Assembly: GCF_021917145.1 (NCBI RefSeq)
Contig: NC_061075.1
Span: forward strand, 310,001-374,000
DNA from: Hypomesus transpacificus
Lineage: Eukaryota > Chordata > Actinopteri > Osmeriformes > Osmeridae
Direction: 5' to 3'
DNA: 64,000 nucleotides
Part shown: positions 1 to 64,000 of the stretch, one piece after another
How positions within the stretch are numbered: the stretch's first letter is position 1
How the letters are laid out: the number at the start of each line of letters is the position of its first letter
Made by a program: the position numbers and the translations under genes
The notes under the pieces: model-generated
Database searches by the model: none
What the model saw: only the letters and a program-made list of their open reading frames with translations
Told to the model about the DNA's origin: nothing

Positions 1-558
1 CAGGTCCAGGGGTAGGGGAATGATGGGTCAAATCTTAAAGATTCTCCTACCATCTGCATGCATGTTGAGTGACATTAAAACAACATGTTTTCTTCTTTAG
101 ATTAACTTTGAGAATATAACAGATTCAGATGGCATTTTCATCTTTCTCTCAGTCAAAACATAACAGATGAACTGTAAAAGGTAACCTTTTCAACTATACA
201 ACAAACTCTTGATCTACAGTACAACACGTTTTTGGAGCTTTACGTAAAAACGTTACGTTGGACTCATATTGTTATGTTTGGCGAAAGTATTTAACTATGA
301 ATGTTTTTATATTTAACTTGAATGTATCCGTTTTGGACACATTTGTGCAGGGAATTATGATCCTAAACGTTCGTAACTCCAGATTGATTCCCCTGTAGAT
401 TCTCGGAAAAAAACGCTGCCACACGCATTGATTCAGAGCGTGCACGGGTTAGTGTTAGGGTTAAAGGGGGCTGTTATAAGCAAATCATTTACATGTTTTG
501 AATTTTAAAAAGGAATTAAGCATTGAATACTTAATATTGAAATGTAAACACCATCGAA
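1..558. other. Intergenic, no gene seen
   Basis: AT-rich sequence with no open frame of note, no RNA gene and no clear repeat. It forms the left flank of the truncated LINE. Confidence 0.5.
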
Positions 559-564
559 TTGGTT

Positions 565-1875
565 GGGTTTGAATTCACCTCTCTGTACACCACCTCACTT
601 GGACCAATCATCACCTCCCATGGCTTCTCCTACCACTGCTACGCTGACGACACGCAGCTGTACCTGTCGTTCCCTCCGACTGATCCGGGGATCTCAGCTA
701 GGATTGAGGCCTGCCTCACAGACATCTCCGCCTGGATGACCGAGCACCATCTCCAGCTGAACCTTGCCAAAACAGAACTTCTCATCATCCCGGCCAAACC
801 CTCCATCTCCCATGACCTCTCAATCACCCTGGGATCTGCGACAGTGACCCCTGCATCCTCTGCCAGGAACCTTGGGGTTACCATGGATGACGAGCTCTCC
901 CTCACGGACCACATTGCTGCGGTCTCCCGGTCGTGTAGATTCACTCTCTACAACATCCGGAAGATCAGGAGATACCTGTCTGAGCACTCCACCCAGCTGC
1001 TTGTCCAACCACTTGTCCTCTCCAAGTTGGACTACTGCAACTCGCTGCTCGCCGGTCTCCCATCATGCGCAACCCGCCCTCTTCAGAGGATTCAGAACGC
1101 AGCGGCCCGCCTGGTCTACAATCTACCCAGACGCTCCCACGTTACCCCGCTCCTCATCTCCCTCCACTGGCTACCCATAACGGCCCGCATCAGATTCAAG
1201 ACCCTGGTACTGACCTTCCGAGCAGTGAACGGGACTGCGCCCGACTACATCAAGTCTCTCCTGCAGCCTTACACCCCCACCCGCCACCTACGGTCTTCTT
1301 CAGACAACCGCCTGGTGGTCCCACCTCTCAAGACCGCCCGGTCCCAGCACAAGCTCTTCTCCTGCCTGGCACCCCAGTGGTGGAATCAACTCCCCACCTC
1401 CATCAGAGACACGGACTGTCTCTCCACCTTCAAGAGAAGGCTCAAGACGCACTTGTTCCGGGAGTACAATGGTACTTAGGAATGAATGGTTTGCTGAACC
1501 CAACGCTAGTTTCCTCAAGGATCACAATGACTCTTGCTTAGACTGTTGCTCTTGTTGGTTAGTGGTAGCTGATTTAAACTGTTGTATTCTATTTTAGTTA
1601 ATCCTATTTTTATTGCTTTCCTACAGGTACACCTGCACTTAGAGATTCATGTTGTGTAATTTAACTTGTTTAACTACATGCTCTTATGGTTTCTTCCCTT
1701 CAGCACTATTTTTTGGTTGTTCACAATATGTACTTCTTGTTTTTGACTACCCGCAATGCTGTGGGGCTATCTTGTTGTTATTATCAGTGACCTATGCACT
1801 TTGTAAAGCTCTCTCTTGGAAGTCGCTTTGGATAAAAGCGTCTGCTAAATGAATAAATGTAAATGTAAATATGAA
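565..1875 (+). mobile_element. 5'-truncated L2/CR1-clade LINE, reverse transcriptase C-terminal part
   Basis: An open frame from 559 to 1479 encodes about 300 residues of a non-LTR retrotransposon ORF2 C-terminus. It carries the reverse transcriptase catalytic block CYADDTQLY near residue 27, then the thumb and C-terminal segment typical of fish L2/Maui-like elements (KTELL, RNLGV, LDYCNSLLAGLP, RIQNAAARLV, LHWLP, FKRRLKTHLF). The N-terminal endonuclease and the RT fingers are absent, so this is a dead 5'-truncated copy; homology begins close to 565. After the stop come a roughly 350-bp 3' UTR and an L2-style tail at 1817-1868: a stem motif (gtcgctttggataaaagc) followed by short aaatgt/aaatgta repeats. 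Such elements move by target-primed reverse transcription, using the 3' tail as the recognition site. The body frame has no internal stop, so the insertion may be fairly young. Clade assignment comes from motif recognition, not a search. Confidence 0.88.
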
Positions 1876-2089
1876 TGTATTTCAATTTTAAAACACTGCA
1901 CCTCCCTTTGGAAGACTAAGCATCGCAAAACCCTTTCAAAGTACCATTATATCCACTTCCATGAAAACTCAGTCATGTCATCTTAAAAAGCCAAGTTGCG
2001 TCACGGCCGAGCAAAGGCAGCTATACTCACCAGGCACTGTACCACCAACGCATTCCACATGATGTAAACAAACGTTATTTTAGAGTTTG
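1876..2089. other. Short intergenic spacer
   Basis: Unique-looking sequence between the LINE tail and the hAT MITE; no coding or RNA signal seen. Confidence 0.4.
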
Positions 2090-2097
2090 GGTTAGGT

Positions 2098-2292
2098 CAG
2101 TGGTTCTCAAACCTGTTTTAGATGTTTTAGATGTTTCCCTGCTCCAACACACCTGATACAAATTCATGTTCGTTACCAGGTTTCTACAGAGCGAGATAAC
2201 GACCCATTCATTTGAATCAGGTGTGTTGGAGCAGGGAAACATCTAAAACAGGAAGGATAGGTGGTCCCTGAGGACAGGTTTGGGAACCACTG
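2098..2292. mobile_element. hAT-type MITE with 8-bp target-site duplication
   Basis: A 195-bp element whose ends are inverted (cagtggttctcaaac on the left; gtttgggaaccactg on the right). It is flanked by an exact 8-bp direct repeat, ggttaggt, at 2090-2097 and 2293-2300. An 8-bp duplication with CAGTGGTTCTCAA-like ends is the signature of the hAT superfamily. It also contains a long internal inverted pair (gtttccctgctccaacacacc and its complement), so the whole element can fold into a hairpin. It has no coding capacity and would have been moved by a transposase supplied in trans. Confidence 0.85.
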
Positions 2293-2359
2293 GGTTAGGT
2301 AAACGGGTTGTATTTTTATTTTACACCAACAAACTAAAACAGCCACAGGGCAAAAACAT

Positions 2360-2431
2360 GGGCTCGTCCGGGATTTGAACCCGGGACCTCTCGCACCCAA
2401 AGCGAGAATCATACCCCTAGACCAACGAGCC
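2360..2431 (-). tRNA. tRNA-Pro, anticodon TGG
   Basis: On the minus strand the 72-nt sequence folds as a full cloverleaf. The acceptor arm starts ggctcgt and ends acgagcc, the anticodon loop tttgggt carries TGG, and the T-loop box is ggttcaaatcc. It matches the vertebrate nuclear tRNA-Pro(TGG) as I remember it. It contains the internal A and B boxes needed for RNA polymerase III. CCA is not encoded, as expected. It lies 200 bp from a divergent tRNA-Ile gene. Confidence 0.95.
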
Positions 2432-2631
2432 ACACTTACCATTTGGAAAAAATGCTTTATAGAGAACACACCTATAAAATGTACACAAAGGGATTGGCTT
2501 ATTTACAAACTAAAATCTGTAGCCGACCACGTTTTAATTCACTGCATTCCATTACGATATTCACTCTTGACACGGCGACACACCCAGCCCATCTAAAGAA
2601 TATGTCACACTAATTTTCCCTGAAACGAACA

Positions 2632-2705
2632 GGCCGGTTAGCTCAGTTGGTTAGAGCGTGGTGCTAATAACGCCAAGGTCGCGGGTTCGATACCCGTACT
2701 GGCCA
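2632..2705 (+). tRNA. tRNA-Ile, anticodon AAT
   Basis: A 74-nt cloverleaf: acceptor ggccggt pairs with actggcc (one G-T wobble), the D-arm is tagctcagttggttagagc, the anticodon loop ctaataa carries AAT (read as IAU after A34 editing), and the T-loop is ttcgata. It closely matches vertebrate nuclear tRNA-Ile(AAT). It is transcribed away from tRNA-Pro. Confidence 0.95.
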
Positions 2706-3640
2706 TTTGATTTTTGCCTTTAACTGCTTTGCGTGAACACGTTTACTAGCTAGCTAGCTTGGAAACTAGGTGTCGTTGCCTTTTTCATAAGTTGCAAGAG
2801 CGCTAGTCTACCGTATGTCGCTAGGTCTAGCTAGACTAGAGGGAGAGGACCTACTACTGTATATTGGCTATTCAAACTCTCCTTTGTTCATAACCACATT
2901 ATCGGTCAAGATAGTTTCTTCCGTTAATTTGTTAAAAGAAGATTCGTCAAATTCGTCAAAAAACCGTAACATTTGAGAACTAGCCTGACGATACTGTAAT
3001 GGGTCTTCTTACGCTAGCTAAACTTTACATATCAAATACAATATAATGATGAAGGCTACGGATCAGGCCATTACTAGTAGCTAACTAGCTAGCTACAGTA
3101 GTCTAACGGCAACGCTATAGTAGTCTAACGCTAGCTGGGCTAGCTAGTATTTATATGAATTTTCTGCTGCCTTGTCCGACCAACATCTACCTAAGATTCG
3201 TATGTTTAGTGTTTTGCACCTCCTTACCACAATACATTCCGTGTTTGTATCACATACATGGCGAATAAACCGATTTCTGATTCTATCTATCAAAACAATG
3301 TTTTACTTACATCAAGTTGCGTGGTTGTTAGCTATCAATCCAGCTAGTCTAGCATGGTAGGATCGTCGTACTGCCGTTCTGCTCCTTGCGACCGGTTGAA
3401 CGGTAATTGTTGCCGCCAAAATTGGCCAACTTCTGCGATGAAGACTAAATCATGCTTTGAGGGACGTACAGTGCTTTAAAAAATATGTTATGGCTAAAAA
3501 GTTACCAGAAAAAGTTTGCTGTGTTGATTTGACATTACTAGTTGGAAATGTACGTGTCAGTCAGTTAGCTAGCTACATTCAAAAGTAGCGAAGTGTGGTT
3601 CAGGTGTAGAACGTTCAGTAGCATGTGACATAATGAACGA
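2706..3640. other. Intergenic, CTAG-rich spacer
   Basis: No gene recognised. The stretch is rich in short ctagctag/tagctagc runs (for example 2746-2760 and 3079-3095), a pattern that recurs near 15110-15420, 35730-35770, 36290-36600 and 60210-60235. The region separates the tRNA pair from the presumed 3' end of HDLBP. Confidence 0.45.
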
Positions 3641-3664
3641 GACCAAAAAATAATATTTTCGATT

Positions 3665-5032
3665 TTTATTGACTTTTTGGACAATTTCATTTCCAGTGTC
3701 ATCCATAATCGTTTGACTTCTCTATGGTTTTTGCATAATCTTTCATATAAGGCTAGAATGACATAGACCAGCATTTAAACACTGATGTCTAGAGTTCCCA
3801 AAAGCAGCCGATGATCTGGGGGCGGAGCTAATCTGGTTAGACCCATAGACATAACCACCTTGTCTCATCAGTGACATCATGTCTGTCTGGTTTATATCAT
3901 TCTAGATGTAAGGCTGATAAAAAGGGCCATTGCTATGTTTACAGAACAATCTGTATAGCAACTGGAAGACAAAGGGACTGGACACTGACCCTAACCCAAG
4001 GATGAGTACACGACATCACTAGACAGTTGGCACAAAATGGTCTGCTCTTCTGCGTACATGATCAGAGTGTTGACTAAAAACTCTTTTTGAATGTCAAAAA
4101 ACAACAAATAATGAACAAGTACATAAACAGTTAGTGTGGGGTTTAACAACTCTGGAGCTTCTGGGTCTAGTGTTGTAGGAGAGGGTACAGCTCCCATATC
4201 ATCTCCAAAGCAGCTGGCAGTTTGAGCATGAAACATTCTGTAGTGAATGAAACCTCTCCCAACAACTGTGACCGACTCATAAGGCTGCAAGGTACACAGC
4301 TACCTTCCCGTTCACATAAGCACAGTTACACAAGCAATAGAAAAGAAAGACGAGATGACAACCACTAAAATGTATGAAAGACATAACGCATGACTGAGGT
4401 TATACACAGCTACATGAGGATCAGGGGGAAGCGAGCTGCCACCAGGATGGTCACACACCACTTCAGTCACAAGCAGAACAGGACACACACATTGCCACAG
4501 GTCACTAGTTGGAGTTCAACCTTTTCACCCCCGACCCTGCAAAGGCAACTAAGAGAAGAGAAGTCGACCTGTATAAACCTAACAAGCCTCGCTCTGTTGC
4601 ATTTACAGCTTTGGATTTGGTAGCACAATTCAAATCACAATGAAATGTCAAGTCTAACAACATTGACTCAATTATATATGTTTTTACTTCACCCAACAAC
4701 CAAGCAATATCTCTGACTTTTTTTTCTAATTTTTTTCTTCATAATTGTAGTTTCTTTTTTTTTCTTTGCAGAGGACATACTTGATGCAGATACAAAGCTC
4801 ATATGTCAAATACAGTCGAAAGCACTTCAGACTTCACCATCAATCTACAAAGGCAGACCAGGTTGAGTAGAGACACAGAGAAGAATGAAATCATTTCATA
4901 ACTGAAGAGTTGACTTGTTGTGGGGTCAGTGTCAGCGATCAGTCCAGGTCAGGAGGGGCCGGAGAAGGGAAGTTGGAGGAAAGATGGAGCCGGGAGGTGG
5001 AGGTGGTGGAGGCTGAGCTGCAGCAGTGAGGT
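3665..5032 (-). other. HDLBP: Presumed HDLBP 3' UTR with AATAAA on the minus strand
   Basis: Downstream of the vigilin stop codon there is no further coding exon. The first canonical polyadenylation hexamer on the minus strand reads at 3670-3665 (tttatt on the plus strand). That would give a 3' UTR of about 1.4 kb. The end point is inferred from the hexamer only; a non-canonical signal nearer the stop is possible. Confidence 0.35.
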
Positions 5033-8000
5033 TCAGAAGCGTTTGGGCCCCCAGGGGGAGGACTTGGTTGCCACAGGAGCACCAAAGCTGGGGAAATCCT
5101 CTGAACTGCTCATGTCTGGAGCCTGGAGACAGAAGAGAGCAAACCATCACCAACATGACCCTGCCTACACAGGGTCCTGCTACAAACATGACCACATTCA
5201 TTGCCAACATGAACACTGGAGATGAGTCTTTAGAATCATGCAGGCGAACCTTCTCACTGCCAGTGGTCCAGGGAGCCTCTCTCACCACAAAGCCCTTGGA
5301 CGGGCCGCGGGGCTCATCCATGGACGCCGCCCCGCCCCCAGGGGGCCTCATGTACGCCATCTTGGACTCGTTCTCCACCACATCCGCCATCTGAACACAC
5401 AGGAAACAGACACATTTACTTCATAATTCCCCCACTGCTTCTGAACCCAAAACCAAGTTTCATGTAAAGTGGTACATTGTTGAGCTTTCTGAGTCAGCAT
5501 CAGACCCAATGAGTGCATGGATGGCGAGGCGCTTACGTATTCCTCCTCCAGGTTGAGGAGGTGGTCGATAGCCTCGTCCACCAGCTCTGGGCGGCCCGTG
5601 ACGGTCACCAGGTTGGGGTCAGCTGCCCCGCTCTGTGGGAACCTCAGATCAACCTGCACGGGAACAGTAGACAGGCATGAGATGATAGAAAAAAACAGTT
5701 TCCCATGGTTTACAGGCAGTCTGGGGCATCACTACGTCCCAGCATGGGAAACATGTCAGTGTTTTGGGTGACGTGACCGGTTACTCAGGCCCACCTTGAA
5801 CTCGTCCATGATCTTGCGGATGCCCTTGCCCCGGGCACCAATGATGCGTGCGTGGACCCTGCTGTCCAGCGTGATGTCTTCTGACACCATCTCCTCCAGG
5901 TCATCCACGAGGCTCTGGATGGCATCACGGGCTGCGGTGGCCCTGTGCTCGTAGCCAGTTATGGTGATCTGGTCCTGCACACCAAAACAACATCAGGACC
6001 CAGACATTTGTCTACACGCCAACCTTGGGCATCTGAGCAGTGACACCAAGCATACATCAAATATCACATTACAAAAGGTAATACAGATAAGACAAGTGTT
6101 CCACTGGATGACATGACAAAGGCAATAATAAAAGTGGCAGCTAAAACAATGTTCCTGTGGATGAACTACCTGGTTCTCATCATTCTTCTCCGGGAACTGG
6201 ATGTTTACGTCATGCTCGGTGCGGATGTTGGTGATGATGGCACCCTTACGGCCGATGATCTTAGGGTGATACTTGGGGTCCACAGTGATGGTCAGCTTGA
6301 AGCTCCTGAGAGCCTACAGGGTACAGCACGGAGATGAGCAGGTTACATCTTGATTTACGGCAATGATGTGTTCACACACACACAATAAAGCAGCTTTCCG
6401 CCCGGCTGAGAGCCGGCTGGTCGACTCACCCGGTCCTCCTGCTCCGCCTGCAGCTCTTTGACGCGCTCCAGTAGGCCCTCCTTGGCCCGGTCCAGGTGGG
6501 TGGACAGGCCCGTGATGGTGATCACATCAGACTGCAGGTCAGGAGCAGGCACTTGAATATTCACCTGGGGACAAAACATGTATTTATTTTTCACAATGTA
6601 AGATGATTGTGGTTAGGTGAAAATAACTTGACCCATCTCCGTTTGAACCTCTGATGTGAAACACCAACCTCAAATTCATCCATCATCTTACGGATTCCAC
6701 TTCCTTTCTGCCCGATGATGTAGCGGTGAAGCTCAAAAGGCACTTCCACCTCAATGGTGACAGGAACCAAAGCCTTAACACAACAACATGGTTATTAATA
6801 AAATAATAAAAGTATTCTTGTTGACCAATAAACAACCCTGGTTCCCACCCACATACCCCCTTTTCAAACTGTGGTTGTACTGTGAGAGAAGAGATCTGTT
6901 TGACTGTTTCTACTGTGAGATGTGTGTTCTGAGGACTGACCTTGAGGGCCTCTACAGCAGCCTCACACCGTTCCTTGCGTCCTGACAGGACGATCACGTC
7001 ACATTTCTTTGGGGCGGCAGGATCCACTGGCTCCTTCACCTCCACGTTGTCCTCCCCGTTCTCCTGGGCTGGGGCCTCGGCAGGGGGGGCAGCTGAGAGC
7101 ACCAACGCAAAACAGCTTGATCAGAAAGTGAGTAACGCTCGATAAAGCAGTTCAGTTGGATCAGAAAGTGAGTAACGCTCGATAAGGCAGTTCTCTTTCC
7201 AACCATGCCAGTTGGGAAGGGACAGCTACCTTGGGGGTCCTCCCTCTCTGGGAACTTGATCTGAACGCTGTGATCTCTGGTGATCTGCTGGATCCGGGAG
7301 CCCTTGGGCCCCATGATGGAGCGGTGGAACTTCTGAGCGATCACACACTCCATGGTAACCTGAGCATCCTGGGAGCCACAGAAACAGTTACGGTCAGTAA
7401 CTAAGAGCTGTGTCAAGATGTAGGACCAGCGAGCATTAGGCGTCCACCTACCAGATCCTCGACCATCTCCAGCATGCGCTTTTTGGCTGCTTCCACGCAG
7501 TCTTTGGCCCCCTTCAGTGTGACCTTGTCGCTCTGGGCACCGGTGCGAGGGAAGCTCACCATCACTCCTCCATACTCGTCAGCAATGTCCCTCAGCACCT
7601 GACCACGCCGTGCCACAAAGTAGCGGTGGTGCTTGGGGTCCACGTTCATCGTGTCCTCAACCACGTTGTCCTGGAAACACAGGATGCCTCCCCAGTCAAG
7701 TCATTCATATTCAATTTTTTGAATATTAATTTTATTTTCCCCATTTATAGACCAGGGGTGTAGGTTTCATAATATAAAACGGCAAATGTATCCCCCCTAC
7801 TTTTTATGAAGCAAAGAATATTATGAAACATGCCTTCACACCCACATTTGATAAAACTATGCCCATGATATATACAATCATAAAAGCCTAATTTTCTGCG
7901 TGAGCAGATCAGCAACTGTACGTATATTAAAACAGCTTTGTACCAGACTCTGGATCAGTTTCTCCAGCTCCTTCTGGGCCTCAGCCACGGCCTCCTCAGT

Positions 8001-11000
8001 GCCCACCACCGTGATGAGCTCCTGGTCTGGGTCGTCTGCTGTGGGGAAGATGATCCTGGCTCCGGTGTTGTCCCGCACCTTGCGGATGTTGACGCCTCCT
8101 TTCCCAATCAGGAACTTGTGGTACTCCGGCTTGGCACGCAGCTCTGCTGTGTGATTCTTAGTTTGCTTGAAAAGACAAGACAACAGTACTGCATAAATGT
8201 TATGTTAGGAGATGCCAGCATCTTCCTCCATATGATGTTTGTGGGGTTAAGAGGAGGAGGGTTAAGAGGAGGAGCAGGAGGGTTAAGAGGAGGAGCAGGA
8301 GGGTTAAGAGGAGCAGGAGGAGGGTTAAGAGGAGGAGCAGGAGGGTTAAGAGGAGGAGCAGGAGGGTTAAGAGGAGCAGGAGGAGGGTTAAGAGGAGCAG
8401 CAGGAGGGTTAAGAGGAGGAGCAGGAGGGTTAAGAGGAGGAGCAGGAGGGTTAAGAGGAGCAGGAGGAGGGTTAAGAGGAGCAGGAGGAGGGTTAAGAGG
8501 AGGAGCAGGAGGGTTAAGAGGAGCAGGAGGGTTAAGAGGAGGAGCAGGAGGAGGGTTAAGAGGAGCAGGAGGGTTAAGAGGAGGAGCAGGAGGGTTAAGA
8601 GGAGGAGCAGGAGGGTTAAGAGGAGGAGCAGGAGGGTTAAGAGGAGCAGGAGGAGGGTTAAGAGGAGCAGGAGGAGGGTTAAGAGGAGGAGCAGGAGGGT
8701 TAAGAGGAGCAGGAGGGTTAAGAGGAGGAGCAGGAGGAGGGTTAAGAGGAGCAGGAGGGTTAAGAGGAGGAGCAGGAGGGTTAAGAGGAGCAGGAGGGTT
8801 AAGAGGAGGAGCAGGCGGGTTAAGAGGAGCAGGAGGAGGGTTAAGAGGAGGAGCAGGAGGGTTAAGAGGAGCAGGAGGGTTAAGAGGAGGAGCAGGAGGG
8901 TTAAGAGGAGCAGGAGGGTTAAGAGGAGCAGGAGGAGGGTTAAGAGGAGCAGGGGGAGGGTTAAGAGGAGCAGCAGGAGGGTTAAGAGGAGGAGCAGGAG
9001 GGTTAAGAGGAGCAGGAGGGTTAAGAGGAGGAGCAGGAGGGTTAAGAGGAGGAGCAGGCGGGTTAAGAGGAGCAGGAGGAGGGTTAAGAGGAGGAGCAGG
9101 AGGGTTAAGAGGAGCAGGAGGGTTAAGAGGAGCAGGAGGAGGGTTAAGAGGAGGAGCAGGAGGAGGGTACCTTCTCCTCTGCGTGGGCCAGCAGCTGCTG
9201 ACGAGCTCTCTCCACCTCCTCTGCAGGCCCCCGGATGGTGACCGTGTCGATGCCAGAGCCCTCGGTGGGGAAGTGAATGTGCACCCCTCCACACTCCTCC
9301 ATGATGGAGCGCACCAGACGGCCCTTGGAGCCAATCAGGGAATTGTGCAGCTTGGAGGGGATGGAGACCTCCAGCTCTGTGATGTTTGCCTGGATGAGGA
9401 GATGCTGGGTCATGAGCTGCACCACAGGACTCACTAAAATGAACTTAAGGACTTTGAAAATGTTCACCCCTAAATGAGGCTATTGACCCACCAGCTCCTT
9501 CTGAATAGCCAGGACACGTGCCCGGGCTGCCTCACAGTTGGCCTTCTTGCCTGTGATGACGATCATCTCAGAGTTACTGTTCTCAGCAGGCAGGTCGATC
9601 TTGGTGTTAGTTTCCTCACGAATCTGGGAACGTGGCAAATGAAAGGCACATTCAGGGGAATGTTAAGACGCATGTTAAGGTTATGATCGTAGGCTGCAAC
9701 TCGATTTCACCATGATACCTTCTTAATATTTGCTCCTCCTTTTCCAATGATGTTCTTGTGGAATTGCTTGAAGATGGGAACTGACACAGAAAAACTGTTC
9801 TCCACCTGAAAGACGCACAGCATGTCAGAAGGGGAAGCCAAACATTAGAAAATATTATTTTACCCCACAAGACATTGTGATGTACCAACCATTTCAGCCA
9901 CCATCTTCTGCATGAATTTGGAGCATTTCTCCACCTCGGTGTGCGGCCCGCGAAGCTGAACAATGTCACTCTTATTAGCAGGGTCGGGGAAGTTGATGAT
10001 GACCTAATTCCCCAACAAAACAAAGTTCAACATTCATAAACACACCCAAAAAAAGGTTTGCATAAAAAATACAATATTCCAAAAACACAAGAATAAAAGG
10101 GATTTAGGAAAATAAGTCACATGGTTTGTTTCTTCTGAAACTCAAACTCACCTCAGGGAACTTGTCCCGCACTTCCTTAATATTCTCCCCCTTCTGGCCG
10201 ATGATGGCTCTGTGAAAACGCTGTTCAATTATCAGGTCCTTTGTACGCTCATTCTCCTGAAAGAAAAGACAAGTTACGCAAGAAAAACCTAAGTGCACCA
10301 TAATCTGTAAAATGCTCCCCGTCACAGCGTCCCCCGTCACAGCGTCCCCCGTCACAGCGTCCCCCGTCATAGCGTCCTCACCATGCGCGACGCCAGCTTC
10401 AGCAGCTCATCCTTGGCCTCCTGGACGCCCTGGGGATCCCCCTCGATGCGGATCAGGTTGCTCTTCTCGTTATCAGGGGGGATACGGACAGACACCTTGT
10501 GGCTGTCCTTGATGCGGTTTACTGAAGGAAGAAAAACAAGCTCCAAGTTTAGCTCTGGTCTGTTGCTAAGCAGCCACTGACTGCTATAAGGCTTAGAAGC
10601 AGAAGTCCGTGATCATGAGACTCACTGTTAGCGCCGCCTTTGCCAATGAGATGTCTGTGAAATTTAGGATCCACGCTGATCTCTGTATAATCCATGCGGC
10701 TTACCTGCAAATGACATTTTTTGAAAAATATTCAGTGGTTAAAACTGGCCGTGTTTTAGGTGAACAGCCATTACTTTTCATAGAAGGCTCGTTATCCTCA
10801 CCAAGTCTGTGACAATAGCTTCAATCTGGCTCTGCACCATTTGCATATCTTTGGTGGGACCCTCCAGGGTAATTTTATCCTCCCCCTCGGTAAACTCAAT
10901 ATGCACCTGGAAAAAAAACAAGAATACAGATTGTAAGAACTCACTTCCAGTAAGAAACAGAGACTGGAAACTTGTGACTCTACAAACGAACCTTAGGCAT

Positions 11001-13496
11001 CTGAGCCGTGATCTTGGCCAGATTCTGCCCCTTTTTGCCGATGATGAAGCGATGAAGCCAGGAAGGAGCCGAGACTGATGACACAGTGTAGCTGTTGGCC
11101 TGCCAAGGAAAACCCCACACCCATCATCATCATCATCATCATCCACACCTACAACCCATCACGTGTGCTGGAGAGACAGGCTGACCAAAGCACCGTACCT
11201 TGGCGTAAACCTCGGTGAGTGCCTGGCCCAGCCGGTCCGGCTCCCCTCGCAGAATGACGGTCTCTGAGCTGCTGTCGGAGGGTGGGATCTCGACCGACAC
11301 GCCGGTACGCTCCAGGATGTCCTGCAGGGTGTTGCCCCTGTGGCCGATCACATACTTGTGCTGAGATTTCTTCACCTCCACTGCAATGGTGGTGGTGTTC
11401 TTTTTCTAATGGACAAGCCGCAGAGAGAAAATATTGTTGAACAAACCAACATCATGACAAGAATGGCTGAGGTCAAACAACATTCCAGCAGTGTGTCAGG
11501 ACAGAATTCCTGCTGGACAGAGAGTCTTGGAGGGGCACACCTTCTCCTCATAAATCTTCTTGATCAAAGCCACAGCCAGAGCAACCTGCTCCTTCTCCCC
11601 AGTGATGACGATCTCCGTCTTGTTGACGCTGGGTGGAGGGACGTTGATGCGGGCGCCTGTCTCCTGCGACATGTCCCCCACCAGCTTGTTGTGAGCCCCG
11701 GTGATGAAGGGATGGTACACCTTGTCAACGTTCACCCTCTCCACAGCACGCTTATCCTGGAACACAGTGTGGCCGGATCAGTCACTCGTCCAAAACACAC
11801 TTTGTATTTAAATGCCAATTGTACCCTAGACGACAAACATCCACAATTCACAGCACACAAAGACAGATACACATCAGCTAGAGTTGAACCATCTGACAGG
11901 CAACCTTTGGATGACAGATAACCACAGGCTGGTTGTGTGTGTGTGTCACGTGTCAGGAGATAGTACCTGCTCGGCAGAGATGAGCAGGATCTCGTGCTTG
12001 GCCTTCTCCAGGCCCTCCTTGGTGCCAGAGATCTTGATCTGGTTGCTGGGGTCGTCGGGGCGTGGGATCTGGATCTTGGTGGCAGTCTTCAGCTCCAGTT
12101 CCTGCAGCTTCTCCCCATTCTTGCCGATGACAAAGCGATGGTGCTCTTTGGGGATGCCCACAGTAGCTGAAGCCTAGAAGACAGAATCTACTATTAACAC
12201 TTCTACAAGAACCAAACTCCCAAGAGGGATGTTGGATATACGGATGAATAGCAAATCGCAATCAATCCACAAACTCCGTGTTTAAGAGCAGAGGGGGAAT
12301 AATGTGTGCGGACCTGAGTCTGCAGTCGGGACACAATCTCCTTGCGGGCCTTCATCACAGCGTCCAGTTTCCCAGACACCATGATGGAAAGGCCTTGGTC
12401 TTTAGCCATGGAGAGCTCCAGGTGCGCTCCGGTTTTGTGCATGATGTCCACACAGACCTTGGCCTGATCTCCTTCTCCAAACTGGTTGATGTCCTTGTAC
12501 TTGCGCTCCTCCAGAGGAACGTGGAAAACCTGGATCATAACACCAGCAGATGGACAGATGAATGTCTGTCTGACACTAAGCAGACATAAGCAGCATTTTA
12601 ACATTAAGAGTCAGTCACACACGGATTCCACTGCTGCAGTGGAGTTCAAACGTTACTGGAAAGCTACCTTCCCATTTTTGTTCCAACACTAATCTTGCAC
12701 ACCCGATCCTAATTATTACATTCACCTTTAGTCATTTAGCAGACACTCTTATCCAAAGCGATTTACAGAAAGTACAGGGACATTCCCCCGAGGCAAGTAG
12801 GGTGAAGTGCCTTGCCCAAGGACACAACATCATTTTTGCGCGGCGGGAATCAAACCAGCAACCTTCTGATTAATAGCCTGCATCCCTAACCGCTCAGACA
12901 TCTGATTAGCTGGTTGATGTGCTAAATCACATGAACTGGGGTTGGAGCAAAAATCTATAGCACGGTATCTTTCCAAGAACAGGGACGACATTTTTTACTG
13001 ACCTCTATGCATCTTTTTTTTTTTTATGTTTTAGTAACAGTGCTGTACCTGGGTGATGACAGAAGACTTGAGAGGACGGATGTTGGAGGTCCAGGCGTTG
13101 GCTGGTTGCTGAGCCCCCTCAGGTGAGGAACCCTTCTCAGGCAGCGGGGGGAAGGCATCCTTGTAGGTGGGAAGGGCCTCCTCATCCCCTGCACCACTGG
13201 GCCCTGCCACTGGGAGAGAGGCAGGAGAAGCCAACACACCATCAGGAAGAGGCTCAGAGTCTACCCCAAACCAAAAACACACAAATACATCCGATCACTT
13301 GCAGTTCCCATGGGCTATCGTGCTATGGGCTACTGTTGCTTTGGGCTACGTCTCTGATTACTTTGCATGCTTGAAATGTGTTATTGTCAAGTTGATCAAA
13401 TAATTGGAAACCAGACTCACCACCACCCTGCTCTGGCAGCAGCCCATTGCGGTGCTCGTTGAAGCTTTCCTGCGTAAGTACAGCGACTGAACTCAT
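5033..13496 (-). CDS. HDLBP: HDLBP, vigilin (multi-KH RNA-binding protein), complete CDS in 26 coding exons
   Basis: Vigilin binds mRNA and tRNA in the cytosol and at the rough ER and also associates with heterochromatin. CDS exons (minus strand, 5' to 3'): 13496-13421, 13209-13049, 12529-12314, 12173-11967, 11756-11541, 11405-11199, 11099-10992, 10906-10802, 10704-10626, 10521-10382, 10256-10152, 10003-9890, 9805-9719, 9623-9492, 9389-9171, 8165-7944, 7670-7452, 7368-7230, 7092-6941, 6773-6669, 6564-6430, 6313-6170, 5974-5795, 5653-5537, 5390-5250, 5122-5033. All introns are GT-AG and phases agree. The sum is 1271 aa (human about 1268). It starts MSSVAVLTQESFNEHRNG and ends WGPKRF. A degenerate first KH is followed by 14 KH domains. 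Thirteen GXXG-type loops are recognisable (VIGKNGEKL, VIGHRGNTL, IIGKKGQNL, LIGKGGANI, IIGQKGENI, IIGKGGANI, LIGSKGRLV, LIGKGGVNI, RRGQVL, IMGPKGSRI, IIGQKGSGI, IIGRKGAII, IIGARGKGI); the second KH loop (TGAHNKL) is altered. Residues PTYKDAFPPLPEK near the N-terminus are also conserved. Confidence 0.97.
8235..9166. repeat. About 930-bp minisatellite in an HDLBP intron (units of 18, 21 or 24 bp)
   Basis: Roughly 45 copies of ggttaagaggag(gag)caggag(gag). Units differ by whole gag triplets, so lengths are 18, 21 or 24 bp and reading frames stay open on both strands. The plus strand is almost pure purine. On the transcribed (minus) strand each unit is pyrimidine-rich, contains TTAAC and has no AG. 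The array begins three bases inside the intron after the exon ending at 9171. The long apparent proteins (LRGGAGG-type on plus, LNPPAPP-type on minus) come from this array and are not genes. Confidence 0.95.
10315..10376. repeat. 15-bp tandem repeat, four copies, in an HDLBP intron
   Basis: Copies of cgtcacagcgtcccc, the last with one change (cgtcatagcg), lie immediately downstream, in the sense of transcription, of the exon ending at 10382. Confidence 0.85.
12719..12905 (-). mobile_element. tRNA-like SINE with an L2-type 3' tail (minus strand)
   Basis: The plus strand shows catttagcagacactcttat and atccaaagcgatttacag at 12732-12770, then gtgccttgcccaaggacac, then gggaatcaaaccagcaacc, close to a tRNA T-arm/B-box in reverse. 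Read on the minus strand it is a tRNA-like head, a body, and a 3' tail homologous to the L2 tail at 1817-1860 (ctttggataagagtgtctgc). This tail-sharing is how fish SINEs borrow the L2 machinery. It sits in an HDLBP intron in sense orientation. The family name is uncertain. Confidence 0.7.
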
Positions 13497-13535
13497 GGTC
13501 AAAATCCCACGTTTACACGGAGTACGAGTGTGCCA
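13497..13535 (-). other. HDLBP: HDLBP 5' UTR part of the start-codon exon
   Basis: On the minus strand an acceptor (catccctag) precedes 13535, so the exon bearing the start codon carries 39 nt of 5' UTR. Further non-coding exons must lie upstream. Confidence 0.6.
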
Positions 13536-14445
13536 CTAGGGATGAAAGAAGTAAAGAAAAGATTGAAAAGAATGGCAAACATGTTATATAAACAACTTCA
13601 CCTTAGTACATGCCAACTATTTGTGTGGACTTTGAGATGTTGGTCATTATCTAATCTATATATGATCAAAAGAGACACACTATGAAGTAAAATTCTTAAG
13701 TGGTAAGAATTTCAACGTCAGCTCTTTGTGCAGATAGTCCAGGTACGAGATATTAAGTAGCATGACAAAGTGATTAAACTACTTTCATTAATTGTGCCAA
13801 TGGTAAAGTGTCTCCACTCAGAGGATCCCAGCCCGTCTGTGTCCAGGGCTATTCTCGCTGAGCAAGCTCCCAAGGTTAAGAGGATTTCGCTACTGAAACA
13901 CGTCAGTTCATCCACTGAGGGTAGCGTCAACCTGAGCCCGCTCAACCCTCCTACGGCAACCAGACACATGAACTACACTTTACTGAACTTCTACTAGCCA
14001 CAGTAAATGACAAGTGTTAGGGAGCATGTGCACTGGCTCCTGGAGAGCAGGTTACAGCCACTTACAGCATGAGGATCCTGGATATTGCACAGGGTTGTTT
14101 TCACACTGTTCTGAACACAGGGTTGTTTTCACACTGTTCTGAACACCCATTAAGGGCCTCTTCCTTCCCAGAAGTCTTCAGGTCTCATGGTTGGGAAGCA
14201 GAGCCACTTAACTACAAGCCAATGGCAAGTGAAACAACTGCTAAATGCAGACCCATGTAGAATGGTACAGAAAGAGGCATGTTATTTTGCAACTGGCTGA
14301 TTATATCTGTCTGTTCTATAACCAAGTGTACAGGAACTGTATGGGCACCATCTCTATTCTTCTGACTCACATCTGAAATCTGCAGGTCAGAACAGCCTCG
14401 TGGCTATAGGCCTAATTAGGAGCTTAGAGTGGTGTCAGATCTTAC

Positions 14446-14517
14446 CAGCTAAATGGTCAGTTACCAGATAATCCGTCCTGTAAAGCTGCCTGTTGGTGTC
14501 AGCCTGCCAGCTTTTGC
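14446..14517 (-). other. HDLBP: Candidate non-coding 5' UTR exon of HDLBP
   Basis: Minus-strand acceptor (tttgcttttcag) just above 14517 and donor gtaagatc below 14446. A second possible donor (gtaactg) would shorten the exon to 14465-14517. It is not open in a coding sense and is probably an optional leader exon. Confidence 0.4.
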
Positions 14518-15828
14518 CTGAAAAGCAAAAGCAAATATTTTCATATTTTCCCAGATAATCTCAAGTTCTCTTACAGCCAGGAGAGACACACAATCCTTAA
14601 ATGATGAATAGATAACACATTAAGGTTTCAATACATAAAATACAGTATAGCTAAATACAAGAACAGCATTTGAAATGTACTGCAATGTTGCAAATACTGT
14701 ATTGTGTTTTCAAGACAGCTATGTAAATTGACCCACAATTACGCCTGTATACAACACGTTTGACACACAGCCCTCAATCTATTTACAAAACGCAAGTTGT
14801 GCAAAGACTAAATAAGGAAAACTGGGAGTGGTGTTGAAGAACATCTCCTGGAAACTGCTCGGAATCCTCCAGGCCTCGGCAGAGAAGGTTGCATAATTGT
14901 TGTGTGGTAGCTAACAACAGTGGCCTAAAACACCAGGAGGCTAGGAGACATAGCTAGCTGCCAAAATAGTAAGATACAGTAGCGCAATAAATGATTAGAT
15001 TGCAGTTTATTAAATAAGGAGCTACACTTGGATAAATAGCTTTCGCTACCATCTTGGTTACAAGCTACTTTAAGGATTATTTGAAAGGAGGCAGTGTTAG
15101 GCTTTGTGGCTAGCAAGCTAACTAGCTAGCTTCGTCGACTTGTTTCAGTAATGTCCGACGAATTCTTTAAAATGGCAATTGGAATGCATGCTTGTTAGAC
15201 ATTAGGCCTAATTTTAAACATTCTTCGGAGTTGTGAAATATTGTTTGATTTTGTGTATCAGGCATAATCTAAAAACACTTGTTACCCATGATTAGCTAGT
15301 TAGTAACTTAGGTACCCGCTAGTTAGACTCCGTCGGCATAAACTTTGACCGTGCGCGATTGTGACACGTAGGTACTAGCTAGCTAGCTTGCAATTCACGG
15401 TTCTGCTGCTAGCAGGATGAAAGCTAGCCTAGACAGCTAGCCAGCCAAGGCGTCTCGCTACCAGACTGGAGAAACTCCATTAGGAAACTTGATTTCGTTA
15501 AGAAAGGGATGAAATACTATTCAATCAATAGCTGGACTGTGTTATCAACCCTACCAATTTAACGGTTTTGCTTGACAAAACAAATGACAACTCAATCCTC
15601 GCAGATCCACAAAATCTAGCAAGTAAGCTGCACGAAGTCCACGTAGGCATAAGGAATACAGCTGAGCATTGGAGAAAATGACATGGAGTCCAACCATAGT
15701 ACATTTTGTTACATCAATATTTCAGTTAGCGCCGCTGTCTCTTTAATGTCATCAATACAATTAGATATCCCTGCGCAGAAATCAGACGGGACGTGTTACA
15801 TTTTCTAAACTGTCTAATAGCTACTTAC

Positions 15829-15912
15829 TTGTGTTTATGTTCTCGTCTGCCCTGTATGGTGCAGAAGCTTTGATGAAACTCCACTGGCGAGAAGGTGGGA
15901 CCGAACCCGGAG
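15829..15912 (-). promoter_or_regulatory. HDLBP: Candidate first exon and promoter region of HDLBP
   Basis: A strong minus-strand donor gtaagtag at 15828-15821 follows a CG-containing leader-like sequence (15829 to about 15912). The start site itself is not visible and the upper limit is a guess. It lies about 2.4 kb head-to-head from the presumed FARP2 start. Confidence 0.45.
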
Positions 15913-15929
15913 TAATATATACGGAAGCC

Positions 15930-17245
15930 GCCCTCCAATCGTATCCTTGAACGTCACCTCAAAGCCTCCGGTTACAAATCACATACTTCATGGAGAGAAA
16001 AAGTACATTGTGTAACTAATATTAAAAACATTGTTAGCTAATAGCACGGACTTACTTTGCATTTTCAATAAATTGGGCTGGTGCTTGTAGTTTGTAAATT
16101 AATAAAATATTTAATATCACGCTGTAATAAGAGACTATGTTTATCAAATGGGCCTTGTCAATTTTGTGACAGTTTACACCGTTTATTCTTCTAAATGGAC
16201 TTCAGTCCATGCATGGCCATCCTCGGACATTATTCATTGTCTTCCCAAACGTTGTCTCCAAAAGTTGTTTTACAACTGAGTTTGGCTAACCCGCCAATTG
16301 CTTATTATATACGTCACTCACTTTGGGGAATAACGCGAACTTTTAGACAATGGACCACCGAGTAAGTCCATAGCCTAACCGTTGATGCGGTTATTCTGTT
16401 TGTCTGTGTCAGTTATCATGTTGTGGTCCTATTTAGCACTCTGTATAGCACATTGGTCAACGGAAGTTGTGTTTAATTGTGCTTTATAAATAAAGTGATT
16501 GATTAATTGATAAATGTCTTAACGGGATGATCCACGAGATTGGATTTGTTCACTCTAAAATGGGATATGCATCGGCTACAATCATCTCAAGGTTACTAAA
16601 TCCATCACAGAGGAGATGGATGCAACTGACATTTACACTACTTGCATATCTGCAAACATAGAGTTTACATTAAAGGCTGGGTAAGTAAGTTTTGCGATCC
16701 TAGCGATTTTGACTTGAGTTCGAAAGGATTCAAACCATAGTATAGCTGCAAGCAGCAATGGCAGATTCCTCCTCAAAATGGCAAAATATTGTATAATGTA
16801 CATGTTAGAGGGTTAGACTTAACTCCTGATAAAGGAACCGTAAAGCACATTTCAACCTGCAGAATTCAAAATCTTGACGGGATTTGAACCATTAGTCTCC
16901 AGGTTCCAAATGTTACACTTTAGCGAAGAGAACCACATACACCGTCAACATTTGAATAGTGAGTGCACTGACTACCGTGAATTGAACTTTAGTGTCCAGG
17001 GGTGGATGTCTGGGGAGGACGGTGTGTTCAGGAGTGGATGGCTGGGGAGGACGGTGATCAGGAATGGATAGCCGGGGAGGACAGTGTAGGGTTAGGGTTC
17101 ATTTACTTTAGGTAGAATGTAGTGATCTATAAACAAGTCCCAGTTGATTGAATCCCAATTTTCTTTTCCAATTTGACCAATCAGGCAAATATTTGTACAT
17201 GTTGTCTCTCTTCACTGAGGTGGCAAATGTTAACCGAGTGTTAGT

Positions 17246-17335
<90 letters not shown>

Positions 17336-18280
17336 CAGATGATGGTCAGCACTAAAGAGCTTGCAGATAAGATTACTGAAACGATTTTTGTGCTCAAATA
17401 AAGACAGCTGGAAGGTCTACACATTACAATATTGAATTACGATGTTTGAGGGTATTTGATACCAAATGTTAAATTACTCTGAGAATCAAAACAATAATGT
17501 ACCTTTAAGCACAGATGAACTGTAAAACAGATGTATCTTGTTATATTATCTCCTGAAATTACACACCTACATGGCCATGAAAGTGGAATTACTCCTTGAA
17601 GAGTTTCCATGGTTTTAGTAAAGCTATCTGTATGTGTTGCAAGTATTGTGTTTGAACTGGTTGTTTCTGTCTATAATGTTACTACCCTCAGCATAACCCA
17701 TAAGTTTGCAGAGTACGTAGGCATATATCATCACGGTTGTAGGGACCCTTTCAGATTACCAACGTGGAACCAACTGTTCAATTGTTTAAGAAAAATTTGT
17801 CAATTATTCATGCGTGACATGTGAAGTAATCGCTATGTTGCTGATGGTATAGCATTATTAGTATTATTATAATCCTGTCGTATTGTTTAAAGCCATGTAA
17901 TGCCACTAGAGGTCAGGCTACTCAATCATTTGTGATTATCCCACCAAATCACAATATTCCAAATTGATTAAATCTTCCTTTATGATGCCTGAAGAACAGC
18001 GTCAATGGACTTGCTGGTAAAAACTTTCCAATAACTTTAGATAATCCGATGTGCTAAAAAACGATATCTGGTCCAAAAACATTACTTTATTTTTTGCACA
18101 TATTTTTAATTGTTTGTAAAATGTCCAGTATAAAAAAGTATTTTAACCAAACAGGGTTAATAAAATAATTCAACCATCACCAACGGTAGGTTAAATTGGT
18201 GGTGCAATCTGAACCAATGGTGAAGCGAATCACAGTCTTGTCCAATGACACAGTTAAAACTTTCGTTTTGTTGTAACAAG
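15930..18280. other. Intergenic region between HDLBP and FARP2
   Basis: No exon of SEPTIN2 or any other gene was recognised here, although mammals have SEPTIN2 between these two genes. The region holds a three-copy degenerate repeat at about 16998-17085 (gtggatggctggggaggacg-like), the GT microsatellite below, and otherwise AT-rich unique sequence. Confidence 0.5.
17249..17331. repeat. (GT)n microsatellite
   Basis: About 41 uninterrupted GT dinucleotides. Confidence 0.97.
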
Positions 18281-18290
18281 GTGACGGACT

Positions 18291-18487
18291 GTCATGTGAC
18301 TGTGCTCAACGTAATCCTCTCATAGCGGTGCTGTGCTAAGGAGTGTGGACTTTTCAGTCGAGAACCGCAGGGCGGCCGGGGTGTAGTAAACGATTTTAAC
18401 TTGTGGCTAGGTTATCTGCGCTCTTTTCACGACGGCCATGGGACATACTCAATATTGAGTTCAAGTATTTCGAGAGCAAAAGAGAAG
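18291..18487 (+). promoter_or_regulatory. FARP2: Candidate FARP2 promoter and non-coding exon 1
   Basis: A GC-richer stretch ends in a donor (agagaag followed by gtatgg) at 18487/18488, matching a leader exon spliced to 19498. At 18291-18300 lies gtcatgtgac, a palindromic E-box containing the TCATGTGA M-box core recognised by MITF/TFE and USF factors. The start site is inferred to be near 18340. Confidence 0.45.
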
Positions 18488-19528
18488 GTATGGTCACAAC
18501 TTTGTCTTTCTTGCAAGAAACCGATACAGTGTGAAGTATTTATATAGAAAATGCAGAAACTTCATTTCATCAGGGTTATTGGTTATGCAAGGCGCTTCAA
18601 TAGGCTACTTTTAATGGATTCAGGTCGATAGTTTCTTTTCGTCTAGAAACTTTGTAATTATTCAAATATTTGGTTAATTCTTGGTATATTGTTTGTTTTC
18701 CCAGAATACGTTGTATTTTACCTTACCAATGAACCATTTTAATCAATCAATTTTCTCCAAGAGGCTAGTTTACCTTGGCCACACTACTTGGTGCACGTCA
18801 CCGTCGAATGTTGCATATCTGAAGAGCTCTCATTCATGTGTTCTTCAGTTTCGCAAAATGCTAGCTAAATGTAACTTTTGTAGACGGAACAGAATGGTCT
18901 ACGTAGTCAGGGTGCAAGTAATTGTGATGTTCAGGTAATTTAAATGTATGTAATTAGCCATAGGCACAGGGTTTATATTGGAATGTTAACGTCATTATTT
19001 TCCTTAAGGTTCATGTCCTTATTTCAGATATGTGGACCGTAGGTGACGGTGCGCGCACCCTGTAGTCCAGGCTGTACTCGTTTAACAAGATGTAATTTTG
19101 GGATGATTAGTGCCACATCTACTGGTCTCCTGCCATATAGCCTACTGCACTAGTCTACCACAGACTCCTGCCAACAGAAATAAGCAAATCAGGAATAGTA
19201 CACTACAGAAATAGGAGCGCTTATTTAGCCCGTTTTACTGTTAAGCAAATTATTTGATGCAAACTCGGTGGTCAACCAGAGTGAAACGGCTCGAATGGTA
19301 GCCTACTAGTCATAGTGTCAGTTGTTGAAGATGCCTGTTATGTTGGCAAATGTAATTTTGGCAACAATGTTTGTTTGTTTTTCTCAGTCTTCACAGAAAC
19401 GTACCTGTCAGGACTAGTAACTTCTTGCAGTTGTCTGAGAATCTTGCAATGATCTCCCCTTAACTGATGTTACCTGACAACTGAATTTGTTTTGCAGGAG
19501 AGTTAGTGGCTGGTTTGCGTGAGCCGGG

Positions 19529-20793
19529 ATGGGCGAGATTGAGGGATCGTACCGGGCCCTGCAGACCCCGGGAACACGTCTGGGCGCCCAGTTCAACGCT
19601 GGGATCAGCACCCTGGAACCTGGCCAGAGCCTCAGCACTGCCCTGGGCAGCGGGGGCAAAGGTCAGGGGCGAGGGCTACAGATACGTGTTCAGGGCCTCG
19701 ATGACTCCCAGGAATTCTATGACCTGGAGGTGAGTTTCCAGGGATGCACATGCCCAATATTACTTACTGGTGATGGCCATTCCTAGTGTCTAGTTTAAAG
19801 ATAATCCATAGCAATCTGTTCCTTTATGTTGGTTAGTGGATGAAATAAAAGATTGCATTTCAACCATTTGGATAATTGTTTTGGGGTGTGGGAAAGGCCT
19901 GTATGTTCCCAACGCTGTGTGCTCTGGGAACAGGGTGTGTGCGTGTCGTCGTGGTTACTGACAGCTGCCACATGGCTTTGGTCCTTAAATCCCTTCCTCT
20001 TTAAGACTGCTTACTGTGGGCCACCTAGTGTAATTTACCATGGCACTATACTCCTGGCTGTGCCTGTTAGATGGGCTTGGTGTGTGTTTGTGTGTGTGTG
20101 TGTCTGTGTGTATGTGTGTGTGTCTGTGTGTAGGTTTACAGTAGAACCAACTGGAAAATCTGATCATTTATAACCAGGAGAAAACCTTCAAACATTTGAA
20201 CATGTGTGGATGTGTCAAGCGTGTGGATTTGTCATGCAGTGTTTAGAGGCAAGTGTTTAGGATTACAGCCCTGTCTGTAAACGAGAGTGTCTCTCGTTTG
20301 GTTCAGCCTCTACAGTGTGTCGTTCGCTGTTTGGTTCACTATTTTAGATGAGAAGCACATTATCAGTCACTTGAGGAATACTGTGTGATGTTCTAGAACA
20401 GTGAACACGAATGTTCTGCTGCTGTCTGAGTTGAGGTTATTCAGACGTGTAGCAGCCGGGGGGGGGGGGGGGGGGGGCAGGGCTGCAGCAAAGGGGGGTG
20501 TGAAGGGGGTCTGGTGGTGTACCTTGTCATCATGCAGACCCCATCCACCGGCTGTCTCCTCACAGCTACTCCTCTAGTAATTAGCCATTCTGATGAATTG
20601 GGGGAAACTGTTTCTGAGGTAGGTTCTGCCCTCCCTTAAAATGTCTAACTTATAAATGTTAAATTTATTTAAAATATCAGTCAGCAGATGGAATTATATC
20701 CTGAAGCAAATATCTTAGTCTTGTTTTGTATGAAGTTTTAATTTGTCATCACTGCTGATGAGATTACCTGTCTGTCTTGTCTTGTCTTGTCTT

Positions 20794-20844
<51 letters not shown>

Positions 20845-23800
20845 GTATGTCAGCCTTGTGGCCGAACCTCATGCACAAGGCTAATAGGAAGTGATGAGGA
20901 AGTCACTAAATCAGCCAGACTTCCTGCTTGTTCTGAAGGGACTGCACATGTCCCAGTATAGTTTGAACACCAGGGAGGGCATTCATGAATACACTGACTT
21001 GACACACTGTTTTGTTTTGCTCCGTTATGGAATGTGGTTTGTTGATAGGATAACAGATCTATGGCCTGTTTGAGCTGTGGTCCCAACAGCTGGTCTGACC
21101 TAAATCCTGCGGCAGCCATAACAATAACGGCTCTGGCTGCAGGGTCGAGGCCCACTGCTGCGGTGGCCTTTCATAATCTTATGGACCATATGTTGTCTCT
21201 CTGCCTGACAACAACCTGTCTGCAGTGGGCAGTCTAACTTGGGTTGTCGAATGACAAATGAAACACTTTTCAGCCCATCAAACTTGAATAGTGTTTGACG
21301 TCCGATAGAGAAAGCCTTCAAACCCCGTACCCTTCAGTAGACCCCACCCTGCCCTGAACCCTCCAGTAGACCCCACCCTGCCCTGTTCCCTCCAGTAGAC
21401 CCCACCCTGCCCTGAACCCTCCAGTAGACCCCACCCTGCCCTGTTCCCTCCAGTAGACCCCACCCTGCCCTGTTCCCTCCAGTAGACCCCACCCTGCCCT
21501 GAACCCTCCAGTAGACCCCACCCTGCACTGAACCCTCCAGTATACACCACCCTGCCCTGAACCCTCCAGTAGACCCCACCCTGCCCTGTTCCCTCCAGTA
21601 TACACCACCCTGCACTGAATCCTCCAGTAGACACCACTGCTCTGCTCACCGTCAGGTTAATTCACCCTGAAGGTTGAGCCTGCTGCTGAGGTCTGCACCC
21701 AGCACTGCCCAACAGCCCCGCTGCAAACAGCCCCGCTGCAAACAGCCCCGCTGCAAACAGCCCCGCTGCAAACAGCACCGCTGCAAACACCACCGCTGCA
21801 AACAGCTATCACGGCACTGATGTGGCGCTTATGTTTTGCTGTGACGTTTTGGTGTGACGTTTCTTTGGAAGCAGTGTTTGTGGAGTAAGCAGTACAAACA
21901 GATGTCGTACCGCACTTAGGTTTGGCTTCCTGGCCTGTCATGTTATCTCTGTGTTTCTGCCGAATAAAAAAATAGACACTAAATTGCAGTGTTAAATGTT
22001 TCAAATGGCTGTGGCCTTCAACAAACGTTGCCCCCTCCACACATTTGGTGCAAAGCACATTCACGGCCCTCTGAATGGTTCATCCTGATGAGGAGCTCTC
22101 AGGACGAGTCCTGCACAGGGAGGCTGGCGTTCAGAGAGAAGCTGGCGTTCAGAGGGAGGCAGGCCCCTCTCTGAGGCAGGCCTCTCTCTGGAGGCAGGCC
22201 CCTCTCTGGAGGCAGGCCCCTCTCTGAGGCAGGCCTCTCTCTGGAGGCAGGCCTCTCTCTGGAGGCAGGCCTCTCTCTGGAGGCAGGCCCCTCTCTGAGG
22301 CAGGCCTCTCTCTGGAGGCAGGCCCCTCTCTGAGGCAGGCCCCTCTCTGAGGCAGGCCTCTCTCTGAGGCAAGCCCCTCTCTGAGGCAGGCCTCTCTCTG
22401 AGGCAGGCCTCTCTCTGAGGCAGGCCTCTCTCTGAGGCAGGCCTCTCTCTGGAGGCAGGCCTCTGATGGGCCCCGGCCCGCCCACACTAGCCACAGCCAC
22501 AGCCCAGCCTTGTGGCTGCTGGACGAGAGGCAGGGTGCTGAACACTAGCCTCTTTATCCAGCAGGCTCGGCCCCTCAGCCGGCCCTCTGCACTCCTCCAG
22601 CCTCCCAGACTTGCTTTGGGTGGGGGGGGGGGGAGGCAGAGCAAGCCTCGCTCAGCCTCAGCAAACAAGCACATAAATAGCGAGGTTGACAACCAACCAA
22701 TTGGAGGGAGAGGGGGGCCAGCCTCGGGTGTTTAAAAGAACAGTTTGTGTGACTGATGTTGTGTTTCAGGCCTGGGTGGAGAGGAGGGGGGGGGGGGGAG
22801 TTGAGAGTGGGGGGAGGGGAAAGTGTGTGTGTGGAGGGGGGGGGGGGGTGAAGTGGGGGGAGGGGAGGGAAGGAGGGATGTGATGGGAGGGGGAGGGGGA
22901 GGGAGACAGTTTCAGGAATCAGGAGTACGGCCCCCTCCTTGGTGAATCCCCACAGGAAGTTTGGCCGAGGAATTTCAACGACTGGCCTTTAAACTGTTAA
23001 CCCTTTATGTGACGGACAGAGCTAGACAGGGCTGATGAACAGGCAGACTAACTACTGACGCTGTGTACTGCATAGCAACACTACTGACGCTGTGTACTGC
23101 ATAGCAACACTACTGACGCTGTGTACTGCATAGCAACACTACTGACGCTGTGTACTGCATAGCAACACTACTGACGCTGTGTACTGCATAGCAACACTAC
23201 TGACGCTGTGTACTGCATAGCAACACTACTGACGCTGTGTACTGCATAGCAACACTACTGACGCTGTGTACTGCATAGCAACACTACTGACGCTGTGTAC
23301 TGCATAGCAACACTACTGACGCTGTGTACTGCATAGCAACACTACTGACGCTGTGTACTGCATAGCAACACTACTGACGCTGTGTACTGCATAGCAACAC
23401 TACTGACGCTGTGTACTGCATAGCAACACTACTGACGCTGTGTACTGCATAGCAACACTACTGACGCTGTGTACTGCATAGCAACACTACTGACGCTGTG
23501 TACTGCATAGCAACACTACTGACGCTGTGTACTGCATAGCAACACTACTGACGCTGTGTACTGCATAGCAACACTACTGACGCTGTGTACTGCATTGCTA
23601 AAAAAGCTCTTGTCACTTGAATAAGCCGTGTGGTCATACAGTGTGCCTCTCCCTGAAGGGATACTAGTGTTGGCTTTAATCTTCACTTGAACAGTCGTTG
23701 CTTCTGGAAAGCATGCTTTAGGCCCTGGCCGACAGTCTGCAGCCTAACCCGCCACACGCAACCAGTAATCTAACCAAATGACTGAGTGTAACTGGAAAGA

Positions 23801-26800
23801 ACTGGAAAGGTCGTTGATCTGATGGGATAAATCCTCCTTGTTGCTTGAGTGAGGCGCTCCACCAGCCACACCTCCCTGCCTCCCTGCCTCTACACTGGGC
23901 AGCCACCAGCCAAACCTCCCTGCCTCCCTGCCTCTACACTGGGCAGCTGGAATTCTCAACCATCACTATTTCTGCTTCCGCTGGGATGTGATTGTCTCTT
24001 TACAGATGCCCACAGATCAGCACCTTAACCTAGCTAAACCCTCAGGGAAGACGACTAACTGAGACGCATCCTGACTGATGTTAGAGGAGCATTTCAGTGA
24101 GGGATCCCCTCCTCCAGACTCTTGTCAGTCTGTCACCACAGAGCCCCTGAGCGACACAGCAGGCTAGAGCCAGGAGGCCCAGTTGTCCTGATCTTGCTTA
24201 GCGCTAGCCTGGGTGTCATTATCTGACCAGCAGCCTCAGCCAGCTGTCTGTCGGGCCTCTCCCTGGGCCTCTCCCTTGGCCTGACCCTGGGCCTCTCCTT
24301 GGGCTGACCCTGGGCCTCACCCAGGGCCTCACCCAGGGCCTCACCCAGGGCCTCTCCCTGGGCCTCTCCCTGGGCCTCTCCCTGGGCCTCACCCAGGGCC
24401 TCACCCAGGGCCTCAACCAGGGCCTCTCCCAGGAGTTCCCAGAATCTGTGATCCGAAAGATGGGAAACAGTGTATCTCAGTCCAGTGTGACAGGACAAAG
24501 TGATGCATGTCCCACTCTGGTGTGTGATGCTTTGACACCCTCTGACCTGAAGTAAAAAAAAATGGCCTCCAGATACGTTGTTCTGGTTGTAGCTTGCGGT
24601 CCCTGGCTGTCCCCTGTCTGGCCCCTGTCTGGCCCCTGGCCGTCCCCTGGCCGTCCCCTGTCCGTCCCCTGTCTGTCCCCTGTCTGTCCCCTGTCCGTCC
24701 CCTGGCCGTCCCCTGTCTGGCCCCTGTCTGGCCCCTGTCTGGCCCCTGTCTGTCCCCTGGTTGGCCCCTGGCCGTCCCCTGGCCGTCCCCTGTCTGTCCC
24801 CTGTCTGTCCCCTGTCCGTCCCCTGGCCGTCCCCTGTCTGGCCCCTGTCTGGCCCCTGTCTGGCCCCTGTCTGTCCCCTGGCTGTCCCCTGGCCGTCCCC
24901 TGGCCGTCCCCTGGCCGTCCCCTGTCTGGCCCCTGTCTGGCCCCTGTCTGTCCCCTGGTTGGCCCCCTGCTGGCCCCTGGCTTTGTGTGTTTAGCGGCAG
25001 GGGACCAGGCCCTCCTACTGACCCACACACTGTAAACACAGGGAACATTTCATGGCCAGAGGAACATCTGCTGCAGCCTAATCCCTGCTGCTGTAGCGCT
25101 GGGCTGATTGGTGACCCCTGACCTGGCCCCACAGAGCAGACCCTCGGTGCTGCCTAGCACCCTGACCACACTGTCAGTGTAACAAACCAGGTCTAGGAAG
25201 TCAGGAAGCGATAAGAGACAAGAGCTGAGATCAGAGCCGTGTTCACCCCTCTTCAATGTTGTTGCTGAACAGGCCACTTCTTAAGGCCTGTGTCTGAGTT
25301 CATGGGTCTGTCAGCAAGGCCCTGGGCCTAGCAGTCTAATTGTATGTGCTTGCCTTTAGGATAGTATTGTGGTGGGACTGATATATATTATTAAACCAAT
25401 AAACCACGAGAAGGGTATGAAATGCTCATTAGAGAGCTGTTGGGACATTGAGGGGTTAATGTGAGCCCTGTTGCAGGAGGTCTGTGTGCTAGTATACCTT
25501 ATTCTTCTTAAGGCCTGTGTCTGAGTTCATGGGTCTGTCAGCAAGGCCCTGGGCCTAGCAGTCTAATTGTATGTGCTTGCCTTTAGGATAGTATTGTGGT
25601 GGGACTGATATATATTATTAAACCAATAAACCACGAGAAGGGTATGAAATGCTCATTAGAGAGCTGTTGGGACATTGAGGGGTTAATGTGAGCCCTGTTG
25701 CAGGAGGTCTGTGTGCTAGTATACCTTATTCTGTCTGGGAGCAATCAGAGCAGAGGAGAGAAGGTCATCTCTCCCTCCCAACTGGGACTGTTGAGGAGGG
25801 AGAGAGGGAGGCTCCAAGTATCAGTTTCCAATCAAAGCAGGTCTCTCTCTCCCTGTTGAGACAGTCCTGTTGATGGTTAACCCAGACAGCAGGGGTCCAC
25901 TTGTGTGTTTCAGATTCAGTCCTGTAATCCAGAGACAAGAGTTAATGGAGACTTCTGGTGTTGTTCTGTGGATTAGCCTGTACTGTAACCATGTTTGGAG
26001 TTCCGGAATTCACTTCTGACTTTCAACATCTGGTGGAAACAAATGAGGGTCTTAGCTGGGCATGCATGCAAGTTTACCAGCAACACAGCCTTCAGATCCA
26101 GCTGAGCTGGATCTCTATCGCAAGTCATCACGAGACATTTGCTTCAGTTTTGCCAAAGCATACCAGTCCTATTTTTATGCTTTTTTGAAAATACAATTTG
26201 ACATTACTAACAGATGTCTGCCTCTATAATTTTCTCTGGAAGTCACAGGCTTGGATTCCAAACCCAAAATGCCTTGTGTTCCTAGCACATAGTAATTAGC
26301 CCGGGGTTCAGTGAAAACAAACCCCACAGTGTAGCTAAGGTAAACTTCTCCAGGGGCCTCATGTATAAACGTTGCGTACGCTCAAAAAGCTTGCGTACGC
26401 TAGTTTTCACGCACACTTTGTGATGGATAAAGATTTACTTGACGTGAGAATGTGTGGACCGTCCGTAAAGTCTTGTCTGGCTCTGTAACATGGCGAATTC
26501 TAACTGAAAAGTGCCGAAACTCACCAAATATTACAGAATAAAGTTTTCACTACTACGTTTATGACGTTGACTATTCAAAAAACATAAAAATAAAAGTTTG
26601 ATCATTAATGTGGATAATCACATCAAAATGCCAAAACCCAAAACGGGAAATGCTATATAGCCTTCTTTTTAATCCGCCACCACTTAATAACTTCTGTTAA
26701 ACTTGAGGGTGTCAAACAAACGACAAAATCACTCAGGAAATGCATGTCACTCTAACCCTATAGCTGCTATGCTGTTACGATGCGCCACCACTCGTTTCTT

Positions 26801-29643
26801 CATTTAAAGTTTTACATCAGACCATTTCTTCTTAATTTATGCCATGGTCCGGTTCACTGAACCACAGCATTTATTGCCCTATAATAATAATGTAATGTTT
26901 ATTTGTAATGCACTTTACATTTAGCAAAATCTCAAAGTGCTGCAGGTTAAAAACAAGAAAGGGCGCAAATAGTGACAGTCCGCCGACTTTCTTTCTTTCT
27001 AATACCTGATGACAGGCCGCCAAACAGGACATATGTTCTCGCCTCCACACTCGGTTGTCAGAACCTCGATCTCACAGTCACCGTATTTCTTCGAATAAAT
27101 TTGATTTGCGTTGATTTGAGGGCGGCGTTTATCGAAGAAATACGGTAATTCAGACAAAGTGACCTCAGGAGTGCATTTATAGCCCATCTGCATATTCATT
27201 TATGGGAGGAGGCAAGGCGGGGTCAGTGGCTCGTTCACGTGCGGTCAATCTCACGTTGATTTTGATTTATAAAGGAAAGGTGCGCAGGACCTGGTGTACG
27301 ACCGGTTTTATGCATGTGAATATTTCTGTACGTGGGTACTTTTTGAGTTTTGGCCGTACGCCATCTTCTGGTATGAAAGCTGCTCAATCCTTTATACATG
27401 AGGCCCCAGGTCTTTCCCCTCCATGTGACTCCTGTGCTCATTCCCATGCTGGTCATACAGAAACACACAAACAGCCCAAACTAAAGTGCCTAGTGCCATG
27501 CCAAGGTGCTATGCCAAGGTGCCATACCAAGGTGCCATGCCATCCGACCTAGACTGGTACCTATCAATACAAGGCTGGGACCTATCAATACAAGGCTGGT
27601 ACCTATTAATACAAGGCTGGTACCTATTAATACAAGGCTGGTACCTATCAATACAAGGCTGGTACCTATCAATACAAGGCTGGTACCTATCAATACAAGG
27701 CTGGTACCTATCAATACAAGGCTGGTACCCATCAATACAAGGCTGTCAAGACAGTCAAGGGAATCATTTAGAGACAGAAACAGTCACATGAACTTTGTGT
27801 TTCACCCCTTTGACAGCCACAAATCTGTCTCCACTCAAACAGGAACAAGCTGATTGGAAGGTGGTTAGTAAATTGCACAGGGAATTCAGGCTCTGCTGAA
27901 TGCATGTCCTTCCATGTTGTGAAATATGAGCTAATGTCACTTCCTGTCTCTCTGTAGTCGAAGGTAGACGGACAGACCCTTCATTCTGAAGTTTTCCGGA
28001 GATGCAACATCATCGAGAGTGATTACTTTGGCCTGGAGTTCCAGAACATGCAGATGAACTGGGTAGGTACTCTCCTGTTCAGAAAGACAGTGGTCTGTAA
28101 CGTCAACTTTGGACGGAGACAGGAAGGTCATATGTTAGTATTATTACAGCTGGACATCAGAGGTTTGCCTTCAACTTTAAGGAGTGAGGATTTAAACATG
28201 TCTGGTGTAAGCAAACAAATAAAAATGGTAGAACGTGATGTTCCTGAAACTTACCTGGAACTGAAGCAAGCAGATCATGGTGGATTAAGACACTGCTGCT
28301 GTACCTCTTCAGGTCAGATATGAAACAGTCACATGACCAGTCACATGACCAGTCACATGACCAGCTGAAAGAGAACAGAGCAGAGACGACTTCAAGACAC
28401 ATTTCAGAGTGTGAGGTCTGTGAGGTCTGTGAGGTCTGTGAGGTCTGTGAGGTCTGTGAGGTTTACCACATCTAGCCTCCAGCCAGGGACAGATGTTTTA
28501 TGTTCAGCGGGATCACTTTTAAGCTCGTTGGAAAGTCAAAATGTACCTGACGGAAAACCGTCATTTAATTCTATCTTGACTTGCCAATAGATGTTTTATA
28601 ATTCTGTTAAACTGCTGGGGGCTGCTGTCAGGACTGGCCCAAGTGGCTCATGTTTTCTTTGACCCAGTTATGTGAAAAACAAGACATGTTTTAGCTACCT
28701 GAGATCTGTCAGTGGGAAGTAAGACAACAGACAACCGTCTGCTCAGAGCTGTGCTTCTCAGAGCTGTGCTTCTCAGAGCTGTGCTGTTCAGAGCTGTGCT
28801 TCTCAGAGCTGTGCTTCTCAGAGCTGTGCTTCTCAGAGCTGTGCTGTTCAGAGCTGTGCTTCTCAGCGCTGTGCTGTTCAGAGCTGTGCTTCTCAGAGCT
28901 GTGCTGCTCAGAGCTGTGCTGTTCAGAGCTGTGCTGCTCAGAGCTGTGCTTCTCAGAGCTGTGCTTCTCAGAGCTGTGCCGCTCAGCACTGTGCTCATCT
29001 GAGGGAAGAGAAGGTGGAGCGATGGAGGAGCGCATTCCTCTATCAGAGCCAGATGTTAAGGAGGAGCAGGGGGAGGTGGGAGGGAGGAGCCTTCTGGGAA
29101 CAGCGCTGTATAGTTTGTCCTTGGTTTGGGATAGGGAGAGGCCTAGGCTTTTGTTGTGTGTATTAAACTGAAGGGTTCTCAACTCTTCCCCTGCTGCTTT
29201 CAGGTTTGGTTGGAGCTCAATAAGCTGCTGGTGAAACAAGTGAGAAGTACGTTTGCACCAGCGTCACTCCTGTCACTGTAATTCCAGGTATTACTTGACG
29301 CAAGGACAAACTGAGAGTGTGTGTGACTCTTTGTCTTTTTGTGTGCACGTTTCAGGACCAGGGAACACTCTCTTCCGGCTCTCTGTCAAGTTCTTCCCTC
29401 CAGACCCTGGTCAGCTGCAAGAAGAGTACACCAGGTATGCCTCAACACTGACACTGTGAGGTCACTTCCTCCTCTGCTGCACTACTTCCTGTGTGAGTCT
29501 GTGGAGGGTCCAGACCCCGGCTGAGCCCCTTCTCCCCCCCAGGTACCTGTTCTCCCTGCAGGTGAAGAGGGACCTGACAGACGGCCTGCTGACCTGCACA
29601 GAGAACACAGGAGCCCTGCTGGCCTCCCACCTGCTGCAGTGTA

Positions 29644-29677
<34 letters not shown>

Positions 29678-32600
29678 CACAGGTGGCCTGCTGTTCTCCC
29701 ACCTGCTGCACTGTACGTCTGCTTTAACCTGTTGACTCCCACACACACACACACAATAATAAGTACTGTCTGATGACATCGATGAATGACTGTCGGTTAT
29801 CCTTCTTATCCCTCCCCCTCTCTCTCTCACACACACACATTGTGTTCATCCCTGGCAGCGGAGATAGGGGACTATGATGACATGGCCGACAGGGATTTCC
29901 TGCGTGTGAACAAGCTGCTGCCGTACCAGGACAAAGTCCAGGACAGGATCATAGAACTGCACAGCAAGCACCTGTGAGCCTCTCCTCCTGTCTCTCTCTC
30001 TCCCCGTCTCTCTCTCCTCCTGTCTCTCTCTCACCCCCTGTCTCTCTCTCCTCCTGTCTCTCGCCCCCTGTCTCTCTCTCCCTGTCTCTCTCTCCTCCTG
30101 TCTCTTTCTCCCTGTCTCTCTCTCCTCCTGTCTCACTCCTCCTCTTGTCTATCTCTCCTCCTATCGTTCTCACTTTCTCCTCCTCTCATTGTCTTCCTCT
30201 AACTCGCCCTCCTTCCTCTCTCCTACCATGTCAGACCTAGTACTTGTTCCTCCCTCTACCCCCTAAAGTGGGACCTCTGTGAAGAGGCTGTTCTCCTCAG
30301 AAATCTCTTATGTGTCTGTGGCTCGCATCTCTCCGGGACAGGGATGTGATTTAATGTTACCGTTCTGTGGAATGTTCCACTGGATGAACTAAGACTGTGG
30401 TCCCTTCATCCGGGTCTTCCAGCCCCTGGTGCTTGGTGTCTGTTCAGAGCGTAACACACACAGACACAAGTGCTGCTTGTTTGGAGAACTTGGTGGGAAT
30501 GTGGGCTAAACGTTGGGATTAATGTAAAACCTTCTGGTGGAGACGTGAGAGATTTATCAGACAACTGTGACCGTCCGTATTGAGGAGGGCTGGCATGGAG
30601 TCAGGGCTGTGCTGTTAATGGTAATCTGCTGCTTTCACAAAACCACTCACTGCACTTTCCCACAATCAGCTCCCCTGTTCACATGCTATTGTCTCTGCTT
30701 TAGTGGCTCCCTCTCTGAATGGCTGCCTCTTCTTCAGCCTGCCAGAGCACTGCTACAGTAGGCAGCCTGAAGGACTGCTCCATCCCCAGGCTGGGCAGGG
30801 CTGGGCTGGATAGAGTAGGGCAGGGCTGGGGTTAACAGGGCAGGGTAGGCAAGCTGTTTCTGTGGCACCTTGTCCTAATCCAAGTCTCAGACCATACGGC
30901 CAGTGAGACAAGGGAGGGAGGGGCAAGGGGGGGGGGGGGGAGGGGCAGGGAAGAGGGAGGGAGAGAGGCCACTAAGGAGATTTCCCCTGATTAAAGGATG
31001 AGTAAAATTAGACGTTGATGACGTAGCAGCTTAGGTTCCTCAAACTGGAAGAACATTTCCAGCCTGGGATATCCTCTTATTATGAGGTGGATGGATAAAA
31101 CAGGCAAACAGATGGATTTCTTTGAGGTCTTGATAGACCCTCCCCCCCTCTCCACACACACGCACACACACACACACGCCCGGAGCCACGCCCACAGACC
31201 TCCTCAGCTCTGTTCCTGGTGAGGCCCCTCCTGTAGGGCTCCAGTGTAGCACACCTCCATCTAATAGAAACTGGTTGAAAAACAGAATCAGGTCTCTGAA
31301 TGGTGGTTCTGCAGCAGCAAGGTTGGAGGGCCCAGCTGAAGGAGCTTCTGTCTGAAGGTTCGTATCTCATGAATCCTGATCCTGCTGTCTCCCTCAGAGG
31401 CCAAACCCCTGCTGAGTCAGACTTCCAGGTCCTGGAGATCGCTCGCAAGCTGGAGATGTACGGAGTGCGTCTGCACCTGGCCGCTGACCGCGAGGGCACC
31501 AGGATCAGTCTGGCTGTGGCTCACCTGGGACTGCAGGTGTTCCAGGTGACTCACACATCCTCCAATGTATCAAATACACATGCTATCAACTTATAAGGGA
31601 GTGTATCAAACACGTGCACACACACTCCCTCATGGGTGTGTATCAAAGCCACACACACACACCTCCTCGTAAGAGTGTATCAAAGTCCTTGTCTGACTGG
31701 CTGCTTATCTGGCAACTTCACCTCCCTCAGGGCAACACCAAAATAAACACCTTCAACTGGTCTAAGATTCGCAAGCTGAGCTTCAAGAGAAAACGATTCC
31801 TGATCAAGCTCCACCCAGAGGTTCATGTGAGTATTGTATTCAGCCCCACCAAACATCCATGTGTACTTGATTCACTAATATGAATAAAGTGAAGATCTGA
31901 CCCAGGGTGTGACATTGTCCTTCAGGAAAGTGAGACCGATGTTTTACTTGTCCAACAGCTAAATGTACTTGTCCAAAACAAAAACAAAATGTTTGCCCAG
32001 GTTTCGGCGCATTAAGAAACATTTTCTCACTAAACTCCACTCTAAACCTCACAGCTATGATATTGCCAATGTCGGCTAAATCCAAAAGAGAGTTAAGTTA
32101 GGATAACTGCAAGAACAAGTTGGCGCTGGCATGAAAACTATTCATGACACAAGACACTATAACACATTCCTAAATGCATGGATGTATTAAATGACACAGA
32201 CATGTCAGAGAATGTATAGCTTAATTATAGAAAGACTAAAACTATCACATGCATTCTGAGTTGAAAATGCGTAACTTGCATGACTTACAAGTTTCTAAAG
32301 GTTTGAAAAAAGTTTTGAAAATGGTTTTGAAAGGTTAGATGTTTTTTTTTTCTTTTTTTTTTTATAGAAACAAATATTTTCCCCAAAAAGTTTTAAAAGG
32401 TAAAAAAAAAAAATCATCGAAAAGGTTTTCACTAAGAGTGTCTGGAGCAGAGCAGATCAAGTGTTATATTTCTAGTTCTAGTGAAGGTCAATGTGGTTGT
32501 TCTCCAGGGCCCCCACCAGGACACTCTGGAGTTCATGATGGCCAGCAGAGACCAGTGCAAGATCTTCTGGAAGAACTGTGTGGAGCACCACTCCTTCTTC

Positions 32601-35600
32601 CGCCTGTTGGACCAGCCAGAGCCCAAGTCCCGAGCCATCTTCTTCAGCAGAGGCTCCTCCTTCAGATACAGGTGCTCATGCTCGCTGTGCTGCATACCAC
32701 CGGATGGCATGAGCCTTTATACAACCACATACACACTCTTTAATGTTGCTTTTGTGTGGTCCATAGTGGTTGTGTGTGTTTGACTCCTGGTGTGTCCTGC
32801 TAGTGGGAGGACCCAGAAGCAGCTGGTGGAGTACGTGAGAGAGGGCGGAGCCAAGAGAACACCATACCAGAGGTGTGTGTGTGTGTGTGTTTGGTGTTTC
32901 ACATGCAGGGACGGTCATGGCATGTTGTGTCCATGTCTCTTCCCGCTGCTGGCAGCTTAATAAGTGTTGTGTCTCTGCAGGAGGAACAGCAAGGTGAGGA
33001 TGTCGGCACGCTCACTGGCTTCAGATGTGCCAAAACAGGTAGGAAGTGATGCATGAACCAGCTCTGAGGGATGGGCACTTCCATTACCTTTGGAAACTAA
33101 TGAATATCTTCTGTCTCTCGCTTTCTCTCATCCCCCTCTCCTCTCCTTCACTCCCTCTCCTTTCTTGTTTTATTTAGAGTTTGTCGTTCAATGACAGCCT
33201 CCGGATGCCAGGCTCCCCTGCCTCAGGATTGCTCTCCTTCCACTCCATGCACCTGTCCAGCTCCCCAGCCCGCTTCCAGCCCCAGCACAGCCCCGGCCCC
33301 AGCCTCGGCGCCAGCCCCAGGCTTGGCCCCGGCCCCAGCCAGCCTCCAGCCCCTCAGCCCCCGCAGTCTGCCAGGCCCTCCAGCCCCCCGAAGGAGGACC
33401 GTGTCAAGGCCCCCCCGCCCCCCCCTGCTGTCCAAGGTGCCCCCAGTAGCAGGGCTGCAGCCCTCCACCCGCCTGTGTGTGTAGAGAGTAGCCCCTCTCA
33501 AACGCTGCCCCCCCACAGCGGCACTGAGCTCACTGAGCAAGGGGGGAGGAGGGGGGCTGGGTTTTATGTGGGAGGGGGAGGGGGGGAGAGGAAAGGGTTT
33601 CTTACATCGGAGGCGTTTGAGGCAGAGATCCTTCGTGCTGGTCAGAAGGCCATGTTCTGCCTCCCCCCCTCTCCTCTCCAGGTGACAGAGGAGTTCATAG
33701 ATGACGACCCCACAGAGATGTCCTTCTATGGGGGGGGGGCCGAGGCCTACGCCTGCGGGCTGCGGGGGACAGGGGCCCCCAGCTTTGTTTACGGAGACCC
33801 CAGGGGTCCGTGCCGGAGTCCTGAGGACCTGGCCGACCCCTTCCCCTGCTGCCCCCGCTCCGAGACCAGCTCTCTGGCCAATAACCGTTCGTCCTGCAGC
33901 TCTCTGGACCAGCTGGGGCTGAGCTCCGCAGGGGAGTCGTACGGCGGCGGCCCTGACGCGTCATGTCTGCTCCTGCCCGGCTCCGACGCGCCCTCGGAGG
34001 CCAGCTCCATGGTCAACTTCCCGGCGTGCTCGGTGCGGTCGGAGGGCAGCGCGGCGCTGCAGTTCAGCGACTTGCTAGAGCAGCTGGAGCAGCTCAGCTA
34101 CCCGCCCACCGCCACCGAGGCCAGCGCCGACTCTGACTCCGACTGGGGCTCCGACGGGGGCCTGCCCCCTGAGCAGAACCTGTTTTACAACAACCCCCTG
34201 GGGGGGGCCGAGGGCTTCCTGCTGCAGTGCCACAACCTGCAGGCCCTCGCCCTGGGGGACCCACCCACCGGCCCCCATATTAACATGTAGAAGGGGGAGG
34301 GGGGGCGGCCCCCATATTAACATGTAGAAGGGGCAGGGGGGGGGCTTATCTCCTAGGTGTGGCGTCTCTGACAGGTTGTGTGTTGTTCATCTGGTTCTGA
34401 TCCAGGGGCCTGTCACTGGTTAACACCAGGACGCTGGCTTTTATCTTTAATCTTCAGAGCCACTTTGATCCCTCTGCTGGTCCCTCTGCTGGTCCAGGTG
34501 TGTCTCCAGACCTGCTTTGTCATCAGTGGCTTGGTGACCAGGTCTGTGTGGTCTGTGATGGAGACCAGTAAATGGAGAGTGTTGTGGATGGGATTGGGCT
34601 GCCTTCAGCCTACCAACACTTCATTAGATTTGAAGATTTTAATGAATATTTAATTGGCGTAACATTTCTTGAATCTCTTTATAAATCTGCTTCTCGGTAT
34701 AACTTGATTGGGCTTCTGCTTCCTGTGATTAGACAAGGTTTGTTGTTGTTTTCTTGTATTTACAAATAATAGTAGCTGTTGATCTGTGAAATTCATGACA
34801 CTATTGTCTTGAATCAGTTAATTATTTTCACACCACTCAGATCTCAGGGGAAGAAACCAAATGCAGTCTGGTGTTCGTCAGAGCACCGGTTTAGGTGTAA
34901 GCTTCACAGCTGCAGTCTTCAACATGGTGTCCTCAGTGACATCTGCTGGTGATCTGTCACCTAGTCTGAACATGGTGCCTTGCAAAATCAGCCTTTAGTA
35001 GGACTATGGTTGTGATTAGGAAAGGGTGTGTTAGATATGTAAAAATATATAAATATATTAAGGAAAAAAAATGATGCGCATGAAATCTGGATTTGATCTA
35101 TTTTTTTGTTCAGAGTCAGTGTAGCGTTGAGTAACATGTAGGCGGTGTGCTGGTGAGTCCGTAAGGAAACATCCCAGCAGTCAACAGACTGAATGAGCCC
35201 CAGCAGTGGGAAACCTCTGTTACACTTGCATGTTCTAGACTAGCCATTCCCAACCTGTGGTCCGCTAAGTTAATACAGGTGGGCCGCCAAACCAATGAAA
35301 ACAACTAAAGTATGAATAAATATCAAAATATTTATATATACTGTTGGTAAATGATCATTTAAATTCTTACACATTTTAAAATGACATTTTGCCTTTAATT
35401 CATTATGACCGAAAGGCCAATAGTTGCGCTTGGCACGTTGACAGACATTTACGCCTTACTTGCATGCGGCCACTTCTATCTCCTAAGCACTCGTCACTTC
35501 CGCATATTGCATAATCCAGGTCAAAATGTTCCGGTAGCGAGCCGTTACTGTAGTTCAAACACAAAATGTTGTTTTTTATGGCGTTCGGGTTGCCTTCCCA

Positions 35601-38600
35601 AAATGACAATCAACGATGTACCTAGGAGTCTATGGTGCTGCCCTTCTAGCTAAAGGGAAAAGGGTTCAAATTGTACGTTTCGAGCTACATTTACAATTAC
35701 AAAGGTAAGGTTTATCTAACTCACACAGGAGTAGCTAGCTAGGCTAGCTCTAGCTAGCTAGGCTAGCTCTAGCTATCTAGGATTTGAGCAGTAACGTTAA
35801 CTAGGCCAGCTATCTTACAATTTTTTGCTACATTATAATGTACTCAGCAGCTTGCTTGCTATTGGTTAATGTTAACTCTGTACATAAATAATTGGTCGGC
35901 TGTATTTGTTCCCTATGGATAATGGAACACGAGGCTCCCGCTGTGTTGTTAAACGTTTGATAAACGCCAATTAAGTGGGGATGTGTTGGGAGCTATGCAA
36001 GAAGTGGGCCGCAAAGTGGGAAAGGCTGGTCTAGACTGCTTATACGCAAAGTAGAGTAGCATTCACTAAGGCAGAGAGCCATTGCATTGAACTTTTCAAC
36101 ATAATTTGCCAAGTGTATCATCAATATACTGTTTAGACTGACAAACGGATGACTAATCATTAATATTTTGTATCTTTTGTACAGTAGACTCAGGTCTTTC
36201 CACATGAGATTAACTGTAAACTTCAGTACCTTAAGTAGCGTTTACAAGCTTGCTGCAGTTGAAGCTACGTCTGTACTTAACTGTAAACGTACCTCAGCTA
36301 GCTCCTGTTAGCTAGCTCCTGTTAGCTAGCTCCTGTTAGCTAGCTCCTGTTAGCTAGCTCCTGTTAGCTAGCTCCTGTTAGCTAGCTCCTGTTAGCTAGC
36401 TCCTGTTAGCTAGCTCCTGTTAGCTAGCTCCTGTTAGCTAGCTCCTGTTAGCTAGCTCCTGTTAGCTAGCTCCTGTTAGCTAGCTCCTGTTAGCTAGCTC
36501 CTGTTAGCTAGCTCCTGTTAGCTAGCTCCTGTTAGCTAGCTCCTGTTAGCTAGCTCCTGTTAGCTAGCTCCTGTTAGCTAGCTCCTGTTAGCTAGCTCCA
36601 GGTCAGAACTTCAGCAGTTGGGCCTTTGTACATTTTAGATGTTGACACTTTAACGCGAGCTGGAATTTGAGATTATTCTTTGTGTCTATTTTTACATATT
36701 ACTTGGAGTCGAATGGAGTGTTTTTGCGGTCGTGGTCCGTAACGTTTACGTGTGTAGACTTGATAGCTTAGCCTGACTTCCAGACCACAGATATATCTGG
36801 AGTTTTGGTTGGGTTTCTGTTCAGGAACATGGATTGAGAGGAACATTTGACTAAGTGCCATGGTACACAAGGTCCTGATACAGTTTGGGAATAAACACAG
36901 GCAGCAGAGTTTCTCCACTGCGCTGATGTCATTTCCGCCCAGAGCAATTTTGACTATCCGAGTCCAGCTTTAATTTCCTGTCATTTGAACTGGCTTGAAT
37001 TTCCCTGGGGGCAGATTTCACTTGGCTTTCTGCAAAGCAAGCTCTTCTCTTTGCACTTATTACGTCATATATATATACCCTTATGCTGACTGAAGTTTAT
37101 TTACCTGCAGCAATTGTCTTTAAATTGCTTTCTGTGCTTTGTAATATACTTGCCATTTTTATTTGGTCAGTGTATTCCTTTTTGATCTTCATGGATCAGT
37201 TTGAAACACTCAGTTCACCCAGTCTTTTAGCCAGTAGGATGGAAGGTCATTTCCAAATAAGTGTTCTTTGTCTAAAAATCCAAAATGGCGGCTGAATGTC
37301 ATTCACCTCTTCTGTTTTGGTTTTGAACAAAGGCAACTCCTGTATAAAATTTGGCAGTACCTCCCATTTTCTGAAGTGCGTCTTTAAGACCTCTTCTGTC
37401 ACAGGTGAGGGGGAGGGGTGAGGGGAAGGCCTTGCTGTAAACTCACAGAAAGACAGCTGCCTGGACACGATCCAGCTGGTCCTGAACATCATGGTACTTT
37501 CAGTAGAGTTTTCCTTTTGAAGTTGCCTTCAGTGCTAAAATCAGGCTGTTTGCCTCCAGGGAAGCTGCCCAAAGTCATCTTGGTTGCTGCCGTCACCTGG
37601 TAACACATCTCCAAGCGTCTCTTAATCCAGCCTTGTAGCTGTGCTTGTCATGGTCTCATCCACCTGCCTGGTGCGCACAGACAGTCATGTCTAGTTTAAC
37701 TCACTAATCAGCTAGACCCTGGCCTCAAAACCAAGTAACCTTAAATCCTGATGAGCCTGTTTCCTTCCTGATTTATAAACGGTGTAACTGATGTTTGTAT
37801 GTTTTTTCTTTTTCCCCTCAAGAATAAAGTAATTACTTTTGGGTACCTCGAATGTCAGACTAAAAATTATTTTTAGACACCAAAATCCAATGAATCAAGG
37901 AAGGTGTGAATAAATTACCTTACATGGCATGTAAAATGTTGCCCAAGGGAATTCATTTTTACCCTTCACTGGATATCTGACAACCTTCAAAAACATTGTC
38001 TTATGACAGACCTGACCCACACAACGTCACCAGGAGTTAAGGCAGACTGATAGAAGTGGTTTCCTGCATGCTAGAGATGTCTTCACCTAATCTAACCCTA
38101 ACAAACCCTTGGCAGTGAATTAGAGGCAGTGTATTAGAGACATGACTTATTAGAGTCAGTGTATTAGATAATACCTGTGATATTCACATCCTATACAGCT
38201 TAGATTGTGTAACCACTTCCATTTGAATCAGACCTAGAGACACAGTCTTCTTCATTTGGGTTCATTGGGTGTGTGTGAAGCTTCTATCTGAAGACAAACA
38301 GCAGGGTGAACGACCCTGTGTCTGTGAAGAGCTGACGACCATTTCAGAGCGCTACGACAAACCCTCCAGCCTCAGAGCCTCCAGCCTCAGAGCCTCCAGC
38401 CTCAGACCCTCCAACCTCAGACCCTCCAGCCTCAGGCCCTCCAGCCTCAGACCCTCCAGCCTCAGACCCTCCAGCCTCAGACCCTCCAGCCTCAGACCCT
38501 CCAGCCTCAGACCCTCCAGCCTCAGGCCCTCCAGCCTCAGACCCTCCAGCCTCAGGCCCTCCAGCCTCAGACCCTCCAGCATCCGACCATGCCAGCATCA

Positions 38601-39345
38601 GACCCTCCAGCCTCAGACCCTCCAGCATCAGACCCTCCAGCCTCAGACCCTCCAGCATCAGACCCTCCAGCCTGCAGAGGCTCCTGTCTCCACCAGGAGA
38701 ACACCAGGCTGCTGTGAGGTGTTGGAGGCGGGGCATCTCCTAGAGAGTGTTCCCTGTTTGGATTGGCTCTCTGCCAAGTCCTTCCTAAGCACCCCCTCCC
38801 CTCCAGGCAGGACTCCCCCTCCTCCTCCTCCCCCTCCTCCAGGCAGGACTCCCCCTCCTCCTCCTCCCCCTCCTCCAGCAGGACTCCCCCTCCTCCTCCT
38901 CCCCCTCCTCCAGGCAGGACTCCCCCTCCTCCTCCTCCCCCTCCTCCAGGCAGGACTCCCCCTCCTCCTCCTCCCCCTCCTCCAGGCAGGACTCCCCCTC
39001 CTCCTCCTCCCCCTCCTCCAGGCAGGACTCCCCCTCCTCCTCCTCCCCCTCCTCCAGGCAGGACTCCCCCTCCTCCTCCTCCCCCTCCTCCAGGCAGGAC
39101 TCCCCCTCCTCCTCCTCCCCCTCCTCCAGGCAGGACTCCCCCTCCTCCTCCTCCCCCTCCTCCAGGCAGGACTCCCCCTCCTCCTCCTCCAGGCAGGACT
39201 CCCCTTCCTCCTCCTCCCCTCCAGACAGGACTCCCCCCTCTGTGTTGTCCCTCGTGGGCCGCTGCAGTTAAACAGTAACCACGGCCAGAGGCATTCCTGA
39301 TAAGCCACTCAGGGAATTGTTTCCGGGTCGAAGGACTAACCTTCT

Positions 39346-39397
<52 letters not shown>

Positions 39398-42300
39398 CCT
39401 CCTCTCTCTCTCTGTCTCTCTCTCTCTTCTTTTTTTTCCTTTTCTTGTGAGAAAGAGAAGAACAGCTGTCTTCCTGGGGCTGTGTGGAAAGTCAAACCTT
39501 TCATTTTCCCTTCAGAAGTGCGCTGTGCAAACTGCTGCACAAGCAGTCAGTTGTTTGTAATCAGCTTCACATTAACTGGAGTCCAATGATCCAGCTCCTA
39601 ATGCTGGAGGAAAACAGCTCCGAAAACAGTGGCTGTGAATGTGAAGCCAGTGTTAGTGTTGCCCTGCACTCCTCCCTCCTTTCCCCCAATGTGTGTGTCG
39701 GTGTCAAACAGTGTGTGATGAACCCATTAAGCATTCCCCTTTCAGGAAAACACCCTGTGTGTTCCCTACCTGCTGGATCCACGTGTCTTGAGTAGTGTGT
39801 CATAACTGCAGCACCATGTCGAGGTAGATCTTTCTGCGGGACAGTCTCCAGATCAATATTCTGATATGATGATGGATGGGCTCAGCCCTCTTTACCCAGA
39901 GCTACTTGAAGACATCACAGCCCTCCTGCTTGGCTCTCTGCCAGCGCATGTTTTCATGTTTTCCATGAATGCATCCATCTTCCTCCTCTGCTCTGGTTGT
40001 TGCCTGCGTGTTCCACCCTCTTTCCAGAGAAAGAGGTAGTAGGAGCAGGTTTCTCCAGTTTGTGCTCCTGTGTGTCTCAGAGGCTTGTTGGCCTTGTTTA
40101 CACCTCACCCTGTCCTCTCTATCACTGTCCTCTGCTGGGAAGAAACTCTTTTTATAAAGCCAGTGAAGCGAGGGGGGGAATTTGGACACTGTTACAACAT
40201 TCTCTGCTTGTTTCCAATGATGATGATTACATTTTTATCTTATCTTTCTCCCTATCTCTCCCTCCCTCTGTCTTCCACCCTCTCTCGCTTTCTCTCTCCC
40301 TCTGTCTATTTCTCCCCCTCCTTCCCCCCCTTCTCTCCCTCTCCAGGCTCCTCCATGGACAGCCCCCAGCTCTCCCCATTCCCCTCCAAGGACCCCCTCT
40401 GCCTGTCTCCCTCCTTCCAGATGTCCACCCTCAGCCTGCCTGGCCAGGGGCCCTCGCCCCTGCAGAGCCCCATCCTGAGTGAGGTGGGCACCGCGAGGCT
40501 AGACGAGGATGAGGACGGCAGGAGGAAGGTACACCACCCTGCGACTCTCAGCCCAGGCTGGGCCAGAGCAGCCCTGGTCCCAGCTGGCTGGAAGGCTGTG
40601 TGGGGGGCTAGGATGGGTGGATAGTTCTCTAGGTTCTGGCGGCCTGATTGTGACGTTTAAGAAGAGACGACCATGCTTTTATGAAACAGTCCTTTCATAA
40701 ACTTTCTGTAAATGCCTTTTTTTTTTCTAGCACTAAGTAATCTAGCACTTTTTCAAATTTCTTCTGTAGTTTAGCCGTTGTTCTGGGAGGAATGTTACTG
40801 ATTCAGTTAGGTCAGTGTTGATGTTGTAAACTCTCTCCCCTCCAGTGCTACCCCACTGATAAGGCCTACTTCATTGCCAAAGAGATTCTGACCACCGAGC
40901 GGACCTACCTGAAAGACCTAGAGGTCATCACCGTGGTGAGTTTCTGTTCTGCTGTGTGTGTGGTGTGTGTTAATGTTCTGTGGGTGTGTGTGTTAATGTT
41001 CTGTGTGTGTGTGTGTGTTTGTATGTGTGGTACCAGTGGTTCCGCAGTGCTGTCATCAAAGAAAACGCCATGCCAGAGGGGCTGATGACCCTGCTGTTCT
41101 CTAACATCGACCCCATCTACGAGTTCCACAGAGACTTCCTCAAGGAGATAGACCAGAGGCTGGCTCTCTGGTCAGTACCCCAACACTGCCACACCCTGCC
41201 TTAACACCGTCACCCTGCCACACCCTGCCCCAACACTGTCACCCTGCCACACCCTGCCTTAACACCGTTTACCTTCAGTCTTTTAGCAGACTGCCTGAAG
41301 CTACATACAGAGTTCATTGAACTCCAGTACAGTTCAGGTTAAGTTTTACGTGATCTGTATTATGTAAAGATATTGTTTCCTGGGTAACACCCAGTTCCTT
41401 GAGGGGAAATTAGTGATATTGTGTGTGTCCAGGGAGGGGCGCTCTAACGCCCACGTGAAGGGAGACTACCAGAGGATCGGGGACGTCATGCTGAGGAACA
41501 TGAGTGCTCTGAAGGTGAGACCACACCAGCAGTCTGGACACTACATTTGTAGACTGCAGACTAGACTGTAGTCTGGTTTGGTGAGTGGAGCAGTAGGCAG
41601 AAGGGTTATGAGGGAGTATACTACAGTGATGTTCCCCCCTGCTGCGCTGGCCCTGCAGGAGTTCACCAGCTACCTGCAGAAGCACGATGAGGTTCTGACG
41701 GAGCTGGAGAAGGCCTCCAAGAGGCTGAAGAAGCTGGAGACGGTGTACAAGGAGTTTGAGCTGCAGAAGGTGTGCTACCTGCCCCTCAACACCTTCCTGC
41801 TGAAGCCCATCCAGCGCCTCATGCACTACAAGCTGATCCTGGAGCGCCTCTGGGAGCATTACTCCCCCAACCACCCCGACCACGACGACTGCAAAGGTGT
41901 TCTTCTGGGGGCCCTGAGTCTGGCTACACACACAGGGCTCGAAATTGGCACCCGCCAAGCGTTAGTAGGCTAGTAGGCCCCTGGAACCCCCTGAATTAAT
42001 AAATAATTTCAAAAAGTAAAATTGGTTGATTTAGTTTCATCCATTCTGAGATTGATTTACAATGATATTAAAGTCATAGGTAAAGGTTTATGTCAAACAA
42101 TTTCAGAGTATTTCTGAAATGCTAGGTTTAATTTTGGCCGGTAAAAAATATTTTTGGCTGGTAATCTTTCATCTACAAGCCATTTTGGCTGGCAAGCCAA
42201 AAAGTTAATTTCGAGCCCTGCACACACACACACACACACTCTGTAAGAGCAGAGAGAGAGCTGAATGTGTCTCGGTGTTAGAGGGGCAGTCACGCATGTT

Positions 42301-43616
42301 GTCTGGGCTGTGTGTATTAGGGTGTATGTTATACCAGAAGCGTAGCATCACTGTCGAGGGCTTTATATCTATATCTGCTTTACACAGTACAATATTATTT
42401 ATGGCAATATTACATGAATTGTTTCAGAAGCCGACCCATTTCTTTAATATCCTTGGGTGAAGGATTGTTTATGGCAAGCAACTGTTATTGTGTGTTGAGA
42501 AGCACTGAAATATACTAATAATATACTAACTCTGCTGTGTGTGTGTGTGTCTGTCCAGAGGCTCTGGTGGAGGTAGCAGACATGGCGGCTCAGCTCCAGG
42601 GAAGCCTGGTGCGTCTGGAGAACTTCCAGAAGCTGACAGAGCTGCAGAGGGACCTGATTGGCATCGACAACCTGACAGCACCGGGCAGGGTGGGTGCAGG
42701 GGGCATGGGCCACCAGGGGGCAGGGTGGGTGCAGGGGGCATGGGCCCCCAGGGGGCAGGGTGGGTGCAGGGGGCATGGGCCCCCAGGGGGCAGGGTGCAC
42801 CGGGCAGGGTGGGTGCACCGGGCAGGGTGGGTGCAGCACCCAGGGGCCCCCAGGGGGCGCTGCTGAGAGCAGCTGTGTCTCAACTGGACTGTGACTGAAG
42901 AGGGCACTGTGTTTTTCCAGGAGTTTATTCGAGAGGGCTGCCTGTACAAGCTCACCAAGAAAGGACTGCAGCAGAGGATGTTCTTCCTGGTGAGTAGACT
43001 CTGCTGACCCAGCCTGGCCAGCTGCTGCTGGGCTCTCTGCAGATCCTTCCATCCTCAGCAGTATAGCTCATGTAGGAGGGACAGCAGGTCATCAAGCATC
43101 AGAAGTGCAGAGTTGTTTGAGGAGCCCGCCCACCTGGGAGCAGCTCAGCGTCTCAACCTGTGTCTCCCTCCAGTTCTCAGACATGCTCCTGTACACCAGC
43201 AAGGGTGTCACAGCAACCAACCAGTTCAAGGTTCACGGCCAGCTGCCCCTACACGGCATGATTGTGAGTACAAACTGACCTTTAACCTCCGGGACAGGGG
43301 AGGTCAGGGGGTGAGAGGGGGTGTGGGGGAGGGACTTGGGGGTGGTTGTTGTAATCCGTCTCTCTGCTTGGTTCACTCACGGCTGCAGCTCATAGTGCTG
43401 GATGCTCCGGTGAGTACTGCCCCCCCCCACCCTCTCCCCTCCCTCTGTTGTCCCCAGTAGAGGCCGTTGGGGTTCCCTGGGCTCAGTGTTGTGTCTCCCT
43501 CAGGTGGAGGAGAGTGAGAACGAGTGGTCAGTTCCCCACTGCTTCACCATCTACTCTGCCCAGAGGACCATCGTGGTGGCAGCTAGGTATGGACTCAAAG
43601 CACTGTTACTACTCTC

Positions 43617-43649
<33 letters not shown>

Positions 43650-43915
43650 GTCTGGTGACCCTGTCTGTCTGGTGACCCTGTCTGTCTGTCTGGTGACCCT
43701 GTCTGTCTGTCTGGTGACCCTGTCTCTCTCTCTGGGGACCCTGTCTGTCTGTCTGGTGACCCTGTCTGTCTGGTGACCCTGTCTGTCTTGTTTCAGCTCC
43801 AGGGTGGAGATGTCTAAGTGGATCGAGGATCTGAACCAGGCCATTGACCGGGCAGGGAAGGCCCTGGGGAACGGAGAGGTTGTGCTGGACCAAGCCGTCT
43901 ACGACCGCTCCAACA
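19529..43915 (+). CDS. FARP2: FARP2, FERM/RhoGEF/pleckstrin-domain protein 2 (3' end missing)
   Basis: FARP2 is a membrane-associated Rac1/Cdc42 GEF acting in neurite and osteoclast signalling. CDS exons: 19529-19729 (exon from 19498), 27958-28062, 29204-29246, 29356-29434, 29543-29640, 29859-29973, 31398-31545, 31731-31826, 32508-32671, 32804-32872, 32981-33038, 33178-33436, 40347-40528, 40846-40935, 41037-41170, 41433-41514, 41659-41896, 42559-42689, 42921-42989, 43174-43263, optional 43389-43409, 43504-43586, 43797-43915. Phases agree throughout, giving about 884 aa before the gap (human about 1054). It starts [15 protein letters not shown]. The FERM domain ([38 protein letters not shown]) is followed by the FERM-adjacent segment ([17 protein letters not shown]), a Ser/Pro linker, the DH domain ([31 protein letters not shown]) and PH1 ([18 protein letters not shown]). 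The second PH domain is absent: after 43915 come a CA repeat and the 100-N gap, then non-coding sequence. SEPTIN2 would be the left neighbour in mammals. Confidence 0.96.
20459..20477. repeat. Poly-G run
   Basis: About 19 consecutive G bases in FARP2 intron 1; a likely sequencing and assembly weak point and a G-quadruplex candidate. Confidence 0.9.
20768..20842. repeat. (TGTC)n microsatellite with degenerate left flank
   Basis: ttgtc pentamers grade into about 12 tgtc tetramers, in FARP2 intron 1. Confidence 0.93.
21330..21640. repeat. 29-bp minisatellite in FARP2 intron 1
   Basis: About 10 copies of a 29-bp unit with core ctccagtagaccccaccctg. Copies alternate between two variants at one dinucleotide (ccctgaa versus ccctgtt), and a few carry 'tatacacc' for 'agaccccacc'. 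Open frames on the minus strand ([16 protein letters not shown] type) are artefacts of the repeat. Confidence 0.93.
21712..21805. repeat. 15-bp minisatellite in FARP2 intron 1
   Basis: About 6 copies of cagccccgctgcaaa. Confidence 0.9.
22152..22466. repeat. 17-bp minisatellite in FARP2 intron 1
   Basis: About 18 copies of ggcaggcctctctctga, with gga/ga and cc/ct variants that change unit length by one base. Confidence 0.92.
22620..22905. repeat. G-rich low-complexity tract
   Basis: Repeated runs of 7-12 G (22621-22633, 22785-22799, 22836-22850) and gggagggg motifs; plausible G-quadruplex former in FARP2 intron 1. Confidence 0.8.
23051..23597. repeat. Near-perfect 29-bp tandem array in FARP2 intron 1
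   Basis: About 19 copies of a 29-bp unit beginning actactgacgctgtgtactg. Every copy I compared is identical; only the right edge diverges (gcattgct). Such uniformity means recent expansion or active homogenisation. Confidence 0.96.
23861..23947. repeat. Two-copy tandem duplication
   Basis: The block agccac(a/c)cagcc(a)...ctccctgcctccctgcctct acactgggc occurs twice in succession in FARP2 intron 1. Confidence 0.7.
24254..24432. repeat. 12-13-bp minisatellite in FARP2 intron 1
   Basis: Degenerate copies of gggcctctccct and gggcctcaccca, about 14 in a row. Confidence 0.88.
24598..24985. repeat. 11-bp minisatellite in FARP2 intron 1
   Basis: About 35 copies of cccctgtctgg with variants cccctggccgt, cccctgtccgt and cccctggttgg. 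A higher-order pattern is visible: blocks of the same variant order recur about every 120-130 bp. Because 11 is not a multiple of three, several frames stay open on both strands; the resulting long frames are not genes. Confidence 0.94.
25277..25731. repeat. Tandem duplication of a 227-bp segment
   Basis: The segment starting cttcttaaggcctgtgtctg at 25277 is repeated at 25504 with essentially no differences seen. Two copies only, so a recent segmental duplication or an assembly artefact. Located in FARP2 intron 1. Confidence 0.92.
26353..27407. mobile_element. 1055-bp terminal-inverted-repeat DNA element, non-autonomous
   Basis: The left end ggggcctcatgtataaa is the exact inverse of the right end tttatacatgaggcccc. 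The subterminal parts also resemble each other in inverse (gcgtacgct repeats on the left, gtacg repeats on the right). Candidate duplications are short: 'cag' on both sides if the element is taken to start one base later. No transposase frame is present. An internal inverted pair (cgtatttcttcgaataaa at about 27081 and cgaagaaatacgg at about 27133) can form a stem-loop. A secondary dispersed-repeat fragment seems to lie inside at about 26880-26970. The superfamily is not assigned with confidence (Harbinger-like is possible). Confidence 0.75.
27551..27747. repeat. 21-bp minisatellite in FARP2 intron 1
   Basis: About 9 copies of ctggtacctatcaatacaag(g), with tca/tta variants. It lies about 210 bp upstream of FARP2 coding exon 2. 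Confidence 0.93.
28325..28465. repeat. Two short tandem repeats in FARP2 intron 2
   Basis: Four copies of an 11-bp cagtcacatga unit (28325-28365) and six copies of a 10-bp gaggtctgt(g) unit (about 28410-28463). Confidence 0.88.
28737..28992. repeat. 15-bp minisatellite in FARP2 intron 2
   Basis: About 17 copies of cagagctgtgcttct, with gct/ttct/gttc variants. All three frames are free of stops on one strand or the other, giving spurious open frames. Confidence 0.93.
29985..30170. repeat. CT-rich microsatellite tract
   Basis: Mixed (ct)n and tctctctctcctcctg units just after the FARP2 exon ending at 29973. Confidence 0.88.
33178..34290 (+). CDS. FARP2: FARP2 alternative terminal exon (FERM-only isoform, inferred)
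   Basis: The exon beginning at 33178 can be left in two ways. An internal donor (tccaag followed by gtgccc, 33436/33437) is in phase 1 and joins 40347, giving the DH-PH form. If it is not used, the frame stays open to a stop at 34288-34290, giving a total protein of about 762 aa with FERM and FERM-adjacent domains but no DH or PH. The extension looks coding: codon third positions are GC-rich, acidic and serine clusters are regular ([50 protein letters not shown]) and no frameshift occurs. A possible acceptor at 33681 (ctcctctccag), in phase 0, suggests the part from 33682 may also be a separate exon. The design resembles the paralogue FRMD7, which is FERM-only. I do not know a published fish isoform of this form. 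Confidence 0.55.
   Translation, partial: SLSFNDSLRMPGSPASGLLSFHSMHLSSSPARFQPQHSPGPSLGASPRLGPGPSQPPAPQPPQSARPSSPPKEDRVKAPPPPPAVQGAPSSRAAALHPPVCVESSPSQTLPPHSGTELTEQGGRRGAGFYVGGGGGERKGFLTSEAFEAEILRAGQKAMFCLPPSPLQVTEEFIDDDPTEMSFYGGGAEAYACGLRGTGAPSFVYGDPRGPCRSPEDLADPFPCCPRSETSSLANNRSSCSSLDQLGLSSAGESYGGGPDASCLLLPGSDAPSEASSMVNFPACSVRSEGSAALQFSDLLEQLEQLSYPPTATEASADSDSDWGSDGGLPPEQNLFYNNPLGGAEGFLLQCHNLQALALGDPPTGPHINM
34270..34343. repeat. 37-bp duplication spanning the alternative FARP2 stop codon
   Basis: The segment ggcccccatattaacatgta around the stop (TAG at 34288) is repeated 37 bp downstream (TAG at 34325), separated by G runs. Confidence 0.85.
35242..36029. mobile_element. Non-autonomous hAT element with 8-bp target-site duplication
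   Basis: A 788-bp element flanked by an exact 8-bp repeat, tctagact, at 35234-35241 and 36030-36037. Its ends are imperfect inverted repeats (left agccattcccaacctgtggt; the right end inverted reads ccagcctttcccactttgcg), the widespread CAG-CCTTTCCCAACC hAT end type. It has no transposase coding frame. It carries ctagctag-rich internal sequence at 35730-35775. Located in the long FARP2 linker intron. Confidence 0.83.
36290..36598. repeat. Perfect 14-bp tandem array (gctagctcctgtta)
   Basis: About 22 copies with no visible divergence. Each unit contains the palindrome tagcta/gctagc. It lies 260 bp beyond the hAT element in the same FARP2 intron. Confidence 0.96.
38357..38675. repeat. 15-bp minisatellite in FARP2 intron
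   Basis: About 21 copies of ccctccagcctcaga, with agc/aac, tcaga/tcagg and cctcag/catcag variants. It contributes to a 343-residue spurious frame. Confidence 0.94.
38800..39232. repeat. 36-bp minisatellite in FARP2 intron
   Basis: About 12 copies of a unit aggcaggactccccctcctc continuing with cctcctccccctcctcc. The unit is a multiple of three, so it reads as proline-rich PPPPGRT or [10 protein letters not shown] frames on the plus strand and [12 protein letters not shown] on the minus strand. There are no other coding signs. Confidence 0.94.
39345..39432. repeat. (CT)n microsatellite
   Basis: ctctct runs with occasional gtctttct interruptions, in the FARP2 linker intron. Confidence 0.92.
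41933..42220. mobile_element. Short hAT-type MITE in FARP2 intron
   Basis: A 288-bp element with ends cagggctcgaaatt and aatttcgagccctg (exact inverse). Flanks are tacacaca on the left and cacacaca on the right, compatible with an 8-bp duplication within a CA tract. The element starts 37 bp after the exon ending at 41896. Confidence 0.8.
42681..42830 (+). repeat. 35-bp minisatellite that duplicates a FARP2 5' splice site
   Basis: The exon ends gggcagg at 42689 and its donor gtgggtgcagg starts at 42690. The same string (cagg followed by gtgggtgcagg) recurs with GT at 42725 and 42760, with a gtgcac variant at 42795, then at 42809 and 42827 (spacing 35, 35, 35, 14, 18). The exon's frame stays open through the whole array. 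Confidence 0.88.
43389..43409 (+). CDS. FARP2: Candidate 21-nt microexon of FARP2 (LIVLDAP)
   Basis: A 21-nt segment preceded by ctcacggctgcag and followed by gtgagtac, lying between two exons that both meet in phase 0 (43263 and 43504). Inclusion would add LIVLDAP within the first PH domain, between HGMI and VEESENEW. As I recall them, human FARP1 and FARP2 proteins lack this insertion, so it would be an optional exon. The alternative is chance GT-AG around intronic sequence. Confidence 0.4.
43615..43790. repeat. (TCTG)n with gtgaccctgtctgtctg units
   Basis: A tctg microsatellite merging into about seven copies of a 17-21-bp unit (gtctgtctggtgaccct). It ends directly at the acceptor of the exon starting at 43797. 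Confidence 0.9.
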
Positions 43916-43934
43916 GTAAGCTCCCTGAGCCACC

Positions 43935-44075
43935 CCCACACACACTCCCACACACACACAGTCAGACACACACATGCTGTCTGTCTCACACACACGCATG
44001 CTGTCTCTCTCACACACACACACACACTCTCGCACACACACACTCTCACACACACAGTCAGACACACACTCTAAA
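43935..44075. repeat. CA-rich microsatellite
   Basis: Interrupted (ca)n and ctcacacaca units immediately before the assembly gap; a likely cause of the assembly break. Confidence 0.88.
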
Positions 44076-44114
44076 TATCGAATGGGAGCTTCTTCACTTT
44101 AGTGTTTTTTTGTT

Positions 44115-44214
44115 NNNNNNNNNNNNNNNNNNNNNNNNNNNNNNNNNNNNNNNNNNNNNNNNNNNNNNNNNNNNNNNNNNNNNNNNNNNNNNNNNNNNNN
44201 NNNNNNNNNNNNNN
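44115..44214. other. Assembly gap, exactly 100 N
   Basis: A run of 100 N, the usual placeholder for a gap of unknown size. FARP2 coding sequence stops before it and only 3' UTR-like sequence follows, so the exons for the second PH domain (about 170 aa in human) should be here. Confidence 0.97.
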
Positions 44215-45811
44215 AGCCGTTGGGTCAGTGAGGACTCTGGACTGGACAAGACTGGCAGTTGGTTTTCATGTCTTTGTTTTTACATTTCATACAAACCTTC
44301 CTCTAGATGCTACTGTGGGACAGTGTTGTTTAAAATGTTTATTTTTTGGTAATCCGTTTTGAAAATAATAATTATTCCAGTGTATAAGATAAGTGTTTGT
44401 AAAGAGGGAATGCTTTGTAAATCCATCTGATTTAGCAGAGAAGTGTGAGGCTGGTGGGATTGTTTCCCCTGCAGAGCTCCAGGTGTCCTGGAGGATGGTG
44501 GATCATTCCTGAAGGACTCTCTGTATCCTCTGCCAGGGTGAAGGGGACTGTTTCCTGTTGTCTCCTGACTTTGAGAGTCTGTGATGAAGGGAATGGGAAG
44601 GTGTTGGCAGGGTGGAGTCAGGTGGTGAAGCTGGGTGGAGTCAGGTGGTGAAGCTGGGTGGAGTCAGGTGGTGAGGCTGGGTGGAGTCAGGTGGTGAGGC
44701 TGGGTGGAGTCAGGTGGTGAGGCTGGGTGGAGTCAGGTGGTGAAGCTGGGTGGAGTCAGGTGGTGAGGCTGGGTGGAGTCAGGTGGTGAGGCTGGGTGGA
44801 GTCAGGTGGTGAAGCTGGGTGATGACACTCCCAGTTATCTTCAGAAGGGCTTCATGTATGTTGAAACAGAGTTCAGGTGGTTTGGAACTTTCTCTGTTTT
44901 GGATGTTTACGAAATACTGAGACGATTCAGTCCACACTGATCAAAGTATGTAGCATGTCTGTGGGCAGTGCTGTGGGGATCGAGGCAGAGGAGTCTCCAT
45001 GTTTCTGAGGTAGGAAGAGGAAACGTGTAAGGGACCCAGGCTGAACACCAAAACCGCTTTCACCAGCTGGGCTTTCTTCTTTGTGAACTGAACTTTCTAA
45101 CCGTCTAGAATTTGAGACTTAAACATTATTATTTAACAACACTGAGGCAGATTTATTTTCTTTTTTATTACTTTTGGAGCATAAGGTATCCCATTGTTGA
45201 ACAACCACATTTTGTTACTTTTTTTTTTCTTCACTGAAATGTCCAACCTAATTAGTTTTGGGGATATTTTTCCCTCAAAGTTATTTGGGGAAAGCAAATT
45301 TCTGCTCCTGTTGCTGACTTCCTGTGTCGGGGACTTCCTGTATTAGGGACTTCCTGTGTTTGTGGATGTTCTATTCACAATGAATACCTTCGTTCAATCA
45401 GTCCGCTCTAAAACCATGACCTCTTCTCATTGGTCAAACACAGACATCATTTGCATCCAGTTACTCTTTCAATGAAAGATGGGGAGGGAGCATCACTGGG
45501 TCTCCTGTCTCGCTGGTTCTGGGGGACAAAAAATGTCAAGTCTGGCTACAGCCCTTATGAATACTATTATGTGGTCTGCTGGGCTCACAGTTTAGAGGTA
45601 CAAGCTATTAGTTCATCAGGGTTATCTTTATTAAAACCATTTATTCTTTTAGTGACTTTTACGTAGGTGATTCAGGCCGTGTTAACCCTGCGGTCTGGAC
45701 CAGGGGATTGAGCAGGGCTGGAGACGAGGAGGAACTGGAGAACTGTACACGGTTATGTCTTGCTGTATTTCATTAACTGAGCACATACTGACATGACTGA
45801 TGTTTCTCACA

Positions 45812-45842
<31 letters not shown>

Positions 45843-46095
45843 TACATGGGTTTTATTTTTATGAGTACTGGAATGTTCTCTCTCTCTCTCTCCCTCTATC
45901 TCTCTAGAGGGCACCTGTAAACCCGACTCCTGCCGTATCTCTCTGTCTCTCTCTCTCACACACACACCTGGCCCCTGCTGTACAGTGTGTAACTCTATTT
46001 ATTGTGTAATGAGTCTGAAGGCCCAGAGAGGCCTGCTTGTAGTCTCATGTTATTGCATCAAAAGTAACAAATAAAATGGAAACAATAAAAACAGT
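44215..46095 (+). other. FARP2: Presumed FARP2 3' UTR with polyadenylation signals
   Basis: No coding exon is recognisable after the gap. AATAAA hexamers occur at 46070-46075 and 46084-46089, just before the convergent STK25 gene. The tract includes the 23-bp repeat below, a CA repeat at about 45812-45842 and a CT tract near 45880-45905. Confidence 0.5.
44612..44822. repeat. 23-bp minisatellite
   Basis: About 9 copies of agctgggtggagtcaggtgg plus tga, with gaagc/gaggc variants, in the presumed FARP2 3' UTR. Confidence 0.93.
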
Positions 46096-46217
46096 TCTAG
46101 CTCCTCGATTTGTCTCTTGATTTCAGAGCAGCTTAAAGATGGCCGTCTTGCTGTACGTACACACTCTCCACTGCATCACACCTAGTGGCGTTTTCCTGGA
46201 CAACATTAAGAATCATG

Positions 46218-51390
<5,173 letters not shown>

Positions 51391-51550
51391 CGCTTCTGGT
51401 GAGGAATTGAGGTTGAGTCTCTTTCCGCCGAATGTAGACTGTATATTCTTGAGAGTGTAGACTGTATATTCTTGAGAATGTGTTCCTACTTCCGTAGACA
51501 ATCCGACTGATGTTTTCCAGCGAAGTCTTCAGAGAAAATAGATGTTTCAC
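51391..51550 (-). promoter_or_regulatory. STK25: Presumed STK25 5' UTR and promoter-proximal region
   Basis: Upstream, on the minus strand, of the candidate start codon. An 18-bp direct repeat (tgtagactgtatattcttga) lies at about 51433-51475. The start site is not identifiable. Confidence 0.35.
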
Positions 51551-51559
51551 CTCCTGCGA

Positions 51560-53540
51560 GACTGAGTTAACTCAGAGCAGCATATGGTCACTACCCAACA
51601 ATGTGATCCTTGGGGACAGCAGATGTCAGAGATGTAAGACTCCTATCAATATTTAAGAGGCAGGCAGCTACTCCACCCACATTATGGCAGAGTGATTAAG
51701 GTGATAAATTAGCTAAATGGGATCTAAAATGAAAATAGAGTAATCTTTTTTTTCCATGATCATGTACATTGACAGTTTCCGAGATTGCAGTAATGTCATT
51801 AATCTTCCATGATTATTAACCAGATTCGTAAATTAAGTACACAATAAATATAAATATATAAACGTTCATTTAAGCATAGATGTTTGTTTGACACCATTAC
51901 ACATCTCGAGCTTTTCTCACATAAACATGTATAGGCCTACATTGAAAAATTAATTACGATGCATCAAGTGTCAACACATTCGAGCATCAGATGGTTACGG
52001 TAATTCTGGGAGCATTTCATGTGGTAATGGGTAATGATGACTTCAGTAATTCCAGACACCAGAGGAATCATGGAGGAGAATGCGGCAGCGGAGGCCGTTC
52101 CCCGGGCAAGCCCAAACAGATCTCCCTTCTCCTGAAGCGTGGGGGACTTTCCCTGACAGCCTGTGGGCGTGGGGCACGTGGGTATTGTGACGGTTTTTAA
52201 ACACAGACAGCATATTATTCTACATGAACTGAATCTGAATGGTCACTAAACACAATTAAACCCTCTTCACTGAGGAGAACTGAATAGGCCCACAAGCTGG
52301 AAATACAATCAAACCAAATCAAATGTTATTTGTATATCCCTTTATACAAGCAATTTCAGGGCTGCACGTGCCCCCAGAACTGCGTCTATAGAAGGGAAAA
52401 GAAAGGGATTATTTATGGTTTATTAATATCTGTCCTCAAATTATAGCAGATAAATGGCCCTTTTATGTGGTTATCTTTTTGCCCTTTTGTCCTCTGTGAT
52501 CTGTGCTTGACTACTAGCTTGGCTGCGGGGCCATTGGATGCATTTTACAGCCAGGCCATTGCATTATCGAGGGTATAGGCTCCAGTTATGTCATGCGCAA
52601 GGCTGTTAGTATGGTTACCAAGGGGACCAAGATCGTGATTTAAACTGATGTTCTTATACTCAACTTCAGAAGTGACTGCACAATAAATTTGTAGAAATAC
52701 TTAGAAGTAGCCTATGGACGTCTAAAAATCTGCGAAAGTTAGCGTTTAAGAACAGGACGAATGGACATTGATGCACCGACACGTCATCGAGTCAAATATC
52801 TCATATCACTCAGCCTGAAAAGCAAGACATTTCACGTTAAAGTGAACAATTGCGCAACTACTAATCATCTAGTCTCTACAGGGAAAGTTCCCCCATCAGG
52901 GAATACCAGAGAAGGGGATGAGGCGGGGCATCAGTGGATGTGAGGGCTCGTTATCTCCGCCTGCTGACTAACCCGAATGAGTGTCCATAGAAGGAAACGT
53001 TGCCGGAGCGCGCCGTGCGTTTCAGAGCATGACGAATTGACCGGACGGTTGGCCGCTAACCCACGATTCATTATTCAAGGGTCAAAACAGCGTCTGGGTA
53101 CTGGGTTTCTGGGCCCAAATACCTCAAAAGTTTTGTTCATTAAGAGGGAAATAGTAAATTTCCGTTGCCTCATTTGTCATTGAGTCGCGGTAGGCTACAT
53201 CAACAAGATGGATCTGGAATATCACACACCGCTTCGCACCCAAATTTTCCCACCAAGGAGTTAAGCGGTTCAAGGTTGGGTAATGTTGATGTGGCTTTGT
53301 GCCTCTGCTCTGACTAACGTGGCAGAGCAACTTCGTCATGTTCATTCATTATTTTGCTAAATGTTATGTCTACCAGATCTTTGTCAGAAATTATGTTGCA
53401 ATTATTATCCACTAGCCGGTATTGAATGTCTCACAGTTTGGAACAGGAGTTCAAATTAACTCTTCAAACTGTAATAATGCGCAACCTATTTAACTTGCAC
53501 ATAAAAGGTCTGTATTATTTTGTATCTGCATGTCTGAACT
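51560..53540. other. Intergenic region between STK25 and BOK
   Basis: No coding exon recognised. It must hold the first, non-coding, exon of BOK, because the BOK start exon is preceded by an acceptor. A dispersed-repeat fragment is likely at about 52312-52400 (caaatcaaatgttatttgta-type motif common in teleost genomes). Confidence 0.45.
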
Positions 53541-53568
53541 CAGCTCTTGTTTCTGTTATCTATTTCAG

Positions 53569-53690
53569 GAAGATACTCAACATTCTCATCAGAGGGAGGA
53601 GGGCTAGATTTGTTTTGACAGTCGACCGCCATACACGGCGACTGATTAGGAGGCGCGGCGTTTGAGTGCATGCCAGCGGTAATGAGGGGC
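53569..53690 (+). other. BOK: BOK 5' UTR part of the start-codon exon
   Basis: The acceptor ttctgttatctatttcag ends at 53568, so the exon has about 120 nt of leader. Two in-frame upstream ATGs (53670 and 53682) could extend the protein by 7 or 3 residues; 53691 is preferred because it aligns with the known MEMLRRSS/MEVLRRSS start. Confidence 0.6.
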
Positions 53691-56600
53691 ATGGAGATGT
53701 TGCGCCGCTCGTCTGTGTTCGCGGCTGAAGTGATGGAAGTATTCGACCGCTCGCCCACAGACAAGGAACTCGTGTCGCAGTCCAAGGCCTTATGCAGGGA
53801 CTACATCCACTCTCGGTTGAACCGATCGGGAATAGGATGGTCAAAGCCTGAGCACGGACTGTCGGCATCGGGGGGCACGCTTGGAGAGGTGTCCTTAGTG
53901 CTCCTCTGGCTGGGTGAGTGTCGAGGTTCCTGTTTCTCCACGCCAGGCATGTGTCATCTTTTCGCGTGATGATGTTTTCATTTTACCGTAACAGCAGAAT
54001 CTCATGACCAGATTTGAACGCTGATTGACTCATTAGACGGGGCGGGTAGAGGCAGGTCCCTCTATGTATGAATCTTGCCCATGTTGTGTTGTCTCCCAGG
54101 TGACGAGTTGGAATACCTCCGGCCCAACATTTACCGAAATGTAGCCCGCCAGTTGAACATCACGGTGGCGTCTGAGAGCGTGGTGTCGGACGCCTTCCTG
54201 GCAGTGGCTGCTGACATTTTCTCCACAGGTAAGATCTGCTTTCAGAGAGTTCAATTTATTGGACACTGAGGTATTTGCGGGCCGTTTTTTGGCAGACCAG
54301 CACCAGGTTAATGGAAGGTGGGGATGGCGGTAGGCCTAGTGGTGTTTTGGAGAGAAAGGAGCTGAACTTTTGAACTTACTATCAGTGAAACAATCTAAAC
54401 GCAACAAATGGGGATTCAAGGGAGAAGCTTGACTCATTTTATGCAGTAATAAACAGTCTTGTTTCTGTTTTTATGGCTCTCTTCTAACTGATTTATAGAA
54501 GACCTGAGAGTGATGGTAAAAATAGACCATTTTTAGAGCAAAACACTGAGAGAGAGCCCTTGCAGCACTTTGTAAAATAAACAGTCTAGGATCAGATTCA
54601 GGCAGTGTTTCTGCTGCAGGTCTCCTGCCTGCCAGGGTGGAGAGTAATATTCCATATTAGGCTAGAATGTGGCCATGTGAGAGTTTTCAGGGCCCCTCCC
54701 TTCAGCTCACCCAGCAACTTCAGTATAACCAGCCTTTTTTCCTCAGGGATTACAAAGCCTTTCTACTGAAGTGACTGACAGAACGACGCTAAGGCGTGCC
54801 ACTGGCCAGGTTTAGATCTCTTTCTGTTTGTGTTTGGAAACTGGATTTGGAGTTATGTTTGTAGGGAAAAACCTTTGTGGTTGATATAGTGTTGAACAGC
54901 AAGGTGAAACTCAAGTCATGTTTCAAACTCAGACTATCACTCAACATGTCATCTGACAGACAGAAGCCAGCGTTCAATCTTTCCCAAACTTCTACCGAAC
55001 CAGACAAAATCCCCCAACTTTAACAATGTCAGATTGGGTTTGAGGAGTTGTTATATTGGTAAATACTTGTTTAATAATGTTTACATCCGACATTTGAACC
55101 CTCACGCAAGGCTACTTAACGTGAGGCCTGTCAGCCGTGCAGCCTGCCCGTCCCCAGAGGAAGCCCTGGGCAGCCAGATTAGAGGCTGGCAGGCCTGTCA
55201 GCCATGCAGCCTGCCCGTCCCCAGAGGAAGCCCTGGGCAGCCAGATTAGAGGCTGGCAGGCCCTGGACAGGGAACACAGTTTCCTTCAGCAGCTATGGCT
55301 CTCCTCGACTCTGATCTGCTGTTAAAACATGATAGGTCAGGGATAAAGCACATACGTTTTACAAACATAAAAACAGACTTTATATGTTTTATATTTGTGA
55401 TTGATCTCAGATGTAGGTTTTAGAGGGGACCAGGCCAGTCTTATTTTGCGGTCACTGACCTGGTCAGGTCAGACTGGGAAGCAGCCTTAGAGAGCTTAAA
55501 AAGGGATTTGCTGTTCAGAGAGACAGAAGTCTCCACTATGCTGCTCTTTCTACAAGACACATGGTGATGATACTCACTGAGACCTGGAAGTGTCAAACAC
55601 CAGCTTGAATCTTCTCCCTGCACCATAAATGGGTAAGCAGAGAAAATCCCAATTTAAAACATGAGGATTAGGTTTGATGAATATCTGTTGTCGAGGCTAC
55701 TAAGAAATAATGAATCCCACCCTGACAGGCAAACCCAAGCTGTTCCTGGGGGAGGTGGGGGGTGAGACAGGCAAACCCAAGCTGTTCCTGGGGGAGGTGG
55801 GGGGTGAGACAGGCACGGCGGTCGAATGCCCTGGGTTTGTTCTGTGGTTATAAAACGTCTTTGTCCCAGTTTAAACCAGAAAGTTTCTGGCAGGGGAAGA
55901 GAGCCCCCAGTGTCCTCACAAGCCCTGCTGAGGCCTCACTCCTCACTCCTCACAGCCCTGCTGAGGCCTCACTCCTCACAGCCCTGCTAAGGCCTCACTC
56001 CTCACAGCCCTGCTGAGGCCTCACTCCTCACAGCCCTGCTAAGGCCTCACTCCTCACAGCCCTGCTAAGGCCTCACTCCTCACAGCCCTGCTGAGGCCTT
56101 ACTCCTCACAGCCCTGCTAAGGCCTCACTCCTCACAGCCCTGCTGAGGCCTCACTCCTCACAGCCCTGCTGAGGCCTCACTCCTCACTCCTCACAGCCCT
56201 GCTGAGGCCTCACTCCTCACAGCCCTGCTGAGGCCTCACTCCTCACAGCCCTGCTGAGGCCTCACTCCTCAGCCCTGCTGAGGCCTCACTCCTCACAGCT
56301 CTGCTGAGGCCTCACTCCTCACAGGCCTGCTGAGGCCTCACTCCTCACAGCCCTGCTGAGGCCTCACTCCTCACAGCCCTGCTGAGGCCTCACTCCTCAG
56401 CCCTGCTGAGGCCTCACTCCTCACAGCCCTGCTAAGGCCTCACTCCTCACAGGCCTGCACACAAACCACATGATCAGCAGCTCTTTCTTCCTCTTTATTT
56501 AATCCCTCTTTGTCTGGTATCAAGCCGAGAGGTTGAGTTTTAGGTTAACAAGAACTTGTGTTTACAGTACCAGTGTGGTGTGTGTGGTTTTTAAGAGGGT

Positions 56601-58594
56601 TTGTTTTTGAGGGTCAGTATATCCTGCCATCTCTTCACCTCTCTTCCCACTCTCCTCTTCTCCATCCCGTCCCTCCCTCCCTCCCTACCAGGTGTGACGT
56701 GGGGGAAGGTGGTGTCTCTGTATGCTGTAGCGGGGGCGCTGGCAGTGGACTGCGTGCGTCACGGCCACCCTGCCATGGTGCACACCATCGTGGACTGCAT
56801 GGGAGAGTTTGTCCGCAAGAGCTTGGTGACCTGGCTCAAGAGGAGAGGGGGCTGGGTGCGACCACAGGAACAATCACAACATGTTTACATAATCAGCAGA
56901 TGCTTTTATCCAAAGGTGGAGAAATTCAAACCTTGATCTCTTTATCTGCAGTCGAGTGCTCTATGCTCCGCCACTTAGCTCCACCCCAGAGACTGCAGAG
57001 ACACGCAATAAGGCCCAGTCACCATCCAACATCAGTGGTGTTTCTGGTTAGATACCCAAGGTGGTGTTTCTGGCTAGATACTCAAGGTGGTGTTTCTGGT
57101 TAGATACCCATGGAGGTGCACAGGCTGCATAGAGGGGGGTGTGGGGTGGGGTGTTTGACTTGTCTCCATTCATGGTCTGGCAGGTTAAGTCCTTGGTATG
57201 CGTATTATGCTGTGAAGGGAGGACTACTGAGCAGACAGGATTTACACTGCTCTTATGCAACAATGCTGAAAGTAACACATGCCCAGTAGGGGAGCTGGTT
57301 GAATCAGGTGTCTAGGACAGGGTTACTTCTCTGTTTGGAGGGACTGTGCTCTTTAAGCAGAGACAGACAGATTGACGTATGATGATGGAAGACACGGTTT
57401 GGTGGTTCTGTGGTTGTGAGATACTGTGCATACATAGGACACCCTCTCTATGCTAGTACTGCTGAAGAACATGAAGAACACGAATTACATCAAAGTGAGA
57501 TTACTTAGTTATGAGTTAAATTAGTATTTAAGTGGTGCACCAACAGAACTGGGGCTGGGTCTGGCATAGTGCCTCTGTCGGGGTCTGGGTTCTGCCCTGG
57601 TGGCTGGTCTTCAGAGAGAACCAAGACTGAGGTTGTCTGAAGCGGTGTGTTGCAGCAGCCAGTTAGACCAAGCGTGTCCCTCAGGGCTGCCTGTGGCTGG
57701 AGCCGCTTCTGAGCCAGTGAACTCTTCTGGATAAGTGGGGCGTTACAAAATGGAAGATAATACGTTGTATAACTCAGCACAAGGGGGAGAATGAGGTGCC
57801 TATTTCTCTAAATGGCTGTTTGTGTGGATTTGTGATTACAGACGTTGAACCTGAGGTGGAACTTGACGGCTGTGTCTTTGTTGATATTCAGCTGTTTTAT
57901 TGCCTTTGAGAACCTTTGGCCAATTGTTAAAAGCGGAATGCTGAAATGTGTTAAGATTACAGTGTTAGCTTTGGCTGTGAAACAAAATCAAGACAGTCAC
58001 TTTGTGTTTCCGCTCACTACATTTTCCCAGGGGTTTGTCAGATGATTTGAAAGTTATTTAAAACTCAAAGTTCAAGCCCCTAAACTACAAAACCACCAAT
58101 GAAAACTGTTCAGTAGTTTGATGACAGTCAGAAGGCTTTTGCGCGACACAACATGCTATGGTGAGCCAGTATTACAAACATGTCTTCAGACATCTGTGAC
58201 AGTATAATGGTAACAGTAGGTATTTTATTGATCCCCAATGGGAAATTGTGGCTTTGCAGAAGGCAAGAAGAGGAACTGGGAGAAATGTACAAATACACAG
58301 AATACCAGAAATACACAGGCCTGTACATAATGTATCACACATATATACACTAACACTGGTTCACTTCGCTTTGGATGAAAGCTTCCGCTAAATGAAAAAT
58401 CTTTAATAGTTCCAGCAGCTTGTAGGTGGTAGCCTCTATCTAAAGCAGCCCTCCCTCTCCTCCAACAGGCTGACGTGACCAAATGTGTGGTGAACACAGA
58501 CTCCAGCTTCCGGTCCCATTGGCTGGTGTCAGCGGCATGCGTATGTGGACACTACCTGCAGGCTGTGGTTTTCTATCTGCTGCGGGACAAATAA
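53691..58594 (+). CDS. BOK: BOK, BCL2-family pro-apoptotic effector, complete
   Basis: BOK is a multi-domain BCL2 relative that permeabilises the outer mitochondrial membrane and also acts at the ER with IP3 receptors. CDS exons: 53691-53913, 54100-54228, 56692-56855, 58469-58594. Introns are GT-AG with matching phases, giving 213 aa (human 212). It begins MEMLRRSSVFAAEVMEVFD. The BH4-like N-terminal helix is followed by the BH3 region LGDELEYLRPNIYRNVARQL, BH1 TWGKVVSLYAVAGALAVDC, BH2 WLKRRGGWADVTKCV and a C-terminal hydrophobic anchor SAACVCGHYLQAVVFYLL ending in RDK. The intact frame and motifs indicate a functional gene. STK25 is divergent upstream and ATG4B follows on the same strand. 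Confidence 0.97.
55129..55262. repeat. 67-bp tandem duplication in BOK intron 2
   Basis: Two copies of a unit starting gtcagcc(g/a)tgcagcctgcc, with one difference seen. Confidence 0.92.
55723..55815. repeat. 42-bp tandem duplication in BOK intron 2
   Basis: Two copies of gacaggcaaacccaagctgt plus tcctgggggaggtggggg, with a partial third start. Confidence 0.9.
55918..56455. repeat. 26-bp minisatellite in BOK intron 2
   Basis: About 21 copies of cctcactcctcacagccctg plus ctgagg, with gag/aag and occasional deletion variants. It is pyrimidine-rich on the sense strand and lies about 240 bp upstream of the BOK third coding exon. Confidence 0.95.
56885..56995 (-). mobile_element. Degenerate SINE with L2-type tail
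   Basis: cagcagatgcttttatccaa is followed by aaattcaaaccttgatctct and tctatgctccgccacttagc; same general plan as the element at 12719. BOK intron 3, 30 bp after the exon. Confidence 0.5.
58205..58400. mobile_element. Dispersed retroelement fragments
   Basis: tattttattgatccccaatg (58218 on) is a motif common at the ends of teleost LINE copies. cttcgctttggatgaaagct at 58366 plus cgctaaatgaaaaat resembles the L2 tail on the plus strand. Both lie in BOK intron 3. Family names are not certain. Confidence 0.4.
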
Positions 58595-59440
58595 GGGGGT
58601 GTGGCCACTCCAAGGACTGTCTCCCCCCTATCCAGCTGAGGACCGCCCCCTGCCTCCTCTCAGCCAACCACGGCTGTGTTTACGCCTGCTTGAGTTTGCA
58701 CTGAGCCTCCGAGATCCCCACTCACCTGTAGGACCACCACCCTCTCACCTGTAGGACCACCACCCTCTCACCTGTAGGACCACCACCCTCTCACCTGTAG
58801 GACCACCACCTTCTCACCTGTAGGACCACCACCCTCTCACCTGTAGGACCACCACCCTCTCACCTGTAGGACCACCACCCTCTCACCTGTAGGACCACCA
58901 CCCTCTCACCTGTGCATGTAGCTTCCATGATACAGTTCAGTCACATGCATTCCAGTTCAAATGTCATCAAGGTATTTGACTCCTTTGCAAGAGTCCTGAG
59001 AGAGTGAGTATTTGAGTCATTCAGAGTTACAGGAGTAATGCCCCATGGACAATATTCTAATGTGAGAAAATTAAAGTTAAAGAATATCATTACTGGTGAA
59101 CAAATAACTGGTGAATAATTTCAAATGAATGAGATCCAGTTTGGGAAAGAGATCTGCTGCCCCCTTGTGTTTGTAGATCAGAATGAACCGAGCGAACTAT
59201 TTTTCATTGGGTGGTCTATTATAAGCCAGTACAAAGTATTACAATCCAACACTGCAAATGTAAATTGCACAGATCGTGTGAGTGTGTGTGAGCGAGAGAA
59301 GAAAGTTAGACAGACATTTTTTGTGTGAGGACGTGTCAGCGAGACTTTGACCTTTTGTACAATTAGCAACTAAACAATGTCACGTTCTTTATCGTTATTT
59401 TGTCTTTGTTTTTATTATTAATAAAATGTATGTTAATACC
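58595..59440 (+). other. BOK: Presumed BOK 3' UTR with AATAAA at 59420-59425
   Basis: Non-coding sequence after the BOK stop, containing the 23-bp repeat below and one canonical hexamer (attaataaaatg). Confidence 0.55.
58730..58912. repeat. 23-bp minisatellite in BOK 3' UTR
   Basis: About 8 copies of accaccaccctctcacctgta plus gg; one copy has ccttctc. Confidence 0.94.
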
Positions 59441-59940
59441 TACACCTGATGTTTGGCATGCAGCACAGTGTCTCCTCTAGAAATAAACGACTTAAACGCT
59501 TTCATATTTTCAGTTAATAAGTCACGAAACTCAAATGATTCAGACGGTGGTATTTACAAAACTAAATCAAATTTTTAATCAAATTGAAAGAGCTACTGGG
59601 TATTCCATGTAGCATCGTCATAATTTACAGAGCACAAGATTAAATAGTTTATTTTGAGCTATTATTTGGTAGCAGTTATTGAGCAACCCTCTTGTGAAGG
59701 TAAACAAGCAGTCACGGGACACATGACACGTTGGATGAAATGTCTCTGGTTCTTGTCGATCCCGGATGGGCCTGCTCACATCGCTGATCTCAACAACGAG
59801 TTTCAGATGCAGCATTGCTAAGAGCGCAACGATCTCCACGTACAGATTTACAAATACATATTGCCTGTCTTGACCAAAAAAAAGTGTCTTCGCCCAAAAC
59901 AGATGATTCTATTGGATACAAAAAACAAAATCCCGCCTCC
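59441..59940. other. Intergenic spacer between BOK and ATG4B
   Basis: About 500 bp with no gene recognised. THAP4, which lies here in mammals, is not visible. Confidence 0.5.
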
Positions 59941-59959
59941 GCACAGCATTTTCACGGAC

Positions 59960-60031
59960 CCTACGGTTTTCCTATTGGCCAAACAATAGTAACGCTGTAC
60001 AACAAACAAGTTAGGGTGGAAATCTGTCGGG
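59960..60031 (+). promoter_or_regulatory. ATG4B: ATG4B promoter-proximal region with inverted CCAAT box
   Basis: attgg at 59974-59978 is an inverted CCAAT box about 55 bp above the start codon, and another attgg lies near 59911. No TATA box is evident. Confidence 0.4.
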
Positions 60032-63000
60032 ATGGATGCAGGTAGGATGACTAGCTGACTAGCTTGGGCAGAACTGGTTAAATATTCTGCTATTTTAGTG
60101 ACCTACAAAATGTTACTATGGATAGTATACCGTGCTGTTTCCTGCAATCAGTTAGGTTCTTTATGCTTTTGTTATATTATGAGGACGGCCAGACTTTAAG
60201 CTAGACAGTCTGCTAGCTAGCGCGTTAGCTAGCAGTTGCTATCCTCTCATTCTGGGTGACACCTTTCATTATCGGTGGCCTCCCCGACGGGTGGAGTTGT
60301 CCTCATTTGGACTATTCCAATCGTAGAAAGTATAGGATTGGCATGGATCAAGGACGAAAACTCCACGTACCCAGGCTACCTCGGTTTACAAAACCATAAA
60401 CACTAGCCCTAGCTAGTGACAGCATTGGTCTAACGTGAGCACAAGTCGGCTTGCTTTGCCATGAGAATAAATAAACGTTGATGATGACTTCTTGAACGAT
60501 AGTATTTCATTCTTGTCGGGTGGCTAACTGTTTCGAATCTAAGTAGTTAGCCTTATCTGTCCTTGATAGCTGTCCCGCCCTACGCCCATATATTTGATTG
60601 TCATCACATCAGTCAGTGTCATCTGTCACCGAATCGCTGCAGTAACTGGAAGTGGACGAACAGGCTTTTAAATAGCGATATTTTTGCCGTCATTCAGCCC
60701 ACAGAGCAAGCGCTATCAGCCGATTAGCCAGCACGCTGATACATGGTTACTTATGTTTTCAGCTACCCTCACGTACGACACACTTCGCTTTGGAGAGTTT
60801 GAAGATTTCCCAGAGACCTCAGAGCCAGTGTGGATCTTAGGGAAACAGTTCAACGCGCTGACAGGTAGGGGGTCGCACCAGACAAACTGTCACAATGTCC
60901 CTCCACGTGCGTGACTCACCTGTGTTGATATACCTCATCCATTCATGAGCCGAAATGGATAGCTCTTCAAAACCTACTGTACAGATCTGGTCGGTTTATA
61001 ACAACTGCTTTTTCTCGATTCAGAAAAATATGATATTTTGTGTGATGTTACATCGCGACTTTGGCTCACGTACAGGAAAAACTTCCCTCCCATCGGTGAG
61101 TAAGCTTGGACGGTAAACTTTTTTGTTTAGAGAAACATTCAACCTTAGTCTGTGTTTAAACGTTAGCTGAGGACCTGAATATGTTGCAGGAGGAACAGGT
61201 CCCACGTCGGACACTGGCTGGGGCTGTATGCTGCGGTGCGGCCAGATGATCCTTGGGGAGGCTCTGATTTGCAGGCATTTAGGCAGAGGTAGTGACGGTT
61301 TTTTAATCAACATTTAAAAATAATACCCATATCAAATGCAATTAAGCTATAAAACAATCCAGATCAACAAGTTGATCTGTCACCCCAGCACCTTTCTATG
61401 CCTAGAGACTGCAAGTACTTCCTGGTACGGATCCCTGACTGTGCTGCAGTGTGTCAGTATGCCATACAAGGGAACAGCCGCAGGTCTAACACAGGGATGT
61501 TTGGGTTGCAGACTGGAGGTGGGTGAGGGGACAGCAGCAGAGAGAGGAGTATGTCAGCATCCTCAACGCTTTCATCGACAAGAAGGACAGCTACTATTCC
61601 CTTCATCAGATTGGTAAACAGGTGTCTTGGTCATGGCTGACGTATGTGAGTAGGTGTGGTGATAACAGGCTGTCCTGTTTCCCTGTTGCAGCCCAGATGG
61701 GGGTCGGAGAGGGGAAGTCTATAGGCCAGTGGTACGGACCCAACACTGTGGCACAGGTCCTCAAGTAAGTCCAGCCCTTAATGTTGTTCATGTTGATCGT
61801 TTGATAGAAAGCTCACCCCCTTAGCTTGTTGTCCTCAGGAAACTGGCAGTTTTTGACACGTGGAGCGGGCTGGCTGTACATGTAGCGATGGACAACACAG
61901 TGGTGATCGAGGAGATCAGTAAGTACACCAGTCAGGCCCTGGGGGTGGTACTGTCACTTTGGAAACTAAGACTTGTGTCAGTTTGCAATAAGGGAAAATA
62001 AAAGGATTTGTCAAATGCCTTCCCTCACTTCTTCCACTTCTCCTCAAAACCCCCGTCTTCCAGAGCGGTTGTGTATGCCGTGGCTGGACTTTGGGGGAGC
62101 AGCGTGTGCAGAGCCAGGGGGAGGAGGGGAGCTGAACGGGAGGCTGGAGGGGGCGTGTGCCCTGGCCGAGGAGGAGACGGCTCTCTGGAAGCCCCTGGTG
62201 CTGCTGATTCCCCTGCGCCTCGGTCTGACGGACATCAACGAGGCCTATATAGAGACCCTGAAGGTGAGATGGACGGAAAAAGCGAGGGAAAGGGAGAAAG
62301 TGATACAGGCAGGGAGGGAGAGCAATAGAGAGAGGAATGGAGCACTCCTTTATTTGCCCACTATAAACTGGTGTCGATCACCCTCCTTTTTGTGCACAGC
62401 AATGCTTCATGCTGCCTCAATCCTTGGGGGTTATCGGTGGGAAACCAAACAGTGCCCATTACTTCATCGGCTATGTAGGTACGTTCAGAGTCAATTAGCC
62501 ACACACACATAACAACATTAAACCCTGCCTAATAAGCTCACTGATTCATCTGAAGGGTTTGTTTGGGTCAGTTTGTTCTAATGTCCTGACCCTCCTGCAG
62601 GGGAGGAGCTGATCTACTTGGACCCCCACACCACCCAGCCTGCAGTGGAGCCCTGTGGGGATGGGCAGGTCCCGGACGACAGCTACCACTGCCAGCACCC
62701 GCCCTGCCGCATGCACATCTGTGAGCTGGACCCTTCCATCGCAGCGGTAGGTCAGGATGGGAGCAGGGCATGATGGGAATGATTAGAAAGCCAGGTGTTA
62801 TAAAGAGATGAACCTCCAGGTGTTGTAAGGAGATGAACCTCCAGGTACTTCACACGTGATCAGACTCTGATCCTGTTTCTGCTGTTCACCAGGGTTTCTT
62901 CTGCAGAACGGAGGACGACTTTGATGACTGGTGCATGCGCATCAGGAGGGTAAGTTTGGTCAGGGTTACGTTTGGATTACATTTACACTTATTTACATTT

Positions 63001-63613
63001 TCAATTTAGCCTGTTAACAGGCTGTTGCCTAAACTGACTAATAGTAAATAGATACTATAGAGAGAATAGAATAGAGTTTGAGCACTGAGGTGTAATGAGG
63101 TATGACAGCAGTGACCCTGTAGTATAATGAGGTATGACAGCAGTGACCCTGAGGTCTAATGAGGTATGACAGCAGTGACCCTGAGGTCTAATGAGGTATG
63201 ACAGCAGTGACCCTGAGGTAGAATGAGGTATGACAGCAGTGACCCTGAGGTAGAATGAGGTATGACAGCAGTGACCCTGAGGTCTAATGAGGTATAAGAA
63301 CACTGACCCTGAGGTATAATGAGGTATGAGAGCACTAACTCTCCTTCCTTCCCCAGCTGTCCTGCAGAGGAGGAGGTCTACCCATGTTTGAGCTGATAAA
63401 CAGTCAACCATCTCACCTCACCGCGCTGGATGTGCTCAACCTCACTCCTGGTAAGATAACCCCAACCTCACTCCTGGTCAAATAACCTCAGTCATTGATT
63501 GATGCCAATCCAGTTCATATTTCCCCTCTCTGCTCCTAGATTTCTCAGAGTCAGGCCGGCTGGAGAGGTTTTTTGACTCCGAGGACGAGGAGTTTGAGAT
63601 TTTGTCTCTCTGA
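60032..63613 (+). CDS. ATG4B: ATG4B, autophagy cysteine protease, complete
   Basis: ATG4B cleaves the C-termini of ATG8-family proteins (LC3, GABARAP) before lipidation and removes the lipid afterwards, in the cytosol. CDS exons: 60032-60041, 60763-60864, 61024-61095, 61190-61288, 61512-61613, 61692-61764, 61839-61918, 62064-62263, 62400-62478, 62601-62746, 62893-62949, 63357-63450, 63540-63613. Phases agree, giving 395 aa (human 393). The start [20 protein letters not shown] matches human. The catalytic cysteine is in [12 protein letters not shown], the Asp/His pair in [13 protein letters not shown], and the regulatory loop region in [18 protein letters not shown]. The C-terminal LIR motif FEIL is present just before the stop. 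The acidic end [12 protein letters not shown] is conserved. The first coding exon holds only 10 coding bases. Confidence 0.97.
63095..63335. repeat. 32-bp minisatellite in ATG4B intron
   Basis: About 7 copies of a unit gaggtctaatgaggtatgac plus agcagtgaccct, with gtcta/gtaga/gtata variants. The array lies just upstream of the exon starting at 63357. Confidence 0.94.
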
Positions 63614-64000
63614 AAACGAGGGTAGGACTACGGTTTGCTCTCCTGGTGGAACACGGAGGATCTCTGCATCAAAAGGGAAGTGGAACTGGTGACCTCGCCG
63701 CTCAGTTTGGCTCCAGAATGGCGTTCAGTTGTCGTGTTTCACAGCGTCCTTGGAAACCGCCACGCCCGGCCCGCAGTCCTGCCAGGAGAGATCCTGATGA
63801 GGCCCGTGACAGCCAGGGCACAGGACTCATTCAATATGCACATCGTCACATAACGCGTTTCCATGATTTTCTTTTGAGTCTTAACACTTTAAATGTTTAT
63901 TTTAAAGTGATATATTGTGCCTTTCCCTGTACCCCCAAAGCAGAATTGCAACATGTTGATGGTGTTTTGTCAAGAACTTGGTTAGATAGCGATGCATACT
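63614..64000 (+). other. ATG4B: ATG4B 3' UTR, running off the window
   Basis: No further coding exon and no AATAAA seen before the window ends. Confidence 0.5.

Follow-up and report, generated by a model that had tools for sequence, protein, structure and literature searches.

A minisatellite at the end of a FARP2 exon repeats the exon's own 5' splice site

A minisatellite that starts inside a coding exon of FARP2, at the junction of the DH and PH1 domains, carries the last bases of that exon and its 5' splice site repeatedly into the following intron. The array was probably born at the exon end, with the first donor used in most transcripts and the copies acting mostly as unproductive decoys; on this reading the array is mainly tolerated splicing noise and no device for new isoforms.

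The FARP2 exon and its donor array

The window, meaning the whole stretch of 64,000 nucleotides that was analysed (C16:310001-374000), belongs to an assembly of 437 Mb in 376 contigs. On its forward strand, the FARP2 exon at the DH/PH1 junction spans 42559-42689, encodes a peptide ending in NLTAPGR and finishes in phase 0. The next FARP2 exon (42921-42989, forward strand, 23 residues), also recognized by homology, has its acceptor at 42920, outside the array, and further FARP2 exons lie at 43504-43586 and 43797-43915 on the same strand. When the first two were joined, the alignment to mouse FARP2 (4gzu, E 4.3e-34) was better than that to FARP1 (4h6y, E 1.7e-29). The exon end at 42689, as placed by the initial annotation, is fixed by the alignment with mouse FARP2 and shared by two FARP1-like paralogous loci on C23 and C12 (L010 and L011), the only other matches in the genome at E 0.1; mouse FARP2 has the same APGR at the exon end, and the two paralogues have APGR and VPGR. 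Both paralogues keep the intron, with donors AGG/GTGAGT and AGG/GTCAGG (the slash marks the junction) and without an array. The canonical donor of the FARP2 exon, AGG/GTGGGT at 42690-42691 on the forward strand, forms a U1 duplex of -10.4 kcal/mol, and joining 42689 to 42921 yields PGR/EFIREG as in FARP2 and FARP1; among the donors joined to 42921, only the one at 42690 gave the conserved protein. Whole-frame scans for more FARP2 exons returned RhoGEF pieces only, in two frames, and nothing against the PDB in the third. Within the 210-base FARP2 intron that separates 43586 from 43797, a second array, with a 21-bp unit, takes up 171 bases (43618-43788) and stops 8 bases short of the next exon. 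Downstream of these exons there is a 100-N assembly gap.

The minisatellite at the exon end extends over 42683-42845 of the forward strand, with 35-bp units starting at 42683, 42718 and 42753, a 14-bp unit at 42788, and 18-bp units at 42802 and 42820, the last of which blends into the flank. Tandem Repeats Finder (TRF) reported 42683-42797 with a period of 35, 3.3 copies and 98% match, followed by 18-bp units (2.4-2.9 copies) reaching 42835 or 42845, so that at least three tandem copies are present. Each unit comprises last exon bases together with first intron bases, and the exon that ends at the first copy is a real coding exon, as seen from the 4gzu match and the paralogous loci. GT occurs in a cagg context at 42690, 42725, 42760, 42795, 42809 and 42827. 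The sequence AGG/GTGGGT is found in the whole window only at 42690, 42725, 42760, 42809 and 42827, and these five donors agree at every base from -7 to +9; the corresponding 16-mer, GGGCAGGGTGGGTGCA, is thus common to five of the six cagg donors, and it is absent from the rest of the window on both strands. The last 12 bases of the exon, GCACCGGGCAGG (42678-42689, forward strand), also recur with the 9 intron bases that follow them, as the exact 21-mer GCACCGGGCAGG/GTGGGTGCA at 42678, 42797 and 42815. Such exact recurrence of a 16-mer and a 21-mer points to tandem duplication and not to chance. Moreover, since the exon end is kept in mouse FARP2 and in the paralogues while its 12 bases recur in the intron, the exon is likely the source of the unit and the intron copies are likely derived. 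The unit also holds GGGCAGG, which resembles the minisatellite core described by Jeffreys. An earlier description of a 35-bp repeat containing the donor and the last exon bases is therefore borne out by TRF and by the exact copies. The accompanying count of six candidate donors, most of them in the cagg/gtgggt context, was exact in all six positions, five of which share the 16-mer; the sixth, 42795, reads AGG/GTGCAC and stands outside the shared context because it lacks the G at +5.

The five AGG/GTGGGT donors all pair with U1 at -10.4 kcal/mol and score 3.6 on a donor matrix of human frequencies; the true FARP2 donor is itself moderate on that scale, the donor of the following exon scoring 6.4. 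Four of the five are forward-strand copies identical to the true donor that shift the frame, namely 42725-42726 (+35), 42760-42761 (+70), 42809-42810 (+119) and 42827-42828 (+137), the last of which would leave an intron of 94 nt. Each of these four strong copies leads to a premature stop with exon junctions still ahead: the later junctions lie 2, 85 and 204 nt beyond the stop for 42725, 42809 and 42827, and 69 and 188 nt beyond it for 42760. The donor at 42795-42796 (forward strand, +105) is in frame and adds 35 residues, exactly as had been proposed, but it is the weakest of the six cagg sites (U1 -4.7 kcal/mol, matrix -2.3). The companion statement that the other donors shift the frame holds for the four strong copies; it overlooked weaker in-frame GTs, of the form TGG/GTGCA, at +39, +123 and +141. 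It is also true that the frame of the exon remains open through the array, but this has little meaning, as all three forward frames are equally open. With the in-frame isoform tied to the weakest cagg site and every strong copy breaking the frame, the array is more likely to give rise to unproductive transcripts than to a new FARP2 protein.

Donor arrays at other exon ends

The genome was searched for three CAGGTRAGT words spaced 5-35 bases apart, and 254 places were obtained, in which the word was preceded by C (122), T (35), A (49) or G (48); 100 of the 122 C-preceded places were listed, which leaves 22 of the 254 outside the listing. The FARP2 array is absent from these places because its donor word differs. 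When the upstream flanks of 51 other triple-donor arrays were read (20 + 20 + 11), in four cases the first donor belonged to an exon that could be identified by homology, namely HMGCR, ST7, TRPM4/5 (PF25508, E 7.4e-19; best PDB match TRPM4, E 1.9e-12) and a DOCK6-like exon (9vm2, E 3.8e-11). A further array starts at what may be a GCKR exon: the Pfam hit (PF22645, E 0.0012) is weak and falls short of the curated cut-off, and a PDB search to E 1 returned nothing, which counts against that identity since structures of GCKR exist. Three further flanks (L071, L079 and L080) are coding-like with no significant family match found, and in one of them (L080, C41:334850-335450) the last 30 bases of the coding-like exon are repeated without change in a donor array whose 39-bp unit preserves the frame. 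For L081, just 22 bases before the first donor were read. Some arrays have exons nearby on the opposite strand that, judged by eye, lie outside the array; two of these were identified (L055 and L072). The number of exon bases common to the first and second copies was 35 for GCKR (one mismatch), 30 for L080, 13 for HMGCR, 7 for both FARP2 and ST7, 6 for TRPM and 3 for DOCK6, and with only 6 and 3 such bases the TRPM and DOCK6 copies are mostly intron. Exon-end donor arrays thus recur in this genome (four to five of 51), which is a statement of recurrence and not of enrichment.

The HMGCR exon (L049, C7:9443000-9447200, minus strand) is followed by nine donors in an array of 8.6 copies of a 26-bp unit with 100% match (oriented positions 1973-2195). 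Eight of the donors are identical at -12.2 kcal/mol and the last reaches -11.0. The exon matched human HMGCR (8djk) with E 2.2e-9 alone and E 1.4e-21 with the next exon, and splicing from the first donor gave an ungapped 68-residue match, whereas any other donor leads to an immediate TGA. A genome search located the exon pair at a single place among the best candidates scored. Given this single place and the immediate stop from the other donors, the first donor must be used if the gene works, and two intact exons at a single locus suggest that HMGCR is functional.

The ST7 exon (L052, C9:845000-849100, minus strand; PF04184, E 8.9e-16) is flanked by arrays at both ends. Its donor array (oriented 1825-2123) consists of 7.1 copies of a 42-bp unit. 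Seven donors are available in it, all of them in frame and one weaker than the rest, and each unit adds 14 residues. The array at its other end (oriented 1339-1739; 68 bp, 5.9 copies) carries copies of the acceptor along with the opening bases of the exon, giving six CAG/GTACACCTGGGT sites including the true one. Splicing from the first donor gave a 101-bit alignment in which 63 residues covered 63 profile positions, and insertion of one 14-residue unit lowered the score to 85 bits.

These arrays have to be seen against a repeat-rich background. Tandem arrays with a period of at least 10 make up 15.1% of the window, in 52 merged stretches, and of the ten FARP2 splice sites that were checked, one falls inside an array and another three are within 60 bases of one. 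At such a density an array touching a splice site is unsurprising, and the special part is the donor inside the unit. The triple donor word occurs at 254 places and the reversed pattern at 29 (single words, 8772 against 7488), but the scrambled word CAGTGRAGT gave 227 places, nearly as many, so that the contrast of 254 with 29 is no evidence for arrays being seeded by donors; a claim that arrays are enriched in donor words was accordingly rejected. The reverse of the scrambled word gave 104 places, and place counts are thus dominated by a few long arrays. Counted by eye as distinct arrays up to about C14:3.2 Mb, the donor word gave 23 and the scrambled word 8 families at 15 loci, from which no enrichment is claimed. 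By eye, no clear exon adjoins any of the three other arrays of the window that hold three or more donor-like words (44606-44821, 55724-55815 and 58717-58913). The last of them is a 23-bp array on the minus strand with nine donor-like sites (mostly ACAG/GTGAGA) and 98% match. Elsewhere in the window, a 21-bp unit repeated 44.5 times (8251-9163) has several frames open and by eye adjoins an HDLBP-looking exon on the minus strand, and an open frame of 312 codons (541-1479) looks by eye like part of a LINE reverse transcriptase.

Choice among the donors

The course of events may be pictured as follows. Local tandem duplication would have copied the last 7-12 exon bases, which are observed to be shared, together with the first intron bases. 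The array would then have grown into the intron while the exon with its first donor kept the ancestral form, as homology shows. The spliceosome would then meet five donors identical from -7 to +9, of which the first, adjoining the exon body and transcribed first, presumably serves most transcripts. A strong downstream copy would be used now and then, with the computed shift of frame and probably nonsense-mediated decay of the product, and the copy number of the array probably varies. The strongest support for dominance of the first donor comes from HMGCR, to which the same rule applies, provided that HMGCR is functional. There are also points against it. When equal donors compete, splicing often prefers the copy closest to the 3' splice site, in this case 42827; the reported use of downstream repeat donors in human IFI6 likewise counts against a preference for the first donor in FARP2, as does the moderate strength of the true donor itself.

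That the repeat donors are instead used in regulated amounts, giving alternative FARP2 messages as in human IFI6, with the array length setting the mix and 42795 supplying a 35-residue insert between DH and PH1, is considered unlikely. Five identical donors within a short intron and an open frame at +105 would suit such use, as would the precedent of IFI6, where repeat units are reported to serve as donors (PMC4526556). Against it, the sole in-frame cagg donor is the weak 42795, the mammalian exon junction has been kept exactly, and the strong copies break the frame, the unit length of 35 not being a multiple of 3, a feature that also supports predominant use of the first donor. The G-rich array might also affect splicing through G-runs or quadruplexes over the donors, which would block or help U1 as proposed for Bcl-XL, and this we regard as distinctly improbable. 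A motif scan and folding with quadruplexes placed a G-quadruplex motif containing the donor at 42683-42703 (forward strand), recurring over the next two donors (42718 and 42753), so that each full 35-bp unit holds one; the fold model puts 42690, 42725 and 42760 inside a quadruplex and the remaining donors partly or not. For Bcl-X it has been proposed that U1 is blocked by a quadruplex which overlaps a 5' splice site (PMC5778605). Nevertheless, 72 of 100 dinucleotide shuffles folded equally or more stably with quadruplexes allowed, which means that the potential of the FARP2 array is what its base composition gives and that its folding is no stronger; the arrays of HMGCR and ST7, moreover, are not rich in G-runs. 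Quadruplexes as the main mechanism were set back by this shuffle control.

It is more improbable again that the array is effectively silent, exon definition fixing the first donor and neither the copies nor their number having any effect. HMGCR, with eight extra strong donors at the sole place found for its exon pair among the best candidates scored, would agree with silence, but neighbouring equal sites compete. Furthermore, some repeat donors of IFI6 are reported to be in use (PMC4526556). An assembly artefact is the most remote of the explanations and very improbable indeed: the 100-N gap at 44115-44214 shows that the assembly is imperfect, but the units vary both in length (35, 14 and 18 bp) and through substitutions, and comparable arrays with diverged units stand at other exon ends on other contigs, which makes an artefact unlikely.

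Predominant use of the first FARP2 donor, which remains our preferred reading, would fit into a wider picture that is put forward tentatively and with some doubt. Minisatellites may repeatedly arise at exon ends in this genome, several genes, such as HMGCR with its nine strong donors, may carry rows of near-equal 5' splice sites, and correct expression may require the first-transcribed donor to beat equal copies nearer the 3' splice site. If true, these arrays would form a natural in vivo series on donor choice in which the outcome is set by unit length and frame, that is, a stop in HMGCR, a frameshift in FARP2 and in-frame 14-residue repeats in ST7. A single array of this kind is a curiosity, and humans offer precedents for it. 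A genome that holds several, with up to nine strong donors and with varied unit lengths and effects on the frame, provides a ready series for asking how the spliceosome picks among equal donors in living tissue, be it by order of transcription, by closeness to the exon body or by closeness to the 3' splice site. Any changes in copy number would act as natural edits of the donor series.

Comparison with known systems

A search of the literature, with subscription papers largely outside its reach, returned no fish case in FARP2 and no genome-wide account of donor-carrying arrays. The minisatellite of human IFI6 (6-16) reportedly provides several splice donors to one exon, as described by Turri in 1995, and the candidate donors of FARP2 resemble it in this respect. 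The two differ in that two downstream repeat units of IFI6 are reported to be used as donors (PMC4526556), the copies in FARP2 being candidate donors. Tandem duplication of an AGGT-containing segment, as in FARP2, is also described for intron gain by this route (PMC4974935). There a new intron obtains both of its splice sites from the duplication; the FARP2 array sits in an old intron and provides no such pair, as the intron is present in both paralogous loci and the acceptor at 42920 lies outside the array. With Bcl-XL (PMC5778605) the FARP2 array shares donor bases inside a possible quadruplex, but the Bcl-XL donor is not known to be repeated, and the quadruplex potential of FARP2 is no more than its composition gives. 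The same exon-end, donor-spanning architecture as in FARP2 is found in the 31-bp VNTR of human CBS, c.1444_1467+7(16_21), which by its name (PMC2630376) comprises 24 exon and 7 intron bases per unit and spans a real exon end; a unit made of exon end and intron start places a donor in each copy. With CBS and IFI6 as human precedents and exact copies in the window, the original proposal that the exon's own donor had been copied is upheld. The CBS repeat has 16-21 copies and is polymorphic in people, compared with roughly 3.3 copies of a 35-bp unit and some shorter ones, with 7-12 exon bases, in the single assembly that represents the FARP2 array.
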